Shown here: in pieces, positions 1 through 50,627 of the stretch
How positions within the stretch are numbered: the stretch's first letter is position 1
Layout: each line of letters opens with the position of its first letter
DNA from: Bacillota bacterium
Lineage (GTDB): Bacteria; Bacillota; Clostridia; Oscillospirales; Oscillospiraceae
Direction: 5' to 3'
NCBI GenBank assembly: GCA_021770445.1
Contig: JAETQY010000016.1
Coordinates: forward strand, 1 to 50,627
Length of the DNA: 50,627 nt
Notes under the pieces: generated by a model
Told to the model about the DNA's origin: nothing
Databases searched by the model: none
What the model saw: only the letters and a program-made list of their open reading frames with translations
Made by a program: the position numbers and the translations under genes

Positions 1-3
1 ATA

Positions 4-90
4 TGGTGCCGGAGACCGGGGTCGAACCGGCACGGGATCACTCCCACGGGATTTTAAGTCCCGGGCGTCTGCCAATTCCGCCACTCCGGC
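4..90 (-). tRNA. tRNA-Leu (anticodon UAA)
   Basis: Read on the minus strand, a 7-bp acceptor stem GCCGGAG pairs with CTCCGGC, followed by discriminator A and an encoded CCA (positions 4-6). The anticodon loop CTTAAAA gives anticodon UAA, which reads UUA leucine codons. A long variable arm (GTGGGAGTGATCCCGT region) is present, as expected for a class II tRNA, and the T arm carries GTTCGACCC. The gene points out of the window and away from the sialic-acid locus. Confidence 0.96.
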
Positions 91-121
91 ATGGGTGGCT
101 TCCGGTCTTAGATGCTTAAAT

Positions 122-150
122 AAGATACCATAGAACAGGTGCTTTGTCAA
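122..150 (-). promoter_or_regulatory. Promoter of tRNA-Leu
   Basis: On the minus strand TTGACA (145-150) is followed after 17 bp by TATCTT (122-127), about 30 bp upstream of the tRNA 5' end. The -35 is perfect and the spacing ideal for the housekeeping sigma factor. Confidence 0.7.
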
Positions 151-204
151 GAAGAATTTTGGCGAGGGCAAATGCCGACCTGGCGGGAGTTGACGCTGAT
201 ATAG

Positions 205-232
205 TTGTACGCAGACGTACACATATTATACG
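205..232 (+). promoter_or_regulatory. Possible promoter with inverted repeat ahead of small ORF
   Basis: TGTACG-caga-CGTACA (206-221) is a perfect 6-bp inverted repeat. It overlaps a weak -35-like TTGTAC (205-210), which is 16 bp from TATACG (227-232). More TGTACA-type words follow at 252-257 and near 269-274. The arrangement resembles an operator over a promoter, but the -35/-10 match is modest and no regulator is identified. Confidence 0.35.
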
Positions 233-287
233 GTGCGGCGCATATACTGATATGTACATCAAAAATCTGTACAAGGGAGGAACGAAT

Positions 288-401
288 ATGAACAGCAGCA
301 AGGCCGTGCCACTGGGGCCCCCTGATCTCCCCGTGCCGGGCGGACCTGATTTGGACGATCTGATTTTTCAGGATGAGAGCTGGCTGGCCAGCGACCGATA
401 A
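288..401 (+). CDS. Small ORF, 37 residues, unknown function
   Basis: An ATG at 288 lies 7 nt after a good AAGGGAGG Shine-Dalgarno, and the 37-codon frame ends in TAA that runs straight into a rho-independent terminator. The peptide is proline/glycine-rich in the middle (PLGPPDLPVPGGPDLDD) and acidic towards the C-terminus (LIFQDESW). It has no membrane segment, signal peptide or cysteine. I do not recognise a family. The dedicated ribosome site and terminator are the only evidence that it is translated. It could be a leader peptide or a short independent protein; it is separate from the kinase gene downstream, which has its own promoter. Confidence 0.45.
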   Translation: MNSSKAVPLGPPDLPVPGGPDLDDLIFQDESWLASDR

Positions 402-430
402 AAGGCATCTCTCCACTGGAGATGTCTTTT
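401..430 (+). terminator. Rho-independent terminator after small ORF
   Basis: AAAGGCATCTC (401-411) pairs with GAGATGTCTTT (419-429), with one G-U pair and a 7-nt loop, followed by TTATTTTG. It overlaps the stop codon of the 37-codon ORF. Confidence 0.75.
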
Positions 431-468
431 ATTTTGTTATTTGGACCGGTATGACCGGGGAGAGGGGA

Positions 469-497
469 TTGCATACTGCACAAATTTATGGTACAAT
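469..497 (+). promoter_or_regulatory. Promoter of the ROK-AGE-rpiR operon
   Basis: TTGCAT (469-474), 17 bp, TACAAT (492-497). It lies 55 bp upstream of the kinase start. The spacer begins ACTGCACAAATT; a TGCACAAA word also occurs upstream of the ABC-transporter promoter (near 5525-5533), so it may be part of a shared RpiR operator, which is unproven. Confidence 0.65.
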
Positions 498-552
498 CAT
501 CCTGCGGCAATCTCCCACATACACAAATTCGACAGGACAAAGGAGAATTACT

Positions 553-1932
553 ATGAACAGATTTGGTATCAGCGTGGAGCTGGAACATATCCCCGTTCTG
601 GACCCGGAATTTATGCCCCTGATGCGCTTTAACCACGCTTTTTTGGCGGACGCAAAAAAACCGGTGGGGATTGCTGTGGAGCGGGCGGACGGCCAGATGG
701 CCTCCTGCCACACCTTCATCCACGGCACACCTGAGATGGCCCAGGCCGACCACTACTACATCGAGCGGCTGGTCAAGACCATTTTGTGGATGAAGGGCGG
801 CTTCAAGATCTATGTCAGTGGCGACGAGGGGACATACGAATATCTGAAGTCGGTCTACTGCGCCGGCGGCCAGCAGGAGTTCGACTGGGACTATATGGCC
901 AACGTCTTTGAGCACCCCTTTGAGATTGTCCTAGTGGACAAGATCCCTGAGGCCAAGGACGCTCCCAAGGCCATCGGCGGCCATTTGGAGGGCTGCCGCA
1001 TCGGCTTCGACGCCGGCGGCTCCGACCGGAAGGTGTCCGCCGTCATCGACGGGGAGACCGTCTACTCCGAGGAAGTGGTCTGGTTCCCCAAAATCAATGC
1101 CGATCCCGATTACCACTACGATGGCATCGTAGCCGCCCTCAAGTCCGCTGCTGAGCACATGCCCAAGGTGGATGCGGTGGGCGTCTCCTCCGCCGGCGTG
1201 TTCATCAACAACCGGACCATGAACGCCTCTCTGTTTTTGAAGGTCCCCAAGGAGCTCTATGACAAAAAGGTGAAGGATATCTACATCCGCGCCATCCGGG
1301 ACACCTTCGGCGACGTGCCCTACTGCGTCATCAACGACGGCGACGTGTCCGCCCTGGCCGGGGCTATGAGCCTGAACGACAACAGCGTGCTGGGCATCGC
1401 CATGGGCACCAGCGAGGCGGTGGGCTATGTGGACGAGGAGGGCCGGATTACCGGCTGGCTCAACGAGCTGGCCTTCGTCCCCGTGGACGCCCAGGAGGGC
1501 GCCATGCGGGACGAGTGGAGCGGCGACATCGGCTGCGGCGTGAAATACTTCTCCCAGGACGGCGTTATCAAGCTGGCCCCCCGGGCGGGGATCGAGCTGG
1601 ACGAGAGCCTCAGCCCGGCGGAGAAGCTGAAGGTGGTGCAGAAGCTGATGGCGGAGGACGACCCCCGGGCCGCCAAGGTGTACGAGTCCATCGGCGTCTA
1701 CCTGGGCCACACCCTGGCCTACTACTACGAGCTCTACGGCTGCCGCCATGTGCTGCTGTTGGGCCGGGTGATGAGCGGCAAGGGGGGCGACCTGATTCTG
1801 GACACCGCCAAAAAGGTCCTCGCCGACGAGTACCCCGAGGTGGCGGGCAAGATGGTCCCCGAGCTGCCCGACGAGAAATTCCGCCGGGTGGGCCAGTCCA
1901 TGGCCGCCGCCAGCCTGCCGGAGATCAAATAA
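553..1932 (+). CDS. ROK-like sugar kinase, probable ManNAc kinase of the sialic-acid locus
   Basis: The 459-residue protein starts at the ATG placed 8 nt after AAAGGAG; upstream ATGs in the frame lack a ribosome site. The C-terminal two thirds (about 148-459) is an actin-fold kinase. GFDAGGSDRK (151-160) is the phosphate-1 loop, VSSAGVF follows, and INDGD (Asp262) is at the position of the ROK catalytic aspartate. The usual ROK zinc motif (CxCGxxGCxE) is absent. The first ~147 residues form an extra domain I cannot assign. It sits 15 bp before an N-acylglucosamine 2-epimerase and in the same locus as NanA and YhcH, so phosphorylation of N-acetylmannosamine is the likely role. This is inferred from context; N-acetylglucosamine is a possible alternative substrate after epimerisation. 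Confidence 0.75.
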   Translation: MNRFGISVELEHIPVLDPEFMPLMRFNHAFLADAKKPVGIAVERADGQMASCHTFIHGTPEMAQADHYYIERLVKTILWMKGGFKIYVSGDEGTYEYLKSVYCAGGQQEFDWDYMANVFEHPFEIVLVDKIPEAKDAPKAIGGHLEGCRIGFDAGGSDRKVSAVIDGETVYSEEVVWFPKINADPDYHYDGIVAALKSAAEHMPKVDAVGVSSAGVFINNRTMNASLFLKVPKELYDKKVKDIYIRAIRDTFGDVPYCVINDGDVSALAGAMSLNDNSVLGIAMGTSEAVGYVDEEGRITGWLNELAFVPVDAQEGAMRDEWSGDIGCGVKYFSQDGVIKLAPRAGIELDESLSPAEKLKVVQKLMAEDDPRAAKVYESIGVYLGHTLAYYYELYGCRHVLLLGRVMSGKGGDLILDTAKKVLADEYPEVAGKMVPELPDEKFRRVGQSMAAASLPEIK

Positions 1933-1947
1933 GAAAAGAGGAATATC

Positions 1948-3150
1948 ATGGATAGACAAAAGCTCCAGGACGCCCAGTCCTGGGTGAAGCGTGAGTTAGA
2001 GCGCTCCGCTGCCTTCTGGCTGGAGCACGGTATGGACAAGGAGCACGGCGGGGTGTACACCTGCCTGGACCGGAAGGGTGAGATCTACTCCACCGACAAG
2101 AGCGTGTGGATGCAGGGGCGGTGCGGCTGGATCTACGCCTTCCTGTGCCACAACTACGGCGTGCGCCAGGAATGGCTGGAGGCCTCCAAGAGCTGCCTGG
2201 ACTTCATGGAGAAATACTGTTTCAACCATGCCTGCGGTGACCGGATGTACTTCACCGTCACGGCGGAGGGCAAGCCCCTGCGCCAGCGGCGCTACTACTT
2301 CTCCGAGGCCTTCTGCGCCATCGCCAACGCCGAGTACTACGGCGTCACTGGGGACAAGGCCCGTCTGGAGCGGGCCAGGCAGTGCTACGACCTGTACTGG
2401 GACCTGAGCCAGGGCAAGCCCGATCCGGTGGGCATGGGCCCCAAGACCATCCCGGAGACCCGAACCGGCCGGGCCTTCGGTACTCCCATGATTATCTTGA
2501 ACGTCACCGGCGTGCTGATGCGCACCGACCCTGAGCGGAAGGCCCTCTACGAGGAGCGGGCCCAGAAGTGTGTGGATGATATCTTCCAATACCACGTGAA
2601 GCCTGGGCTGAAGTGCACCCTGGAGAACGTGGACGTGGACGGCTCCCCCCGGTTGTACTACACCGAGGGCCGCACCGTCAACCCTGGCCATGACATCGAG
2701 GGGGTGTGGTTCCTGCTGGAGCACGCCCAGCGCACCGGGGACAAAGAGCTGGTGAACAAGGCGGCCCAGATGTTCGACTGGGCCATCGCCGCCGGCTGGG
2801 ACAAGGAGTACGGCGGGCTGCTCTACTTCACCGACTGCCTGGGCAAGCCCCCCGAGGCCTACGAGCACGACATGAAGCTGTGGTGGCCCCACAACGAAAT
2901 TCTCATCTCCTCCATGATGCTCTATCGGGACACCGGGGATGAGAAGTACCTGGACTGGTTCTACAAGTGCCTGGATTACTGCAAGGCCCACTTTGCCGAC
3001 CCCGAGTACGGCGAGTGGTACGGCTATCTCCGCCGGGACGGTCTGCCCACCATGCCCTCCACCAAGGGCAGCACCTTTAAGGGCCCCTTCCACATGCCCC
3101 GGAGCATGATCCTGGTGGACAAGATGATCGACGAGATCTTGGCGAAATAA
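1948..3150 (+). CDS. N-acylglucosamine 2-epimerase (AGE/RnBP family)
   Basis: The 400-residue protein has the (alpha/alpha)6-barrel composition of the AGE family. It interconverts N-acetylmannosamine and N-acetylglucosamine without phosphorylation. PGHDIEGVW places a histidine at 248 and GPFHMPRSM one at 382, the positions of the catalytic histidine pair described for renin-binding-protein epimerases. WWPHNEILISSMM (about 311-323) is also typical. Length matches the family (about 400). It follows the kinase gene by 15 bp (RBS AAAAGAGG) and precedes rpiR by 15 bp. AGE rather than NanE in a nan locus is known from some gut Bacteroidetes and Firmicutes and implies that the unphosphorylated sugar is handled first. 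Confidence 0.9.
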   Translation: MDRQKLQDAQSWVKRELERSAAFWLEHGMDKEHGGVYTCLDRKGEIYSTDKSVWMQGRCGWIYAFLCHNYGVRQEWLEASKSCLDFMEKYCFNHACGDRMYFTVTAEGKPLRQRRYYFSEAFCAIANAEYYGVTGDKARLERARQCYDLYWDLSQGKPDPVGMGPKTIPETRTGRAFGTPMIILNVTGVLMRTDPERKALYEERAQKCVDDIFQYHVKPGLKCTLENVDVDGSPRLYYTEGRTVNPGHDIEGVWFLLEHAQRTGDKELVNKAAQMFDWAIAAGWDKEYGGLLYFTDCLGKPPEAYEHDMKLWWPHNEILISSMMLYRDTGDEKYLDWFYKCLDYCKAHFADPEYGEWYGYLRRDGLPTMPSTKGSTFKGPFHMPRSMILVDKMIDEILAK

Positions 3151-3165
3151 CAGGGGAGGTGCCCT

Positions 3166-4020
3166 TTGGAGAAGAACATCCTGACCCAAATGCTTCAGGA
3201 ATATGACAGCTTCACCCGCTCCGAGCGGAAGATCGCCGACTATGTGCTGGAACACCAAAAGGAGACCCAGTACATCAGCATCACCGACCTGAGCGCGGAG
3301 TGCGAGGTGGCGGTGTCCACGGTGTCGCTGTTCTGCCGGAAGCTGAGGCTGGCCGGCTTCAACGACTTCAAGCTGGAGCTGGCCCGGGCCGCCCTGCCCG
3401 CCGGGGCCAACGCGAGCCAGCTGGCGGGGGAGGTCCTGCCGGAGGATTCCGCCGGCATTGTCATGGGTAAGGTGCTCCACACCATTCAGGACGAGCTGAA
3501 CAACGCCTACCATATGCTCTCCGAGTCCGCCGTCACCAGAGCGGTGGACCTGCTGCGGGGAGCGGGACAGGTGCTCTGTCTGGGCCAGGGCAACCACTCG
3601 GTGGTGGCTCTGGCGGCCTGGGCCCAGTTCTCCACCACCACCTCCAAGTTCAAGACCATCCAGGATTCCCATATGCAGACGGTGGCCCTGTCTACTCTGG
3701 AAGAGGAGGACGTGGTGCTCTACTTCTCCTACTCCGGGGCCACCCACGAGGTGCTGGAGGCGGCGGAGGTCATCCGGGGCCGGGGGGCGAAGCTGATCCT
3801 GGTGACCCGGTATCTCAACTCCCCAGCCAGCGCCTACGCCGACACGGTGCTGCTGTGTGGGCCCAATGAGCAGCCCTTCCAGTTCGGCTCCTCGGCGGCC
3901 ATTGTGGCCCAGCTCTATGTGGTGGAGGTGCTGCTCAGCGAGTTCATCCGCCGGGACCCGGAGGGGGCGGAGCGCTGCCGTCAGTCGGTGGGCAAGGCGC
4001 TCACCCAGAAATGTGTCTAG
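3166..4020 (+). CDS. RpiR/MurR-family regulator with SIS domain (likely sialic-acid regulator)
   Basis: The 284-residue protein starts at TTG, 6 nt after GGGGAGGT. An N-terminal RpiR helix-turn-helix (residues about 1-75, including VAVSTVSLFCRKL) is followed by a SIS sugar-phosphate-binding domain. VLCLGQGN (about 137) and YFSYSG (about 186-191) are the SIS strand-loop motifs. It is the last gene of the ROK-AGE operon and is followed by a strong terminator. In other Firmicutes RpiR proteins repress nan genes and respond to ManNAc-6-phosphate or related metabolites. That role here is inferred from the neighbours. Its targets are probably the promoters at 469-497 and 5597-5625. Confidence 0.88.
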   Translation: MEKNILTQMLQEYDSFTRSERKIADYVLEHQKETQYISITDLSAECEVAVSTVSLFCRKLRLAGFNDFKLELARAALPAGANASQLAGEVLPEDSAGIVMGKVLHTIQDELNNAYHMLSESAVTRAVDLLRGAGQVLCLGQGNHSVVALAAWAQFSTTTSKFKTIQDSHMQTVALSTLEEEDVVLYFSYSGATHEVLEAAEVIRGRGAKLILVTRYLNSPASAYADTVLLCGPNEQPFQFGSSAAIVAQLYVVEVLLSEFIRRDPEGAERCRQSVGKALTQKCV

Positions 4021-4025
4021 GCTTC

Positions 4026-4058
4026 GGTTTCGCCGCCTGCTGGCGGCGAAACCCTTTT
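4026..4058 (+). terminator. Terminator after rpiR, overlapping next ribosome site
   Basis: GGTTTCGCCGCC (4026-4037) and GGCGGCGAAACC (4042-4053) form a perfect 12-bp stem with loop TGCT, followed by CTTTT. The T-tract runs into TTGGAGG, the ribosome site of the DUF624 gene, so read-through would be needed to express that gene from the upstream promoter. Confidence 0.9.
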
Positions 4059-4068
4059 GGAGGACCTT

Positions 4069-4701
4069 ATGGGAGATTTTTTCAACCCGGAAAAGGGAAT
4101 ATGGGTCTGGATATCCACCCTGGTGGACGTGGCCGGACTGTCGCTGCTGTGGCTTCTACTCTGCCTGCCGCTGATTACCGCCGGCCCGGCCACGGCGGCG
4201 CTGTACTACACCGTGGTCAAGTACGTCCGGGGGCGGGAGAGCGGGGCCTTTGGGGCCTATCTGCGCTCCTTCCGGGATAACCTCAAGACCGGCCTGAAGG
4301 CGGACCTGATCGTCCTGCCGGCGGTGGTTCTGCTGCTGCTCCTGCACCACATCACCCGCTGGTACGGGACGAGGGACGGGGGAGCGCTCTACATCCTATA
4401 TGTGGCCCAGTACATCTTCCTGATGCTGCCGGCGGGGATGCTGTGCTGGCTGTTCCCTCTGCTGGGGCGGTTTGAGTACGGGGTGGGAGGGCTGTTCCGC
4501 ACGGCCTTCCAGCTCACCATCGCCCACCTGCCCAGCACGGTGGTGATCGTCCTGCTCACCGTCCAGTCCGCTGTATTCTGTATCGAGCGGTGGTGGCCGG
4601 TGCTGTTCATGCCCTCGGCGGCCATGCTGCTGGTCTCCCTGTTCACCGAACGGGTCTTTCAGAAATACGCCCCTGAGCTGGCACCCGGGGAGGAGGAATG
4701 A
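4069..4701 (+). CDS. DUF624 (YesL-like) integral membrane protein
   Basis: The 210-residue protein starts at the ATG 5 nt after TTGGAGG. About five hydrophobic segments are visible: near residues 22-45 (after FNPEKGIWVWISTLVDVAG), 80-100, 109-130, 150-170 and 176-195. YYTVVKYVRGRESGAFGAYLR in the first third is characteristic of the DUF624/YesL family (written here as the pattern YYTxVKYVRG plus a following arginine). YesL-type proteins accompany sugar ABC transporters in Firmicutes, and their biochemical role is not settled. Here the gene lies between rpiR and the importer of the sialic-acid locus. No enzymatic motif is visible. Confidence 0.8.
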   Translation: MGDFFNPEKGIWVWISTLVDVAGLSLLWLLLCLPLITAGPATAALYYTVVKYVRGRESGAFGAYLRSFRDNLKTGLKADLIVLPAVVLLLLLHHITRWYGTRDGGALYILYVAQYIFLMLPAGMLCWLFPLLGRFEYGVGGLFRTAFQLTIAHLPSTVVIVLLTVQSAVFCIERWWPVLFMPSAAMLLVSLFTERVFQKYAPELAPGEEE

Positions 4702-4706
4702 AAAAC

Positions 4707-4728
4707 GCCGGAGCGATCTCGCTCCGGC
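4707..4728 (-). terminator. Terminator between DUF624 gene and SGNH hydrolase
   Basis: GCCGGAGCG-atct-CGCTCCGGC is a 9-bp stem. On the minus strand it is followed by GTTTTTC, so it best serves the SGNH hydrolase gene. On the plus strand the tail is not T-rich. Confidence 0.75.
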
Positions 4729-4742
4729 CGTAGTTCGTTTGG

Positions 4743-5396
4743 TCAGGGCAGCAGCTCCGGCACCTTCTCTGCCAGCATTGCCGCCAACTGGGCGTGGCCC
4801 TTTTTGGTCAGGTGCATGCCGTCCACCCGGTTGAATTCACACGACCCCGCGTCTAGGTAGTGGGCCCCCACCAGCTGGGCGGTCTTTTCGTAGTACGAGG
4901 GCAGCTCCCGGGATTTCTCCAGGCAGCCCTTACCCATGGGCACACCGCACTCGGCCTGCTCCATCTCCGGACGGATGGGGGGTGGGCAGACGATAAGGAT
5001 GTTGGGGGCGTGGTCCCCCCAGCAGTCCACGCTTTGGGCCTTGCGCACCAGCCGCTCCATGCCGATGGCGATGCAGGAGGCGTTGACCCCCAGCCGCTCC
5101 TTGGTGTCGTTGGTGCCCAGCATGATAATGAGCAGATCGATGACCTCGTGGCTCTTCAGCAGGGAATAGAGCACCGTCAGGGCGTCCATGGTCTCGTGGA
5201 GGGGGTCAGGGAAGACGGTGGTGCGGCCGGACAGGCCCTCCTCCGTCACCAGGAAGTCAGAGCCCAGGGCCCTCTGCAGCAGACAGGTCCAGCGCTCCTC
5301 CTCATTGAAGCGGATCCCGCCGTCGGCGCAGTCGGCAGGGTCGGCGCAGTAGCCGTGGGTGTTGGAGTCTCCCAGACAGAGGATGTGCTTTTTCAT
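4743..5396 (-). CDS. SGNH/GDSL hydrolase, arylesterase-like (possible sialate O-acetylesterase)
   Basis: The 217-residue cytoplasmic protein has no signal peptide. GDSNTHG (residues 8-14) is block I with the nucleophilic serine, LGTNDT is block III, and DGMHLTKKGH is block V with the Asp-His pair. SGRTT and LIIMLGTNDTKE resemble the octameric arylesterase/acyltransferase family (Mycobacterium smegmatis MsAcT type). The start ATG (MKKHILCLG) follows AAAGGA. It is the only minus-strand gene inside the sialic-acid locus, divergent from the ABC-transporter operon. Removal of O-acetyl groups from imported sialic acids would fit, but the substrate is inferred from position only. Confidence 0.85.
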   Translation of the reverse strand: MKKHILCLGDSNTHGYCADPADCADGGIRFNEEERWTCLLQRALGSDFLVTEEGLSGRTTVFPDPLHETMDALTVLYSLLKSHEVIDLLIIMLGTNDTKERLGVNASCIAIGMERLVRKAQSVDCWGDHAPNILIVCPPPIRPEMEQAECGVPMGKGCLEKSRELPSYYEKTAQLVGAHYLDAGSCEFNRVDGMHLTKKGHAQLAAMLAEKVPELLP

Positions 5397-5528
5397 AGTC
5401 GGTCGCGTCCTTTCCGTTTGTGGCTTATGGGGGTGGATCGGTTCATATATTGTAAGGGTAGCAGAATTTTTTTGTTTGTCAAGGCAAACTGTTTTGAAAT
5501 TTTCCTGTTTGACCGGGACAATTTGCAC

Positions 5529-5549
5529 AAAAATCGAAATTATTTTTGT
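5529..5549 (+). promoter_or_regulatory. Inverted repeat, candidate RpiR operator
   Basis: CAAAAAT-cgaaatt-ATTTTTG has perfect 7-bp arms and lies 48 bp upstream of the -35 of the ABC-transporter operon, within the AT-rich divergent region 5397-5685. The rest of this 289-bp region holds the promoter listed next and nothing else I can name. A divergent promoter for the SGNH gene should lie here, but its boxes are not clear (TACAAT at 5449-5454 on the minus strand has no -35 at good spacing). Confidence 0.4.
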
Positions 5550-5596
5550 TTATTCCACTAAAAATACGGTTTTATCGAAAAGGTTTTTGATTTTGA

Positions 5597-5625
5597 TTGA
5601 CATACCGCCCGTACCCTTGTATAAT
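5597..5625 (+). promoter_or_regulatory. Strong promoter of sialic-acid ABC-transporter operon
   Basis: TTGACA (5597-5602), 17-bp spacer, TATAAT (5620-5625): both boxes are perfect consensus. Such a strong promoter would normally be held by a repressor; the AT-rich inverted repeat upstream and the RpiR gene in the locus fit that idea. Confidence 0.9.
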
Positions 5626-5685
5626 TTATACAGCAAGCCGGGGCTTGCAAACTCACTTTTTTGTGATATTAAAGGAGGATACACA

Positions 5686-7038
5686 ATGAAGATGAAGAAA
5701 CTTATCGCGGGCGCTCTGGCCATGGCCATGGCCCTGTCCCTTGTCGCCTGCGGCAACAAGGACAGCGGAGGTCAGAGCGGGAGCCAGACCCCCCCTCCCA
5801 CCACCGGCAGCCAGAGCGGGAGCCAGACTCCCAGCAGCGGCGGGAATGACCTGAGCGCCAACCTGACCCTGGCCACTTACCCCGTGGGTAAGATGACCGA
5901 TGAAACGGTAATCAAGAACCTGATTGCCGACTTCAACGCCGTGTACCCCAACGTGAAGATTGACGTAATCTACCTGGACTACTCCAACGGCGACCAGACC
6001 GTCAACAGCATGATCGAGGGCAAGAGCGCCCCCGACCTGATCTTTGAGGGTCCCGAGCGCCTGGTGGCCAACTGGGGCGCCAAGGGCCTGATGGTGGACC
6101 TGAAGGACCTGCTCCCCGCCGGCACCTACGATGTCACCTCCGGCTCCTGCACCAACGCCGCCGGCGCCATGTATGAGCTGCCTGTGTGCCAGACCGCTCA
6201 CTGCATGGGCATCAACAAGGACCTCTTCACCCAGGCCGGCGCCATGCAGTACATCAATGAGGACACCCACACCTGGAAGTCCACCGCTGACTTCCTGAAG
6301 GCCGTTGAGGCTGTTGCCGCTATCCATCCCCAGGTGGGCGTGGTGTTCTGCGGCGGCCAGGGCGGCGACCAGGGCAACCGCGCCCTCGTCACCAACATGT
6401 ACGGCGGCCACTACACCAACGATACCTTCACCCGCTATGAGGCCAACTGCCCCGAGAACGTGAAGGCCCTTGAGGCCCTGCGGGATGTGAACGGCATCGA
6501 GTTCGACCCCGGCATCGTGGGCGGCGACGAGATCGGCCTGTTCTGCAACGGCACTCTGGCCATGGCCACCTGCTGGAACGTGGGCGCCGCCCAGAGCGAC
6601 ACCCAGGGCAAGACCGCCAACTTCGAGATCTTCCCCATGGCCTTCCCCACTGAGTCCGGCGATCCCGTCCTCCAGGGCGGCATCTGGGGCTTCGGTATCT
6701 TCAACAACGGCGACGACGCCAAGATCGAGGCTGCCAAGGCCTTTGTCAAGTTCATGACCGAGGACGACGCCCAGTACGCGAAGATCGTGGAGGCCACCGG
6801 CTACTGGCCCACCCGTGAGGTTCCCGGCATGTACGAGGGCAACGAGATCATGACCGAGTACGGCAAGCTGGTTCCCTTCATGGGCCCCTACTATCAGATC
6901 ACTCTGGGCTGGCCCGACGCCCGTACCGCCTGGTGGAACGCGCTGCAGCGCATCGGTGACGGCGGCGACGTGCAGGCCGAGCTGGACCAGTTCGTGGCTG
7001 AGGCCAACGCCGCGGCTGAGGCCGCTGAGGCGGGCTGA
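5686..7038 (+). CDS. ABC transporter substrate-binding lipoprotein (family 1), likely sialic acid
   Basis: The 450-residue lipoprotein begins MKMKKLIAGALAMAMALS and has lipobox LVAC with Cys22, then a glycine/serine/glutamine-rich linker (about 25-50) carrying two copies of SGSQT. The remainder is a cluster-B/D sugar-binding protein (ATYPVGKMTDE near 57; WWNALQRIGDGGDV near the C-terminus). The start is the ATG 5 nt after AAAGGAGG. It is the first gene of an operon with two permeases, YhcH and NanA, an arrangement like the satABC (SAT2) sialic-acid importers of streptococci and Faecalibacterium. Substrate specificity is inferred from those neighbours. Confidence 0.9.
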   Translation: MKMKKLIAGALAMAMALSLVACGNKDSGGQSGSQTPPPTTGSQSGSQTPSSGGNDLSANLTLATYPVGKMTDETVIKNLIADFNAVYPNVKIDVIYLDYSNGDQTVNSMIEGKSAPDLIFEGPERLVANWGAKGLMVDLKDLLPAGTYDVTSGSCTNAAGAMYELPVCQTAHCMGINKDLFTQAGAMQYINEDTHTWKSTADFLKAVEAVAAIHPQVGVVFCGGQGGDQGNRALVTNMYGGHYTNDTFTRYEANCPENVKALEALRDVNGIEFDPGIVGGDEIGLFCNGTLAMATCWNVGAAQSDTQGKTANFEIFPMAFPTESGDPVLQGGIWGFGIFNNGDDAKIEAAKAFVKFMTEDDAQYAKIVEATGYWPTREVPGMYEGNEIMTEYGKLVPFMGPYYQITLGWPDARTAWWNALQRIGDGGDVQAELDQFVAEANAAAEAAEAG

Positions 7039-7071
7039 GACGCAGCGTTCAGCTGAATAAAACGGGTACTA

Positions 7072-7119
7072 TGCGCCCTCCCTGCGTGATAGGCGCGGGG
7101 AGGGCGCACTATTTTATTT
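7072..7119 (+). terminator. Intra-operon attenuator after the binding protein
   Basis: TGCGCCCTCCCTGC (from 7072) pairs with GCGGGGAGGGCGCA (7095-7108) with one mismatch, followed by CTATTTTATTTG. It lies between the binding-protein gene and the first permease. A leaky terminator or stabilising hairpin here would yield more binding protein than permease, as is common in ABC operons. Confidence 0.75.
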
Positions 7120-7147
7120 GGAATTGTGTGAAAGGAGGATACTGACC

Positions 7148-8053
7148 TTGGCCAAAGCGAATCAGCCGCCCATGAGCCGCGCGCTGGCCCGGCGGGAGAC
7201 CATTTCCGGTTATCTGTTTATGCTGCCCAGCCTGATCTTCTTCTTCGTTTTCGTGGTCTACCCCATGGTGATGTGTGTGTTCACCAGCTTGACCGACGCC
7301 ACCATGGCGGACGGGGGCGGCAATTTCATCGGTATGACCAACTATGTGAACCTGTTCCAGGACGAGATATTCCGCAAGGCCCTGGTGAATACCGTCATCA
7401 TCGTAGTGGTATCCGTCCCCACGGTGTGCGCCTTCTCCCTGTGGGTGGGGGCCTGCATCTATAAGATGAGGGACTGGGCCTGCTCGGCCTACCGGGTGAT
7501 CTTCTACCTGCCCGTGGTCACCGGCTCGGTGGCCGTCACGGTGGTGTGGAAGTGGATCTATCACTACTACAACGGCGTACTGAACTATGTGGGCACCGGC
7601 CTGGGCCTGTGGGAGAAGAACATCAACTGGCTCGGCGACACCAAGTTTGCCCTGGGGTGCATCATCCTGATCCTGTTCACCACCTCGGTGGGCCAGCCCA
7701 TCGTGCTGTACGTCTCCGCCCTGGGCAATGTGGACACCACCCTCATCGAGGCCGCCGAGGTGGACGGCGCCACCGATATGCAGGTGTTCTGGAAGGTGAA
7801 GTGGCCCCAGATCATGCCCACCACCCTGTACATCCTGGTCATCACCACCATCAACAGCTTCCAGTGCTTCGCGCTGATCCAGCTGCTGACCTCCGGCGGA
7901 CCCAAGCACGCCACCGATACCGTGATGTACTACATCTATTACAGCGCCTTCACCCTGTATAAATATGGTTACGCCAACGCCATGGGCGTGGTCCTGGCCA
8001 TTTGCATCGCGATCCTGTCCGCGGTCCAGTTCAAGCTGGCCAAGTCTGAATGA
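7148..8053 (+). CDS. ABC transporter permease (MalF/UgpA type)
   Basis: The 301-residue protein starts at TTG, 9 nt after AAAGGAGG. About six membrane helices begin with YLFMLPSLIFFFVFVVYPMV. The cytoplasmic EAA loop is clear (EAAEVDGATDMQVFWKV...P), which contacts the ATPase. Length is normal for a binding-protein-dependent sugar permease. It pairs with the permease at 8068. No ATPase gene is in the locus, so a shared MsmX-like ATPase encoded elsewhere is expected (inference from other Firmicutes carbohydrate importers). Confidence 0.92.
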   Translation: MAKANQPPMSRALARRETISGYLFMLPSLIFFFVFVVYPMVMCVFTSLTDATMADGGGNFIGMTNYVNLFQDEIFRKALVNTVIIVVVSVPTVCAFSLWVGACIYKMRDWACSAYRVIFYLPVVTGSVAVTVVWKWIYHYYNGVLNYVGTGLGLWEKNINWLGDTKFALGCIILILFTTSVGQPIVLYVSALGNVDTTLIEAAEVDGATDMQVFWKVKWPQIMPTTLYILVITTINSFQCFALIQLLTSGGPKHATDTVMYYIYYSAFTLYKYGYANAMGVVLAICIAILSAVQFKLAKSE

Positions 8054-8067
8054 AAGGGGAGAGGAAT

Positions 8068-9000
8068 ATGAATACAGGCGTAAAGCATCGGTCCGTATAC
8101 CAGACCGTTACCATGATCCTGATTGCCATCATCGCGGTGGTCATCTTCCTGTTCCCGCTGTACTGGATCGTCACCGGCTCCTTCAAGACCCCCACCGCCA
8201 TCAACAACAGTGTACCCGAGTGGTGGCCCTCCGAGTGGGTCATGCGCAACTTCAACGAGCTGTTCAGCAAGCGCAGTGCCCCCCTGTGGGAGCTGCATGT
8301 CCCCCTGAGCGAGTGGTTCACCCAGGACAACAGCCAGATCGTGTTCTCCACCGGACCCACCGTCCCCGCGGCTATCCGCTGGCTTATCAATACGGTGTTT
8401 ATGTCGGTGACGGCCATGATTATCACCTGCGTCACCGCCTCCCTGGCCGGCTACGCCCTGGCTAAGAAGCGCTTTGCCGGCCGGGCTATCCTGTTCTCCC
8501 TCATCGTGGCGGCTATGGCTTTGCCCAAGCAGGTCATTTTGATCCCGCTGCTCCGGGAGATGTCCAACCTGCACTTGTCGGACACCATATGGTCGGTGAT
8601 CTTCCCCATTGTGGGCTGGCCCTTCGGCGTGTTCCTGATGAAACAGTTTTCTGAGAGCATCCCGGGAGAAATCCTGGAGGCCGCCCGCATCGACGGCGCC
8701 GGCGAGGTCAAGACCTTTACCACCATTGTGTTCCCCATGATCAAGCCGGGCGTGGGCGCGCTGGCTATCTTTACCTTCATCAACTGCTGGAACGACTACT
8801 TTATGCAGTTGGTCATGCTGCGCGGTACCAACGTGCTGACCATGCCCCTGGGCATCGCGAAGATGCAGGGTGAATTCGGACAGGACTACGGCCTGCTGAT
8901 GGCCGGCGCGGCCCTGGCCTCGGTGCCCATTATCATCGTGTTCCTGGCCTTCCAGAAGTACTTCACCCAGGGTATCACCATGGGCGCGGTCAAGGGGTAA
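8068..9000 (+). CDS. ABC transporter permease (MalG/UgpE type)
   Basis: The 310-residue protein starts at the ATG after AAAGGGGAGAGG; an ATG at 8050 overlaps the previous stop but lacks a ribosome site. There are six predicted helices and the EAA loop EAARIDGAGEVKTFTTIVFP. Between helix 1 (about 15-38) and helix 2 (about 112-135) there is an unusually long external loop of some 70 residues (SVPEWWPSEW through STGPTVPAA), longer than in standard MalG-type partners, and it may help dock the binding protein. It is the second half of the heterodimeric channel of the presumed sialic-acid importer. Confidence 0.92.
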   Translation: MNTGVKHRSVYQTVTMILIAIIAVVIFLFPLYWIVTGSFKTPTAINNSVPEWWPSEWVMRNFNELFSKRSAPLWELHVPLSEWFTQDNSQIVFSTGPTVPAAIRWLINTVFMSVTAMIITCVTASLAGYALAKKRFAGRAILFSLIVAAMALPKQVILIPLLREMSNLHLSDTIWSVIFPIVGWPFGVFLMKQFSESIPGEILEAARIDGAGEVKTFTTIVFPMIKPGVGALAIFTFINCWNDYFMQLVMLRGTNVLTMPLGIAKMQGEFGQDYGLLMAGAALASVPIIIVFLAFQKYFTQGITMGAVKG

Positions 9001-9004
9001 GAAC

Positions 9005-9463
9005 ATGATATACGCGAAGAATAACGACGCCCGGACCTACCGGGGCATCCACCCCAACCTGGACCTGGCACTGGAGCACATCACGCCAGAGTTTCTGGAC
9101 AGCGTGGGGTATGAAAAGGTGCAGCTCAAAGGGGACGATGTGTACGCCACCCGCTTCACCTACGAGACCGTCCCCGAGGAGGAGAGCTTCTTCGAGGCGC
9201 ATAAAAAGTATCTGGACATCCACATTATGGTGGAGGGCTCCGAAGGGGTGGAGGTCGCTCCGCCGGGAGAGCTCCAGGAGTTTGACCGGGTAGAGGCCAA
9301 CGACTTCTACGCCTATCGGGGCCCGGCCCACTACAGGCTGACCCTGGCCCCCGGGAATTTCCTGGTGGTCTTTCCCAATGACGCCCACCGGATCAAGATG
9401 CAGCTGGAGACGCCGGAGACGGTGTCCAAGGTGGTCTTTAAGGTGCGAATTTTTGACGAGTAA
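9005..9463 (+). CDS. nanQ: YhcH/YjgK/YiaL family protein, N-acetylneuraminate anomerase (NanQ-like)
   Basis: The 152-residue beta-sandwich protein of the DUF386 family carries FEAHKKYLDIHIMVEG, with the conserved metal-binding Glu and two His, then a later histidine in FPNDAHRIKM. NanQ-type members speed up alpha/beta anomer exchange of sialic acid so that NanA receives its preferred form. The ATG is 5 bp after the permease stop with AAGGGG upstream, suggesting coupled translation, and nanA follows 12 bp later. Position between importer and lyase supports the assignment. Confidence 0.88.
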   Translation: MIYAKNNDARTYRGIHPNLDLALEHITPEFLDSVGYEKVQLKGDDVYATRFTYETVPEEESFFEAHKKYLDIHIMVEGSEGVEVAPPGELQEFDRVEANDFYAYRGPAHYRLTLAPGNFLVVFPNDAHRIKMQLETPETVSKVVFKVRIFDE

Positions 9464-9474
9464 GGAGCGATGAT

Positions 9475-10383
9475 ATGAAAGACAGTTCCAAATACCAGGG
9501 CATTTTCCCTGCCTTTTACGCTTGCTACGACAAGAAGGGCCAGGTGGATATCCAGGCCGTCCGGGCGCTGGCCAGGTATCTGCTGGACAAGGGCGTGAAG
9601 GGCCTGTATGTAGGCGGCTCCTCCGGGGAGTGCATCTACCAGAGCGTGGCCGAGCGGAAGGAGACCCTGGAGGCCGTCATGGCTGAGGTGGGCGGCAAGC
9701 TGACCATCATCGCCCATGTGGCCTGCAACAACACCGCCGACAGCCGGGAGCTGGCCGCCCACGCCGAAAGTCTGGGGGTGGACGCCATCGCCGCCATCCC
9801 GCCCATCTACTTCCACCTGCCCCCCAAGGGCATCGCCAAGTACTGGAACGACATCTCCGACGCGGCCCCCAACACCGACTTTGTCATCTACAACATCCCC
9901 CAGCTGGCCGGGGTGGCCCTCACGGTGCCCCTGCTTCAGGAGATGCTGAAGAATCCCCGGGTCATCGGGGTGAAAAACTCCTCTATGCCCGTCCAGGACA
10001 TCCAGATGTGGCGGGACGAGGGGGCCGTGGTCTTCAACGGACCCGACGAGCAGCTGCTGTCCGGCCTGGCGGCCGGGGCCCTTGGCGGCATCGGCGGTAC
10101 CTACGCCGCCATGCCCGAGCTGTATCTGGAGATCTTCCGCTGCTTCCAGGCCGGCGAGCTGGCCAAGGGCAGGGAGGTCCAGAACGAGTGCTGCCGCATC
10201 ATCTACAAGATGTGCTCCACCCAGGGCAATATGTACGCGGTGATCAAGGAGATTATCCGCCTCCAGGGCGGGCCCGACGTGGGCAGCGTCCGCGCCCCTC
10301 TGCTGGAGCTGGCCGACAGTGACCAGCCCATCGTGGTGGAGGCCTTCAACATGATCCAGGCCGCCATCGCCAAATACTGCTGA
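9475..10383 (+). CDS. nanA: N-acetylneuraminate lyase
   Basis: The 302-residue class I aldolase of the DHDPS/NAL family cleaves sialic acid into pyruvate and N-acetylmannosamine. GGSSGECIYQS (about 45-55) is the NAL-type version of the substrate carboxylate loop. Tyr139 lies in VIYNIP and Lys167 in IGVKNSS is the Schiff-base lysine. Length equals the family norm. The RBS is AAGGAG. It ends the importer operon and is followed by two hairpins. Product ManNAc would feed the epimerase and kinase at the other end of the locus. Confidence 0.93.
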   Translation: MKDSSKYQGIFPAFYACYDKKGQVDIQAVRALARYLLDKGVKGLYVGGSSGECIYQSVAERKETLEAVMAEVGGKLTIIAHVACNNTADSRELAAHAESLGVDAIAAIPPIYFHLPPKGIAKYWNDISDAAPNTDFVIYNIPQLAGVALTVPLLQEMLKNPRVIGVKNSSMPVQDIQMWRDEGAVVFNGPDEQLLSGLAAGALGGIGGTYAAMPELYLEIFRCFQAGELAKGREVQNECCRIIYKMCSTQGNMYAVIKEIIRLQGGPDVGSVRAPLLELADSDQPIVVEAFNMIQAAIAKYC

Positions 10384-10390
10384 TACGCGT

Positions 10391-10459
10391 ATCCCCCCGC
10401 CCTTTTGGCGGGGGGATGCCAAAAAATCCGGAGCGGGACGCAGTTCCTGCTCCGGATTT
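10391..10459. terminator. Double hairpin after nanA
   Basis: ATCCCCCCGCC (10391-10401) pairs with GGCGGGGGGAT (10407-10417); a second hairpin pairs AAATCCGGAGC (10424-10434) with GCTCCGGATTT (10449-10459). The first ends the nan operon on the plus strand but lacks a long T-run. On the minus strand the second is followed by TTTT. Confidence 0.7.
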
Positions 10460-10461
10460 GC

Positions 10462-10490
10462 TTGCTCTCCCGGGACCGGCGTGTTATACT
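10462..10490 (+). promoter_or_regulatory. Promoter of galK-galT
   Basis: TTGCTC (10462-10467), 17 bp, TATACT (10485-10490), 53 bp upstream of the galK start. No palindromic operator is visible next to it. Confidence 0.65.
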
Positions 10491-10543
10491 GAAGACAGAA
10501 ACCCCCAAAAGCGGACAGCCCGCTTATATTCAGGAAAGAAGTG

Positions 10544-11851
10544 ATGCTTGTGCGCACCTGCGACGCCCTGTTAAAGGCCCTGCGCGGCGGGGAGTATGAC
10601 CAGGCCCTGGCCGCCCTGTACGCGCTGGACGGCAGCCAGGCCAGCCTGGACCGCGCCCGGGATCGGGCCGGCCGCACCGTTCAGTCCCTGATGGACGGCT
10701 TTGCCCCGGCGGGGGAGGCCGCCCTGTTCAGCGGCCCCGGCCGTACCGAGATCGGCGGCAACCACACCGACCACCAGCGCGGCCATGTGCTGTGCGGCAG
10801 CGTGGATATGGATATGCTCTCCTGTGCCGCCCCCAACGGCAAGAACGTCATCCGCATTCGGTCGGAGGGCTACCCCGACCTGGAGGTGGGCCTGGACGAT
10901 CTGTCCGTCAGACCCTCAGACGTCAACACCTCCGCCGCCCTGGTGCGGGGGGTGGCCGCCAGGGTCAGAGAGCTGGGCTATGAGCTGTCCGGCTTCGACG
11001 CCTGCGTGACCTCCACCGTGCTGTCCGGCTCTGGCCTCAGCTCCTCCGCCGCCTATGAGGTGCTGGTGGGCAACATCCTCAACCACTTCTGCTGCTCGGA
11101 CAAGCTGGACCCCATCGCCATCGCCAAGATCGGCCAGTACGCCGAAAATGTCCACTTCGGAAAGCTCAGCGGCCTGATGGACCAGATGGGCTCCTCGGTG
11201 GGCGGCGCGGTGGCCATCGACTTCGGAGACCCGAAGGACCCGGTGGTCCGGCCCGCCGGGTACGACTTCTCCCGGTCCGGCCACGCCCTGTGCATCGTGG
11301 ATACCGGCTCCGACCACAGCGCCAAGCACCTGACGGAGGACTACTCCGACATCACCCGGGAGATGGGCAAGGTGGCCGCACACTTCGGCAAGACCGTCCT
11401 GCGGGAGGTGCCCGAGGCCGACTTCCGCTCCGCGCTGCCCGCCCTGCGAAAGGAGTGCGGCGACCGGGCGGTGCTCCGGGCCCTCCACTTCTACGACGAC
11501 GACCGCCGGGCGGCGGAGGAGGCCCAGGCCCTGGAGGAGGGGGATTTCGACCGGTTCCTGGGGCTGGTCAATTCCTCCGGGATCTCCTCTGCCCTCCACC
11601 TGCAAAACACCTGGTCTATCGCCGACCCCAGACAGCAGGCCATCCCCGTGGTGCTGGCCATCGGACGGGAGCTGCTGGAGGGAACAGGGGCCATCCGGGT
11701 CCACGGCGGCGGCTTCGCCGGCACCGTCCAGGCCTTTGTCCCCAACGAGAAGCTGGAGTCCTTCAAGGCCGGTATGGAGAAGCTGCTGGGAGAGGGTAAA
11801 TGCCATGTCCTGCACATCCGTCCCAAGGGCGGCTGTGTGGTGGCGGAATAG
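10544..11851 (+). CDS. galK: Galactokinase
   Basis: The 435-residue GHMP-family kinase phosphorylates galactose at C1 (Leloir pathway). GPGRTEIGGNHTDHQRG (about 63-79) is the galactokinase signature, and STVLSGSGLSSSAAYEV (about 158-174) is the GHMP ATP-binding loop. HGGGFAGTVQAF near the C-terminus is motif 3. The signature comes later than in Escherichia coli GalK because of a ~40-residue N-terminal helical extension, a form I recall from clostridial galactokinases. The ATG at 10544 follows AGGAAAG; a GTG directly before it is possible. It is followed 11 bp later by galT. Confidence 0.93.
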   Translation: MLVRTCDALLKALRGGEYDQALAALYALDGSQASLDRARDRAGRTVQSLMDGFAPAGEAALFSGPGRTEIGGNHTDHQRGHVLCGSVDMDMLSCAAPNGKNVIRIRSEGYPDLEVGLDDLSVRPSDVNTSAALVRGVAARVRELGYELSGFDACVTSTVLSGSGLSSSAAYEVLVGNILNHFCCSDKLDPIAIAKIGQYAENVHFGKLSGLMDQMGSSVGGAVAIDFGDPKDPVVRPAGYDFSRSGHALCIVDTGSDHSAKHLTEDYSDITREMGKVAAHFGKTVLREVPEADFRSALPALRKECGDRAVLRALHFYDDDRRAAEEAQALEEGDFDRFLGLVNSSGISSALHLQNTWSIADPRQQAIPVVLAIGRELLEGTGAIRVHGGGFAGTVQAFVPNEKLESFKAGMEKLLGEGKCHVLHIRPKGGCVVAE

Positions 11852-11862
11852 GGGGAAACACC

Positions 11863-13359
11863 ATGATTGACAAAGCTGTCGCCAAGCTGGCGGACTATGC
11901 GGTCGCCACAGGGCTGATCGAGGAATGTGAGTACATCTGGGCCATCAACACAATACTGGACGTATTAAAACTGGACAATTTTACAAAACCCCAGCGAGAC
12001 TGGGACCCGGCCGCCCTGGAGCTGGCCCCAATTCTGGAGGAGCTCCTGGACGACGCCCACCAGCGGGGCGTGCTGACAGAGAACTCCGTGGTCTACCGGG
12101 ACCTGTTCGACACCGAGCTCATGGGGCGGCTCACGCCCCGGCCCGCCCTGGTCATTGACCTGTTCCAGAAGCTCTACGAGAAGAGCCCCCGGAAGGCCAC
12201 CGACTGGTACTACAAGTTCAGCCAGGACACCAACTACATCCGCCGGGACCGCATCGCCAAGGACATGCAGTGGAAGGCCCCCACGGAGTACGGAGAGCTG
12301 GACATCACCATCAACCTGTCCAAGCCGGAGAAGGACCCCAAGGCCATCGCGGCGGCCAAGAACCTGCCCGCCTCCGCCTACCCCCGGTGCCAGCTGTGCG
12401 CCGAGAACGAGGGATACGCCGGCCGGGTCAACCACCCCGCCCGGCAGAACCACCGCATCGTCCCCATCACCATCAACGGCTCCCCCTGGTTCCTCCAATA
12501 CTCCCCCTACGTCTACTACAACGAGCACTGCATCTGCCTGAACAGCGAGCACGTGCCCATGAAGATCGACCGGGCCTGCTTTGCCAAGCTGCTGGACTTC
12601 GTGGGGCAGTTCCCCCACTACTTTGTGGGCTCCAACGCCGACCTGCCCATCGTGGGGGGGTCCATCCTGGCCCACGACCACTTCCAGGGGGGACACTACA
12701 CCTTCGCAATGGAGAAGGCCCCGGTGGAGACCCCCGTCATCTTCCCGGGATTTGAGGACATCGACGCCGGCATCGTCAAGTGGCCCATGTCGGTGATACG
12801 CATTTCCTCTGAGAACCGGTCACGGCTCATTGAACTGGCGGACAAAATCCTCACCGCCTGGAGGGGGTACACCGACAAGGACGCCTTCATCTTCGCGGAG
12901 ACCGACGGCGAGCCCCACAACACCATTACCCCCATCGCACGCCGCCGGGGGGAGCGGTTTGAGCTGGACCTGGTGCTCCGGAACAACATCACCACCCAGG
13001 AGCACCCCCTGGGGGTCTACCACCCCCACAGCGAGCTGCACCACATCAAAAAGGAGAACATCGGGTTGATCGAGGTGATGGGTCTGGCCGTTCTGCCCGC
13101 CCGGCTCAAGGAGGAGCTGGCCGCGGTGGCGGACGCCCTGGTCTCGGGCGCCGACCTGCGCTCCGGTGAGCTCACCGCCAAACACGCCGATTGGGCGGAG
13201 AATTTCGCCAAGAACTACACCATTACCCCGGACAACGCCCTGGATATCGTCCAGAAGGAGACCGGGCTGGTGTTCGCCAAGGTGCTGGAACACGCCGGGG
13301 TCTATAAGCGTACCCCGGAAGGGAAAAAAGCCTTCCTGCGGTTTTTGGAGAGGGTATAA
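11863..13359 (+). CDS. galT: UDP-glucose-hexose-1-phosphate uridylyltransferase, class 2
   Basis: The 498-residue protein matches the Firmicutes GalT2 family in length and in landmarks: MIDKAVAKLADYA at the N-terminus, RVNHPARQNHRIVPI near 190, and ILAHDHFQGGHYTFAME (about 268-284), which includes the histidine-rich active-site region. It swaps UMP between UDP-glucose and galactose-1-phosphate. galE is not in the window. Co-transcribed with galK; a strong terminator follows. Placement beside the sialic-acid locus suggests parallel use of two mucin sugars. Confidence 0.93.
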   Translation: MIDKAVAKLADYAVATGLIEECEYIWAINTILDVLKLDNFTKPQRDWDPAALELAPILEELLDDAHQRGVLTENSVVYRDLFDTELMGRLTPRPALVIDLFQKLYEKSPRKATDWYYKFSQDTNYIRRDRIAKDMQWKAPTEYGELDITINLSKPEKDPKAIAAAKNLPASAYPRCQLCAENEGYAGRVNHPARQNHRIVPITINGSPWFLQYSPYVYYNEHCICLNSEHVPMKIDRACFAKLLDFVGQFPHYFVGSNADLPIVGGSILAHDHFQGGHYTFAMEKAPVETPVIFPGFEDIDAGIVKWPMSVIRISSENRSRLIELADKILTAWRGYTDKDAFIFAETDGEPHNTITPIARRRGERFELDLVLRNNITTQEHPLGVYHPHSELHHIKKENIGLIEVMGLAVLPARLKEELAAVADALVSGADLRSGELTAKHADWAENFAKNYTITPDNALDIVQKETGLVFAKVLEHAGVYKRTPEGKKAFLRFLERV

Positions 13360-13364
13360 ACTGC

Positions 13365-13391
13365 GTCCCCGCCTCGGGCGGGGACGTTTTT
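13365..13391 (+). terminator. Terminator after galT
   Basis: GTCCCCGCC-tcg-GGCGGGGAC (13365-13385) followed by GTTTTTG. Clear rho-independent terminator. Confidence 0.92.
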
Positions 13392-13392
13392 G

Positions 13393-13421
13393 TTGTGTTT
13401 TTCCATATTTTATGGTATACT
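13393..13421 (+). promoter_or_regulatory. Promoter of the small toxin mRNA
   Basis: TTGTGT (13393-13398), 17 bp, TATACT (13416-13421). A start near 13428 would give a leader of about 100 nt before the toxin GTG. The leader contains hairpin GGGGGCA (13485-13491) / TGCCCCC (13498-13504), and the same C-rich strand could instead mask the Shine-Dalgarno GGAAAGGGGGG (13513-13523). Confidence 0.65.
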
Positions 13422-13446
13422 TTCAGCAGGAAAGAGTAATCTTTCA

Positions 13447-13691
13447 GCGCTGCCAGTAACGGTAGGCGGTTGGCCCCTCCTGACGGGGGCAGCTTCTTGC
13501 CCCCTGATCCTCGGAAAGGGGGGCTGCCCAGTGGTGACTTACTCTGATATGTTTACATACAGTCTGGTTATCATCGGCATTATCGGCCTCTTCATTGCGG
13601 CTAATAAAAAGAAGTAACCGCCCATCCCTCACAAAGATAGCGGTTACTTCTTAACCAAATCTTAGAGGGGCTAACCGTCTGCCGGCAGCGC
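13447..13691. repeat. Split inverted repeat linking the 5' and 3' ends of the toxin transcript
   Basis: Two blocks in the toxin leader, GCGCTGCC (13447-13454) and CGGTTGGCCCCTC (13467-13479), recur as reverse complements in reverse order after the gene: GAGGGGCTAACCG (13665-13677, one G-U/A difference) and GGCAGCGC (13684-13691). The mRNA ends could therefore pair with each other. The antisense RNA begins with the same sequence sense as the mRNA leader, so both could compete for the mRNA 3' end. Confidence 0.7.
13531..13617 (+). CDS. Small hydrophobic peptide, Hol_Tox/Fst-like type I toxin candidate
   Basis: The 28-residue peptide reads MVTYSDMF, then a single hydrophobic helix (SLVIIGIIGLFIAA) and a lysine tail NKKK. 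This is the pattern of the putative holin-like toxin family (Pfam Hol_Tox) and of TxpA/Fst-class membrane toxins of type I systems. The GTG at 13531 lies 8 nt after GGAAAGGGGGG; a second GTG at 13534 is an alternative. Its stop codon is inside the stem of a bidirectional terminator, and a convergent antisense RNA overlaps the 3' end. Such peptides damage the membrane when translation is not blocked. Family resemblance is by eye only, but the gene structure supports it strongly. Confidence 0.8.
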   Translation: MVTYSDMFTYSLVIIGIIGLFIAANKKK

Positions 13692-13698
13692 CCTTTCT
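13603..13698 (-). ncRNA. Antisense RNA, candidate antitoxin
   Basis: A predicted transcript of about 96 nt starts near 13698 from the perfect minus-strand promoter at 13705-13733. It ends at the hairpin AAGAAGTAACCGC (complement of 13640-13652) / GCGGTTACTTCTT (complement of 13609-13621) followed by TTTATT. It is fully complementary to the last codons and the 3' untranslated region of the toxin mRNA. The layout (convergent RNAs meeting over a shared terminator) is that of the fst/par and txpA/RatA class. No open frame is present in it. Confidence 0.75.
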
Positions 13699-13704
13699 AT
13701 GTTT

Positions 13705-13733
13705 ATTATAGCTGTGTCCCGCGGATTTGTCAA
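13705..13733 (-). promoter_or_regulatory. Perfect consensus promoter for antisense RNA
   Basis: On the minus strand TTGACA (13728-13733), 17-bp spacer, TATAAT (13705-13710). It has no protein-coding gene in front of it, only the antisense region. A promoter stronger than that of the toxin mRNA is what a labile antitoxin RNA needs. Confidence 0.88.
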
Positions 13734-13757
13734 GCGGGAAAGCGACTGCAACCAGAA

Positions 13758-13781
13758 AGGACCGGGCTTGCGCCCGGTCCT
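13758..13781 (-). terminator. Terminator of flagellin gene
   Basis: AGGACCGGGC (13758-13767) and GCCCGGTCCT (13772-13781) form a 10-bp stem with a 4-nt loop; on the minus strand it is followed by TTCTGGTT. Confidence 0.85.
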
Positions 13782-13821
13782 CTTTGATACGCCTGTGCAA
13801 ATATTTGTGCTCTGTGGCAGA

Positions 13822-15849
13822 TTAGCCCAGCAGCTGGAGAACGCCCTGAGGAATCTGGTTGGCCTGAGCCAGCATGGCCTGAGCGGACTGCACCAGGATG
13901 TTGTTCTTGGTGTAGGCCATCATCTCCTCGGCGATATCGGTATCGCGGATGGTGGCCTCGGCGTCCTGGATGTTCTCCTTCATGGTGGACAGGTTGTTGG
14001 CGGTGTGCTCCAGACGGTTCTGGGTGGCGCCCAGACGGCCGCGGGTGGAGGAAACCTGGTTGATGGCGTTCTTGATAGCCTGAACGGCGTCCTGCGCACT
14101 CTCCTGGGTGCTCAAGCTCTGGTCGTCCAGGCCCAGGGCCTTGACGTGCATGTCGGAGATGGCCACAGAGAGCTGGTTGTAGTCCTCGCTGTCCTCGCCG
14201 ATCTGGAGGGTCAGGCCATTGCCTACCACGGAGGGAGCCGCGCTCTTAGCGTCCTTGGCGTAGACGGTCAGCTTGTCGCCGTCCACCTCAGCGGTGAAGC
14301 CGTCCTTTCCCAGAGCCTCCTTGAGGCTGGCCAGGTCGGTGAAGTCCGTGTCGTAGCTGTACCGCTTCTCCTTGCTGCCGTCCAGAACGGTGAGGGTATC
14401 GCCCTTGGCCAGCTTGTCGGCGGTCAGGGTAATCTCAGTGCCGGCGTTCTTGGCCCCGCTAGCCTGGCCCTGAGCGGAGATTACGCCCACCAGCTTGGCA
14501 TAGGTGTCCAGCTCCTTGGTGGCGGTGCTGGCCTGGGTCTGGTCGATGTGGATGGTGGTGCCGTCGCCGTTGACGCCGATCTTCCAGGTGCGGTTGTCCT
14601 GACCGGTCACGGTCTGCTTGGACAGCAGGTCGGCGGCCTTGTGGACCCACTCGTCCTCACCAAAGGCGCTGACGTCGATCGCAGTGGTGCCGGCGGTGGC
14701 GGTGGTGTTGGCATTGGTTTTGAAGAAGAAGGTCTTGCCGTCGATGGTCAGGGTGTTGCCGTCCTTCACCAGATCGGACAGGTTGATGTCGATACCGGCC
14801 TTGGTGGCGGCCTTCGCAGCCACTGCCTGATCCACCTGGGTAACCTTATGGGTCACGTCGCCAGTCACAGCGCCGGCAGCGCTGGTGAGCTTGCCAACCG
14901 TAACATCGGCGCCCAGCGCCGCATTAATGGCGTCCGCAACGCCCTCATCGCCCTTGAAGGCAGCGCCGGCCTGCCATGTGCCGCCGGTCTTGTCAAAGGA
15001 GCCGGCAAAGGTCAGTGTGACAGTTCCGTTGACGCCAGCGGCGGTAAAGGCGGCACCGCCAAAGTCCGTGGCGTTGGGGGTTGCGGCGCCACCGTTGGTA
15101 GCGTTGATCTCCTTGTTCATCTCGGCCGCCAGAAGGGTGGCGATCTTCGCGGTCGTGCTGAAGCCGTCATCAGCGGTGGCGGTCAGAGTGTATTTCTTGC
15201 TGCCAACATTGATATCCAGTGTGTCATTCTGCTTACTGCCAGTCACAGCCAAGTCGCCCAGGTCGATAACGGCGGCGGGAGCAGCGGCGGTGGCGGCCTT
15301 CCCCTCCATGTGGACCTTGGGAGAGCCGTCGGCTTCCTTGGCCACCAGAGTGGAAATGTCGATCTTACCGTCAGTGGCCTCCTTGGCCGCGACAGAAGAG
15401 ATCTTGAAAGCATCGGTGTTCAGGCCCAGCTTGCCGTCCAGCAGCTTGATGCCGTTGAAGTTGGAGCTGTCAGCGATACGGTTGATCTCGGTCTTCAGGG
15501 CGTTGAACTCGTTCTCGATGGCCTCGCGGTCCACCTGGTCCTGATAGGTGCCGTTGGCGGACTGGGTAGCCAGGTCCACCATGCGGTTAAGCATGTCGTG
15601 AATCTCCTGGGTGGCGCCCTCAGCGGTCTTGACGAGGGAGATACCGTCCTTCACGTTCTTCTGAGCGGTGCCCAGAGCGGTGATCTGCGCGCGCATCTTC
15701 TCGCTGATGGCCAGGCCGGCGGCGTCGTCGCCGGCGCGGTTGATCCGGTAGCCGGAGGACAGCTTCTCCAGGTTCTTCGCCAGGGCGGAGGTGTTGTTGG
15801 TGTAGTTGCGGTAGGCATTCATAGCCATAATATTGTGCTGAATACGCAT
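13822..15849 (-). CDS. hag: Flagellin
   Basis: The 675-residue filament subunit is exported by the flagellar type III system. The N-terminal D0/D1 region has MRIQHNIMAMNAYRNY, LEKLSSGYRINRAGDDAAGL and LNRMVDLATQSANG. The C-terminal D1/D0 region has STRGRLGATQNRLEHT and ends LAQANQIPQGVLQLLG. Residues roughly 150-570 are a long alanine/threonine-rich variable region exposed on the filament, making this about 2.4 times the size of Bacillus subtilis Hag. The Arg and Leu of the TLR5-recognised segment are kept in NRMVDLA. The start is the ATG after AAAGGAG. No other flagellar gene is nearby; it is transcribed alone from a sigma-28 promoter. Confidence 0.96.
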   Translation of the reverse strand: MRIQHNIMAMNAYRNYTNNTSALAKNLEKLSSGYRINRAGDDAAGLAISEKMRAQITALGTAQKNVKDGISLVKTAEGATQEIHDMLNRMVDLATQSANGTYQDQVDREAIENEFNALKTEINRIADSSNFNGIKLLDGKLGLNTDAFKISSVAAKEATDGKIDISTLVAKEADGSPKVHMEGKAATAAAPAAVIDLGDLAVTGSKQNDTLDINVGSKKYTLTATADDGFSTTAKIATLLAAEMNKEINATNGGAATPNATDFGGAAFTAAGVNGTVTLTFAGSFDKTGGTWQAGAAFKGDEGVADAINAALGADVTVGKLTSAAGAVTGDVTHKVTQVDQAVAAKAATKAGIDINLSDLVKDGNTLTIDGKTFFFKTNANTTATAGTTAIDVSAFGEDEWVHKAADLLSKQTVTGQDNRTWKIGVNGDGTTIHIDQTQASTATKELDTYAKLVGVISAQGQASGAKNAGTEITLTADKLAKGDTLTVLDGSKEKRYSYDTDFTDLASLKEALGKDGFTAEVDGDKLTVYAKDAKSAAPSVVGNGLTLQIGEDSEDYNQLSVAISDMHVKALGLDDQSLSTQESAQDAVQAIKNAINQVSSTRGRLGATQNRLEHTANNLSTMKENIQDAEATIRDTDIAEEMMAYTKNNILVQSAQAMLAQANQIPQGVLQLLG

Positions 15850-15854
15850 AGTTG

Positions 15855-15897
15855 AGACTCCTTTCAGTCTATTAGTGTGCCTCATTGAATCCATTCA
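15855..15897 (-). promoter_or_regulatory. Two GGA hairpins in flagellin leader, candidate CsrA sites
   Basis: On the minus strand TGAA-TGGA-TTCA (15886-15897) presents GGA in a tetraloop, and AGACT-gaaagg-AGTCT (15855-15870) places the Shine-Dalgarno (AAAGGAG) in a hairpin loop just before the ATG. Bacillus subtilis hag has the same two-site layout, where CsrA blocks translation until FliW removes it. CsrA and FliW genes are not in this window. Confidence 0.55.
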
Positions 15898-16046
15898 GCG
15901 AAGCACAGGTCTGTTTTGCGTCACCCGCTCCGGAAGGCCGTGGCCACAGCTTCCCAAAGCGCTTGACGCCGTACTTTATTCCAAACCGGCTCGTCAGCCG
16001 CCTTGAAATCACGTCCAGCGGGGGATCATCCCCCTGACACCTATTG

Positions 16047-16072
16047 TATCGGCTGCTTTTTCCAAAAGTTTA
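16047..16072 (-). promoter_or_regulatory. Sigma-28 (SigD/FliA) promoter of flagellin
   Basis: On the minus strand TAAA (16069-16072), 15 bp, GCCGATA (16047-16053), matching the TAAA-N15-GCCGATAA consensus. It predicts a start near 16038 and a leader of about 190 nt. Besides the GGA hairpins, that leader shows a small GGGG/CCCC hairpin at 16020-16034. Confidence 0.88.
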
Positions 16073-16101
16073 GACCCGTCGCGAAAATTTTTCAGAGAAA
16101 T

Positions 16102-16127
16102 TAAAAACCGCCCGCGGTGGCGGGCGG
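16102..16127 (-). terminator. Terminator of the fructokinase-HPr-EI operon
   Basis: CCGCCCGC-ggtg-GCGGGCGG (16108-16127) followed on the minus strand by TTTTTAA. It lies 140 bp beyond the ptsI stop, with the palindromic repeat 16142-16260 in between. Confidence 0.85.
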
Positions 16128-16141
16128 GGGAGATGGATTTT

Positions 16142-16260
16142 AAGGCTCCCTCTCTGAGGGAGCTGTCGCCGCCGTAGGCGGTGACTGAGGGAGTAAAACG
16201 TGGATAAACTCCCTCCGTCACGGCTTCGCCGTGCCACCTCCCTCTGAGAGGGAGGCTTTT
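16142..16260. repeat. Palindromic MITE-like repeat, about 119 bp
   Basis: The ends are imperfect inverted copies: AAGGCTCCCTCTCTGAGGGA at the left, and the reverse complement of the right end reads AAAAGCCTCCCTCTCAGAGG. Inside are nested hairpins: CTCCCTC/GAGGGAG, CGCCGCC/GGCGGTG, CACGGC/GCCGTG. No open frame or transposase is present. I recall very similar CTCCCTC palindromes as dispersed repeats in Oscillospiraceae genomes; that is memory, not a search. It sits between ptsI and its terminator. Confidence 0.75.
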
Positions 16261-16267
16261 GTGTCGT

Positions 16268-17899
16268 TTATTCCTCTTCCTGGCTCAGGTCCAGGCCACG
16301 GATGAGCTTGCGCAGGGGGAGGATGGCGGAGGGGGAGACGGACAGCTCGTCCAGGCCCATCTTGAGGAAAGTCTTGGTGAGCTTCTGGTCCGCGCCCAGC
16401 TCGCCGCAGATGCCCACCCAGCAGCCGTGGCGGTGTCCGGCCTGGACGGTGTGCTTAATCATCCGCAGGATAGCGGGGTGGTGGGGGTCGTAGAAGTTGT
16501 CCAGCTTGGGGTTCTGCCGGTCGATGGCCAGGGTGTACTGGCTCAGGTCGTTGGTGCCCAGGGAGAAGAAGTCCACTTCCTCGGCCAGCTCGTCGGCCAT
16601 CATCACGGCGGCGGGGGTCTCCACCATGATGCCGACCTCCACCTCGCCCATGGCCACGCCCCGCTCGCGGAGCTCGGCCTTGCACTCCTCCAGAATCTCC
16701 TTAGCGTCCCGCACCTCCCGCACGGAGATGACCATGGGGAACATGATGGACACCGTGCCGTAGGCACTGGCCCGGAGGATGGCCCGCAGCTGGGTCTTGA
16801 AGATGTCCTTCCGGGTCAGGCAGATGCGGATGGCCCGGTAGCCCAGGGCGGGGTTCTCCTCCTTGTCCAGGTTGAAGTAGCCCGCCTGCTTGTCGGCGCC
16901 GATGTCCAGCGTGCGGATGATGACCTTTTTCCCGGCCATGGTCTCCACCACCCGCTTGTAGATGGCGAACTGGGCGTCCTCAGTGGGGAAGTCCTCCGAT
17001 TCAAGGTAGATGAACTCGCTGCGGAACAGGCCAATGCCCTGGGCGTCGTTCTGGAGCACCAGCCCCACGTCGCCGGCGTTGCCGATGTTGGCGTACACCT
17101 TGATCTCCTTGCCGTCCAGGGTGACGTTGGGCTTCTTTTTCAGGCTCTGGAGGAGAGCGGCCTGTTTCAGGTCCTCCTTGCGTTTGGCCTCCATGGTCTC
17201 CAGCAGCTCGGCGGCGGGGTCGATATAGACACAGTGGTTGTAGCCGTCCAGAATGGCGGTCTGGCCGTCCCAGCTGTCGTCAAAGTCCACGCCGATGAGG
17301 GCGGGGATGTTCATGGTCCGGGCCAGGATGGCGGTGTGGCTGTTGGAGGAGCCGTACCGGGTGATGAAGCCCAGCAGCTTGCTCTTATCCAGCTGCACCG
17401 TCTCGCTGGGGGTGAGGTCGTCAGCCACCAGGATGGCGGGCTGGTCGTCCTGCATGGCGGCGTCCCCCGCGCCGGTGAGGATGTTTACCACCCGGCGAGA
17501 GATGTCCTTCACGTCGGTGGCCCGGGCCCGCATATACTCGTCGTCCATAGCGGCGAAGGCGGCGGAGAAATTCTCGCCGGTGGTCTCGGTGGCGTACTCG
17601 GCGGTGGCCCCCTGGGTGTCGATGATGCCCTGGATGGCCTCCAGATAGTCGTCGTCGTCCAGCATCATCTGATGGATCTCAAAGATGGCGGCGTTGTCCT
17701 CGCCCACCTCGTCCAGAGCCTTGTCGTAGAGGCCGCCCAGCTGCTCCTGGGCCTTCTCCTTGGCGGCCTCGAAGCGCTTCCACTCCTCCTCGGGGGTGAG
17801 GCTGGAGGTCTGGCTGGTCTGGACCTCCGCCTTCTTATAGATGCGCAGAGGACCAATGGCAATGCCGTTCAAAATGGATTTTCCGGTTGCAACCTGCAT
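16268..17899 (-). CDS. ptsI: Phosphoenolpyruvate-protein phosphotransferase (PTS Enzyme I)
   Basis: The 543-residue protein moves phosphate from PEP to HPr. The N-terminal half carries the HPr-binding helices and the phosphohistidine in GSSNSHTAILA (His188). The C-terminal PEP-binding barrel includes FRSEFIYLE, GTNDLSQYTLA and the active-site cysteine in GICGELGAD. It is slightly shorter than the usual 570 residues but has all key sites. RBS AAGGAGG. It is third in a minus-strand operon after a fructokinase and HPr; the 47-bp gap to ptsH has no terminator. Confidence 0.95.
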   Translation of the reverse strand: MQVATGKSILNGIAIGPLRIYKKAEVQTSQTSSLTPEEEWKRFEAAKEKAQEQLGGLYDKALDEVGEDNAAIFEIHQMMLDDDDYLEAIQGIIDTQGATAEYATETTGENFSAAFAAMDDEYMRARATDVKDISRRVVNILTGAGDAAMQDDQPAILVADDLTPSETVQLDKSKLLGFITRYGSSNSHTAILARTMNIPALIGVDFDDSWDGQTAILDGYNHCVYIDPAAELLETMEAKRKEDLKQAALLQSLKKKPNVTLDGKEIKVYANIGNAGDVGLVLQNDAQGIGLFRSEFIYLESEDFPTEDAQFAIYKRVVETMAGKKVIIRTLDIGADKQAGYFNLDKEENPALGYRAIRICLTRKDIFKTQLRAILRASAYGTVSIMFPMVISVREVRDAKEILEECKAELRERGVAMGEVEVGIMVETPAAVMMADELAEEVDFFSLGTNDLSQYTLAIDRQNPKLDNFYDPHHPAILRMIKHTVQAGHRHGCWVGICGELGADQKLTKTFLKMGLDELSVSPSAILPLRKLIRGLDLSQEEE

Positions 17900-17946
17900 A
17901 GAACTGCCTCCTTATTGCGTTTCTTCCCCGAAATGGGGCGCGTTCC

Positions 17947-18210
17947 TTACAGATTCTCCTTGAAGAACTGCTCCATCGCGGCGGCGTTGGCCTCTTCGTT
18001 GCCGCCCTCCACGGTGACGGTGATGGTCTCGCCGGTCTTGATGCCCATACCCATCAGAGCCATGAGCTTGGTGGCGGCGGCGGACTTGCTCCCGTCGGCC
18101 TTGGCGATGGTGACGGTGCTGTCCAGCGCCTTGGCGGCCTTGGCCAGCAGCCCGGCGGGACGGGCGTGGATGCCCACGGGGTCGGTGATGGTGTAGGTGA
18201 ACTGCTTCAT
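17947..18210 (-). CDS. ptsH: HPr phosphocarrier protein, lacking Ser46
   Basis: The 87-residue protein carries the phosphorylatable His15 in GIHARPAG. It receives phosphate from Enzyme I and passes it to sugar-specific EIIA domains. In Bacillus HPr the second helix reads KSIMGVMSLGI with regulatory Ser46. Here the aligned stretch is TKLMALMGMGI, so Ser46 is replaced by Lys and the second serine by Gly, leaving no serine in that helix. It should therefore not serve as the HPr-kinase/CcpA catabolite-repression signal. A small CCCGC/GCGGG hairpin (18250-18263) lies in the gap behind the fructokinase gene. Confidence 0.93.
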   Translation of the reverse strand: MKQFTYTITDPVGIHARPAGLLAKAAKALDSTVTIAKADGSKSAAATKLMALMGMGIKTGETITVTVEGGNEEANAAAMEQFFKENL

Positions 18211-18285
18211 GGTGATGACTTCCTTTCAAATTGATTTTATTGCCATCCACCCGCAAAAGCGGGGGAAATCCAACCGAAATAAGAT

Positions 18286-19215
18286 TCAACCTTCCAGCTC
18301 GGCCAGGGTGGGCATGGCGGGGATAGCCCCGCTGCGGGAGCAGGTGAGGGCGGCCGCCCGGTTGGCGAAGGAGAGAATGTCCCCCAGCTCGGCCCGGGTC
18401 AGGTCCTCCAGGGGTGCCCCCCGGCGGCACAGCCGGCTGAGGACGGCGCCCAGAAAGGTGTCGCCTGCACCGTTGGTGTCCGCCACCTGGACGGGGACGC
18501 CGGGCTGATGCCAGCCCTCCCCACGCCAGCGGCAGTATACGCCCTCTCCGCCCAGGGTCACCAGCACCAGCTGGATTCCCAGTTCCTCCAGGGCGCGGCT
18601 TCCCTCCTCCAGGCGGTCAGTGCCGGTGAGCAGGGGCAGCTCCTCGTCGGACAGCTTGAGTACGTCTGTCAGGTCCAGGGGACGGCGCATCCAGTCCACC
18701 GCCTCCTCCTGGCTGGGCCAGAGGGCGGAGCGGTAGTTGGGGTCGTAGCTCACCAGGACGCCGGCTTCCCGGGCGGCCCGGACGGCGGCCAGGGTGGCGG
18801 AGCGGGCGGGGTCCTCTGTCAGGCTCACCGAGCCGAAGTGGAGGAATTTGCCGCCGGCGGCCGCCTTACCGGCCTCGTCGGGGGACAGGTCCCGGTCCGC
18901 GCCCCGGACAAAGCGGAAGCTGCGCTCCCCCCGGCCGTCCACGGCGACCACCGCCATGGTGGTGGGGGCGCTGCCGGTGTACAGGCCGGAGCAGTCCACC
19001 TTGTCGCCCTCCAGTACCCGGCGCAGGTAGGCGCCAAAGCCGTCATCTCCCACCTTGCCCACAAAGGCGGTGGAGGCCCCCAGGCGGGAGGCCGCTACCG
19101 CCACGTTGGCGGGGGCACCTCCAGGGTTGGCGGCAAAGAGCGGTACGCCGCTTTCATTGATACCGGTTTGCGTTAGGTCAATCAGGATCTCTCCAATGGC
19201 GGTAATGTCTTTCAT
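18286..19215 (-). CDS. PfkB-family carbohydrate kinase, probable fructokinase
   Basis: The 309-residue ribokinase-fold protein has the N-terminal signature GGAPANVAVAASRLG (about 32-46) and the C-terminal DTNGAGDTFLGAV (about 246-258) with the anion hole and catalytic aspartate. GEILIDLT at the start is typical of ScrK-type fructokinases. It is the first gene of the operon with HPr and Enzyme I, so it may phosphorylate a hexose released from a PTS-imported disaccharide. No permease is present to confirm the sugar. Confidence 0.85.
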   Translation of the reverse strand: MKDITAIGEILIDLTQTGINESGVPLFAANPGGAPANVAVAASRLGASTAFVGKVGDDGFGAYLRRVLEGDKVDCSGLYTGSAPTTMAVVAVDGRGERSFRFVRGADRDLSPDEAGKAAAGGKFLHFGSVSLTEDPARSATLAAVRAAREAGVLVSYDPNYRSALWPSQEEAVDWMRRPLDLTDVLKLSDEELPLLTGTDRLEEGSRALEELGIQLVLVTLGGEGVYCRWRGEGWHQPGVPVQVADTNGAGDTFLGAVLSRLCRRGAPLEDLTRAELGDILSFANRAAALTCSRSGAIPAMPTLAELEG

Positions 19216-19276
19216 AGCGGCCTCCCTGTTTGAATGATGCCGGGGCTATGATGGGCGTTCCATTTAATTGTCTCCT

Positions 19277-19305
19277 ATTTTACCAAATCACTGAGGATTT
19301 GTCCA
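19277..19305 (-). promoter_or_regulatory. Promoter of the fructokinase-HPr-EI operon
   Basis: On the minus strand TGGACA (19300-19305), 17 bp, TAAAAT (19277-19282), about 60 bp before the kinase start. Confidence 0.65.
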
Positions 19306-19349
19306 GCGATTATGGGCTACTTGTTCAAGTCAATATCAGTCGTCAGAAA

Positions 19350-19383
19350 CAATCACGCCTCCCCGGCCGGGGAGGCGTGATTG
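19350..19383 (-). terminator. Terminator after the DUF2089 / membrane-protein pair
   Basis: CAATCACGCCTCCCCGG (19350-19366) and its complement (19367-19383) form a long, nearly loopless palindrome; on the minus strand it is followed by TTTCTGACG. The perfect symmetry could make it active on both strands. Confidence 0.8.
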
Positions 19384-19386
19384 ATT

Positions 19387-19815
19387 TTAGCCCAGATCCT
19401 CGATTCGCATTTTTTTCAGGTCGGCCACCGTGTCCCGGCGGCCCTTGTAGTGCAGCCAGATGCCCCCGAACACCACCGTGGGGATGTTACCCACCAGAAA
19501 CAGCACACCGGCACCCGCGAGAGCGGCGGGGTTTGTGTACACATTGCTCTCAAAGTCCTCCTGCTGGATGATCTCGCCAGTGACCTCGTCACGCACGGTG
19601 AGGGTCCCGCCGGCCCTGGTCAGCATAAGGCTCGCCCCAACAGTCAGTGCCAGCAGCAGGGACAGCGCCAGGGAAATGGCCGGCAGGATCAGCCCCAGCT
19701 TCAAGCTCTTCCGGCACAGCCAGACCTGTAGGGCCACCAACAGGGCGATGGGAAGCAGCATAAAGAACAAAAACAGAACCAGTCCGATGATTCCTCCAAT
19801 AGAAGCCATTGCCAT
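19387..19815 (-). CDS. Three-helix membrane protein, unknown function
   Basis: The 142-residue protein has hydrophobic segments at about 6-34, 39-64 and 94-122. A short polar loop between the second and third (RAGGTLTVRDEVTGEIIQQ) probably faces outside. The C-terminus is charged (GRRDTVADLKKMRIEDLG). I do not recognise a family. Its ATG follows the TAA of the DUF2089 regulator with no gap, so translation is probably coupled and the two products likely work together, perhaps as a membrane sensor or target with its regulator. Confidence 0.75.
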   Translation of the reverse strand: MAMASIGGIIGLVLFLFFMLLPIALLVALQVWLCRKSLKLGLILPAISLALSLLLALTVGASLMLTRAGGTLTVRDEVTGEIIQQEDFESNVYTNPAALAGAGVLFLVGNIPTVVFGGIWLHYKGRRDTVADLKKMRIEDLG

Positions 19816-20121
19816 TTATAAGTCCTCCTTGTTTTTCGATTTTTTGTACTCCGCGATCAGGACCTTGGCGGTGTCCAGGTCCAGCTTCTCGTTTACCGCC
19901 AGACGCTTGATGGTGGCGATGTAGGGGTCGGCGGCCGCGTCCTCGGTCAGCTTGATCTTCTGGATTAGCCGGTCCAGCCGCAGGCGGACCGTGGGGTAGG
20001 TGACGCCGTACTGTCCGGCCATCTCCTTCAGCGATCCGGAGGCCAGAATGAACCTCTTGATGAAGGCCACGTCCTCCTCCTCCAGCCCGGCCATCCACTC
20101 GGGCAGCAGCTCAATCGCCAT
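19816..20121 (-). CDS. DUF2089-type small helix-turn-helix protein
   Basis: The 101-residue protein shows EEDVAFIKRFILASGSLKEM, then AGQYGVTYPTVRLRLDRLI (about 37-55), a clear helix-turn-helix of the DUF2089 kind. The C-terminal half is helical and charged (KLDLDTAKVLIAEYKKSK). RBS GAAAGGAGGG. Proteins of this family are usually paired with small membrane proteins in Firmicutes, as here. A palindrome lies exactly within its own promoter, so it may repress itself. DNA binding is inferred from the motif. Confidence 0.8.
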   Translation of the reverse strand: MAIELLPEWMAGLEEEDVAFIKRFILASGSLKEMAGQYGVTYPTVRLRLDRLIQKIKLTEDAAADPYIATIKRLAVNEKLDLDTAKVLIAEYKKSKNKEDL

Positions 20122-20147
20122 AGGCGGCCCTCCTTTCTGTGTGTCTC

Positions 20148-20176
20148 AGTATACACTTTAATTTTATTAAAGTCAA
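20148..20176 (-). promoter_or_regulatory. Promoter with embedded 19-bp palindrome, DUF2089 gene
   Basis: On the minus strand TTGACT (20171-20176), 17 bp, TATACT (20148-20153). ACTTTAATAAAATTAAAGT (20155-20173) is a palindrome with perfect 8-bp arms that fills the spacer and overlaps the -35, a classic repressor position. A related half-site AACTTTAT lies just upstream (near 20196-20203). Confidence 0.75.
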
Positions 20177-20208
20177 GATTTAATTTTATTTTTTATAAAG
20201 TTAAAAAT

Positions 20209-20230
20209 TCCCGCCTCCGGGGAGGCGGGA
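20209..20230 (-). terminator. Terminator of EamA transporter gene
   Basis: TCCCGCCTC/GAGGCGGGA stem (20209-20230) followed on the minus strand by ATTTTTAAC. It separates the EamA pair from the DUF2089 promoter. Confidence 0.85.
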
Positions 20231-20243
20231 CAAAGGAAGAAAC

Positions 20244-21140
20244 TCAGATATTCTCCTGCGGCTTTCTGCGCAGGAAGGAGAACTTGGTCTCCGAGCACAG
20301 CACGCCCACAAAGATGAGGGTAAAGCCCACCAGCAGGCGGGGGGTGAGGGGGTCGCCGTAAAAGATGACCGCCAAAATTACCCCGAACACCGCCTCCAGG
20401 GAGAGGATCACGGCGGCGGGGGCGGGCTCCGACCACACCAGGCCCACGTTCATCAGCACCAGGCAGACGGCGGTGGCCATGACGCACAGGTAGAGCATGG
20501 GCCAGATCACCTCCGGCCGGGCCAGGGCGGAGAAGTCGAAGACTTCGGTGGTCAGGGCCAGCACCCAGGCGCACAGGGCCACCGCGGCCAGCTGGACCAC
20601 CGTGAACAGCATTACGTCCTTCCCCCGCCCCAGCCGGGCCACGGCGATGATGTTGGCGGCGCAGAGCGCCGCTCCCAGCAGGGTGAAGCCGTCGCCCACG
20701 GAGATGGTCAGCTCGTCGGTGAGGGAGACGAAGCCCACTCCCGCCAGGCACAGCAGGGCGGCGGCGATGTTGTACCGGTCGGGCCGCTCCCGGAAGAGCA
20801 GCCAGGTCATAAAGGGGACGATGACGCAGTACACAGCTGACAAAAAGGCGCTGTTGGAGGCGGTGGTGGTCTCCAGACCCACCGTCTGGGTCCAGTAGAC
20901 CCCGAAGAGCAGCAGCCCCGCCAGACCGCCCCGCCACAGGTAGTCCGGGGAAAAATCCTTCCAGTGCTTCCAGCTGATGAGAGCCACCAGGGGGGCGCCC
21001 GCCGTGAAGCGGATGGCGATCAGGTAGCCGGTGGGGATGCTGTCCAGGGCTCCCTTCATCAGCATGAAGGAGGCGCCCCAGAAAAAGGCGGCGGCAAAGA
21101 GCATGGGCTTGGCCAGCAGCTTCATGGTCTTGTCGGACAC
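20244..21140 (-). CDS. EamA/DMT-family transporter (copy 1)
   Basis: The 298-residue inner-membrane protein has about ten helices arranged as two EamA repeats (first about 12-135, second about 150-285). It starts at GTG, 8 nt after GGAG. Landmarks are ASFMLMKGALDSIP near the N-terminus and SLEAVFGVILAVIFYGDPLT in the second repeat. It is a close paralogue of the next gene, with the same order of motifs (AKPMLFAAA, FTAGA, RPDRYNI, VMAT), so a tandem duplication is likely. Substrate is unknown; family members export amino acids, metabolites or nucleosides. Confidence 0.9.
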   Translation of the reverse strand: MSDKTMKLLAKPMLFAAAFFWGASFMLMKGALDSIPTGYLIAIRFTAGAPLVALISWKHWKDFSPDYLWRGGLAGLLLFGVYWTQTVGLETTTASNSAFLSAVYCVIVPFMTWLLFRERPDRYNIAAALLCLAGVGFVSLTDELTISVGDGFTLLGAALCAANIIAVARLGRGKDVMLFTVVQLAAVALCAWVLALTTEVFDFSALARPEVIWPMLYLCVMATAVCLVLMNVGLVWSEPAPAAVILSLEAVFGVILAVIFYGDPLTPRLLVGFTLIFVGVLCSETKFSFLRRKPQENI

Positions 21141-21153
21141 TTCATCAACTCCA

Positions 21154-21219
21154 GTAGGGGCCGCCCCTTGGGCGGCCCGCTTTTGATATGGTCGGGCCGC
21201 CTAAGGCGGCGGCCCTTAC
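21154..21219. repeat. Palindromic GTAGGGGCCGCCCC repeat between EamA paralogues
   Basis: The left arm begins GTAGGGGCCGCCCCTTGGGC and continues to 21179. The right arm (21193-21219), read in reverse, begins GTAAGGGCCGCCGCCTTAGG, with a 13-bp AT-rich centre. The left arm is nearly identical to the arm at 29289-29316 inside pcrA. The right arm supplies the TAA stop codon of EamA copy 2. The whole folds as a long hairpin and may also limit transcription into copy 1. Confidence 0.75.
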
Positions 21220-22100
21220 GTCTTTTTATGTAAGAAGGAAAATTTCGTCTCGGAGCACACCACAGCCACGAAGATCAGGGCGAAGCCGGCCAGCAGCCGG
21301 CCGGTGACCGGGTCGCCGTAGAAGATCACCGAGGAGGCCACCCCAAACACCGACTCCAGGGACAAAATCACCGAGGCGGAGGCGGGGTCGGACCACACCA
21401 TGCCCACGTTCTGGAACAGCAGGGCCACGGTGGTGGCCATGACGCACAGGTAGAGCATGGGCCAGATCACCGCCGGGTCGGTGAGGGCGGCGGCAGGGAA
21501 GGTCTCGGTCAGCCCCCCGCAGATCCAGGCGTAGAGGCCGGCGAAGGCGAACTGGAACACGGTGAGCAGGGTGATGTCCTTCCCCGGGGACACCTTGGCC
21601 ACCGCCACGATGTGGCTGGCGTAAAAGACGGCGCACAGCAGGGTGAGCCCGTCGCCGGCGTTGACGGTCAGGTCGTCGGTGAGGGACACCAGCCCCACTC
21701 CGGTGACGCACAGCAGGGCGGCCAGGATGTTGTACCGGTCGGGCCGTACCTTTACCACCGCCCAGGTGAGGAAGGGGACGATCACGCAGTACACCGCCGT
21801 GAGGAAGGCGTTCTTGGAGGGGGTCGTCTGGGCCAGGCCGAAGGTCTGCACTGAGTAGGCCAGAAAGAGAAAGCCGCCGATAACCGCCCCCCGCCACAGG
21901 TAGTCCAGAGAAAAGTCCTTCCAGCGTTTCCAGGCGACCAGGGCCAGCAGCACCGCCCCCGCGGTGAAGCGGATGGCCAGCAGGAAAAACACCGGCATCA
22001 CGTCCAGGGCGTTCTTCATAATAAAGAAGGAGGTGCCCCAGATGAGGGCGGCGGCGAAGAGCATGGGCTTGGCCAGCATGCGCATGGTTTTGGGGGACAA
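21216..22100 (-). CDS. EamA/DMT-family transporter (copy 2)
   Basis: The 294-residue paralogue of the neighbouring transporter starts at TTG after TTAGGAGC (8-nt spacing). It has ten hydrophobic helices in two EamA repeats; LIWGTSFFIMKNALD and SLESVFGVASSVIFYGDPVT mark the two halves. Its last residues (HKKT) are followed by a stop codon within the palindromic repeat. Both copies appear intact, with enough difference to suggest an old duplication. Substrate unknown. Confidence 0.9.
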   Translation of the reverse strand: MSPKTMRMLAKPMLFAAALIWGTSFFIMKNALDVMPVFFLLAIRFTAGAVLLALVAWKRWKDFSLDYLWRGAVIGGFLFLAYSVQTFGLAQTTPSKNAFLTAVYCVIVPFLTWAVVKVRPDRYNILAALLCVTGVGLVSLTDDLTVNAGDGLTLLCAVFYASHIVAVAKVSPGKDITLLTVFQFAFAGLYAWICGGLTETFPAAALTDPAVIWPMLYLCVMATTVALLFQNVGMVWSDPASASVILSLESVFGVASSVIFYGDPVTGRLLAGFALIFVAVVCSETKFSFLHKKT

Positions 22101-22161
22101 AGAGATCAGCTCCTAAGATCAAAGAATCGGGGATTTTCGCCGGAGAACGGCAGCTTTCTTG

Positions 22162-22191
22162 ACTATACTACAGCCCTCCGGTCCCTGTCAA
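22162..22191 (-). promoter_or_regulatory. Promoter of the EamA pair
   Basis: On the minus strand TTGACA (22186-22191), 18 bp, TATAGT (22162-22167), about 60 bp upstream of EamA copy 2. The intergenic stretch 22101-22413 holds this promoter and the divergent efflux promoter with its repeat array; I see no gene in it. Confidence 0.75.
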
Positions 22192-22282
22192 CCCGGCGGC
22201 AAGGTCGGACCGAAAATATTTTTTCGCCCCGGAGCGGAACTTTTTCCCTTGAAATACGTCTAATAGATAAAAAGGTACTGTG

Positions 22283-22321
22283 TTAAGAAATTCTTAAGAT
22301 AATTTGTAACCAGCTTGTAGT
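22283..22321 (+). promoter_or_regulatory. Array of 11-bp-spaced repeats, candidate response-regulator site
   Basis: TTAAGA (22283), TTAAGA (22294), TGTAAC (22305) and TGTAGT (22316) recur at exact 11-bp intervals and end at the -35 box. Direct repeats at one helical turn are typical of OmpR/PhoB-type response regulators acting as activators. The word AATTTGTAACCA (22301-22312) recurs upstream of the gene at 31843. TTAAGAA-a-TTCTTAA (22283-22297) is also a palindrome. Confidence 0.55.
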
Positions 22322-22349
22322 TGAACCCCAAAAGACTTGTACTTATAAT
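22321..22349 (+). promoter_or_regulatory. Promoter of efflux operon
   Basis: TTGAAC (22321-22326), 17 bp, TATAAT (22344-22349). The start is about 60 bp before the adaptor gene. Confidence 0.8.
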
Positions 22350-22413
22350 ATGGTCTATGCAAAAATGGGGCTGTCCGGTCAGTTGGGCAGCCATGAAACA
22401 GGAGGAAGCCGCT

Positions 22414-24147
22414 ATGCCAGATGTAAAAGACACCCAGACCGCCGCCCCCGCCCAGGAGGCCCCCGCCGCTCAGGAGGCGGTACAGACTGCCGTCCCCGCT
22501 CAGGAGACGCCCAAGCCAACCATGAAGAAGCCCGGGGGCAAGGGAAAGAAAAAGATGATTAAGCGCCTCATCGCCCTGGCGGTGATCGCGGCCATTGTGG
22601 GCGGGACAGGCTTTGGCATGTGGTATCTGGTCTTTCGGGAGGACAAGGCCGCAAGCCAGCCGCTGACCGATGTGGCCGGGATCAACACCATCCAGAGCGT
22701 GGTCCAGGGCTACGGCAACGCTGTGCCCAAGGAGTCGGCGGCCATCACCCTCAACGCCGCCGGCACGGTGCAGGAGGTCTATGTCTCGGTGGGCCAGACG
22801 GTCTTTGCCGGCCAAGAGCTGTACACCATCGACAGCCAGACCGCCCGGGACAACCTGCAAAAGGCCCAGGACGAGATGAACAAGCTCCTGGAAGAGGCCA
22901 ACAACCTCACCGTCCGGGCCCCCTTTGCCGGCAAGCTGATGGACGTGCAGGAGTTCCAGCCCGACCAGGAGGTCACAGAGGGCACCAAGGTGGCCACTCT
23001 GGTCAACGACAGAAAACTGAAGCTGTCCCTCTACTTCAGCTACGCCTACGAGAACGACATCCGGACGGGTCAATCGGTCCAGGTGACCATCCCTGCGGTG
23101 ATGCAGGCCTTCGACGGCCGGGTGGAGAAGATCAACAAGGTCAGCTACATATCCCCCGAGGGGGGCGTGTACTTCGAGGCAGTGATTGTCTTTGACAACC
23201 CGGGCACCCTCACCGAGAAGATGGACGCCTCCGCAGTCCTCACCACCGCCGACGGCGCCGATATCTACCCCTATCAGAACGGCCAGACCCAGTTCTACGA
23301 GACCCGGGACATCCTGACCAAGGCGGGCGGCCCCATCATCGGACAGGGCAATCTGCTCAATCATGCCAATGTGGGTGAGGGGGAGGCCCTGCTGTACCTG
23401 GGGTCCTCCACTATTGACGAGAAGATCCAGACCCAGCAGGAGACGCTGGACAAGGCCATGGAGGCCATGGGCAACTTTAACGCCGTGGCCCCTATTGACG
23501 GACAGGTCTTCTCCTGCACCCTGGAGCCCGGTCAGAATGTGAAGGAAGGGGATACCGTCATCACCATCTCCAACACCACCACCATGGTGGTGGATATCCA
23601 GGTGGACAGCCGGAACATCGGCTTTATTCAGGCGGGTATGACCATGGAGCTCACCGACGACTACGGCAACCCGGTCATGGGCACCGTCACCAACGTGGCC
23701 ATGCAGGGCGAGGTGGGCACCGGCACCACCACCTACCCCGTCACCCTGGAGGTGGACAACTCCGGCGGCACCATCTACAACGGCTCCTGGCTGAACTACA
23801 AGCTGGTCACCGCCGAGTCGGTGGACTGCGTCACCGTGCCCAACCAGTGCATCAAGCGGGTCAACGATGTAAACGGCGAGAAGCAGACTGTGGTCTTTAT
23901 CCAGGCCGGCTCCAAGCCGGACAACGCCGTGGAGGTGGACCCCTCCAGCATGGGAGAGGGCGCGTCCACCAGCGAACGTCTGCCCACCGCCGCCGACGGC
24001 TTCTGGCCTGTCCCCGTCACCACCGGCCTGTCCGACGTCTATAACTGCGAGATCACCGAGGGCCTGGAGGCGGGCACCACCGTCTTTACCGGCTGGGGCT
24101 CCGGCATGGAGGACGGCATGAGCGGCGGCGGCATCATGATCGGGTAA
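22414..24147 (+). CDS. HlyD/MacA-type periplasmic-adaptor-like efflux subunit
   Basis: The 577-residue protein starts at the ATG after AGGAGG; an earlier in-frame ATG at 22321 overlaps the promoter. A 45-residue cytoplasmic alanine/proline-rich stretch is followed by a lysine cluster (KKMIKR) and a membrane helix at about 50-70. The exterior part has two lipoyl-like halves (VSVGQTVFAGQELYTID near 125; LEPGQNVKEGDTVITI near 370), helical hairpins and beta-barrel segments. Longer than MacA (about 370) because of inserted sequence between 200 and 340. It forms an operon with an ATPase and a MacB/FtsX permease. The exported substrate is unknown. Confidence 0.9.
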   Translation: MPDVKDTQTAAPAQEAPAAQEAVQTAVPAQETPKPTMKKPGGKGKKKMIKRLIALAVIAAIVGGTGFGMWYLVFREDKAASQPLTDVAGINTIQSVVQGYGNAVPKESAAITLNAAGTVQEVYVSVGQTVFAGQELYTIDSQTARDNLQKAQDEMNKLLEEANNLTVRAPFAGKLMDVQEFQPDQEVTEGTKVATLVNDRKLKLSLYFSYAYENDIRTGQSVQVTIPAVMQAFDGRVEKINKVSYISPEGGVYFEAVIVFDNPGTLTEKMDASAVLTTADGADIYPYQNGQTQFYETRDILTKAGGPIIGQGNLLNHANVGEGEALLYLGSSTIDEKIQTQQETLDKAMEAMGNFNAVAPIDGQVFSCTLEPGQNVKEGDTVITISNTTTMVVDIQVDSRNIGFIQAGMTMELTDDYGNPVMGTVTNVAMQGEVGTGTTTYPVTLEVDNSGGTIYNGSWLNYKLVTAESVDCVTVPNQCIKRVNDVNGEKQTVVFIQAGSKPDNAVEVDPSSMGEGASTSERLPTAADGFWPVPVTTGLSDVYNCEITEGLEAGTTVFTGWGSGMEDGMSGGGIMIG

Positions 24148-24159
24148 GGGGGCCGCGCC

Positions 24160-24858
24160 ATGCTGATCGAGATACAGGATATCTATAAAATATACAACGA
24201 GGGGAAGGAGAGCGAGGTCCGGGCCCTGGACGGGGTGTCCCTCGCCATTGACCGGGGGGAGTTCGTGGCCATCGTGGGCCAGTCGGGCTCGGGCAAGTCC
24301 ACCATGATGAACGTGCTGGGCTGCCTGGACATCCCCACCTACGGCACCTACCTGCTGGACGGCACCGAGGTCACCGACCTTTCAGACCGGCAGCTGGCCC
24401 GCATCCGCAACCGGGAGATCGGCTTCATCTTTCAGGGCTACAACCTGATTCAGGAGCTGGACGCCCTGGAGAATGTGACCCTGCCCCTGATCTACCAGGG
24501 GATCTCCGTCTTTGAGCGGGAGGACCGGGCTATGGAGGCCCTGGAGCGGGTGGGTATGGCCGACCGGGCCCACCACCGCCCCTCCGAGATGTCGGGCGGC
24601 CAGCAGCAGCGGGTGGCCATCGCCCGGGCCATCGCCACCCACCCCCCCATCATTATGGCCGACGAGCCCACCGGCGCCCTGGACTCCAAGACGGGCCGGC
24701 ACGTGCTGGAGATCCTCCGTCAGCTCAACAATGAGGGCTCCACCATCATCCTGATCACCCACGATGACGGCATCGCCGCCCAGGCCCACCGCCGGGTGCG
24801 GCTGACCGACGGCAAGATCGTCTCGGATGAGCGGGGGAAGGAGGCGGCTGCGGTATGA
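24160..24858 (+). CDS. ABC transporter ATPase (MacB/LolD type)
   Basis: The 232-residue nucleotide-binding subunit has Walker [10 protein letters not shown] (about 41-49), the Q-loop in FIFQGYNLI, signature [14 protein letters not shown] (about 145-158), Walker [13 protein letters not shown], and the switch histidine in LITHDD. It belongs to the LolD/MacB subfamily. It overlaps the permease gene by 4 bp (ATGA), so the two are translationally coupled, and follows the adaptor by 12 bp. Confidence 0.95.
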
Positions 24859-26093
24859 ATTTAGTACAGGCCTTTAAAATGGCCTTCAAGTCCATCGCCA
24901 TGAAAAAGACCCGGTCCTTCCTCACCATGCTGGGCATCATCATCGGCGTGGCCTCTGTGGTGGTCATGGTGTCAGTGGTGGCCGGACAGAACAAGAAGAA
25001 CATGGAGTGGATGGAGGCCATGGGCAACAACGTGGTGGACGTCTACGCCTGGTCCTCCACCGGCCAGGATATGGACGCCATCCTCAACGAGTATGTGTCC
25101 GCCCTGGACAAGAAGCTGGTGGTGGGCATCTCCCCCGTCATCAACCTGTGGAGCGAGATGATCGTCCGCTACGGGGGCAAGACCTACTCCACCCAGAACT
25201 ATGACGACTGGAAAGACCGCATCCAGGTGGTGCTGGGCAACGAGTCCTACGGGCTGTGCAACGACTACGAGCTGGCCGAGGGCCGGGAGCTGTCCTTTCT
25301 GGACATTGAGAAGGAGAACAACGTCTGTGTCCTGGGAGGAGCCCTGAAGGAGAAGCTGTTCAACTACACCAGCCCCGTGGGAGAGACCGTCACCATCAAC
25401 GGTCTGCCCTATCTGGTCATCGGCTGGTACCAGGCCAAAAACATTGAGGACGACTACTCGGGGATGGACAATGTGCTCTTGCTGCCCTACACCGTCAACC
25501 GGACCCTGAACAAGAACCAGACCATCTCGGACTGGAGGATCAAGTGCACCTCCGCCTCGGCCACCAGCGAGGTGACCGCCCGGGTCCAGAGCTTCCTGGA
25601 CGGGATGTTCCCCAAGGACGAGGACGGCAACCAGTGGGACGGCTATGGCTACGCCAGTACCAACAACGACTGGCAGCAGAATGAGCAGGAGCGGGCCAAG
25701 ATGCAGACCCTAGTCATGGGCGGCATTGCCGCCATCTCCCTGCTGGTGGGCGGCATCGGCATCATGAACATCATGCTGGTCACCGTCACCGAGCGCACCC
25801 GGGAGATCGGTATCCGCAAGGCCATCGGCGCCGAACGCCGGTCCATCATCGCCCAGTTCCTCATCGAGGCCGCCGTCATCTGCGGCATCGGGGGCATTCT
25901 GGGCATCATCTTCGGCTGTATGGGCTCCCTCATCGCCGGAAAGTTCCTGCTGAACGGGATGATCCTCTGGCCCGACCAGGGCATCGTGATGGGGGCCTTC
26001 CTCTTCTCGGTGGTGCTGGGCATTATCTTCGGTATGTACCCGGCAGTGAAAGCCTCCGGCCTACAGCCGGTGGTGGCCCTGCGGGCGGAATAA
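24855..26093 (+). CDS. ABC transporter permease (MacB/FtsX fold)
   Basis: The 412-residue protein has the four-helix MacB plan. One helix lies near the N-terminus (FLTMLGIIIGVASVVVMVSV, about 20-39), then a large external domain (about 45-275), then three helices at about 283-307, 333-360 and 378-400. The MacB-like motif ERTREIGIRKAIGA follows helix 2. Its ATG overlaps the ATPase stop. With the two upstream genes it forms a tripartite efflux or mechanotransmission pump. The SLH protein gene follows 17 bp later. Confidence 0.94.
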   Translation: MNLVQAFKMAFKSIAMKKTRSFLTMLGIIIGVASVVVMVSVVAGQNKKNMEWMEAMGNNVVDVYAWSSTGQDMDAILNEYVSALDKKLVVGISPVINLWSEMIVRYGGKTYSTQNYDDWKDRIQVVLGNESYGLCNDYELAEGRELSFLDIEKENNVCVLGGALKEKLFNYTSPVGETVTINGLPYLVIGWYQAKNIEDDYSGMDNVLLLPYTVNRTLNKNQTISDWRIKCTSASATSEVTARVQSFLDGMFPKDEDGNQWDGYGYASTNNDWQQNEQERAKMQTLVMGGIAAISLLVGGIGIMNIMLVTVTERTREIGIRKAIGAERRSIIAQFLIEAAVICGIGGILGIIFGCMGSLIAGKFLLNGMILWPDQGIVMGAFLFSVVLGIIFGMYPAVKASGLQPVVALRAE

Positions 26094-26110
26094 AAAGGAG
26101 CGTGAACGAG

Positions 26111-28459
26111 ATGAGAGTGAAACGATTTTTTGCGGCGGTGCTCACCGCGGCGCTGCTGGCCTCGCTGACCCTGCTGCCCGCGGGGGCGGTATCCTCCTTC
26201 AGCGACATCGGTGACCAGACCACCGCCGTCAACGCGGATATCCTGCGGCTGATGGGGGTGGTCAGCGGCACGGGGAGCAACCGGTTCGACCCCAACGGCA
26301 CCCTGACCCGGGCCCAGTTCTGCACCATGGTGGTCAACTTCCTTCAGAAGGGAGATGAGGCCAAGCGGTATGCCACCCAGACCATTTTCAGCGACGTGAC
26401 CAGCACCCACTGGGCCAGAGCCTACATCAACTACGCCGCCAGCTACACCGTGGAGACCGGGGGAGAGGGCTCCTCCGGCGTGCGGCTGATCTCCGGCGTG
26501 GGGGACGGGCGCTTCCTGCCCAACCGGAACATCACCATGGGCGAGGCGGTAACCATCCTTCTCCGGGCGCTGGGCTACTCCGGCAAGGACGCCGGGGCGG
26601 TGTGGCCCCAGGGCTATATGGACCTGGGGGCCTCCATCGGGCTGACCAAGGGGCTGTCCGCCGGGGCCTATGACAGCATCAGCCGCGCCCAGGCCGCCCA
26701 GCTCTTTGTCAATGCTCTGAAGTGCAAAAAGGCGGACGGCACCGTCTACTACAAGTCCCTGGGCGGCAAGGTGGAGTCCGGGGCCATCATTCTGGCCGTC
26801 AACGTGGAGACCGACGACGGCAGCTCCGACGGAGCCATCCGCACCACCTGCAACAAGAACTCCGAGGCCTATCTCCCCGCCCAGGGCTCGGGCAACCCCA
26901 CCGCCCTCCAGGGCAAGCGGGGCGACCTGGTGCTCAACGACAGGGAGGAGATCGTCACCTTTGTGCCCGATGACAGCACCGCAATTACCATTACCCTGTC
27001 CGGAAACGCCCAGGCGGGCTATTTGAAGGCCGGCGGCGGCAAGCAGTACACCATCTCGGGGGATACCCAGGTGTACACCGCCGCCGGGGGAGCAGGCAAG
27101 AACTATTCGGAGGCCTTCTCTACCCTGGTGTCGGGCACCAAGGTGACCATGTACACCGACAGGGGCAAAATCCAGGCCATCTACGCCACCGGCGGGGCCA
27201 CTGAGACCACCTCCGACGCGGTGGTGGTCATGGGCAACGTCACCAACGCCACCTTCCACCAGCTCACCGGCGGAGTGACCAACTTCACCATCATGAAAAA
27301 CCGGCAGACCATCCGCATGTCCGATATCAAGGACTACGACGTGGTCACCTACGACAGCCTGTCCAATACCCTGATTGTGTCCGATTTGAAGCTGTCCTGT
27401 GTCTACGGCGACGGCACCCCCAACACCAAGGCCCCCACCAGCATCACCATCCAAGGGGGCAAGGACCAGTTCGACGTGCTGGAGAGCGCCTGGAACACCT
27501 GCGGCGACTTTAAGCCGGGGGACAACGTGGTCCTCCTGCTCACTGCCGACGGCAAGGTGGCCGGCATGGCCGCCCCCACGGGCAAGGTCCGCTCCAACGC
27601 TGTGGGATATTTGGACGGCGGCAAGGTGGAGATCTTCCTGCCCAACGGTCTCACCATGCCCCTGAAGGGTGAGGTCTCCAGCACCAGTCTGGACAAACAG
27701 CTGGTGTCCGTCTCGGCCAGCAGGACGGGGGTCAGCGTCAGCCGGCTGTCCACCAGCCGGCCCTCCGGCGACTTCAACGTGACCGGCATGAAGCTGGGCA
27801 GCTACACCGTTGCCGCCGGGGTGCGGGTCTATGAGCAGGTGAGCACCGGGGTCATGGTGGCCGTGGACCGGGGCGACCTGACGGCCCAGTCCATCCCCGC
27901 CGGCCAGATCGCCGGCGTCCATCTGAACAGTGCCAACGTGGTGGACTACATCGTACTGAAGGACGTCACCGGCAACGCCTACATCTACGGCATGATGGTG
28001 GGCGGCTGGGAAGAGGTGCCGACCTTGGAGGGCGGGACCTCCGACCAGTACACCTGGGACCTGTACAACAGAGACGGCCGCGCAATCGACTTTGTCCCCT
28101 CTGTCAGCTACAGCGGCAAGAACGGCGACATGGTGGGCGTGGTCCCCGGCAAGCCCCTCAACGGAGGTGAGGGCAGCACTCTGGTTGCCCTGATCCGCCT
28201 CACCGAGGTGAAGAACGTGAAGGGCAGCGACTTCTTTGAGAGCGAGGGGGTCCCCCACGTCAACGCCGGAGGCAGAGCCTACCGCATCGCCGACGGGGTG
28301 GAGTGCTTCCGCAGCGTCAGCGACCGGCTCACCGACAAGGCCAACTGGCTGGACGGCACCCAGTCGGAGCGGCTGTCGGCCATCAAGGCCTACAGCGACA
28401 GCTTCACTGTCTATGTCGATCCTGTGGGCAATCAGGTCCGGGTCATCAAGGCCAATTAA
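26111..28459 (+). CDS. S-layer-homology (SLH) domain surface protein
   Basis: The 782-residue secreted protein starts at the ATG 10 nt after AAAAGGAG; GTG at 26102 is too close to the ribosome site. Signal peptide is residues 1-26 (VLTAALLASLTLLPAGA, cut before VSS). Two to three SLH motifs fill about 27-210 (FSDIGDQTTAVNADIL, FDPNGTLTRAQFCTM, FSDVTSTHWARAYI, ITMGEAVTILLRALGY), anchoring the protein to secondary cell-wall polymer. The rest (about 210-782) is beta-rich, threonine/glycine-rich and has no catalytic motif I recognise. As last gene of the MacAB-like operon it may act with the pump at the wall or be its cargo; that link is inferred from the operon. Confidence 0.9.
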   Translation: MRVKRFFAAVLTAALLASLTLLPAGAVSSFSDIGDQTTAVNADILRLMGVVSGTGSNRFDPNGTLTRAQFCTMVVNFLQKGDEAKRYATQTIFSDVTSTHWARAYINYAASYTVETGGEGSSGVRLISGVGDGRFLPNRNITMGEAVTILLRALGYSGKDAGAVWPQGYMDLGASIGLTKGLSAGAYDSISRAQAAQLFVNALKCKKADGTVYYKSLGGKVESGAIILAVNVETDDGSSDGAIRTTCNKNSEAYLPAQGSGNPTALQGKRGDLVLNDREEIVTFVPDDSTAITITLSGNAQAGYLKAGGGKQYTISGDTQVYTAAGGAGKNYSEAFSTLVSGTKVTMYTDRGKIQAIYATGGATETTSDAVVVMGNVTNATFHQLTGGVTNFTIMKNRQTIRMSDIKDYDVVTYDSLSNTLIVSDLKLSCVYGDGTPNTKAPTSITIQGGKDQFDVLESAWNTCGDFKPGDNVVLLLTADGKVAGMAAPTGKVRSNAVGYLDGGKVEIFLPNGLTMPLKGEVSSTSLDKQLVSVSASRTGVSVSRLSTSRPSGDFNVTGMKLGSYTVAAGVRVYEQVSTGVMVAVDRGDLTAQSIPAGQIAGVHLNSANVVDYIVLKDVTGNAYIYGMMVGGWEEVPTLEGGTSDQYTWDLYNRDGRAIDFVPSVSYSGKNGDMVGVVPGKPLNGGEGSTLVALIRLTEVKNVKGSDFFESEGVPHVNAGGRAYRIADGVECFRSVSDRLTDKANWLDGTQSERLSAIKAYSDSFTVYVDPVGNQVRVIKAN

Positions 28460-28465
28460 AATACG

Positions 28466-28498
28466 AAACAGCTCCCCCGGCAGGGGGAGCTGTTTTTA
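28466..28498. terminator. Bidirectional terminator between SLH gene and mpg
   Basis: AAACAGCTCCCCC/GGGGGAGCTGTTT (28466-28495) with loop GGCA, followed by TTATA on the plus strand and CGTATTTT on the minus strand. Its plus-strand T-run contains the mpg stop codon. Confidence 0.92.
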
Positions 28499-29101
28499 TA
28501 AGTAGAATCGCCAGGGGAAGTCCACCGCCTCCTGGGCGTAGTCGATACCAATCCGCTTCCCCGCGTGGACAGCGGCTGGATCGGGGGACTGGCCGGCACA
28601 GACGCACAGCCCGCAGTGGGGGTCGGTCAGGTCCAGGCCGTTCTGGGCCCGGGTGAGGTCCAGCCCCCGGCACAGCTTGCCGGGGCCGTTGAGGAAATTT
28701 TTTCTCTGGTAGGGGCTCAGCTCCGCCTGGCTCCGGCCGAAGCGGTTGCGGGCGATCCGGTCCCCGTTCTCCACGGGGACCGCCCCCCGGATGAGGACGG
28801 CGGCGGGCTCGCCCTCGGGCTCAGTGACAAAGTTCAGGCAGTGGTACATGCCGTAGATCAGATAGATATAGGCCGTCCCCGGCGGGGCAAACAGGGTCTC
28901 GGTCCGGGGGGTGCGTTTGTAGCCGTAGGCGTGGCAGGCCTTGTCCAGCCGGCCGATGTAGGCTTCTGTCTCGGTGATGCGGCACCGCAGCCGGGTGCCG
29001 TCAGGCAGTACCCGGACGATCTCCCGGCCCAGCAGGTCCCGGGCCACCGTGAGGGTGTCTCGGTTATAGAAGTCTCTGGGAAGAACAGTCATAGCGCCCA
29101 T
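28496..29101 (-). CDS. DNA-3-methyladenine glycosylase (AAG/MPG family)
   Basis: The 201-residue base-excision enzyme removes alkylated purines. VARDLLGREIVR, ITETEAYIGRLDKACHAY with the catalytic glutamate, and YIYLIYGMYHCLNFV with the base-binding pocket are all present. NGPGKLCRGLDL follows. Length is typical. The ATG (MGAMTVL) directly follows the TAA of pcrA and shares the AAAGGAG in its last codons, so helicase and glycosylase are co-expressed, linking two DNA-repair functions. Confidence 0.93.
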   Translation of the reverse strand: MGAMTVLPRDFYNRDTLTVARDLLGREIVRVLPDGTRLRCRITETEAYIGRLDKACHAYGYKRTPRTETLFAPPGTAYIYLIYGMYHCLNFVTEPEGEPAAVLIRGAVPVENGDRIARNRFGRSQAELSPYQRKNFLNGPGKLCRGLDLTRAQNGLDLTDPHCGLCVCAGQSPDPAAVHAGKRIGIDYAQEAVDFPWRFYL

Positions 29102-31603
29102 TTATGACTCCTTTGTCATGTGTGCGGCCGCCGCCTTGAGCATCAGCCGCTTGGTGCCCACGTTGTCGAAGGCGATCTCCACCAGGGCGTCGCCTCCCAT
29201 GGCCTGGACAGACAGCACCATGCCCTTGCCGAAGGCCTTGTGATTGACCATGTCCCCCTTGGCCAGCTGGAGGGAGGGGGATGCACCCTGTAGGGGCCGC
29301 CCCCCTGGGCGGCCCGCCGTCCCCGATCTGTTCCCGGACCGCGGGGCAGCGAGGGCGCCGCCCCCTACACGTCCCGCCCCGTAGGCCGGCCGTTGGCCGC
29401 CGTATCCGCCGTAGCCCGAGGCCCGGCTGGGCATTCCACCCCAGTCGCTGTCTCCCAGGTCGGACAGGAAGGTCTTACCCGACCGCTCCAGGTGCTCCGG
29501 GGGGATCTCCTCCACAAACCGGGAGGGCCGGTTGGCGCTGGTGCGGCCGAAGAGCATCCGCTGGTTGGCACAGGTGAGGGTGAGCTGTTCCTTGGCCCTT
29601 GTCATGGCCACGTAGCACAGCCGGCGCTCCTCCTCCATCTCCTCCGCCTCGCCGATGGCCCGGATGCCGGGGAAGATGCCCTCCTCCGCCCCCACCACAA
29701 AGACCACCGGGAACTCCAGCCCCTTGGCGGCGTGCATGGTCATCATCACCACGCAGTCCTGGCTGGGGTCGTGGCTGTCGATGTCGGTGTACAGGGCGAT
29801 CTCGTCCAGGAAGTTGTGCAGGGCGTCGGCCAGGCTCTCCTGGGGGTCGGCCCGGTTCTCTAAGTAGCTGTTGATGGAGGTGAGCAGCTCCCGCACGTTC
29901 TCCAATCGGGTGCGGTCCTCCACGGTGTTCTTGCTCTCCAGCATGACGGCGTAGCCGGTGCGGGCAAGCAGCTCCTCGTAGAAATCGGGGAGGGTGAGGG
30001 TATTCTCCGCCAGAAGCTGATACAGGTCCTGAATCAGCTTTGTGAACTCCCCCAGCCTTTTGGAGGCCTTTTGCAGCTCGGGGTAGAGGGCGGCGTTGTC
30101 AATGACGGCGTAGAAGGAGCTCTCGTCTCTCCGGGTCAGCTCCTGGGCGATCTCCACCGTCCGGGCCCCGATGCCCCGGGGGGGATTGTTGATGATTCGG
30201 GTCAGGCGCAGGTCGTCCTCCGGGTTGTCCAGCACGGCCAGGTAGGCCAGCACATCCTTCACCTCCGCCCGGTCGAAGAACCGGGTGCCCCCGATGATCC
30301 GATAGGGGACGCCGCTGCGCTTGAAGGCCTGCTCCATCTGGTTGGACTGGGCGTTCATCCGGTAGAGGATAGCGTGGTCCTTCCACTTCCGCCCCTGGCC
30401 GAAGTTCTCCAGAATCTTGTTGGCCACATACTGGGCTTCGTCGTTCTCGTTCATGGCGGTGTAGAGCTGGAGCATGTCCCCTGCCCCTGCACGGGTCCAA
30501 AGCTCCTTGCCCTTACGGCCCTGGTTGTTGCGGATGACTGCGTTGGCCGCGTCCAGGATGTGGCCGGTGGAGCGGTAGTTCTCCTCCAGGCGGATCACCC
30601 GGGCCCCTTTATACTGCTTCTCAAAGGACAGGATGTTCTCAATGGTGGCCCCCCGGAAGCGGTAGATACTCTGGTCGTCGTCGCCGACGACGCAGAAGTT
30701 CTCATACCCCCCGGCCAGGGTGGAGGCCAGCAGGTACTGCAAATTGTTGGTGTCCTGGTACTCGTCGATGAGCACGTAGCGGAATTTTTTCTGATAGTAG
30801 GCCCGCACCTCCTCAAAGCCCTGGAGCAGGCGGACGGTGTGGAGGATGATGTCATCAAAGTCCAGGGCGTTGGCCTCCCACAGCCGCCGTTGGTACTCCA
30901 TGTACACGTTGGCGATCTTGGTCAGTCGGAAGTCCTCCGCCGCCTTGCACTCGGCCAGATAGTCCGGGGCTAGCTTCATGGCGTCCTTGGCCCGGGAGAT
31001 GTAGCCCAGAATGGACCGGGGCGGGAACTGCTTGTCGTCCATATTCAGCTCCTTGAGGATATCCTTCACCACCCGGAGGGAGTCGTCGGTGTCGTAGATG
31101 GTGAAGGAGGAGGAGAAGCCCAGCTTGTCGATATCCCGGCGGAGGATGCGCACGCAGGCGGAGTGGAAGGTACTGGCCCAGATGTCGTTGGCGGAGGGGC
31201 CCAGCATGGCAGCCAGACGGTCCTTCAGTTCCCCGGCGGCCTTGTTGGTGAAGGTGATGGCCAGAATGGTCCAGGGAGCGGCGGGGTCCAGGCGGCACAG
31301 CCGCTCCTGACGGGCCTTGTCTCCCTCCCCGGTTTCCGCGTAGTGCTCCAGAAAGTCCAGGTCGTCCTCTGTAACGAACTGGGGCACCTCCGTGCTGTCG
31401 GAGCCACGGCCGTACTTCATCAGGTTGGCGATGCGGTGGATGAGCACGGTGGTTTTGCCGCTCCCAGCCCCCGCCAGCAGCAGCAGCGGCCCCTCAGTGG
31501 CCAGGGCGGCCTTTTGCTGCTCCGGGTTGAGCCGGGCAAAATCCCGGGCGATGGCCCCCCGGCGGGCCCTGCAAAATCGTATCTCCTGTTGGTGGTCTAG
31601 CAT
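29102..31603 (-). CDS. pcrA: UvrD/Rep-family DNA helicase PcrA
   Basis: The 833-residue SF1A helicase unwinds DNA 3'-5' in repair and replication. Motifs in order are the Q-motif LNPEQQKAAL, Walker A AGAGSGKTT (about 43-51), DEYQDTN (motif II), GDDDQSIYRFRGA (motif III), EENYRST (motif IV), MTMHAAKGLEFPVVF (motif V) and YVAMTRAKEQL (motif VI). The C-terminus has the PcrA-type Tudor-like RNA-polymerase-binding segment GDMVNHKAFGKGMVLSV. Residues about 745-772 in the linker before it are encoded by a palindromic repeat (see 29289-29369). An ~55-residue insert (about 70-125, TEVPQFVTEDDLDFLEHYAE included) after motif Ia is also notable. Confidence 0.96.
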   Translation of the reverse strand: MLDHQQEIRFCRARRGAIARDFARLNPEQQKAALATEGPLLLLAGAGSGKTTVLIHRIANLMKYGRGSDSTEVPQFVTEDDLDFLEHYAETGEGDKARQERLCRLDPAAPWTILAITFTNKAAGELKDRLAAMLGPSANDIWASTFHSACVRILRRDIDKLGFSSSFTIYDTDDSLRVVKDILKELNMDDKQFPPRSILGYISRAKDAMKLAPDYLAECKAAEDFRLTKIANVYMEYQRRLWEANALDFDDIILHTVRLLQGFEEVRAYYQKKFRYVLIDEYQDTNNLQYLLASTLAGGYENFCVVGDDDQSIYRFRGATIENILSFEKQYKGARVIRLEENYRSTGHILDAANAVIRNNQGRKGKELWTRAGAGDMLQLYTAMNENDEAQYVANKILENFGQGRKWKDHAILYRMNAQSNQMEQAFKRSGVPYRIIGGTRFFDRAEVKDVLAYLAVLDNPEDDLRLTRIINNPPRGIGARTVEIAQELTRRDESSFYAVIDNAALYPELQKASKRLGEFTKLIQDLYQLLAENTLTLPDFYEELLARTGYAVMLESKNTVEDRTRLENVRELLTSINSYLENRADPQESLADALHNFLDEIALYTDIDSHDPSQDCVVMMTMHAAKGLEFPVVFVVGAEEGIFPGIRAIGEAEEMEEERRLCYVAMTRAKEQLTLTCANQRMLFGRTSANRPSRFVEEIPPEHLERSGKTFLSDLGDSDWGGMPSRASGYGGYGGQRPAYGAGRVGGGALAAPRSGNRSGTAGRPGGRPLQGASPSLQLAKGDMVNHKAFGKGMVLSVQAMGGDALVEIAFDNVGTKRLMLKAAAAHMTKES
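29289..29369. repeat. In-frame copy of the GTAGGGGCCGCCCC repeat inside pcrA
   Basis: The left arm begins TGTAGGGGCCGCCCCCCTGG (to 29316). The right arm reads GGGCGCCGCCCCCTACA (29353-29369), which reverses to TGTAGGGGGCGGCGCCC. The element is 81 bp, exactly 27 codons, so the frame is kept. In the protein it reads VGGGALAAPRSG, then NRSGTAGRPGGRPLQ. The left arm matches the intergenic copy at 21154-21179 at about 25 of 27 positions. No obvious target-site duplication is visible. Confidence 0.75.
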
Positions 31604-31634
31604 ATATATAACATCCTTTGTGTAGTTTGCATCT

Positions 31635-31663
31635 ATTGTATCTCAAACCGCTTTCCGGGTCAA
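31635..31663 (-). promoter_or_regulatory. Promoter of pcrA-mpg
   Basis: On the minus strand TTGACC (31658-31663), 17 bp, TACAAT (31635-31640), about 32 bp upstream of the pcrA ATG. Confidence 0.8.
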
Positions 31664-31741
31664 CCGGAGAAAAAACAGGCATGTCCCGTTTATGAGCCGC
31701 ATAGGTTACCAGTGTGGACGGGCCGTGGAAGAGCCGCAACC

Positions 31742-31812
31742 AATTTGTAACCATTTTTTTACTGTCCCGTAACGGCTTCGATAAGACGGTAACAGAACAG
31801 ACGTGCTAAAAT
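31742..31812 (+). promoter_or_regulatory. Promoter region with 11-bp-periodic TAAC repeats
   Basis: A -10-like TAAAAT (31807-31812) has no good -35, as expected for an activator-dependent promoter. Upstream, TGTAAC (31746), TTTTAC (31757), CGTAAC (31768) and CGATAA (31779) follow at 11-bp steps. AATTTGTAACCA (31742-31753) is identical to the word at 22301-22312. Its distance to the -10 is 65 bp here and 43 bp there, a difference of exactly two helical turns. Confidence 0.5.
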
Positions 31813-31842
31813 AGGGATACAAACAGGAAAGGAGGTCTCCTT

Positions 31843-32478
31843 ATGTTGAAAAAGTTAGTGACGGCGGCCCTGATTACCTCGATGCTCATTTTACCTGTGA
31901 ACAGCGTTGGCCCTGCCGGCCATGAGGAGGCTCCCCTCCCCAGCCAGAGCCAGGACTACATCCCCGGCGACCTTCCCGCCCAGACCGGAGCGGAGGAGTC
32001 CATGAGCCCTGTCCTCCACGCCATGCTGCTGGCTATGCTCAACCATGATGTGAGGCACTTTGACCTCAGCGACAGCGAGCTGACCTGGGAGGGGCTGTAC
32101 AACATGCTCTCCCTCTACGGGCAGATGGACAGCCGCTGCGATGAGAAAAACGGCGAGCTGTTCCTCCTGGAGGAGACGGTGCGGGACTACGCCGCCGCCC
32201 TGGACGCCGACTTTGAGACGCTGGGCGAGCTGCCCGCCGGTCTCCGGGACCGGATGAACTACGACAATGTGTCCTGCTGCTACCTGCTGGTCTGCGGCGA
32301 GGACGACCAGGTCCAGGTCCAAGCCAGCAGCCTCCGGACGGAGGGGACCGCTCTGGTGCTCTCCGGTGCCCTGGTGGACGAGGTGGAGGGGGAGACCCTG
32401 GTGCAGTTCCAAGCCGTGCTCCAGCCCCGGGACAACATGTTCGGCTATGCCGTCTCCGCGCTGTCCATCACCGGCTGA
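31843..32478 (+). CDS. Secreted protein of unknown function
   Basis: The 211-residue protein has a signal peptide (MLKKLVTAALITSMLILPVNS; written in two parts: MLKKLVTAALITSM then LILPVNS) with cleavage near residue 20-26. The mature part is acidic, with a helical region DVRHFDLSDSELTWEGLY (about 66-83) and a beta-rich end. Two adjacent cysteines occur in NVSCCYLLVCG. I do not recognise a family. RBS AAAGGAGG. It stands alone between divergent pcrA and convergent abrB. Its promoter shares the repeat array found before the MacAB-SLH operon, so an envelope-related role is plausible but unproven. Confidence 0.8.
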   Translation: MLKKLVTAALITSMLILPVNSVGPAGHEEAPLPSQSQDYIPGDLPAQTGAEESMSPVLHAMLLAMLNHDVRHFDLSDSELTWEGLYNMLSLYGQMDSRCDEKNGELFLLEETVRDYAAALDADFETLGELPAGLRDRMNYDNVSCCYLLVCGEDDQVQVQASSLRTEGTALVLSGALVDEVEGETLVQFQAVLQPRDNMFGYAVSALSITG

Positions 32479-32499
32479 CCACCTTTGAGAAATAAAAAC

Positions 32500-32532
32500 A
32501 GCCCCCCGGTTTTTACACCGGGGGGCTATTTT
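32500..32532. terminator. Bidirectional terminator between secreted protein and abrB
   Basis: AGCCCCCCGGT (32500-32510) and ACCGGGGGGCT (32517-32527) form an 11-bp stem; it is followed by ATTTTG on the plus strand and GTTTTTATT on the minus strand. Confidence 0.92.
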
Positions 32533-32536
32533 GTTG

Positions 32537-32797
32537 TTAGTGAGGCTGTCTGGAAAAAAGACCGCTCATTTCCTGGAAACACTTGGGACAAACATTTTTT
32601 CCGTGGAATTCGATGATGTCTTTCTCACTGTCGCAGAAGATGCAGGCGGGCTGGAACTTTCTCAGTACGATGGACGGCCCATCCATATAAATCTCCAAGG
32701 AGTCTTTCTCCTCGATATCCAGAGTGCGGCGCAGTTCGATGGGCAGAACGATGCGCCCCAATTCGTCCACCTTACGGACAATGCCAGTGGATTTCAT
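32537..32797 (-). CDS. AbrB/SpoVT-family transition-state regulator with zinc ribbon
   Basis: The 86-residue DNA-binding protein has an N-terminal swapped-hairpin AbrB domain: STGIVRKVDELGRIVLPIE, then LRRTLDIEEKDSLEIYMDG. A C-terminal Cx2C...Cx2C zinc-ribbon-like tail (CIFC, then CPKC about 20 residues later) follows. The start ATG follows AAAAGGAGG; longer readings upstream lack a ribosome site. AbrB proteins repress stationary-phase and sporulation genes during growth. Its position before spmAB fits a sporulating host. Targets are unknown. Confidence 0.93.
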   Translation of the reverse strand: MKSTGIVRKVDELGRIVLPIELRRTLDIEEKDSLEIYMDGPSIVLRKFQPACIFCDSEKDIIEFHGKNVCPKCFQEMSGLFSRQPH

Positions 32798-32870
32798 AAA
32801 ATGCCTCCTTTTGATCTGTTCTAAAGTCCGGGACGGGAGCGCCGTCCCGAAGCCGTCTATTCTCACTTCT

Positions 32871-32899
32871 ATTGTAACGGTAAAAAAATACTGTGTCAA
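32871..32899 (-). promoter_or_regulatory. Promoter of abrB
   Basis: On the minus strand TTGACA (32894-32899), 17 bp, TACAAT (32871-32876). The leader contains a GGGACGG/CCGTCCC hairpin (about 32830-32848). Confidence 0.85.
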
Positions 32900-32973
32900 C
32901 TGTTTCTATCAGGCAAATTAGGGTGAAAAATGTAGAATTTTTGTGGAAATAGGGTTATGAGCTGGATTTTTTT

Positions 32974-33000
32974 GTAAATTTCTGGTTTTTCCACATACAT
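32974..33000 (+). promoter_or_regulatory. Possible sigma-E-type sporulation promoter of spmAB
   Basis: GTAAATT (32974-32980) and CATACAT (32994-33000) are 13 bp apart, similar to the sigma-E pattern (ATA box, about 14 bp, CATACANT). spmAB is mother-cell expressed in Bacillus subtilis. The -35 match is only partial. Confidence 0.4.
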
Positions 33001-33048
33001 GATTTTCCAATTGCCTCCGTATAAATGGGACAAGAGGGGGGATCGGCC

Positions 33049-33627
33049 TTGACCATGACGGTAATTTGGACAGGAATGATCGCAGTATCCATCCTGTGCT
33101 CGCTGGCCACGGGGCGGGGGCCAGAGGTGGCCGCCGCCGCGGTGGAGGGGACCTCAGCGGCGGTGCAGCTGGCTCTGTCCATCGCCGGAATGCTCTGCCT
33201 GTGGACGGGGGTGATGGAGGTTATGCGCCAGTCCGGGCTGGCCGACAAGCTGTCCCGGCTGCTCTTCCCCCTGCTGCGCCGGCTGTTCCCCCAGGCGGCC
33301 AGGGACCGGGACACCATGGACAGCATCTCGGCCAACGTGTCCGCCAACCTGCTGGGGCTGGGCAGCGCCGCTACCCCCCTGGGGCTGGAGGCGGCCCGCC
33401 GTCTGTCTCGGTGCAGTCAGGGGGTGGCCTCCGATGATCTGTGTATGCTGGTGGTGTGCAACACCGCCTCCATCCAGCTCATCCCCACCACCGTGGCCTC
33501 CGTCCGGGCGGCCGAGGGCTGCGCCGCTCCCTTTGACATCCTCCCCGCCGTGTGGCTGGCCTCCGCACTGTCAGTGGGGGTTGGGATATTGGCCTGTAAG
33601 ATCTTTTCAAAGGTGTGGAGGGATTGA
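33049..33627 (+). CDS. spmA: Spore maturation protein A
   Basis: The 192-residue membrane protein starts at TTG, 8 nt after AGAGGGGG; ATG 33055 and ATG 33025 are alternatives, the latter without a ribosome site. It has four to five hydrophobic segments and the SpmA landmarks LWTGVMEVMRQSGLADKL, SANVSANLLGLGSAATPLGL and NTASIQLIPTT, belonging to the nucleoside-recognition (Gate) fold. In Bacillus it acts with SpmB in dehydrating the spore core. It lies 1 bp before spmB. Confidence 0.93.
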   Translation: MTMTVIWTGMIAVSILCSLATGRGPEVAAAAVEGTSAAVQLALSIAGMLCLWTGVMEVMRQSGLADKLSRLLFPLLRRLFPQAARDRDTMDSISANVSANLLGLGSAATPLGLEAARRLSRCSQGVASDDLCMLVVCNTASIQLIPTTVASVRAAEGCAAPFDILPAVWLASALSVGVGILACKIFSKVWRD

Positions 33628-33628
33628 C

Positions 33629-34150
33629 GTGGACCTGCTCTTCACCATGCTAGTCCCCTTTACCATCGGGGCCATCGCCATCTACGCCGCCTTCCGGCGG
33701 GTGGATGTCTACTCCGCCCTGGTCCAGGGGGCGGGCTCCGGGCTGGAGACCCTGGCTCGGATCGTTCCCGCCCTCATCGGCCTGATGACGGCGGTGTACA
33801 TGCTCCGGGCCTCCGGGGCGCTGGAGCTGCTGGCCGCCGCTCTGGCCCCGGTCCTGGACCGGCTGGGTCTGCCCTCGGAGCTGCTGCCCCTGATGCTGGT
33901 CCGGCCGGTGAGCGGCTCGGCCGCCCTGGGGGTGGGGGCGGAGCTCATCTCCACCTACGGCCCTGACTCCCAACTGGGTCGGACCGCCGCCGTCATGCTG
34001 GGCTCCACCGAGACCACCTTCTACACCATCGCCGTCTACTTCGGCGCCGTGGGCATCACCAAGACCCGCTACGCCGTCCCCGCCGCCCTGTGCGCCGATC
34101 TCACCGGCTTCCTGGCGGCCGCCTGGGCGGTGCGGGTGTGCTTTGGGTAG
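33629..34150 (+). CDS. spmB: Spore maturation protein B
   Basis: The 173-residue membrane protein starts at GTG after GTGGAGGG. The Gate-domain landmarks are LVQGAGSGLETLARIVPALI (about 32-51), LMLVRPVSGSAALGV and GSTETTFYTIAVYFGAVGI. It is the partner of SpmA in spore-core dehydration. The pair marks the host as an endospore former. A weak hairpin follows. Confidence 0.93.
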   Translation: MDLLFTMLVPFTIGAIAIYAAFRRVDVYSALVQGAGSGLETLARIVPALIGLMTAVYMLRASGALELLAAALAPVLDRLGLPSELLPLMLVRPVSGSAALGVGAELISTYGPDSQLGRTAAVMLGSTETTFYTIAVYFGAVGITKTRYAVPAALCADLTGFLAAAWAVRVCFG

Positions 34151-34240
34151 TCCTACACAGGGCCGCATAGCTCTGACGGAGGGCAAGATGGAGATTCAGG
34201 CCCCGTGGGGGGAGGTGGGCAGGCCAATGGGAATAGGGAA

Positions 34241-34270
34241 AGAGCCAGGGTCTGATGATCCTGGCTCTCT
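34241..34270. terminator. Hairpin between spmB and HIT gene
   Basis: AGAGCCAGG (34241-34249) pairs with CCTGGCTCT (34260-34268) with a 10-nt loop. Tails are only mildly T-rich (CTCGCTGC on plus, TTCCCTATTCC on minus), so termination strength is doubtful. The rest of 34151-34312 shows nothing further. Confidence 0.5.
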
Positions 34271-34312
34271 CGCTGCTTTCAAGGCCGATCGCCTTCCCTG
34301 TTTTTGGATGTC

Positions 34313-34741
34313 CTACAGATTGGCTTTGAGCTTTTCCACCATTGCGCTGTAATCGTCCTGGGACAGGGTGACCCTCTTGGGGTCCATTTGAAATACGCCG
34401 CCCCACTCGAACTGGTCCTTATACTTGGGGACCAGGTGGAAGTGAAGGTGGTGTCCCGTGTCGCCGTAGGCGCCGTAGTTCACCTTGTCGGGCTGGAAGG
34501 CGGCGTGGATGGCCCTGGCGGCCCTGGCCACGTCGGCAAAAAAAGCGTTCCGCTCCTGGTCGGACAGCTCCGTCAGCTCGCTGACGTGGTCCCGATAGGC
34601 CACGATGCACCGGCCCGGGTGGCTCTGCTCCTTGAAGAGGATCAGGTCGCTGACGCTCAGCTGGCAGATAAAGATGCCGAAGGCGTCCAGCAGGGCGGGG
34701 TTGTCCGCCCGCATACAGTAGGCGCAGCTCTGGTCTTTCAT
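34313..34741 (-). CDS. HIT-family nucleotide hydrolase
   Basis: The 142-residue protein carries the HIT motif in GHHLHFHLVP near residue 95-104 and an N-terminal CAYCM. HIT enzymes hydrolyse or transfer nucleoside monophosphates. Near the N-terminus, LILFKEQSHPGRCIVAYR is the typical beta-strand region. It is the last gene of the minus-strand uronate operon, 15 bp after uxaA (RBS AAAGGAG). A metabolic link to uronates is not known to me; it may simply be co-transcribed. Confidence 0.88.
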   Translation of the reverse strand: MKDQSCAYCMRADNPALLDAFGIFICQLSVSDLILFKEQSHPGRCIVAYRDHVSELTELSDQERNAFFADVARAARAIHAAFQPDKVNYGAYGDTGHHLHFHLVPKYKDQFEWGGVFQMDPKRVTLSQDDYSAMVEKLKANL

Positions 34742-34756
34742 GTCGATACACTCCTT

Positions 34757-36235
34757 TTACAGCACGACGCCGTCTTTGAAAATAGAAATCTCCCGTGCGC
34801 CCCGGCGCTCGGCGTTGGTCCGCTCTCCGGAGGCCACGGCCAGCACGTAGTCCAGCAGCCGGTCCCCGGCACTGTCCAGGCTCTCCCCCTGAGCCACCGT
34901 CCCGGCGTTGAAGTCGATCCAGCTCCGCTTTTTCTCAAAGAGGGCGGTGTTGGTGGAGATCTTTACCGTGGGGGCGGGGGCGCCGAAGGGGGTGCCCCGG
35001 CCGGTGGTGAACAGGATCAGGTGGGCCCCGGCGGCGGTGAGGGCGGTGGCGGACACCAGGTCGTTGCCCGGACCGGACAGCAGGTTCAGCCCCTTCTTCG
35101 TGACCGCCTCGCCGTAGCCCAGCACGTCCGCGATCTGGGCACAGCCCCCCTTCTGGACGCAGCCGCAGGATTTGTCCTCCAGGGTGGTGATGCCCCCCGC
35201 CTTGTTGCCGGGGCTGGGGTTCTCATAGACCACCTGGCCGTGGGAGGTGAAATAGCCCTTAAAGTCCTCGATCATCTTCACCGCCTTGCGGAAGACGGCC
35301 TCATCCGCACACCGCTCAAAGAGAATGCTCTCGGCCCCGAACATCTCGGGCACCTCAGTGAGGACGGTGGAGCCCCCCAGGGCGATGAGCCGGTCGGAGA
35401 AGCGGCCCACGGTGGGGTTGGCGGTGATGCCGGACAGGCCGTCGGAGCCGCCGCACTTCATGCCCACCACCAGCTCAGAGGCGGGGATGTCCTCTCTCTG
35501 GAAGGAAGCGGCGTACTCGGCCAGCTGGCCAAGGAGGGTGGAGCCGGCGGCGATCTCGTCTTTGGCCTCCTGACAGACCAGGAATTTCACCCGTTCGCTG
35601 TCCCACTCCCCCAGCTCCTCCTTGAACTGGTCCATGGTCAGGTTCTCGCAGCCCAGGCCCAGCACCAGCACGCCGCCGGCGTTGGGATGGCGGACCAGGG
35701 CGGCAAGCAGCTTCCGGGTCTGGGCGTGGTCGTCCCCCATCTGGGAGCAGCCGAAGGGGTGGGGGAAGGTGTACAGCCCCTCCACGCTCCCCGTGACCAG
35801 GTGCTGGTTCTCCCGGACCAGCTGCTGGGCGATGTTGTTGACGCAGCCCACCGTGGGGATGATCCAAAGCTCGTTGCGGATGCCCGCCCTGCCGTCAGGG
35901 CGGCGGAAGCCCCGAAAGGTCCGGGGGGCCACCTGGGGCAGGTCGTAGGTCTTGTGGCAGTAGGTGTATTCCCCGCCCTCGGACAGGCCGGTGCCCGCAT
36001 TGTGGACGTGGACCCACTGTCCTGGGGCGATGTTCTCCTTAGCCAGGCCGATGGCGCAGCCGTATTTCATCACAGGGGCCCCGGCGGAGATGGGGGCCAG
36101 GGCGATCTTATGGCCCCGCTGGATGGCCTGGGCGGCGGTGACCTCCTGTCCGTCAACGGTCAGAGCCTCCCCCTGGGCCAGGTCCTCCAGGGCCACGGCC
36201 ACATTGTCGGCGGGGTGGATTCGGATCAGCTTCAT
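34757..36235 (-). CDS. uxaA: Altronate dehydratase
   Basis: The 492-residue enzyme turns D-altronate into 2-keto-3-deoxygluconate. The N-terminal SAF domain (about 1-90, KLIRIHPADNVAVAL) is followed by the large D-galactarate dehydratase/altronate hydrolase domain with GYRRPDGRAGIRNEL-like GFRRPDGRAGIRNEL, VGCVNNIA and GMKCGGSDGLSGITANP. Family length is about 495. ATG overlaps the uxaB TGA (ATGA), with GGAG inside uxaB, so translation is coupled. It ends the galacturonate branch before KdgK. Confidence 0.96.
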   Translation of the reverse strand: MKLIRIHPADNVAVALEDLAQGEALTVDGQEVTAAQAIQRGHKIALAPISAGAPVMKYGCAIGLAKENIAPGQWVHVHNAGTGLSEGGEYTYCHKTYDLPQVAPRTFRGFRRPDGRAGIRNELWIIPTVGCVNNIAQQLVRENQHLVTGSVEGLYTFPHPFGCSQMGDDHAQTRKLLAALVRHPNAGGVLVLGLGCENLTMDQFKEELGEWDSERVKFLVCQEAKDEIAAGSTLLGQLAEYAASFQREDIPASELVVGMKCGGSDGLSGITANPTVGRFSDRLIALGGSTVLTEVPEMFGAESILFERCADEAVFRKAVKMIEDFKGYFTSHGQVVYENPSPGNKAGGITTLEDKSCGCVQKGGCAQIADVLGYGEAVTKKGLNLLSGPGNDLVSATALTAAGAHLILFTTGRGTPFGAPAPTVKISTNTALFEKKRSWIDFNAGTVAQGESLDSAGDRLLDYVLAVASGERTNAERRGAREISIFKDGVVL

Positions 36236-37659
36236 GCCAGACACTCCTTCATAGCCTCATAGGCGCCCAGGCGGTCGATGCGCTCCAGGGCGGCGGTCGC
36301 CGCCTCCTCGAAGCCCTCCAGAGCGGCCAGCTCCCCGCCCCACATCCGCTCGTTGTGGATGACAGCGTGGACCAGCTGGGCGGGGCTGTCCCCCTTGTGT
36401 TCCTTGTAGAACTCCAGCACCCAGGGGTCGTCCTGGGCGGGGCAGTCCCGGTAGAAGGCGATATAGGCGGCGAAGGAGAAGGTGATGCAGGGGGGCAGCT
36501 TGCCGGTATTGGCCACGCTGTCCAGCAAGCTGGGCATGACCCGGGCCTTCCACTTGGCGGTGGAGTTCAGGGCGATGGACAGCAGGGCGTGGTCAATATA
36601 GGGGTTGTTGAACCGGTTGGCCACCGCGGCGGCGAAGTCCTCCAGGTCCTTCCGGTCCAGGGGCAGAGTGGGGATGACCTCGTCGTAGAGCAGTTTGTTC
36701 ATAAAGCCCCGGACGACCTGGTCCTCCATGCAGTCCCGGACGATCTTGAAGCCGGCCAGATGGGCCGCCAGCACAAAGCCGGTGTGGGCGCCGTTGAGGA
36801 TGCGCACCTTGCGCTGCTTGTAGGGGACGTGGTCGTCCACCACCTGGATAGGCAGGCCGGCCTGCTCAAAGGGCAGCTCCTCTTTGATAGACTGAGGTCC
36901 CTCAATGATCCAGGAGGCAAAGACCTCGCCGGTGTCCAGCAGGTCGTCCTGGTAGCCCAGCTCCTGGCAGATGGTGTCTCCCTTGGGGTGGCCGGTGACG
37001 ATCCGGTCCACCACCGTGGAGCAGAAGAGGTTTTCCCCCTCCACCCAGGTCTTGAACTGGGGCTCCAGGCCCCACAGGCCGACATACTCCTTCACGCAGC
37101 GCAGCAGCTCCTCGCCGTTGTGCTCGCTGAGCTCGCAGGCCAGGATGATAAAGCCGGGCAGGCCCAGCTTCCAGCGCCGGTGGAGGAGGAGGGTCAGCTT
37201 GCCGGGGAAGCTGGAGGGCGGGGCGTCCTCCGCCTTGCAGGCGGGGTCAAAGACGATGCCCGCCTCGGTGGTGTTGGAGATGATGAAGCGCAGGTCGGGG
37301 TTTTGGGCGCAGTCCAGTACGGACTGCCAGTCCCCCTTGGGGTCCAGACACCGGGAGACGCAGGAGATGATCCGCTTTCTGGATACCGCCTCCCCCTTCT
37401 CCCGGCCCCGGAGGAGGAGGGTATACAGGCCGTCCTGCTGGGCGAACCGGGCGCAGGTGTCCGGGTGGCCCCCACGGGGCTGGACCAGGACCACCTTGGC
37501 GTTGAAGCCGGCCCTCTCGTTCATCTGGTCGATAAAGTCCTCCGCGAAGGCACGCAGAAAGGCCCCCTCGCCAAACTGGAGGACCCGCTCTGGGGCGTCC
37601 TTCAGCAGATAACCCTCATAGCCCCGGCGCTCCAGGAGGGAATAACTGAGCTTTTCCAT
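36232..37659 (-). CDS. uxaB: Tagaturonate reductase (altronate oxidoreductase)
   Basis: The 475-residue NADH-dependent polyol dehydrogenase of the long-chain mannitol dehydrogenase family has VLQFGEGAFLRAFAEDFID (about 25-43) at the nucleotide-binding start and the conserved KVRILNGAHT active-site segment with its lysine near residue 275. Length and sequence flavour fit UxaB rather than UxuB, which is encoded separately at 47515. It reduces D-tagaturonate to D-altronate. It is 4 bp after the MFS gene and overlaps uxaA. Confidence 0.93.
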   Translation of the reverse strand: MEKLSYSLLERRGYEGYLLKDAPERVLQFGEGAFLRAFAEDFIDQMNERAGFNAKVVLVQPRGGHPDTCARFAQQDGLYTLLLRGREKGEAVSRKRIISCVSRCLDPKGDWQSVLDCAQNPDLRFIISNTTEAGIVFDPACKAEDAPPSSFPGKLTLLLHRRWKLGLPGFIILACELSEHNGEELLRCVKEYVGLWGLEPQFKTWVEGENLFCSTVVDRIVTGHPKGDTICQELGYQDDLLDTGEVFASWIIEGPQSIKEELPFEQAGLPIQVVDDHVPYKQRKVRILNGAHTGFVLAAHLAGFKIVRDCMEDQVVRGFMNKLLYDEVIPTLPLDRKDLEDFAAAVANRFNNPYIDHALLSIALNSTAKWKARVMPSLLDSVANTGKLPPCITFSFAAYIAFYRDCPAQDDPWVLEFYKEHKGDSPAQLVHAVIHNERMWGGELAALEGFEEAATAALERIDRLGAYEAMKECLA

Positions 37660-37663
37660 GGAT

Positions 37664-38857
37664 TTATGCTCCTTCTTTTGTGGTTTTTACGCTGACAATG
37701 CTGAGCACGATGCTGAGCAGCAGCAGGGCGGTGAACACCGCCACCAGGCCCATGCCGGCCCGGATGCCGGCCCGCTCTGCCACCAGGCCCACTAGGGCGG
37801 GGGTGATGATGCCGCCGGCGCTGCCGGTGAAGATCATGATGCTGCACCCCAGGTCGTTGCCCCGGATGCAGTCGCTGCCAAAGGCGAAGGCGGTGGGGTA
37901 GATGGTGGCCATAAACAGCCCCACCCCCATCAGGCCCAGCACGATGAGCACCGGGTCCCGGCTGAAAAACATGATCAGGAAGAAGGCGAAGAAGCCCAAA
38001 CCGTCGATGAGCAGCAGCCTGCTCCGGGAGATCTTGCCCGTGATGGCCGCGCCGATCATCCTCCCGCAGAAGATGACCAGCCACAGCAGGCTGTTCATCA
38101 TCTGGGACCAGTCGGCGCTCAGCACCCCGGTGTCCTGGAAGTAGGACACCAGCCAGCCCACAATGGCGTACTCCACCGAGATGTAGAAGAACAGCATGGC
38201 GCTGCCCAGCCAGAACTGCTTTACCCTTAGAAAGCTGCGGTCCACGGTTTTGACGCTCTTGCCCCTGGGTTCCTGGGGCAGGGGCATTTTGGCGTAGACG
38301 GCAATCTGGCTGAGGCACAGCAGGGCCAGCAGGCCCGCTACCAGCCGCCAGCCCATGTTGGGGAAACGGTTGGTGCAGAATACCAGTACCAGAGGGGAGA
38401 GCAACGCCCCCACGGCGAAGCAGCCGTGGAGCAGGTTGTAGCCCCGGGTGGCCTTGTCGCCGGGCAGGGTGGAGATCATGGTGTTGGAGAAGTTGGAGTT
38501 GCCCCCCCGGGCAATGCCCGTCATGGTGAAAGCGGCCACAAAGAGGGCCGGGGAGCCAAAGCCGCTGGCAAAAATGAGGTAGGCCACCGCCATCCACACC
38601 GAGGTGGTGAGGATGGCCCGCCGCCGGCCCAGGTAGATGGGCAGGAAGCCGGCCAGCAGCACGGAAATCAGATTGCCCGTGGACTGGCAGGACAGCAGTA
38701 TGCCGGACAGATCGTAGCTGAAGCCGTACTGCTCCCGGAGAAAGGGGATGAAGGAGCCCAGGGGCTGGGAGGCCGCGCCGCTGACAAAGAAGGCGAAGAG
38801 CACATTACGCAGCAGGCGGTTTTGCTGGTGCTCCGCCGGAGAAATTTCGTTGGTCAT
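37664..38857 (-). CDS. MFS transporter, probable hexuronate permease
   Basis: The 397-residue protein has 12 predicted helices in two halves. YLGRRRAILTTSVWM (about 72-86) is the MFS motif A after helix 2. VDRSFLRVKQFWLGSAM marks the central loop. The start ATG (MTNEISPAEHQQN) follows AAGGAG at a rather long 12 nt. It lies between uxaC and uxaB, so uronate or oligouronide uptake is the likely job, giving the locus a second importer besides the TRAP system. Specificity is inferred from position. Confidence 0.85.
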   Translation of the reverse strand: MTNEISPAEHQQNRLLRNVLFAFFVSGAASQPLGSFIPFLREQYGFSYDLSGILLSCQSTGNLISVLLAGFLPIYLGRRRAILTTSVWMAVAYLIFASGFGSPALFVAAFTMTGIARGGNSNFSNTMISTLPGDKATRGYNLLHGCFAVGALLSPLVLVFCTNRFPNMGWRLVAGLLALLCLSQIAVYAKMPLPQEPRGKSVKTVDRSFLRVKQFWLGSAMLFFYISVEYAIVGWLVSYFQDTGVLSADWSQMMNSLLWLVIFCGRMIGAAITGKISRSRLLLIDGLGFFAFFLIMFFSRDPVLIVLGLMGVGLFMATIYPTAFAFGSDCIRGNDLGCSIMIFTGSAGGIITPALVGLVAERAGIRAGMGLVAVFTALLLLSIVLSIVSVKTTKEGA

Positions 38858-38883
38858 GATGAAACGATGCTCCTTGCAGGTTT

Positions 38884-40317
38884 TTATACGCCGAAATACC
38901 GGGCGGCGTTGTTGTAGGAGATGCCCTCCACGATCTTCTTTAGGGAGGCCTCGTGGTTGGGGTACTCCCCATTCTCCACCCAATTGCCCATCAGGTTGCA
39001 CAGGATGCGGCGGAAGTAGTCGTGGCGGGCGTAGCTGAGGAAGGAGCGGGAGTCGGTGAGCATGCCCACGAAGTTGCCCAGCAGGCCCAGATTGGCCAGG
39101 GACTTCATCTGCTCCTCCATGCCGGACTTGGTGTCGTTGAACCACCAGGCGGAGCCGTGCTGAATTTTGCCGGGGATTTCATCCGACTGGAAGCAGCCCA
39201 GAATGGTGCCCAGCTGGGCGTTGTCGGCGGGGTTCAGGGAGTAGAGGATAGTTTTGGGGCACTTGCCCTCCTTGTCCAGGGCGGACAGCAGGCGGGCGAT
39301 GTCCTGGCCGCAGGTGTTCTGGGAGATGGCGTCAAAGCCGGTGTCGGGGCCCAGCTTGGCGTACATCCGCTCGTTCATGTTGCGCATACAGGAGTAGTGC
39401 AGCTGCATGGCGATGCCCAGGCGGTGATACTCCCGGCCCAGGTGGAGCAGGATGGCGGTCTGATAGCGCTCCGCCTCCTTGGCGCTGAGCTCCTTGCCCT
39501 TCATGGCGTCCTGGAAGGCCTCGTTGACCTTCTCCATGGAGCTGGGCCGGAAGGGGATATAGTCCAGGCCGTGGTCGCTGGCCCGGCAGCCCAGCTTGGC
39601 GAAGAACTCCAGCCGCTGGGTGAGGGCGGCGCACACGTCCTCCACGGTGTCCAGGCTGTCCTTCCCCACGCTGGCGGCCAGCTTGCCGATGTACTCGGCG
39701 AAGCCGGGCTTGGAGATGTTGATGGCCTTGTCCGGGCGGAAGGAGGGGCACACCTTCACGGTGATGGAGGGGTCGGCGGCGATCTTCTCATGCCACTCCA
39801 GGGTGTCGATGGGGTCGTCGGTGGTGCCGATCATGGCCACATTGGCCTTCTTGATGATGCCCCGGACGGTGAGGTCGGGGTCGTGGCGCAGCTTCTCATT
39901 GCAGAAGTCCCAGCACTCTTTCGCGGTCTCGGGTGTGAGGGGCTTTTGGTAGCCGAAGAACTGGCGCAGCTCCAGGTTGCACCAGTGGTACATGGGGTTG
40001 CCCATGGCCATCTCCAGGGTCTCAGCGAACTTCAGAAAGCGCTCAAAGGCGGGCTTGGAGCCGGTGACATAGTCCTCGGGGACGCCGTTGGAGCGCATAA
40101 GGCGCCACTTGTAGTGGTCGCCGAAGTAGGTGCCGTCGGGGTTTTCCCCGCCTAGCCAGACCTCCACCAGGTTGTCGAAGCGGCGGTCCTCATAAATTTC
40201 CCTGGGGGAGATGTGGCAGTGGTAGTCCACCAGGGGCATGGAGGCGGCGTAGTCGTGATAGAGATGCCGGGCCGTGGCGGTCTCCAGCAGAAAGTCCTTG
40301 TCCATAAATTCTTTCAT
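38884..40317 (-). CDS. uxaC: Glucuronate/galacturonate isomerase
   Basis: The 477-residue amidohydrolase-fold isomerase converts D-glucuronate to D-fructuronate and D-galacturonate to D-tagaturonate. PLVDYHCHISPREIYED (about 29-45) holds the metal-binding His-x-His. WRLMRSNGVPEDYVTG, KVCPSFRPDKAI and FVGMLTDSRSFLSYARHDYF near the end are typical. Length is the family norm. RBS AAAAAGGAG. It feeds both reductase branches of the locus. Confidence 0.97.
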   Translation of the reverse strand: MKEFMDKDFLLETATARHLYHDYAASMPLVDYHCHISPREIYEDRRFDNLVEVWLGGENPDGTYFGDHYKWRLMRSNGVPEDYVTGSKPAFERFLKFAETLEMAMGNPMYHWCNLELRQFFGYQKPLTPETAKECWDFCNEKLRHDPDLTVRGIIKKANVAMIGTTDDPIDTLEWHEKIAADPSITVKVCPSFRPDKAINISKPGFAEYIGKLAASVGKDSLDTVEDVCAALTQRLEFFAKLGCRASDHGLDYIPFRPSSMEKVNEAFQDAMKGKELSAKEAERYQTAILLHLGREYHRLGIAMQLHYSCMRNMNERMYAKLGPDTGFDAISQNTCGQDIARLLSALDKEGKCPKTILYSLNPADNAQLGTILGCFQSDEIPGKIQHGSAWWFNDTKSGMEEQMKSLANLGLLGNFVGMLTDSRSFLSYARHDYFRRILCNLMGNWVENGEYPNHEASLKKIVEGISYNNAARYFGV

Positions 40318-40370
40318 GTTCAGCTCTCCTTTTTCGGATGATTCCCGCCCCGCCGGCGGGAAGAGAGGAA

Positions 40371-40399
40371 GAGCCGCCCGCCCTGTGGGTGGGCGGCTC
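40371..40399 (-). terminator. Intercistronic hairpin between kdgK and uxaC
   Basis: GAGCCGCCCGCC (40371-40382) pairs with GGTGGGCGGCTC (40388-40399), one G-U pair. On the minus strand the tail (TTCCTCTCTTCC) is pyrimidine-rich without a T-run, and a second GC hairpin CCCGCC/GGCGGG follows at 40344-40360. More likely attenuation or mRNA protection than full termination. Confidence 0.55.
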
Positions 40400-40404
40400 A
40401 AAGA

Positions 40405-41433
40405 TTACCGCTGAATGCGTCCGGAGCCGTCGCCGCCGGCCAGCTTCTCCACCTCGGCCACGGTGACCATGTTGTAGTCCCCCTCGATGGAGTGCTTCAG
40501 GGCGGAGGCCGCCACCGCGAACTCCACCGCCGCCTGGGTGGACTTCCCGGTGAGCAGGGAGTAGATCAGCCCGCCGCCAAAGCTGTCGCCGCCGCCTACC
40601 CGGTCGATGATGTGCAGCTCGTACTTCTTGGAGAAGCAGTATTCGCCGCTCTTCACGTCGTAGAGCATGGCGGACCAGCCGTTGTCGAAGGCGGAGTGGC
40701 TCTCCCGCAGGGTGATGGCCACCTTCTCAAAGCCGAATTTGTCGGCCAGCTGCTTGGCCACGGACTTGTAGCCCTCCCGGTTGATTTCGCCGGCGGTGAT
40801 GTCGGTGGCCTCGGCCTCGATGCCGAACACGTCCTTGGCGTCCTCCTCGTTGGAGATGCACACGTCCACATACTGGCACAGGTCGGTCATGGCCTGGCGG
40901 GCCTGGTCCCGGGTCCACAGCTTGCCCCGGTAGTTCAGGTCGCAGGAGATCTTGATGCCCTTGGCCTTGGCGGCCTTGCAGGCCTCCCGGCAGATGTCCA
41001 CCACGTTGGGGCCCAGGGCCGGGGTGATGCCGGTGAAGTGGAACCAGTCCACCCCCTCGAAGATGGCGTCCCAGTCAAAGTCGGAGGTGCTGGCCTCCTG
41101 GATGGCGGAGTGGGCCCGGTCGTAGATGCACACGCTTCCCCGCTGGGAGGCGCCCTTCTCGTTGAAGTAGATGCCCACCCGGTCGCCGCCCCGGACAATC
41201 TTGCTGGTGTCCACGCCGTACCGGCGCAGCGAATTGACGGCCGCCTGACCGATGGCGTGGGCGGGCAGCTTGGTGACATAGGCGGCGTCCAGGCCGTAGT
41301 TGGCCAGGGAGACGGCCACGTTGGCCTCACCGCCGCCGAAGGAGAACTCCAGGTGATCGGCCTGGACAAAGCGCTCATAGTTATAGGGCTGGAGCCGGAT
41401 CATCAGCTCGCCGAAGGTTACTACTTTAGACAT
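40405..41433 (-). CDS. kdgK: 2-keto-3-deoxygluconate kinase
   Basis: The 342-residue PfkB-family kinase starts MSKVVTFGELMIRLQP, typical of KdgK. FSFGGGEANVAVSLANYGL (about 30-48) is the substrate-side signature and RVGGGDSFGGGLIYSLL (about 278-294) the C-terminal signature with the catalytic Asp. It makes KDPG from KDG. It lies between eda (15 bp upstream) and uxaC. Confidence 0.95.
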   Translation of the reverse strand: MSKVVTFGELMIRLQPYNYERFVQADHLEFSFGGGEANVAVSLANYGLDAAYVTKLPAHAIGQAAVNSLRRYGVDTSKIVRGGDRVGIYFNEKGASQRGSVCIYDRAHSAIQEASTSDFDWDAIFEGVDWFHFTGITPALGPNVVDICREACKAAKAKGIKISCDLNYRGKLWTRDQARQAMTDLCQYVDVCISNEEDAKDVFGIEAEATDITAGEINREGYKSVAKQLADKFGFEKVAITLRESHSAFDNGWSAMLYDVKSGEYCFSKKYELHIIDRVGGGDSFGGGLIYSLLTGKSTQAAVEFAVAASALKHSIEGDYNMVTVAEVEKLAGGDGSGRIQR

Positions 41434-41448
41434 AATTCAGGTTCCTCC

Positions 41449-42393
41449 TTATTTCTGCACCAGATGGATGGCGAAGCCGCCCACCTCGCCCTTGAGGTAG
41501 ATGGCCTTGGGCTTGCGGGTGGACTCGTCAAACTCCACGCCCCGGCGGCCCAGGTGATAGACGGCCCGGTTCAGATCGTTGGTGGCAATGGCGATGTGGC
41601 CGTTTTTGCCCAGATAGGGGGTCTTCATACACTCTACGGCGGAGCCGGCGAAGATGGAGCTGTTGCCCGGCTTGTAGTCAAAGCTGAAGAGGGCGCACAG
41701 CGTCTTGGCGGCCTGTTCCGCCTCCCCCTCGTTTTCGCAGTTGATGCCCACGTGGGCCAGGGAGAAGCCAAGCATGGTGCGCACCGCCTCCTGGCAGATG
41801 GCGGTGATCTGGTCCCAGGCCTGGGCCTCGATCAGGTCCTTTTTGCACATCCAGGTGCCGCCCACGGCCACGATCTGGCCGTAGCCCAGATAGTCGTTGA
41901 CATTCTTGGCGTTGACACCACCGGTGCACATCCACTTACAGCTCTTCAGGGCCGCGCCGATGTTTTTCAGCATGGCCACGCCGCCGTTGGCCTCGGCGGG
42001 GAAGTATTTGACGACCTGGCAGCCCTGGTTCATGGCCTGCTGCATCTCGCCGGCGGTGGCGGTGCCAGGCACCATGATACCGCCCTTGTCGATGACATGC
42101 TGGGTGACATGGGGGTCGTAGCCGGGGGCCACGATGAAGGAGGCCCCGGCGGCCATGGCCCGGTCGGCCTGCTCGCAGGTCAGCACGGTGCCCGCGCCCA
42201 GCAGCATCTCGGGGACCTCTTTGGCGATGGCCTTGATGGCGTCCTCAGCGGCGGCGGTGCGGAAGGTGACCTCGGCGGCGGGCAGGCCGCCGTCGGCCAG
42301 AGCCTGGGCCAGAGGGACGGCCTTGGCGGCGTCGTCAATGGCGATGACGGGGATGATGCCGATATTTGATATGGTTTGCAGAATTTCGTTCAT
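41449..42393 (-). CDS. eda: KDPG/KHG aldolase fused to a VOC (glyoxalase-like) domain
   Basis: The 314-residue protein has two parts. Residues 1-210 are a class I KDPG aldolase: AEVTFRTAAAEDAI, GAGTVLT, VVKYFPAEANGG with Schiff-base Lys129, and CTGGVN. Residues about 213-314 are an extra domain starting LAHVGINCENEGEAEQAAKT, with GHIAIATNDLNRAVYHLGRR and ending GGFAIHLVQK, the pattern of the vicinal-oxygen-chelate superfamily. Normal Eda is about 210 residues, so this is a fusion. The aldolase yields pyruvate and glyceraldehyde-3-phosphate. The VOC part has no known job here; detoxifying or isomerising a related keto acid is a guess. First gene of the minus operon. Confidence 0.93.
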   Translation of the reverse strand: MNEILQTISNIGIIPVIAIDDAAKAVPLAQALADGGLPAAEVTFRTAAAEDAIKAIAKEVPEMLLGAGTVLTCEQADRAMAAGASFIVAPGYDPHVTQHVIDKGGIMVPGTATAGEMQQAMNQGCQVVKYFPAEANGGVAMLKNIGAALKSCKWMCTGGVNAKNVNDYLGYGQIVAVGGTWMCKKDLIEAQAWDQITAICQEAVRTMLGFSLAHVGINCENEGEAEQAAKTLCALFSFDYKPGNSSIFAGSAVECMKTPYLGKNGHIAIATNDLNRAVYHLGRRGVEFDESTRKPKAIYLKGEVGGFAIHLVQK

Positions 42394-42463
42394 AACTGCA
42401 TTCCTCCAGGCAGATAAATAGTAGTCGCTTGCAAATAACCCGCGTTAAGAGCTTTGCAGTTTC

Positions 42464-42491
42464 ATTATATACCTAGTATACTAGAATACAA
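42464..42491 (-). promoter_or_regulatory. eda-operon promoter with CTAGTATACTAG operator
   Basis: On the minus strand TTGTAT (42486-42491), 16 bp, TATAAT (42464-42469). CTAGTATACTAG (42473-42484), a perfect 12-bp palindrome, lies between the boxes, a repressor position. The same palindrome lies at the TRAP promoter and, degenerate, at the gntR promoter, so the locus GntR protein is the likely binder. Confidence 0.8.
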
Positions 42492-42549
42492 TTGGAGAAA
42501 GCGCAAAAATTCAAGGTGAATTTTTGTGCAGATTATAAAAAACGTTAGA

Positions 42550-43074
42550 TCAGCGGCTGTAATCCCGCACCTTTTCTCCAGGCACCTGGCGGCAGATATC
42601 CTGCCAGAGGCGGTCCGCCTTGTCATCGTTCCCGGAGGGAAGCAGGAAGGCCTTGTGGGGGGCGGCGTACAGACAGATGCACCGGCGCAGCCGGCAGACC
42701 CGGTGGAGCTGGGACCAGGGGAAGTTGGCCTGTTCCGTCTCGTTGGACACCCCCAGGCCCTGATCGGTGAGGCGGAGGGTATAGGCCGCCGGGGCCTGGG
42801 TCAGCTTGCGCTTTTTTGCCTCGGCGCGGAGGGACAGGTAGAAGGAGAGCAGCCACCCCAGAGGTAGGACGATCCCCACCCCTAGCAGCACGCCGCCCAG
42901 CAGGGCGGCCCCCCGCACTCGGGAGGCTGCCAGAAAGCAGATGCAGGCAAAGACGGCCATGATGCCGGCAAACAGGAGAGGGGCGCGCCACCGCCTCTGC
43001 TGTCGGAGCAGGTCGAACCAGGCAAATTCCTGGAAAATCTCCGGTGTGATCCGGGCTTGAACAGTGTAATTCAT
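42550..43074 (-). CDS. YcxB-like membrane protein
   Basis: The 174-residue protein has a short N-terminal beta segment (MNYTVQARITPEIFQEFAW), two hydrophobic helices at about 32-50 and 57-80, and a C-terminal domain resembling the YcxB-like PH fold (PWSQLHRVCRLRRCICLYAA, AFLLPSGNDDKADRLW). Function of the family is unknown. It sits alone between the divergent uronate operons; no clear terminator or strong promoter of its own is visible. A regulatory or transport link to uronates is not shown. Confidence 0.72.
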   Translation of the reverse strand: MNYTVQARITPEIFQEFAWFDLLRQQRRWRAPLLFAGIMAVFACICFLAASRVRGAALLGGVLLGVGIVLPLGWLLSFYLSLRAEAKKRKLTQAPAAYTLRLTDQGLGVSNETEQANFPWSQLHRVCRLRRCICLYAAPHKAFLLPSGNDDKADRLWQDICRQVPGEKVRDYSR

Positions 43075-43200
43075 AAAGGAACCCCTCTCTTATTTTCGGG
43101 CTGGGGAAATATCTTTATACTTTTTTACCAGATGCGGCGGCTTTTGACAAGCCTGTCGAGCCATTTTTGCTATATTACACAAAAATGGGCGCTTATTTTT

Positions 43201-43243
43201 TACTAGTATACTAGTAGACAAAATGGACCGGCTGTGGTAAAGT
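43201..43243 (+). promoter_or_regulatory. TRAP-uxuAB promoter with TACTAGTATACTAGTA operator
   Basis: TAGACA (43215-43220), 17 bp, TAAAGT (43238-43243). TACTAGTATACTAGTA (43201-43216) is a perfect 16-bp palindrome ending on the -35. It contains the 12-bp core found at 42473-42484. GCGTTAAGAGC (43250-43260), just downstream, also occurs at 42442-42452 in the eda leader region. Confidence 0.78.
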
Positions 43244-43318
43244 GTTCTTGCGTTAAGAGCGAATCCCAATCCCGCATTCAGCAGAACTATCTTTAGAAAC
43301 ATGAGGAGGATTTTATCA

Positions 43319-44410
43319 ATGAAGAAACTTGTATCTGCTCTACTCGCCTCGGCGATGCTGCTCAGCCTGGCCGCCTGCGGCGGCGGCGAGAAGCCCAGCA
43401 ACAACGGCTCCGCCAACAACTCCGGCAGCAACGCCGGCCAGTCTGCCACCACCGGCGGCGACGTTGGCGATGTCGCCAACGACCCCAAGGTAACCTTGGT
43501 GTATGCCGAGGTCAACCCCCTGGACACCATCGTGGGCCAGACCGCTTCCGAGTTCAAGCGCCTGGTGGAGGAGAAGTCCGGCGGCTCCATCACCATCGAC
43601 GTGCGTGACAGCGGCGTGCTGGGCTCCGAGAACGACGTTCTGGACGCCATCATCGGCGGCGACGACTCCATCGACATGAGCCGTATCTCCGCCTTCGCCC
43701 TGACCAGCTACGGCGCGGAGAAGTCCGTGCTGCTCTCCCTGCCCTTCACCTTTGAGAGCCGCGACCACTGGTGGGCCTTCGCCAACAGCGACCTGGCCCA
43801 GGACTTCCTCAACGAGCCCCAGGAGATCGGCCTGCCCCTGCGGGGCATCTTCTACGGCGAGGAGGGCTTCCGCCACTTCTTTGCCAACGTGCCCCTCACC
43901 GACATCAACAGCATGAAGGGCCTGAAGGTCCGCGTGTCCAACGACCCCATCATGAACGGCATGGTGGAGAGCCTGGGCGGCTCCCCCACGGTGGTCTCCT
44001 TCGGCGAGCTGTACTCCGCTCTGAACACCGGCGTGTGCGCCGCCGCCGAGCAGCCCATCGCCAACTACAAGTCCAACGCCTTCCCCGAGGTGGCCAACAA
44101 CCTGATCCTGGACGGCCACACCCTGGGCGCCATCCAGTGCGTTATCACCGACACCGCCTGGGCCAAGCTGACCCCCGCTCAGCAGGCCGTCATCATGGAG
44201 GCCGGCAAGGAGGTCCAGAAGTTCAACCAGAATCTGTCCCAGTCCGCTGAGGACGAGGTCCTCCAGCAGCTGAAGGACGAGGGCTGCAATGTGGTGGAAG
44301 TCGCCGACAAGAAGCCCTGGCAGGATGCCTGCTCCAGCGCCCCCGCCATCAAGGAGGCCATTGACAAGCAGGCCGACCTGTATCAGCAGATCCTGGACAT
44401 GAAGCCCTGA
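43319..44410 (+). CDS. TRAP transporter substrate-binding lipoprotein (DctP family)
   Basis: The 363-residue protein starts at the ATG after GAGGAGG; MKKLVSALLASAMLLSLAAC is a lipoprotein signal with Cys20, followed by a glycine/serine/asparagine linker (to about 45). The DctP fold follows, with MKGLKVRVSNDP carrying the conserved arginine that binds the substrate carboxylate. TRAP systems import organic acids with a sodium gradient. In this locus the ligand is probably glucuronate or galacturonate. A 15-bp attenuator hairpin follows. Confidence 0.92.
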   Translation: MKKLVSALLASAMLLSLAACGGGEKPSNNGSANNSGSNAGQSATTGGDVGDVANDPKVTLVYAEVNPLDTIVGQTASEFKRLVEEKSGGSITIDVRDSGVLGSENDVLDAIIGGDDSIDMSRISAFALTSYGAEKSVLLSLPFTFESRDHWWAFANSDLAQDFLNEPQEIGLPLRGIFYGEEGFRHFFANVPLTDINSMKGLKVRVSNDPIMNGMVESLGGSPTVVSFGELYSALNTGVCAAAEQPIANYKSNAFPEVANNLILDGHTLGAIQCVITDTAWAKLTPAQQAVIMEAGKEVQKFNQNLSQSAEDEVLQQLKDEGCNVVEVADKKPWQDACSSAPAIKEAIDKQADLYQQILDMKP

Positions 44411-44442
44411 TAGCTGAGATATCCACCCAATTGCGCACAAAA

Positions 44443-44483
44443 CGGGGGGACACGGGAACTGTCCCGTGTCCCCCCGAATTTTT
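44443..44483 (+). terminator. Intra-operon attenuator after dctP
   Basis: CGGGGGGACACGGGA (44443-44457) and TCCCGTGTCCCCCCG (44462-44476) form a perfect 15-bp stem with loop ACTG, then AATTTTTATG. It separates the binding protein from dctQM, repeating the design at 7072-7119. Confidence 0.88.
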
Positions 44484-44504
44484 ATGTGAAAGTGAGGGAA
44501 TCCA

Positions 44505-45074
44505 ATGCCAAAGATCTTTACAGCTTTGGACAAGGTCCGGCCGGCCTACGACGTGACATATAAAATCGTCATGGTTTTGTGTAAGCTGCTGCTGATTGCG
44601 GACATCGCCATCACCAGCTACGCCGTGCTGGGCCGCTACTGCCAGGAGTGGGGTCACAAGTATGAGTTCCTCCAGTTCCTGCTGATTATCAAGGACCCCG
44701 CCTGGAGTGAGCAGATCGTGCTGACCTGTATGTCCTATATGGCAGTGCTGTCCGCCGCCCTGGCCATCCGCACCGGCGCCCACATCCGCATGACCGCCTT
44801 CGACGTCTACCTGCCCAAAAAGGTGCTCAAGTCGCTGGACGTGCTGGCCGACGTGGCCGTGATGGCCCTGGGCGTCATCATGGTGGTGGAGGGCTGGAAG
44901 TATACCACCACCCTGGGCAGCAAGGGCTTTTACGAGTCCATCCCCTGGCTGAGCCGATTCTGGATGTACTTCCCGGTGCCCCTGGCGGGCGTAGCCATGA
45001 TCGTCTTTGAGCTGGAGGCGCTCTACAGCCACATCAAAGCGTTCTTTATCGAGGACAAGGAGGTGCAGAAGTAA
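44505..45074 (+). CDS. TRAP transporter small permease (DctQ)
   Basis: The 189-residue membrane protein has four helices: about 23-45, 68-90, 108-130 and 147-170. LAIRTGAHIRMTAFDVYLP in the middle is a DctQ hallmark (arginine-rich loop with HIR). It overlaps dctM by one base (TAATG). It anchors the binding protein to the large subunit. Confidence 0.92.
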   Translation: MPKIFTALDKVRPAYDVTYKIVMVLCKLLLIADIAITSYAVLGRYCQEWGHKYEFLQFLLIIKDPAWSEQIVLTCMSYMAVLSAALAIRTGAHIRMTAFDVYLPKKVLKSLDVLADVAVMALGVIMVVEGWKYTTTLGSKGFYESIPWLSRFWMYFPVPLAGVAMIVFELEALYSHIKAFFIEDKEVQK

Positions 45075-46402
45075 TGGATGTAAACGCTGTCGCAATTGCT
45101 GTTCTACTGGGTTCCTTCGCGGTAATGATCTTCCTGCGCTTCCCCATCGCCTACGCCGTGGGACTGAGCTCTGTGTTTTGCCTGATGGCCATGGGCAACA
45201 GCCTCAACGCCGTCTGCCGCCTGATGGTGAAGGGCATCTCCTCCTTCTCCCTGATGGCCGTCCCCTTCTTTATCACCATGGGCGTGCTCATGGGCAAGGG
45301 TGGCATCTCGGATAAGCTGATCGCCTTAGCCAACGCCTGCGTGGGCTGGATGCGGGGCGGTCTGGCCATGGTGAACATCGTGGCCTCCTACTTCTTCGGC
45401 GGCATTTCGGGCTCCGCCTCCGCCGACACCGCCTCCATCGGCTCCATTATGATCCCCATGATGGTGGACCAGGGCTATGACGCCGACTTCTCCACCGCCG
45501 TCACCATTACCTCCTCCTGCGAGGGCCTGCTGGTGCCCCCCAGCCACAACATGGTCATCTTTGCCACCACCGCCGGCGGCATCTCGGTGGGCTCCCTGTT
45601 CCTGGCCGGCTACCTGCCCGGCGCCATTCTGGCCATCGCCCTGATGGTGGGCTCCTATATCATCTCCGTCAAGCGCAACTACCCCAAGGGAGAAAAATTC
45701 CGCTTCGGCGCCTTCCTCAAGCAGCTCAGCGTGTCCATCTGGGCCCTGCTGGCCATCGTCGTGGTGGTGGTCGGCGTGGTGGACGGCGCCTTCACCGCCA
45801 CCGAGTCCGCCGCCATCGCCGTGCTCTACTCCCTGGTGGTCTCCGTCTTTGTCTATAAGGGCGTGGACTGGAAGGGCGTTTGGAAGGCCCTGGACGAGTG
45901 CGTGGGCACCCTGGCTATCGTGATGATTCTCATTGCCACCTCCGCCGTGTTCGGCGACTGCCTGACCAAGCTCCATGTGCCCGACCTGGCCGCCAAGGCC
46001 ATCGTCGGCCTCACCGACAACCGGATCATCCTGATCCTCCTGCTCAACCTGATCCTCCTGGTGCTGGGTATGATCATGGATATGGCCCCCATCATCCTCA
46101 TCGCCACCCCCATCCTGCTGCCTGTGGCCACCCAGTACTGCGGCCTGGACCCCATCCAGTTCGGCATCATGGTGGTGCTGAACTGCGGCATCGGCCTGCT
46201 CACTCCCCCTGTGGGCGCGGTGCTGTTCATTGGCTCCGCCGTGGCCAAGCGGCCGATGGAGAAGGTGGTCAAAGCGACGCTGCCCTTCTATCTGTGCATG
46301 ATCATCGCGCTGCTGCTGATCTCCTTCATCCCCGACATCAGCCTGCTCATCCCCAAGCTGTGCGGGTATGATCCCACCGTTCCGCTGCTGTTCTTGAAAT
46401 AG
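45074..46402 (+). CDS. TRAP transporter large permease (DctM)
   Basis: The 442-residue protein has about 11-12 helices. SGSASADTASIGSIMIPMM (about 116-134) and VPPSHNMVIFATTAGG (about 155-170) are the sodium/substrate-binding hairpin sequences of DctM. LLTPPVGAVLFIGSAV near residue 376 is the second pair. ATG overlaps the dctQ stop. It completes the TRAP importer, followed by uxuA after 15 bp. Confidence 0.95.
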   Translation: MDVNAVAIAVLLGSFAVMIFLRFPIAYAVGLSSVFCLMAMGNSLNAVCRLMVKGISSFSLMAVPFFITMGVLMGKGGISDKLIALANACVGWMRGGLAMVNIVASYFFGGISGSASADTASIGSIMIPMMVDQGYDADFSTAVTITSSCEGLLVPPSHNMVIFATTAGGISVGSLFLAGYLPGAILAIALMVGSYIISVKRNYPKGEKFRFGAFLKQLSVSIWALLAIVVVVVGVVDGAFTATESAAIAVLYSLVVSVFVYKGVDWKGVWKALDECVGTLAIVMILIATSAVFGDCLTKLHVPDLAAKAIVGLTDNRIILILLLNLILLVLGMIMDMAPIILIATPILLPVATQYCGLDPIQFGIMVVLNCGIGLLTPPVGAVLFIGSAVAKRPMEKVVKATLPFYLCMIIALLLISFIPDISLLIPKLCGYDPTVPLLFLK

Positions 46403-46417
46403 GGAGGAATTGAAATT

Positions 46418-47503
46418 ATGCAGATGACATTCCGCTGGTACGGCGAAGGCAACGACCAGATCAAGCTGTCCGACATCAAGCAGATCCCCGGCGTGACGGG
46501 CATCGTCTGGGCCTTGCACGACAAGATGCCCGGCGAGGTCTGGCAGCCCGAGGAGATCGCCGCCGTGAAGAAGCAGCTGGACGAGTACGACTTCAACATG
46601 GATGTGGTGGAGTCGGTAAATGTCCACGACGACATCAAGATCGGCCTGCCCACCCGGGACCAGTATATCGAAAACTACAAGCAGACCCTGCGCAACCTGG
46701 CCCCCTTCGGGGTGAAGGTGGTCACCTACAACTTTATGCCCATCTTCGACTGGACCCGCACCGACCTGTTTCACCCGGTCGGCGACGGCTCCACCGCCCT
46801 GTACTACGAGAAGGACAAGATTCAGCAGGACTACAAGGCCATGGCCGACTACGTCATGTCCTTCACCGAGAAGTACCACATGACCTTCCCCGGCTGGGAG
46901 CCGGAGCGGATGGCCAAGCTGGACGAGCTGTTTGAGAAGTACGCCCCTGTCACCAAGGAGAAGCTGTGGGAGAACCTGAAGTATTTCCTGGAGGCCCTCA
47001 TGCCCACCTGCCGGGAGACGGGTATCAAAATGGCCATCCACATGGACGACCCCCCCTGGGACATCTTCGGCATTCCCCGCCTGCTGGTGGACAAGGAGTC
47101 CATCCACCGCTTCCTGAAGATGGTGGACGACCCCCACAACTGCCTGTGCCTGTGCTCCGGCTCTCTGGGGGCCAACAAGGCCAACGACGTGCCCGACATC
47201 ATCCGCTCCTGCTGCGACCGCATCGCCTTCGCCCACATCCGCAATGTGAAGCACATGCCCAACGGTGACTTCTCCGAGGCCAGCCACCGGGACTGCGACG
47301 GCGACACCGGCATTCTGGAGATCATGCGGGCCTACCACGACTGCGGCTTCGACGGCTATATCCGTCCCGACCACGGACGGCACCTGTGGGGCGAGGAGCC
47401 CGGCACGGTGCGCCCCGGCTACGGCCTGTATGACCGGGCCCTGGGCATTATGTATATGTGGGGCTGCTGGGATATGTTAGAGCGGGAAAGCGGAAAAATC
47501 TGA
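46418..47503 (+). CDS. uxuA: Mannonate dehydratase
   Basis: The 361-residue xylose-isomerase-like barrel enzyme converts D-mannonate into KDG. It starts MQMTFRWYGEGNDQIKL, typical of UxuA. YNFMPIFDWTRT, MAIHMDDPPWDIFG, LCLCSGSLGAN, FAHIRNVKHM and IRPDHGRHLWGE provide the metal ligands and substrate contacts. Length fits the Gram-positive form. RBS GGGAGG. The next gene, uxuB, follows 11 bp later. Confidence 0.97.
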   Translation: MQMTFRWYGEGNDQIKLSDIKQIPGVTGIVWALHDKMPGEVWQPEEIAAVKKQLDEYDFNMDVVESVNVHDDIKIGLPTRDQYIENYKQTLRNLAPFGVKVVTYNFMPIFDWTRTDLFHPVGDGSTALYYEKDKIQQDYKAMADYVMSFTEKYHMTFPGWEPERMAKLDELFEKYAPVTKEKLWENLKYFLEALMPTCRETGIKMAIHMDDPPWDIFGIPRLLVDKESIHRFLKMVDDPHNCLCLCSGSLGANKANDVPDIIRSCCDRIAFAHIRNVKHMPNGDFSEASHRDCDGDTGILEIMRAYHDCGFDGYIRPDHGRHLWGEEPGTVRPGYGLYDRALGIMYMWGCWDMLERESGKI

Positions 47504-47514
47504 GGAGGCGCACT

Positions 47515-49134
47515 ATGAAATTATCCTATCAAGGCATTCAGGACAGGGCCGCCTGGGAACAGGCCGGGATTGCTCTGCCCAAGTTCGACTGGAAGGCCAT
47601 GGTGGCCGAGACGGAGCAGAACCCCATCTGGGTCCACTTCGGCGCGGGCAACATCTTCCGGGGCTTCATCGCCCGGCTCCAGCACCGGCTGCTGGACCAG
47701 GGGCTGGTGAAGAGCGGCATCATCGCTGCCGACACCTTTGACTACGACATCATTGACAAAATCTACACCCCCTTTGACAACATGACCCTGATGGTGTCCC
47801 TGCTGCCTGACGGCTCCCTGGAGAAGGACGTGGTGGCCTCCATCGCCCGGGGGCTCCGGGCGGGCGGGGCCTTCCCCGAGGACATGGAGCAGCTGAAGGC
47901 CATCTTCCGCAGCCCCTCCCTCCAGATGGTAAGCTACACCATCACCGAGAAGGGTTACGCCCTGAAAAACATCCAGGGGGAGTTTTTCCCCTTCGTTCAG
48001 GCCGACTTCGACAACGGCCCGGCCAAGTGCTCCCACGCCATGAGCATGACCGCCGCCCTGCTGCTGGAGCGGTTCAACGCCGGCGGCACCCCCATTGCCA
48101 TCGTCAGCATGGACAACTGCTCCCATAACGGCGAGAAGCTGCGCGCCAGCGTCATGACTGTGGTGGACCAGTGGCTGGAGAAGGGTCACGTCTCTGCCGA
48201 GTTTGCCGCCTGGGTCCGGGACGAGGAAAAGGTGTCCTTCCCCTGGTCCATGATCGACAAGATTACCCCCCGCCCCGCCAAGGTGGTGGAGGAGGCCCTG
48301 GCCGCCGCCGGTGTGGAGGACATGGCCCCCATCGTCACCAGTAAGAACACATTTATCGCCCCCTTCGTCAACGCCGAGCAGCCCCAGTATCTGGTGGTGG
48401 AGGACCGCTTCCCCAACGGCCGGCCCCCGCTGGAGAAGGCCGGGGTGTATATGACCGACCGGGACACGGTGAACAACACCGAGAAGATGAAGGTGACTAC
48501 CTGCCTCAACCCCCTGCACACCGCCCTGGCCGTCTACGGCTGCCTGCTGGGCTACGACTCCATCGCCGCCGAGATGAAGGACCCCCAGCTCAAGGCCCTG
48601 GTGGAGAAGATCGGCTATGTGGAGGGCATCCCCGTGGTGGTGGACCCCAAGATTCTCAGTCCCATGGACTTCATCCACGAGGTCATTGACAAGCGCCTGC
48701 CCAACCCCTTCATGCCCGACACCCCCCAGCGCATCGCCACCGACACCAGCCAGAAGGTGGCCATCCGCTTTGGCGAGACGGTGAAGAGCTATATCGCCCG
48801 TGAGGACCTGGACCCCGCCTCCCTGACCTATATCCCTCTGGCCATCGCCGGGTGGCTGCGCTACCTGCTGGCGGTGGACGACAAGGGCCAGGCCATGGAG
48901 TGCAGCGCCGACCCCATGCTGTCCACCCTCCAGGAGCAGCTGTCTGGGGTGAAGCTGGGGCAGCCGGAGACCGCCGACCACGAGGTGCTGGCTCCCATCC
49001 TGTCCAACACCGCCCTCTTCGGCGTGGACCTGTGCCAGGCCGGCGTGGCGGTCAAGGTGGGCGAGATGCTCAAAGAGGAGCTGGCCGGGCCGGGCGCGGT
49101 TCGACAGACTTTGACAAAATATCTGAAAAACTAG
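47515..49134 (+). CDS. uxuB: Fructuronate reductase (mannonate oxidoreductase)
   Basis: The 539-residue polyol dehydrogenase has WVHFGAGNIFRGFIARLQH (about 38-56) at the nucleotide-binding start, SMDNCSHNGEKL near 200 and KVTTCLNPLHTALAVYG near 325 with the active-site lysine. It reduces D-fructuronate to D-mannonate. ATG after GAGGAGG. Its last codons carry the -35 of the gntR promoter and its TAG stop is the first part of the CTAGTATAC operator, so gene end and regulatory site overlap. Confidence 0.95.
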   Translation: MKLSYQGIQDRAAWEQAGIALPKFDWKAMVAETEQNPIWVHFGAGNIFRGFIARLQHRLLDQGLVKSGIIAADTFDYDIIDKIYTPFDNMTLMVSLLPDGSLEKDVVASIARGLRAGGAFPEDMEQLKAIFRSPSLQMVSYTITEKGYALKNIQGEFFPFVQADFDNGPAKCSHAMSMTAALLLERFNAGGTPIAIVSMDNCSHNGEKLRASVMTVVDQWLEKGHVSAEFAAWVRDEEKVSFPWSMIDKITPRPAKVVEEALAAAGVEDMAPIVTSKNTFIAPFVNAEQPQYLVVEDRFPNGRPPLEKAGVYMTDRDTVNNTEKMKVTTCLNPLHTALAVYGCLLGYDSIAAEMKDPQLKALVEKIGYVEGIPVVVDPKILSPMDFIHEVIDKRLPNPFMPDTPQRIATDTSQKVAIRFGETVKSYIAREDLDPASLTYIPLAIAGWLRYLLAVDDKGQAMECSADPMLSTLQEQLSGVKLGQPETADHEVLAPILSNTALFGVDLCQAGVAVKVGEMLKEELAGPGAVRQTLTKYLKN

Positions 49135-49140
49135 TATACA
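49111..49140 (+). promoter_or_regulatory. gntR promoter with partial operator
   Basis: TTGACA (49111-49116, inside uxuB), 18 bp, TATACA (49135-49140). ACTAGTATAC (49130-49139) is the left part of the locus operator, lying on the -10. A second possible promoter, TTGACG (49146-49151), 17 bp, TATGCT (49169-49174), has the palindrome GGAATATTCC (49157-49166) in its spacer. The leader up to 49363 is AT-rich. Confidence 0.65.
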
Positions 49141-49363
49141 ACTTCTTGACGCATGGGGAATATTCCTGTATGCTGGTACTAAGAAGCTGTACCATTGGCC
49201 GAAGCATACAGATTTGCGAGACAAAATTGGCGATGGCAAGGCAAAAAATCGCAGGAATACTTTGTGTATTTCAAGATTTTTTCACGCAGTCAGCGGCAAT
49301 TTTGGCCGTAAAGATTTGTGCTGAGGCTATTGATACAGCTTCTAAATATGGAGGCGACGCGCT

Positions 49364-50038
49364 ATGAAACTGTTGGAACGTCTTCCCCGTGAGACCGGCC
49401 GGGACTACGCTTTGCGGAACATCAAGGAGAACATCATCAATCTGGAGCTGGCTCCGGGCAGCCAGATCAGCGAGAACGAGCTGGCCGCCGAGATGGGTCT
49501 GTCCCGCACCCCAGTGCGGGAGGCGCTCATCGAGCTGTCCAGGGTGAAGATCATCGAGATTCACCCCCAGAAAAAGAGCACGGTCCCGCTGATCGACTAC
49601 GAGCTGGTGGAGGAATCCCGCTTCATGCGCAACCTGCTGGAGTGCGCGGTGGTGGAGCTGGACTGCGAGATGGCCCAGCCGGTGGACCTGGAGCGGCTGA
49701 GCGCCAATGTCCGGCTGCAGAACTTCTACCTGGACAACTACTACACCAACGAGCTGATGACCCTGGACAACCAGTTTCACGGCATCCTGTTTGAGATTGC
49801 CAAAAAGACCCAGATCTTTACCTTGATGCAGAACATCGCCATCCACTTCGACCGGGTGCGCAGTATGGCGCTGTCCACGGTGAAGAACACCAAGATCGTG
49901 CAGGACCACGAGGACATCCTCCAGGCCATTGGCCGGAAGGACCCGAAGGCGGCCCGGGAGCTGATGGAGATCCATCTCAGCCGCTACAAGATCGACGCGG
50001 CCGATATTCGGGCGGCCTATCCCCAGTATTTTAAATGA
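49364..50038 (+). CDS. GntR/FadR-family (FCD) regulator of hexuronate genes
   Basis: The 224-residue protein has an N-terminal winged helix (about 10-80; ISENELAAEMGLSRTPVREA, 20 residues) and a C-terminal FCD ligand domain with LDNQFHGILFEIA, VQDHEDILQAIG and LMEIHLSRYK placing metal-binding Asp/His residues. The FadR subgroup includes UxuR/ExuR of uronate metabolism. It lies between uxuB and kdgF. The CTAGTATACTAG sites at three promoters, including its own, make it the presumed repressor, released by a uronate intermediate. Confidence 0.93.
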   Translation: MKLLERLPRETGRDYALRNIKENIINLELAPGSQISENELAAEMGLSRTPVREALIELSRVKIIEIHPQKKSTVPLIDYELVEESRFMRNLLECAVVELDCEMAQPVDLERLSANVRLQNFYLDNYYTNELMTLDNQFHGILFEIAKKTQIFTLMQNIAIHFDRVRSMALSTVKNTKIVQDHEDILQAIGRKDPKAARELMEIHLSRYKIDAADIRAAYPQYFK

Positions 50039-50043
50039 CAGGA

Positions 50044-50087
50044 GGCGGAGACGCGGAGGCATCAGCCGTCTGCGTCCCCGCCTTTTT
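50044..50087 (+). terminator. Terminator after gntR
   Basis: GGCGGAGACGC (50044-50054) pairs with GCGTCCCCGCC (50072-50082) with one mismatch, an inner GGC/GCC extends it, and TTTTTG follows. It partly separates gntR from kdgF-kduI. Confidence 0.75.
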
Positions 50088-50103
50088 GCAGGAGGAAATC
50101 GTT

Positions 50104-50448
50104 ATGTTTACCGAAAAAGACGCCCGCTGGGTGCCCCATGGGGATACCCTCCCTCAGAGTGGAGGCGAGGGGGTCACCCGCCGGGTGCTGGCCTACACCG
50201 ATGCGCTGATGTGCGTGGAAAACACCTTTGAGACGGGCGCGGTGGGCGCCCTCCACAGCCATCCCCACACCCAGATCACCTATGTGGTCAGCGGCCGGTT
50301 CTCCTTCACCATCGACGGGGAGAAGCGCCAGGTGACGGCGGGGGACACCCTTCTGAAAAAAGACGGCGTGCCCCACGGCTGCACCTGCCTGGAGGCGGGC
50401 GTGCTGCTGGACATTTTCAACCCCATGCGGGAGGACTTCCTCCCGTAA
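50104..50448 (+). CDS. kdgF: KdgF-type cupin, unsaturated-uronate linearising enzyme
   Basis: The 114-residue single-domain cupin has HSHPHTQITYVVSGRFSFTI (about 45-64), giving two metal histidines and a glutamine, and VPHGCTCLEAG with the last histidine. KdgF proteins help turn 4,5-unsaturated monouronates released by polysaccharide lyases into the linear 5-keto form. It is next to kduI, the following enzyme in that route, which supports the call. RBS GGAGG. Other small cupins look similar, so the context carries much weight. Confidence 0.85.
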   Translation: MFTEKDARWVPHGDTLPQSGGEGVTRRVLAYTDALMCVENTFETGAVGALHSHPHTQITYVVSGRFSFTIDGEKRQVTAGDTLLKKDGVPHGCTCLEAGVLLDIFNPMREDFLP

Positions 50449-50468
50449 CATCAATAGGAGGTTAAGCT

Positions 50469-50627
50469 ATGGATATCCGCTACTCCGCCAACCCCAGGGA
50501 CGTGAAGCGCTTCACCACCCAGGAGCTGCGGGAAGAATTTTTAATTGAGGACCTGTACCAGCCCGACCAGGTGGTGGCCGTCTACAGCCATGTGGACCGG
50601 ATGGTCACCCTGGGCTGTATGCCCGTG
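50469..50627 (+). CDS. kduI: 5-keto-4-deoxyuronate isomerase, 5' part only
   Basis: The first 53 codons are present; the window ends inside the gene. MDIRYSANPRDVKRFTTQEL and VVAVYSHVDRMVTLGCMPV match the start of KduI. The enzyme isomerises 4-deoxy-L-threo-5-hexosulose uronate to 3-deoxy-D-glycero-2,5-hexodiulosonate. RBS TAGGAGG. A kduD reductase is expected beyond the edge to reach KDG. Confidence 0.92.
   Translation, partial: MDIRYSANPRDVKRFTTQELREEFLIEDLYQPDQVVAVYSHVDRMVTLGCMPV

Follow-up and report, generated by a model that had tools for sequence, protein, structure and literature searches.

A probable type I toxin-antitoxin module of Oscillospiraceae with a self-locking mRNA, a nested antisense RNA and an exchangeable peptide

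The locus and its features

The window analyzed here, a stretch of 50,627 nucleotides (contig JAETQY010000016.1, assembly GCA_021770445.1) from a bacterium of the Oscillospiraceae, contains a compact arrangement of features on both strands next to a flagellin gene (Table 1). The plus strand carries a short ORF that is preceded by a Shine-Dalgarno (SD) sequence, AAGGGGGG, and encodes a peptide of 28 amino acids, VVTYSDMFTYSLVIIGIIGLFIAANKKK (translation from the window), so that the peptide ORF and the ribosome-binding site characteristic of a type I toxin-antitoxin system are both present. The peptide is hydrophobic (Kyte-Doolittle value of 2.0 over 19 residues), and, when codons 2-22 are compared in 21 sequences, the share of synonymous changes among the codon differences is 55% in this frame and 13% and 3% in the two others, which implies that the peptide frame is under coding constraint. 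An earlier, sequence-only reading of this DNA had proposed a membrane peptide of 28 residues, and the ORF, its hydrophobicity and the coding constraint all bear this out. The start codon is GTG in the window and ATG in 99 of 114 relatives.

In three genomes (window, 13360-13822; L003, 500-1123; L078, 1442-1760), the module and a flagellin gene converge, with the module immediately downstream; the other side of the module is occupied by galT in the window and by an htpG-like frame in L003.

Two convergent promoters had been proposed in the same reading, and both sequences are there. The promoter of the peptide itself, TTGTGT-17-TATACT, has 8 of 12 consensus matches, and a promoter is found at the matching position in most of 29 aligned copies. 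The promoter on the minus strand is a perfect TTGACA-17-TATAAT (12 of 12, read from 13733 to 13705) and the only match of the promoter scan within 1.6 kb, where shuffled sequences give 0.4; one further perfect site of this type occurs in the window, on the plus strand at 5597. As far as sequence alone can tell, a conserved promoter for an RNA antisense to the toxin mRNA is thus present, and we infer that this RNA is the antitoxin. The corresponding stretch, 13698-13603, has a predicted folding energy of -40.3 kcal/mol (z -4.6).

Table 1. Features of the putative module in the window
Feature	Position	Strand	Basis or details
Promoter of the toxin mRNA, TTGTGT-17-TATACT	13393..13421	+	8/12 consensus matches; -35 at 13393, -10 at 13416
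Putative toxin mRNA, ~270 nt, start ~13428	13428..13700	+	Fold z -8.1, U-rich tail, hairpin energies
mRNA leader arm of the predicted long-distance helix (13447-13454 and 13461-13479)	13447..13479	+	Repeat search, fold, covariation
Anti-SD GCCCCCU and Shine-Dalgarno AAGGGGGG (13516-13523) in one hairpin	13499..13524	+	Predicted fold
ORF of the toxin-like peptide	13531..13617	+	28 residues, GTG start, TAA stop
13-bp perfect stem, 13609-13621/13640-13652, holding Lys-Lys-stop	13609..13652		Putative intrinsic terminator of the antisense RNA
mRNA 3' arm of the predicted long-distance helix, then CTTTCTATGTTTATT (probable mRNA terminator tail)	13665..13691	+	Fold, covariation
Putative antisense (antitoxin) RNA, ~96 nt	13603..13698	-	5' hairpin; terminator hairpin with a U-turn-type (YUNR) loop
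Antitoxin promoter, TTGACA-17-TATAAT	13705..13733	-	12/12

Recurrence across genomes

With the 348-bp module as the query, matches were obtained in 20 of 60 related genomes, including the window's own genome, which yielded four. A pattern limited to the stem (AAGAAGTRACCGCC...GCGRTYACTT), with no promoter and no other peptide requirement, was found in 20 of the 64 genomes of the genus, in 2 of 398 genomes drawn across the phylum (one of them the window's genome), in at least 118 stretches of one-per-species genomes and on 32 viral-contig stretches. The stem matches listed come from Oscillospiraceae, Faecalibacterium, Oscillibacter, Lachnospiraceae, Oceanobacillus, Virgibacillus, Brevibacillus and others. 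Among the matches listed that were found in species genomes by the stem only (L061-L178), there are 128 distinct loci, of which 108 have a minus-strand promoter with at least 10 of 12 consensus matches, 89 of these together with a peptide frame, which argues that the module is not a chance combination. All the listed loci taken together (L001-L178, the first 30 of which were gathered by similarity to the whole module) comprise 208 stem matches, 164 of them distinct; a promoter with at least 10 of 12 matches is present in 139, and 117 of the latter have a frame of 20-45 residues. As for the 25 of the 164 listed loci that have no promoter of this quality, 17 are the opposite reading of the palindromic stem, with the module already counted, and 8, including the Anoxybacillus match, are true misses. 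A minus-strand promoter of this quality accompanies 135 of 160 listed loci, compared with 20 of 160 when the plus strand of that stretch is scanned and 1 of 160 when the sequence is reversed, and the distance from promoter to stem is 85-116 nt in 132 of the 139 listed loci.

A longer version of the module occurs in Bacilli (Oceanobacillus, Brevibacillus, Virgibacillus and Ornithinibacillus; L089, L099, L150, L151, L153, L155), with the antitoxin promoter about 138-156 nt from the stem. Several of these loci have a separate hairpin with a T-run before the antitoxin -10 box, which could end the mRNA.

A search of Rfam yielded no family matching the module RNA. The window peptide had no match by tblastn in phages and plasmids, its 28 residues being near the limit of the method, and the peptide of a Bacilli relative had none in phages. 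No description of the module was found in the open-licence literature, to which the search was confined, with subscription journals outside its scope.

The probable ends of the two RNAs

The sequence-only reading held that the two transcripts share a terminator stem that also contains the toxin stop codon. The 13-bp stem with the stop codon is indeed present, but the T-run lies behind it on the antisense side only: in the window, the sequence past the stem is TTTATT on the antisense side and AACCAAATCTTA on the mRNA side. In the 132 listed Clostridia-type loci, T was counted only at those five positions behind the stem that are not fixed by the search pattern: on the antisense side, there are 4, 3 or 2 T in 90, 32 and 10 loci, respectively, and on the mRNA side 0, 1, 2, 3 or 4 T in 24, 57, 41, 7 and 3 loci. 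With 0-2 T on the mRNA side in 122 of the 132 listed loci, the possibility that both RNAs end at the stop-codon stem is rejected, and the stem appears to be the terminator of the antitoxin, rather than a shared one. The lysine codons AAA AAG AAG are, on the opposite strand, the U-tract of the antitoxin; the Lys-Lys-Lys-stop tail of the peptide and the antitoxin terminator would thus be a single sequence used on two strands.

Further downstream in the window, the complement of the antitoxin 5' hairpin is followed by a T-rich tail, TTTCTATGTTTATT. Over the first four positions of this tail, the frequency of T in 127 listed loci is 0.87, 0.72, 0.51 and 0.70, against a background of 0.24. The hairpin before ~13700 is weak (-13.6 kcal/mol), and a stronger hairpin is located at about 13760-13784. 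The mRNA probably runs on beyond the stop-codon stem, to end either at ~13700, at the weak hairpin with its U-rich tail, or at the stronger hairpin. Since the stop-codon stem would terminate the antisense RNA only, the 96-nt antitoxin RNA is, with either mRNA end, probably nested in the longer mRNA and does not meet it tail to tail.

Predicted pairing of the mRNA leader with the mRNA 3' end

A repeat search of the window detected an inverted repeat, 13460-13479/13665-13684. When the mRNA is folded to 13700 (-129.9 kcal/mol, z -8.1), the leader and the 3' end are predicted to form two helices, one of 8 bp (13447-13454/13684-13691) and one of 19 bp (13461-13479/13665-13683), and the complement of the 3' arm is the 5' hairpin of the antisense RNA. 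Across 111 listed loci, the mean pairing energy of a leader with its own 3' end is -51.8 kcal/mol, compared with -41.4 for swapped and -29.4 for shuffled partners; because the loci are alike, the leader's own 3' end is the best partner in only 16 of the 111 and belongs to the best five in about 47.

Covariation was assessed for the 38 pairs of the window in 106 listed loci, five loci with doubtful starts having been left out of this and of the SD analysis. Changes on both sides of a pair were counted in 312 cells, compared with a shuffled mean of 149 (maximum 183) and with 87-158 in slid alignments; these are cells, not independent events, and they overstate the number of events because the sequences are related. 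Paired cells make up 77%, against 39-49% in slid and 72% in shuffled alignments of the same 106 loci, the latter value being so high because the columns are skewed. Within the core two helices, the pairs are formed in 64-98% of the listed loci, and the outer pairs are much less conserved. The predicted 5'-3' lock of the toxin mRNA is, then, supported by compensatory changes.

The leader also contains a split complement of the stop-codon arm, GCGGTT...CTTCTT, which matches at 11 or more of 12 positions in 80 of 110 listed loci and in 2.1% of shuffles. Since the leader complements this arm too, the mRNA may alternate between two folds, with the pairing of leader and stop-codon arm as the second.

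Different peptides on the same RNA

The sequence-only reading likened the window peptide to the Hol_Tox family (PF16935; cut-off, 23.3 bits), of which BsrG is a member (34.5 bits). For the window peptide itself, the likeness failed: a profile search found no Hol_Tox match, and there was no Pfam or NCBIfam match above the cut-off and a weak holin match in PHROGs (E 0.01). For its relatives, it held in part: 8 of 12 hand-chosen relatives from the genus matched the profile weakly (best E 8.5e-5), and three distant peptides on the module passed the cut-off (L065, 28.7 bits; L153, 29.9; L285, 24.2), with L248 below it (14.5 bits) and the MSTSEV type giving no match. In the window's genome, the profile has a single match, below the cut-off and at another locus.

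A second pattern, composed of the module 3' end and the -10 box and blind to the peptide, was found in 16 of the 64 genomes of the genus, 17 of 200 genomes of the family and 34 viral-contig stretches. We classed 82 distinct matches, from L191-L296 (five family-genome matches without a locus of their own were left out), by tail patterns that were written after a first look at the data, and obtained 35 Hol_Tox-like, 18 NAC/KAC-tail and 17 NRH-tail peptides and 10 matches with none; before inspection, the NAC/KAC and NRH counts were 19 and 18, but the row of L248 and one row with a peptide in another frame proved spurious. An exact -35 box is present in 76 of the 82, without the pattern requiring one. 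The pairing of leader and 3' end amounts to -47.9 kcal/mol in the Hol_Tox-like class, -45.6 in the NAC/KAC class, -43.5 in the NRH class and -32.6 in the group with none, and 40 of the 50 matches that do not have the AAGAAGTRACCGCC stem sequence pair below the 1st percentile of shuffles.

Among sampled NAC/KAC-tail peptides, seven had no Pfam match and three had no NCBIfam match, and one of five was matched in PHROGs, at E 0.12; two sampled NRH-tail peptides matched neither Pfam nor NCBIfam. Coding constraint is clear in the NRH class (67% synonymous versus 13% and 2% in the other frames; n=12), and in the NAC class the test is weak (26% versus 20% and 12%; n=8). The stop codon lies in a 5' arm of at least 8 bp in 24 of 35 Hol_Tox-like, 18 of 19 NAC and 0 of 18 NRH rows; at the NRH loci, by inspection, it is in the 3' arm of the hairpin. 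The regulatory RNA thus appears, from these sequences, to be a chassis in which different peptide genes have been placed.

Peptides of 25-27 residues ending in KSRNRHSAK/NRHPGR occur at L244, L255, L263, L276, L288 and other loci, and their C-terminal codons are inside the antitoxin terminator hairpin.

The window's genome itself contains a second type of module (C45:75150-75850; L217), with a peptide of 31-33 residues, ...TKVLRFVVCVIITALLLILTAPNAC, and strong complementarity between leader and 3' end. The antitoxin 5' end and promoter are as in the window module, and the peptide is different. Inspection of the NAC/KAC-tail copy in this genome revealed no T-run behind the antitoxin stem.

Antitoxin-only copies

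At 22 of the 139 listed loci with a good promoter, no peptide frame was found; inspection of these 22 showed that several are truncated at the end of a contig, contain an earlier stop or have a frameshift. In about 8-10 of them, it showed an antitoxin promoter and terminator and no toxin upstream, for example L003+912 (in tandem behind a full module), L034 and L038 (the same flanks in two genomes), L130, L155+2910 and L157+5270; L146 and L163, in which leader-like pairing remains, are doubtful cases. Relatives that keep the promoter and lose the frame, which the sequence-only reading had named as evidence against itself, accordingly do occur, but we read the antitoxin-only copies as a derived state, not as a refutation.

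On contig C27 of the window's genome (L218, minus strand, about 125800-125680), inspection revealed a perfect TTGACA-17-TATAAT with a GAAAGTAACCGC terminator and no toxin frame upstream. The order toxin-antitoxin-antitoxin is seen at L003 (770-1003) and at L296 (near 1375-1500, reverse strand), with flagellin nearby at both loci.

Similarity to known systems and alternative explanations

By anatomy, the module is most similar to bsrG/SR4 of the SPbeta prophage and to bsrE/SR5, which also have a small hydrophobic peptide, an antisense RNA that converges on the toxin mRNA and pairs with its 3' end, an SD closed by few G-C pairs and U-turn-type loops that make, or in the module would make, the first contact. 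Comparison of the bsrG and bsrE RNAs with the module RNA was made by folding and by eye only; the bsrG mRNA of SPBc2 (L215, ends assumed) has a fold with an analogous 5'-3' helix. A 5'-3' main helix of the BsrG/SR4 type is present in the module, by prediction and covariation, and SR4 is described as contacting the 'main helix of bsrG RNA' (PMC6562991). There are also differences. SR4 (180 nt) and SR5 (163 nt) each consist of four stem-loops, and SR5 is complementary to bsrE over only 114 bp, according to the portions cited (PMC7430163, PMC6562991); by contrast, the antitoxin of the module, at ~96 nt and with two hairpins, lacks the 160-180 nt and the four stem-loops of this type and would be fully nested in the mRNA. 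Unlike in bsrG/SR4, the Lys-stop codons of the module double as the antitoxin terminator. Some bsrG/SR4 loci carry BsrH/E instead (PMC6562991), and the swap between unrelated peptides on the module goes beyond such replacement.

Two further families resemble the module, by description. In txpA/RatA of the Bacillus subtilis skin element, a convergent antisense RNA pairs at the 3' ends and acts by an RNase III route (PMC6562991); TxpA has 59 amino acids and RatA 222 nt (PMC7430163). The type I modules of Clostridioides difficile (e.g. CD2517.1-RCd8) are clostridial and convergent and encode small membrane peptides with Lys-rich tails, in all of which they are like the window module, and their toxins have 34-59 amino acids, compared with 28 here (PMC6563280). 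In the portion cited, a 2019 review limits the experimentally known clostridial type I modules to C. difficile (PMC6563280). The comparison across genomes lends good support to the original proposal of a type I toxin-antitoxin candidate with a convergent antisense RNA. Judged by its anatomy, from which we infer the function, the module would work like BsrG/SR4.

In the hok/Sok system, the 5' leader of the full-length toxin mRNA is paired with the 3' end, and the predicted lock of the module mRNA is similar. The antisense complementarity of hok/Sok is in the 5' regions (PMC6562991), in contrast to that of the module, which is at the 3' end.

The sequence-only reading had assigned the locus the architecture of fst/par, in which two RNAs converge on a bidirectional terminator and the ribosome is blocked by pairing of the antisense RNA at repeats around the start site. 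The resemblance to par of pAD1 (RNA I/RNA II, fst) is real as far as it goes, comprising convergent RNAs, a small hydrophobic membrane peptide, a GUG start in the window and a stem with the stop codon; besides, pairing with the SD is conceivable for the 5' part of the antisense RNA (AGCCCCUCU with AGGGGGGCU, as read from the window sequence). However, a repeat search around the start site of the window ORF found no direct repeats of the DRa/DRb kind that, among other features, are described for fst/par (PMC4147584), and the terminator is apparently not shared, given the T-run on the antisense side only. A better account of the antisense leader is that it complements the 3' arm of the mRNA. The fst/par assignment therefore gives way to the likeness to BsrG/SR4 and BsrE/SR5, and we consider an fst/par-like module very improbable.

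A related proposal, that the antisense leader acts mainly by blocking the SD, is also disfavored, the shared leader sequence being better explained as the two sides of a long-distance helix.

The peptide could, alternatively, be no toxin but a small membrane protein that serves in house-keeping or signalling and is tuned by the antisense RNA, and the flagellin gene that adjoins the module in three genomes could signify such a local role. Against this speak the patchy distribution in the genus (20 of 64 genomes), the multiple copies, the occurrence on viral contigs, the membership of module peptides in the same Hol_Tox family as BsrG and the exchange of unrelated peptides on one RNA, so we regard this explanation, too, as highly unlikely. 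Least plausible of all, to the point of being hardly credible, is a MITE-like element whose terminal repeats are the inverted repeats, with the peptide and the promoters riding along: several copies per genome, tandem copies, an inverted repeat near both ends and the stem pattern on 32 viral-contig stretches would fit, but the window's genome has a second full copy with a likeness of only 72%, the arms vary between loci by compensatory changes, conservation extends past the repeats to both -35 boxes (in the displayed part of the alignment) and the peptide frame is under coding constraint.

The interpretation that, on the sequence evidence, is very probably correct is a type I toxin-antitoxin module on the chromosome, of the same kind as BsrG/SR4 and with a self-locking mRNA, a nested antitoxin and an exchangeable peptide.

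How the antitoxin might act

The plus-strand mRNA would encode the membrane peptide of 28 residues, which is probably harmful to its own cell. The full-length mRNA would lock itself by pairing the leader, 13447-13479, with its own 3' end, 13665-13691, and would hold the SD in a predicted hairpin. From the strong minus-strand promoter, a 96-nt RNA would be produced whose sequence complements the final codons and the 3' UTR. The first contact would conceivably be made by the U-turn-type loop of the antitoxin terminator: YUNR is found in this loop at 116 of 132 listed loci, against 58% in shuffles, and in the mRNA loop at 72 of the 132, against 48%. The 5' half of the antitoxin complements the mRNA 3' arm and so resembles the leader and could replace it; the 5' part of the antitoxin would, then, displace the leader from the mRNA 3' end. 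The expected outcome, as a prediction, is a long duplex that RNase III could cleave and an SD that is closed somewhat more tightly. Both the loop contact and the RNase III cleavage are drawn by analogy from the systems of B. subtilis.

In the window, folding with the 3' end blocked brings the share of the SD that is predicted to be unpaired down from 0.30 to 0.13; across 106 listed loci, the corresponding values are 0.28 and 0.22, with a decrease in 73 and none in 33; with the 3' region blocked, the predicted accessibility of the start codon in the 106 listed loci is unchanged. This modest predicted tightening on antitoxin binding is in the same direction as the effect of SR4 on bsrG. SR4 extends the SD pairing of bsrG from 4 to 8 bp, an effect that, according to the portions of the reports cited, is not seen for SR5 or RatA (PMC6562991, PMC7430163).

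Implications

The module recurs in Oscillospiraceae and their neighbors and has relatives in Bacilli (Oceanobacillus, Virgibacillus, Brevibacillus). Because a single RNA unit is found with at least three unrelated peptides, we offer the rule of a conserved control RNA with an exchangeable peptide. More tentatively, and with a confidence that falls slightly short of even, we suggest that, in gut Clostridia, the chassis is older and more conserved than its cargo, that three or more unrelated peptides have been exchanged on it and that free-standing antitoxins act in trans; the chassis would then consist of the self-locking leader and 3' end, the nested leader-like antisense RNA and the stop codon in the hairpin over the antitoxin 3' end. 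The leader, the 3' end and the antitoxin promoter together provide a sequence handle for toxin-like peptides that are missed by protein profiles, and a leader-like antisense RNA that would compete for the mRNA 3' end offers a simple mechanism to probe.
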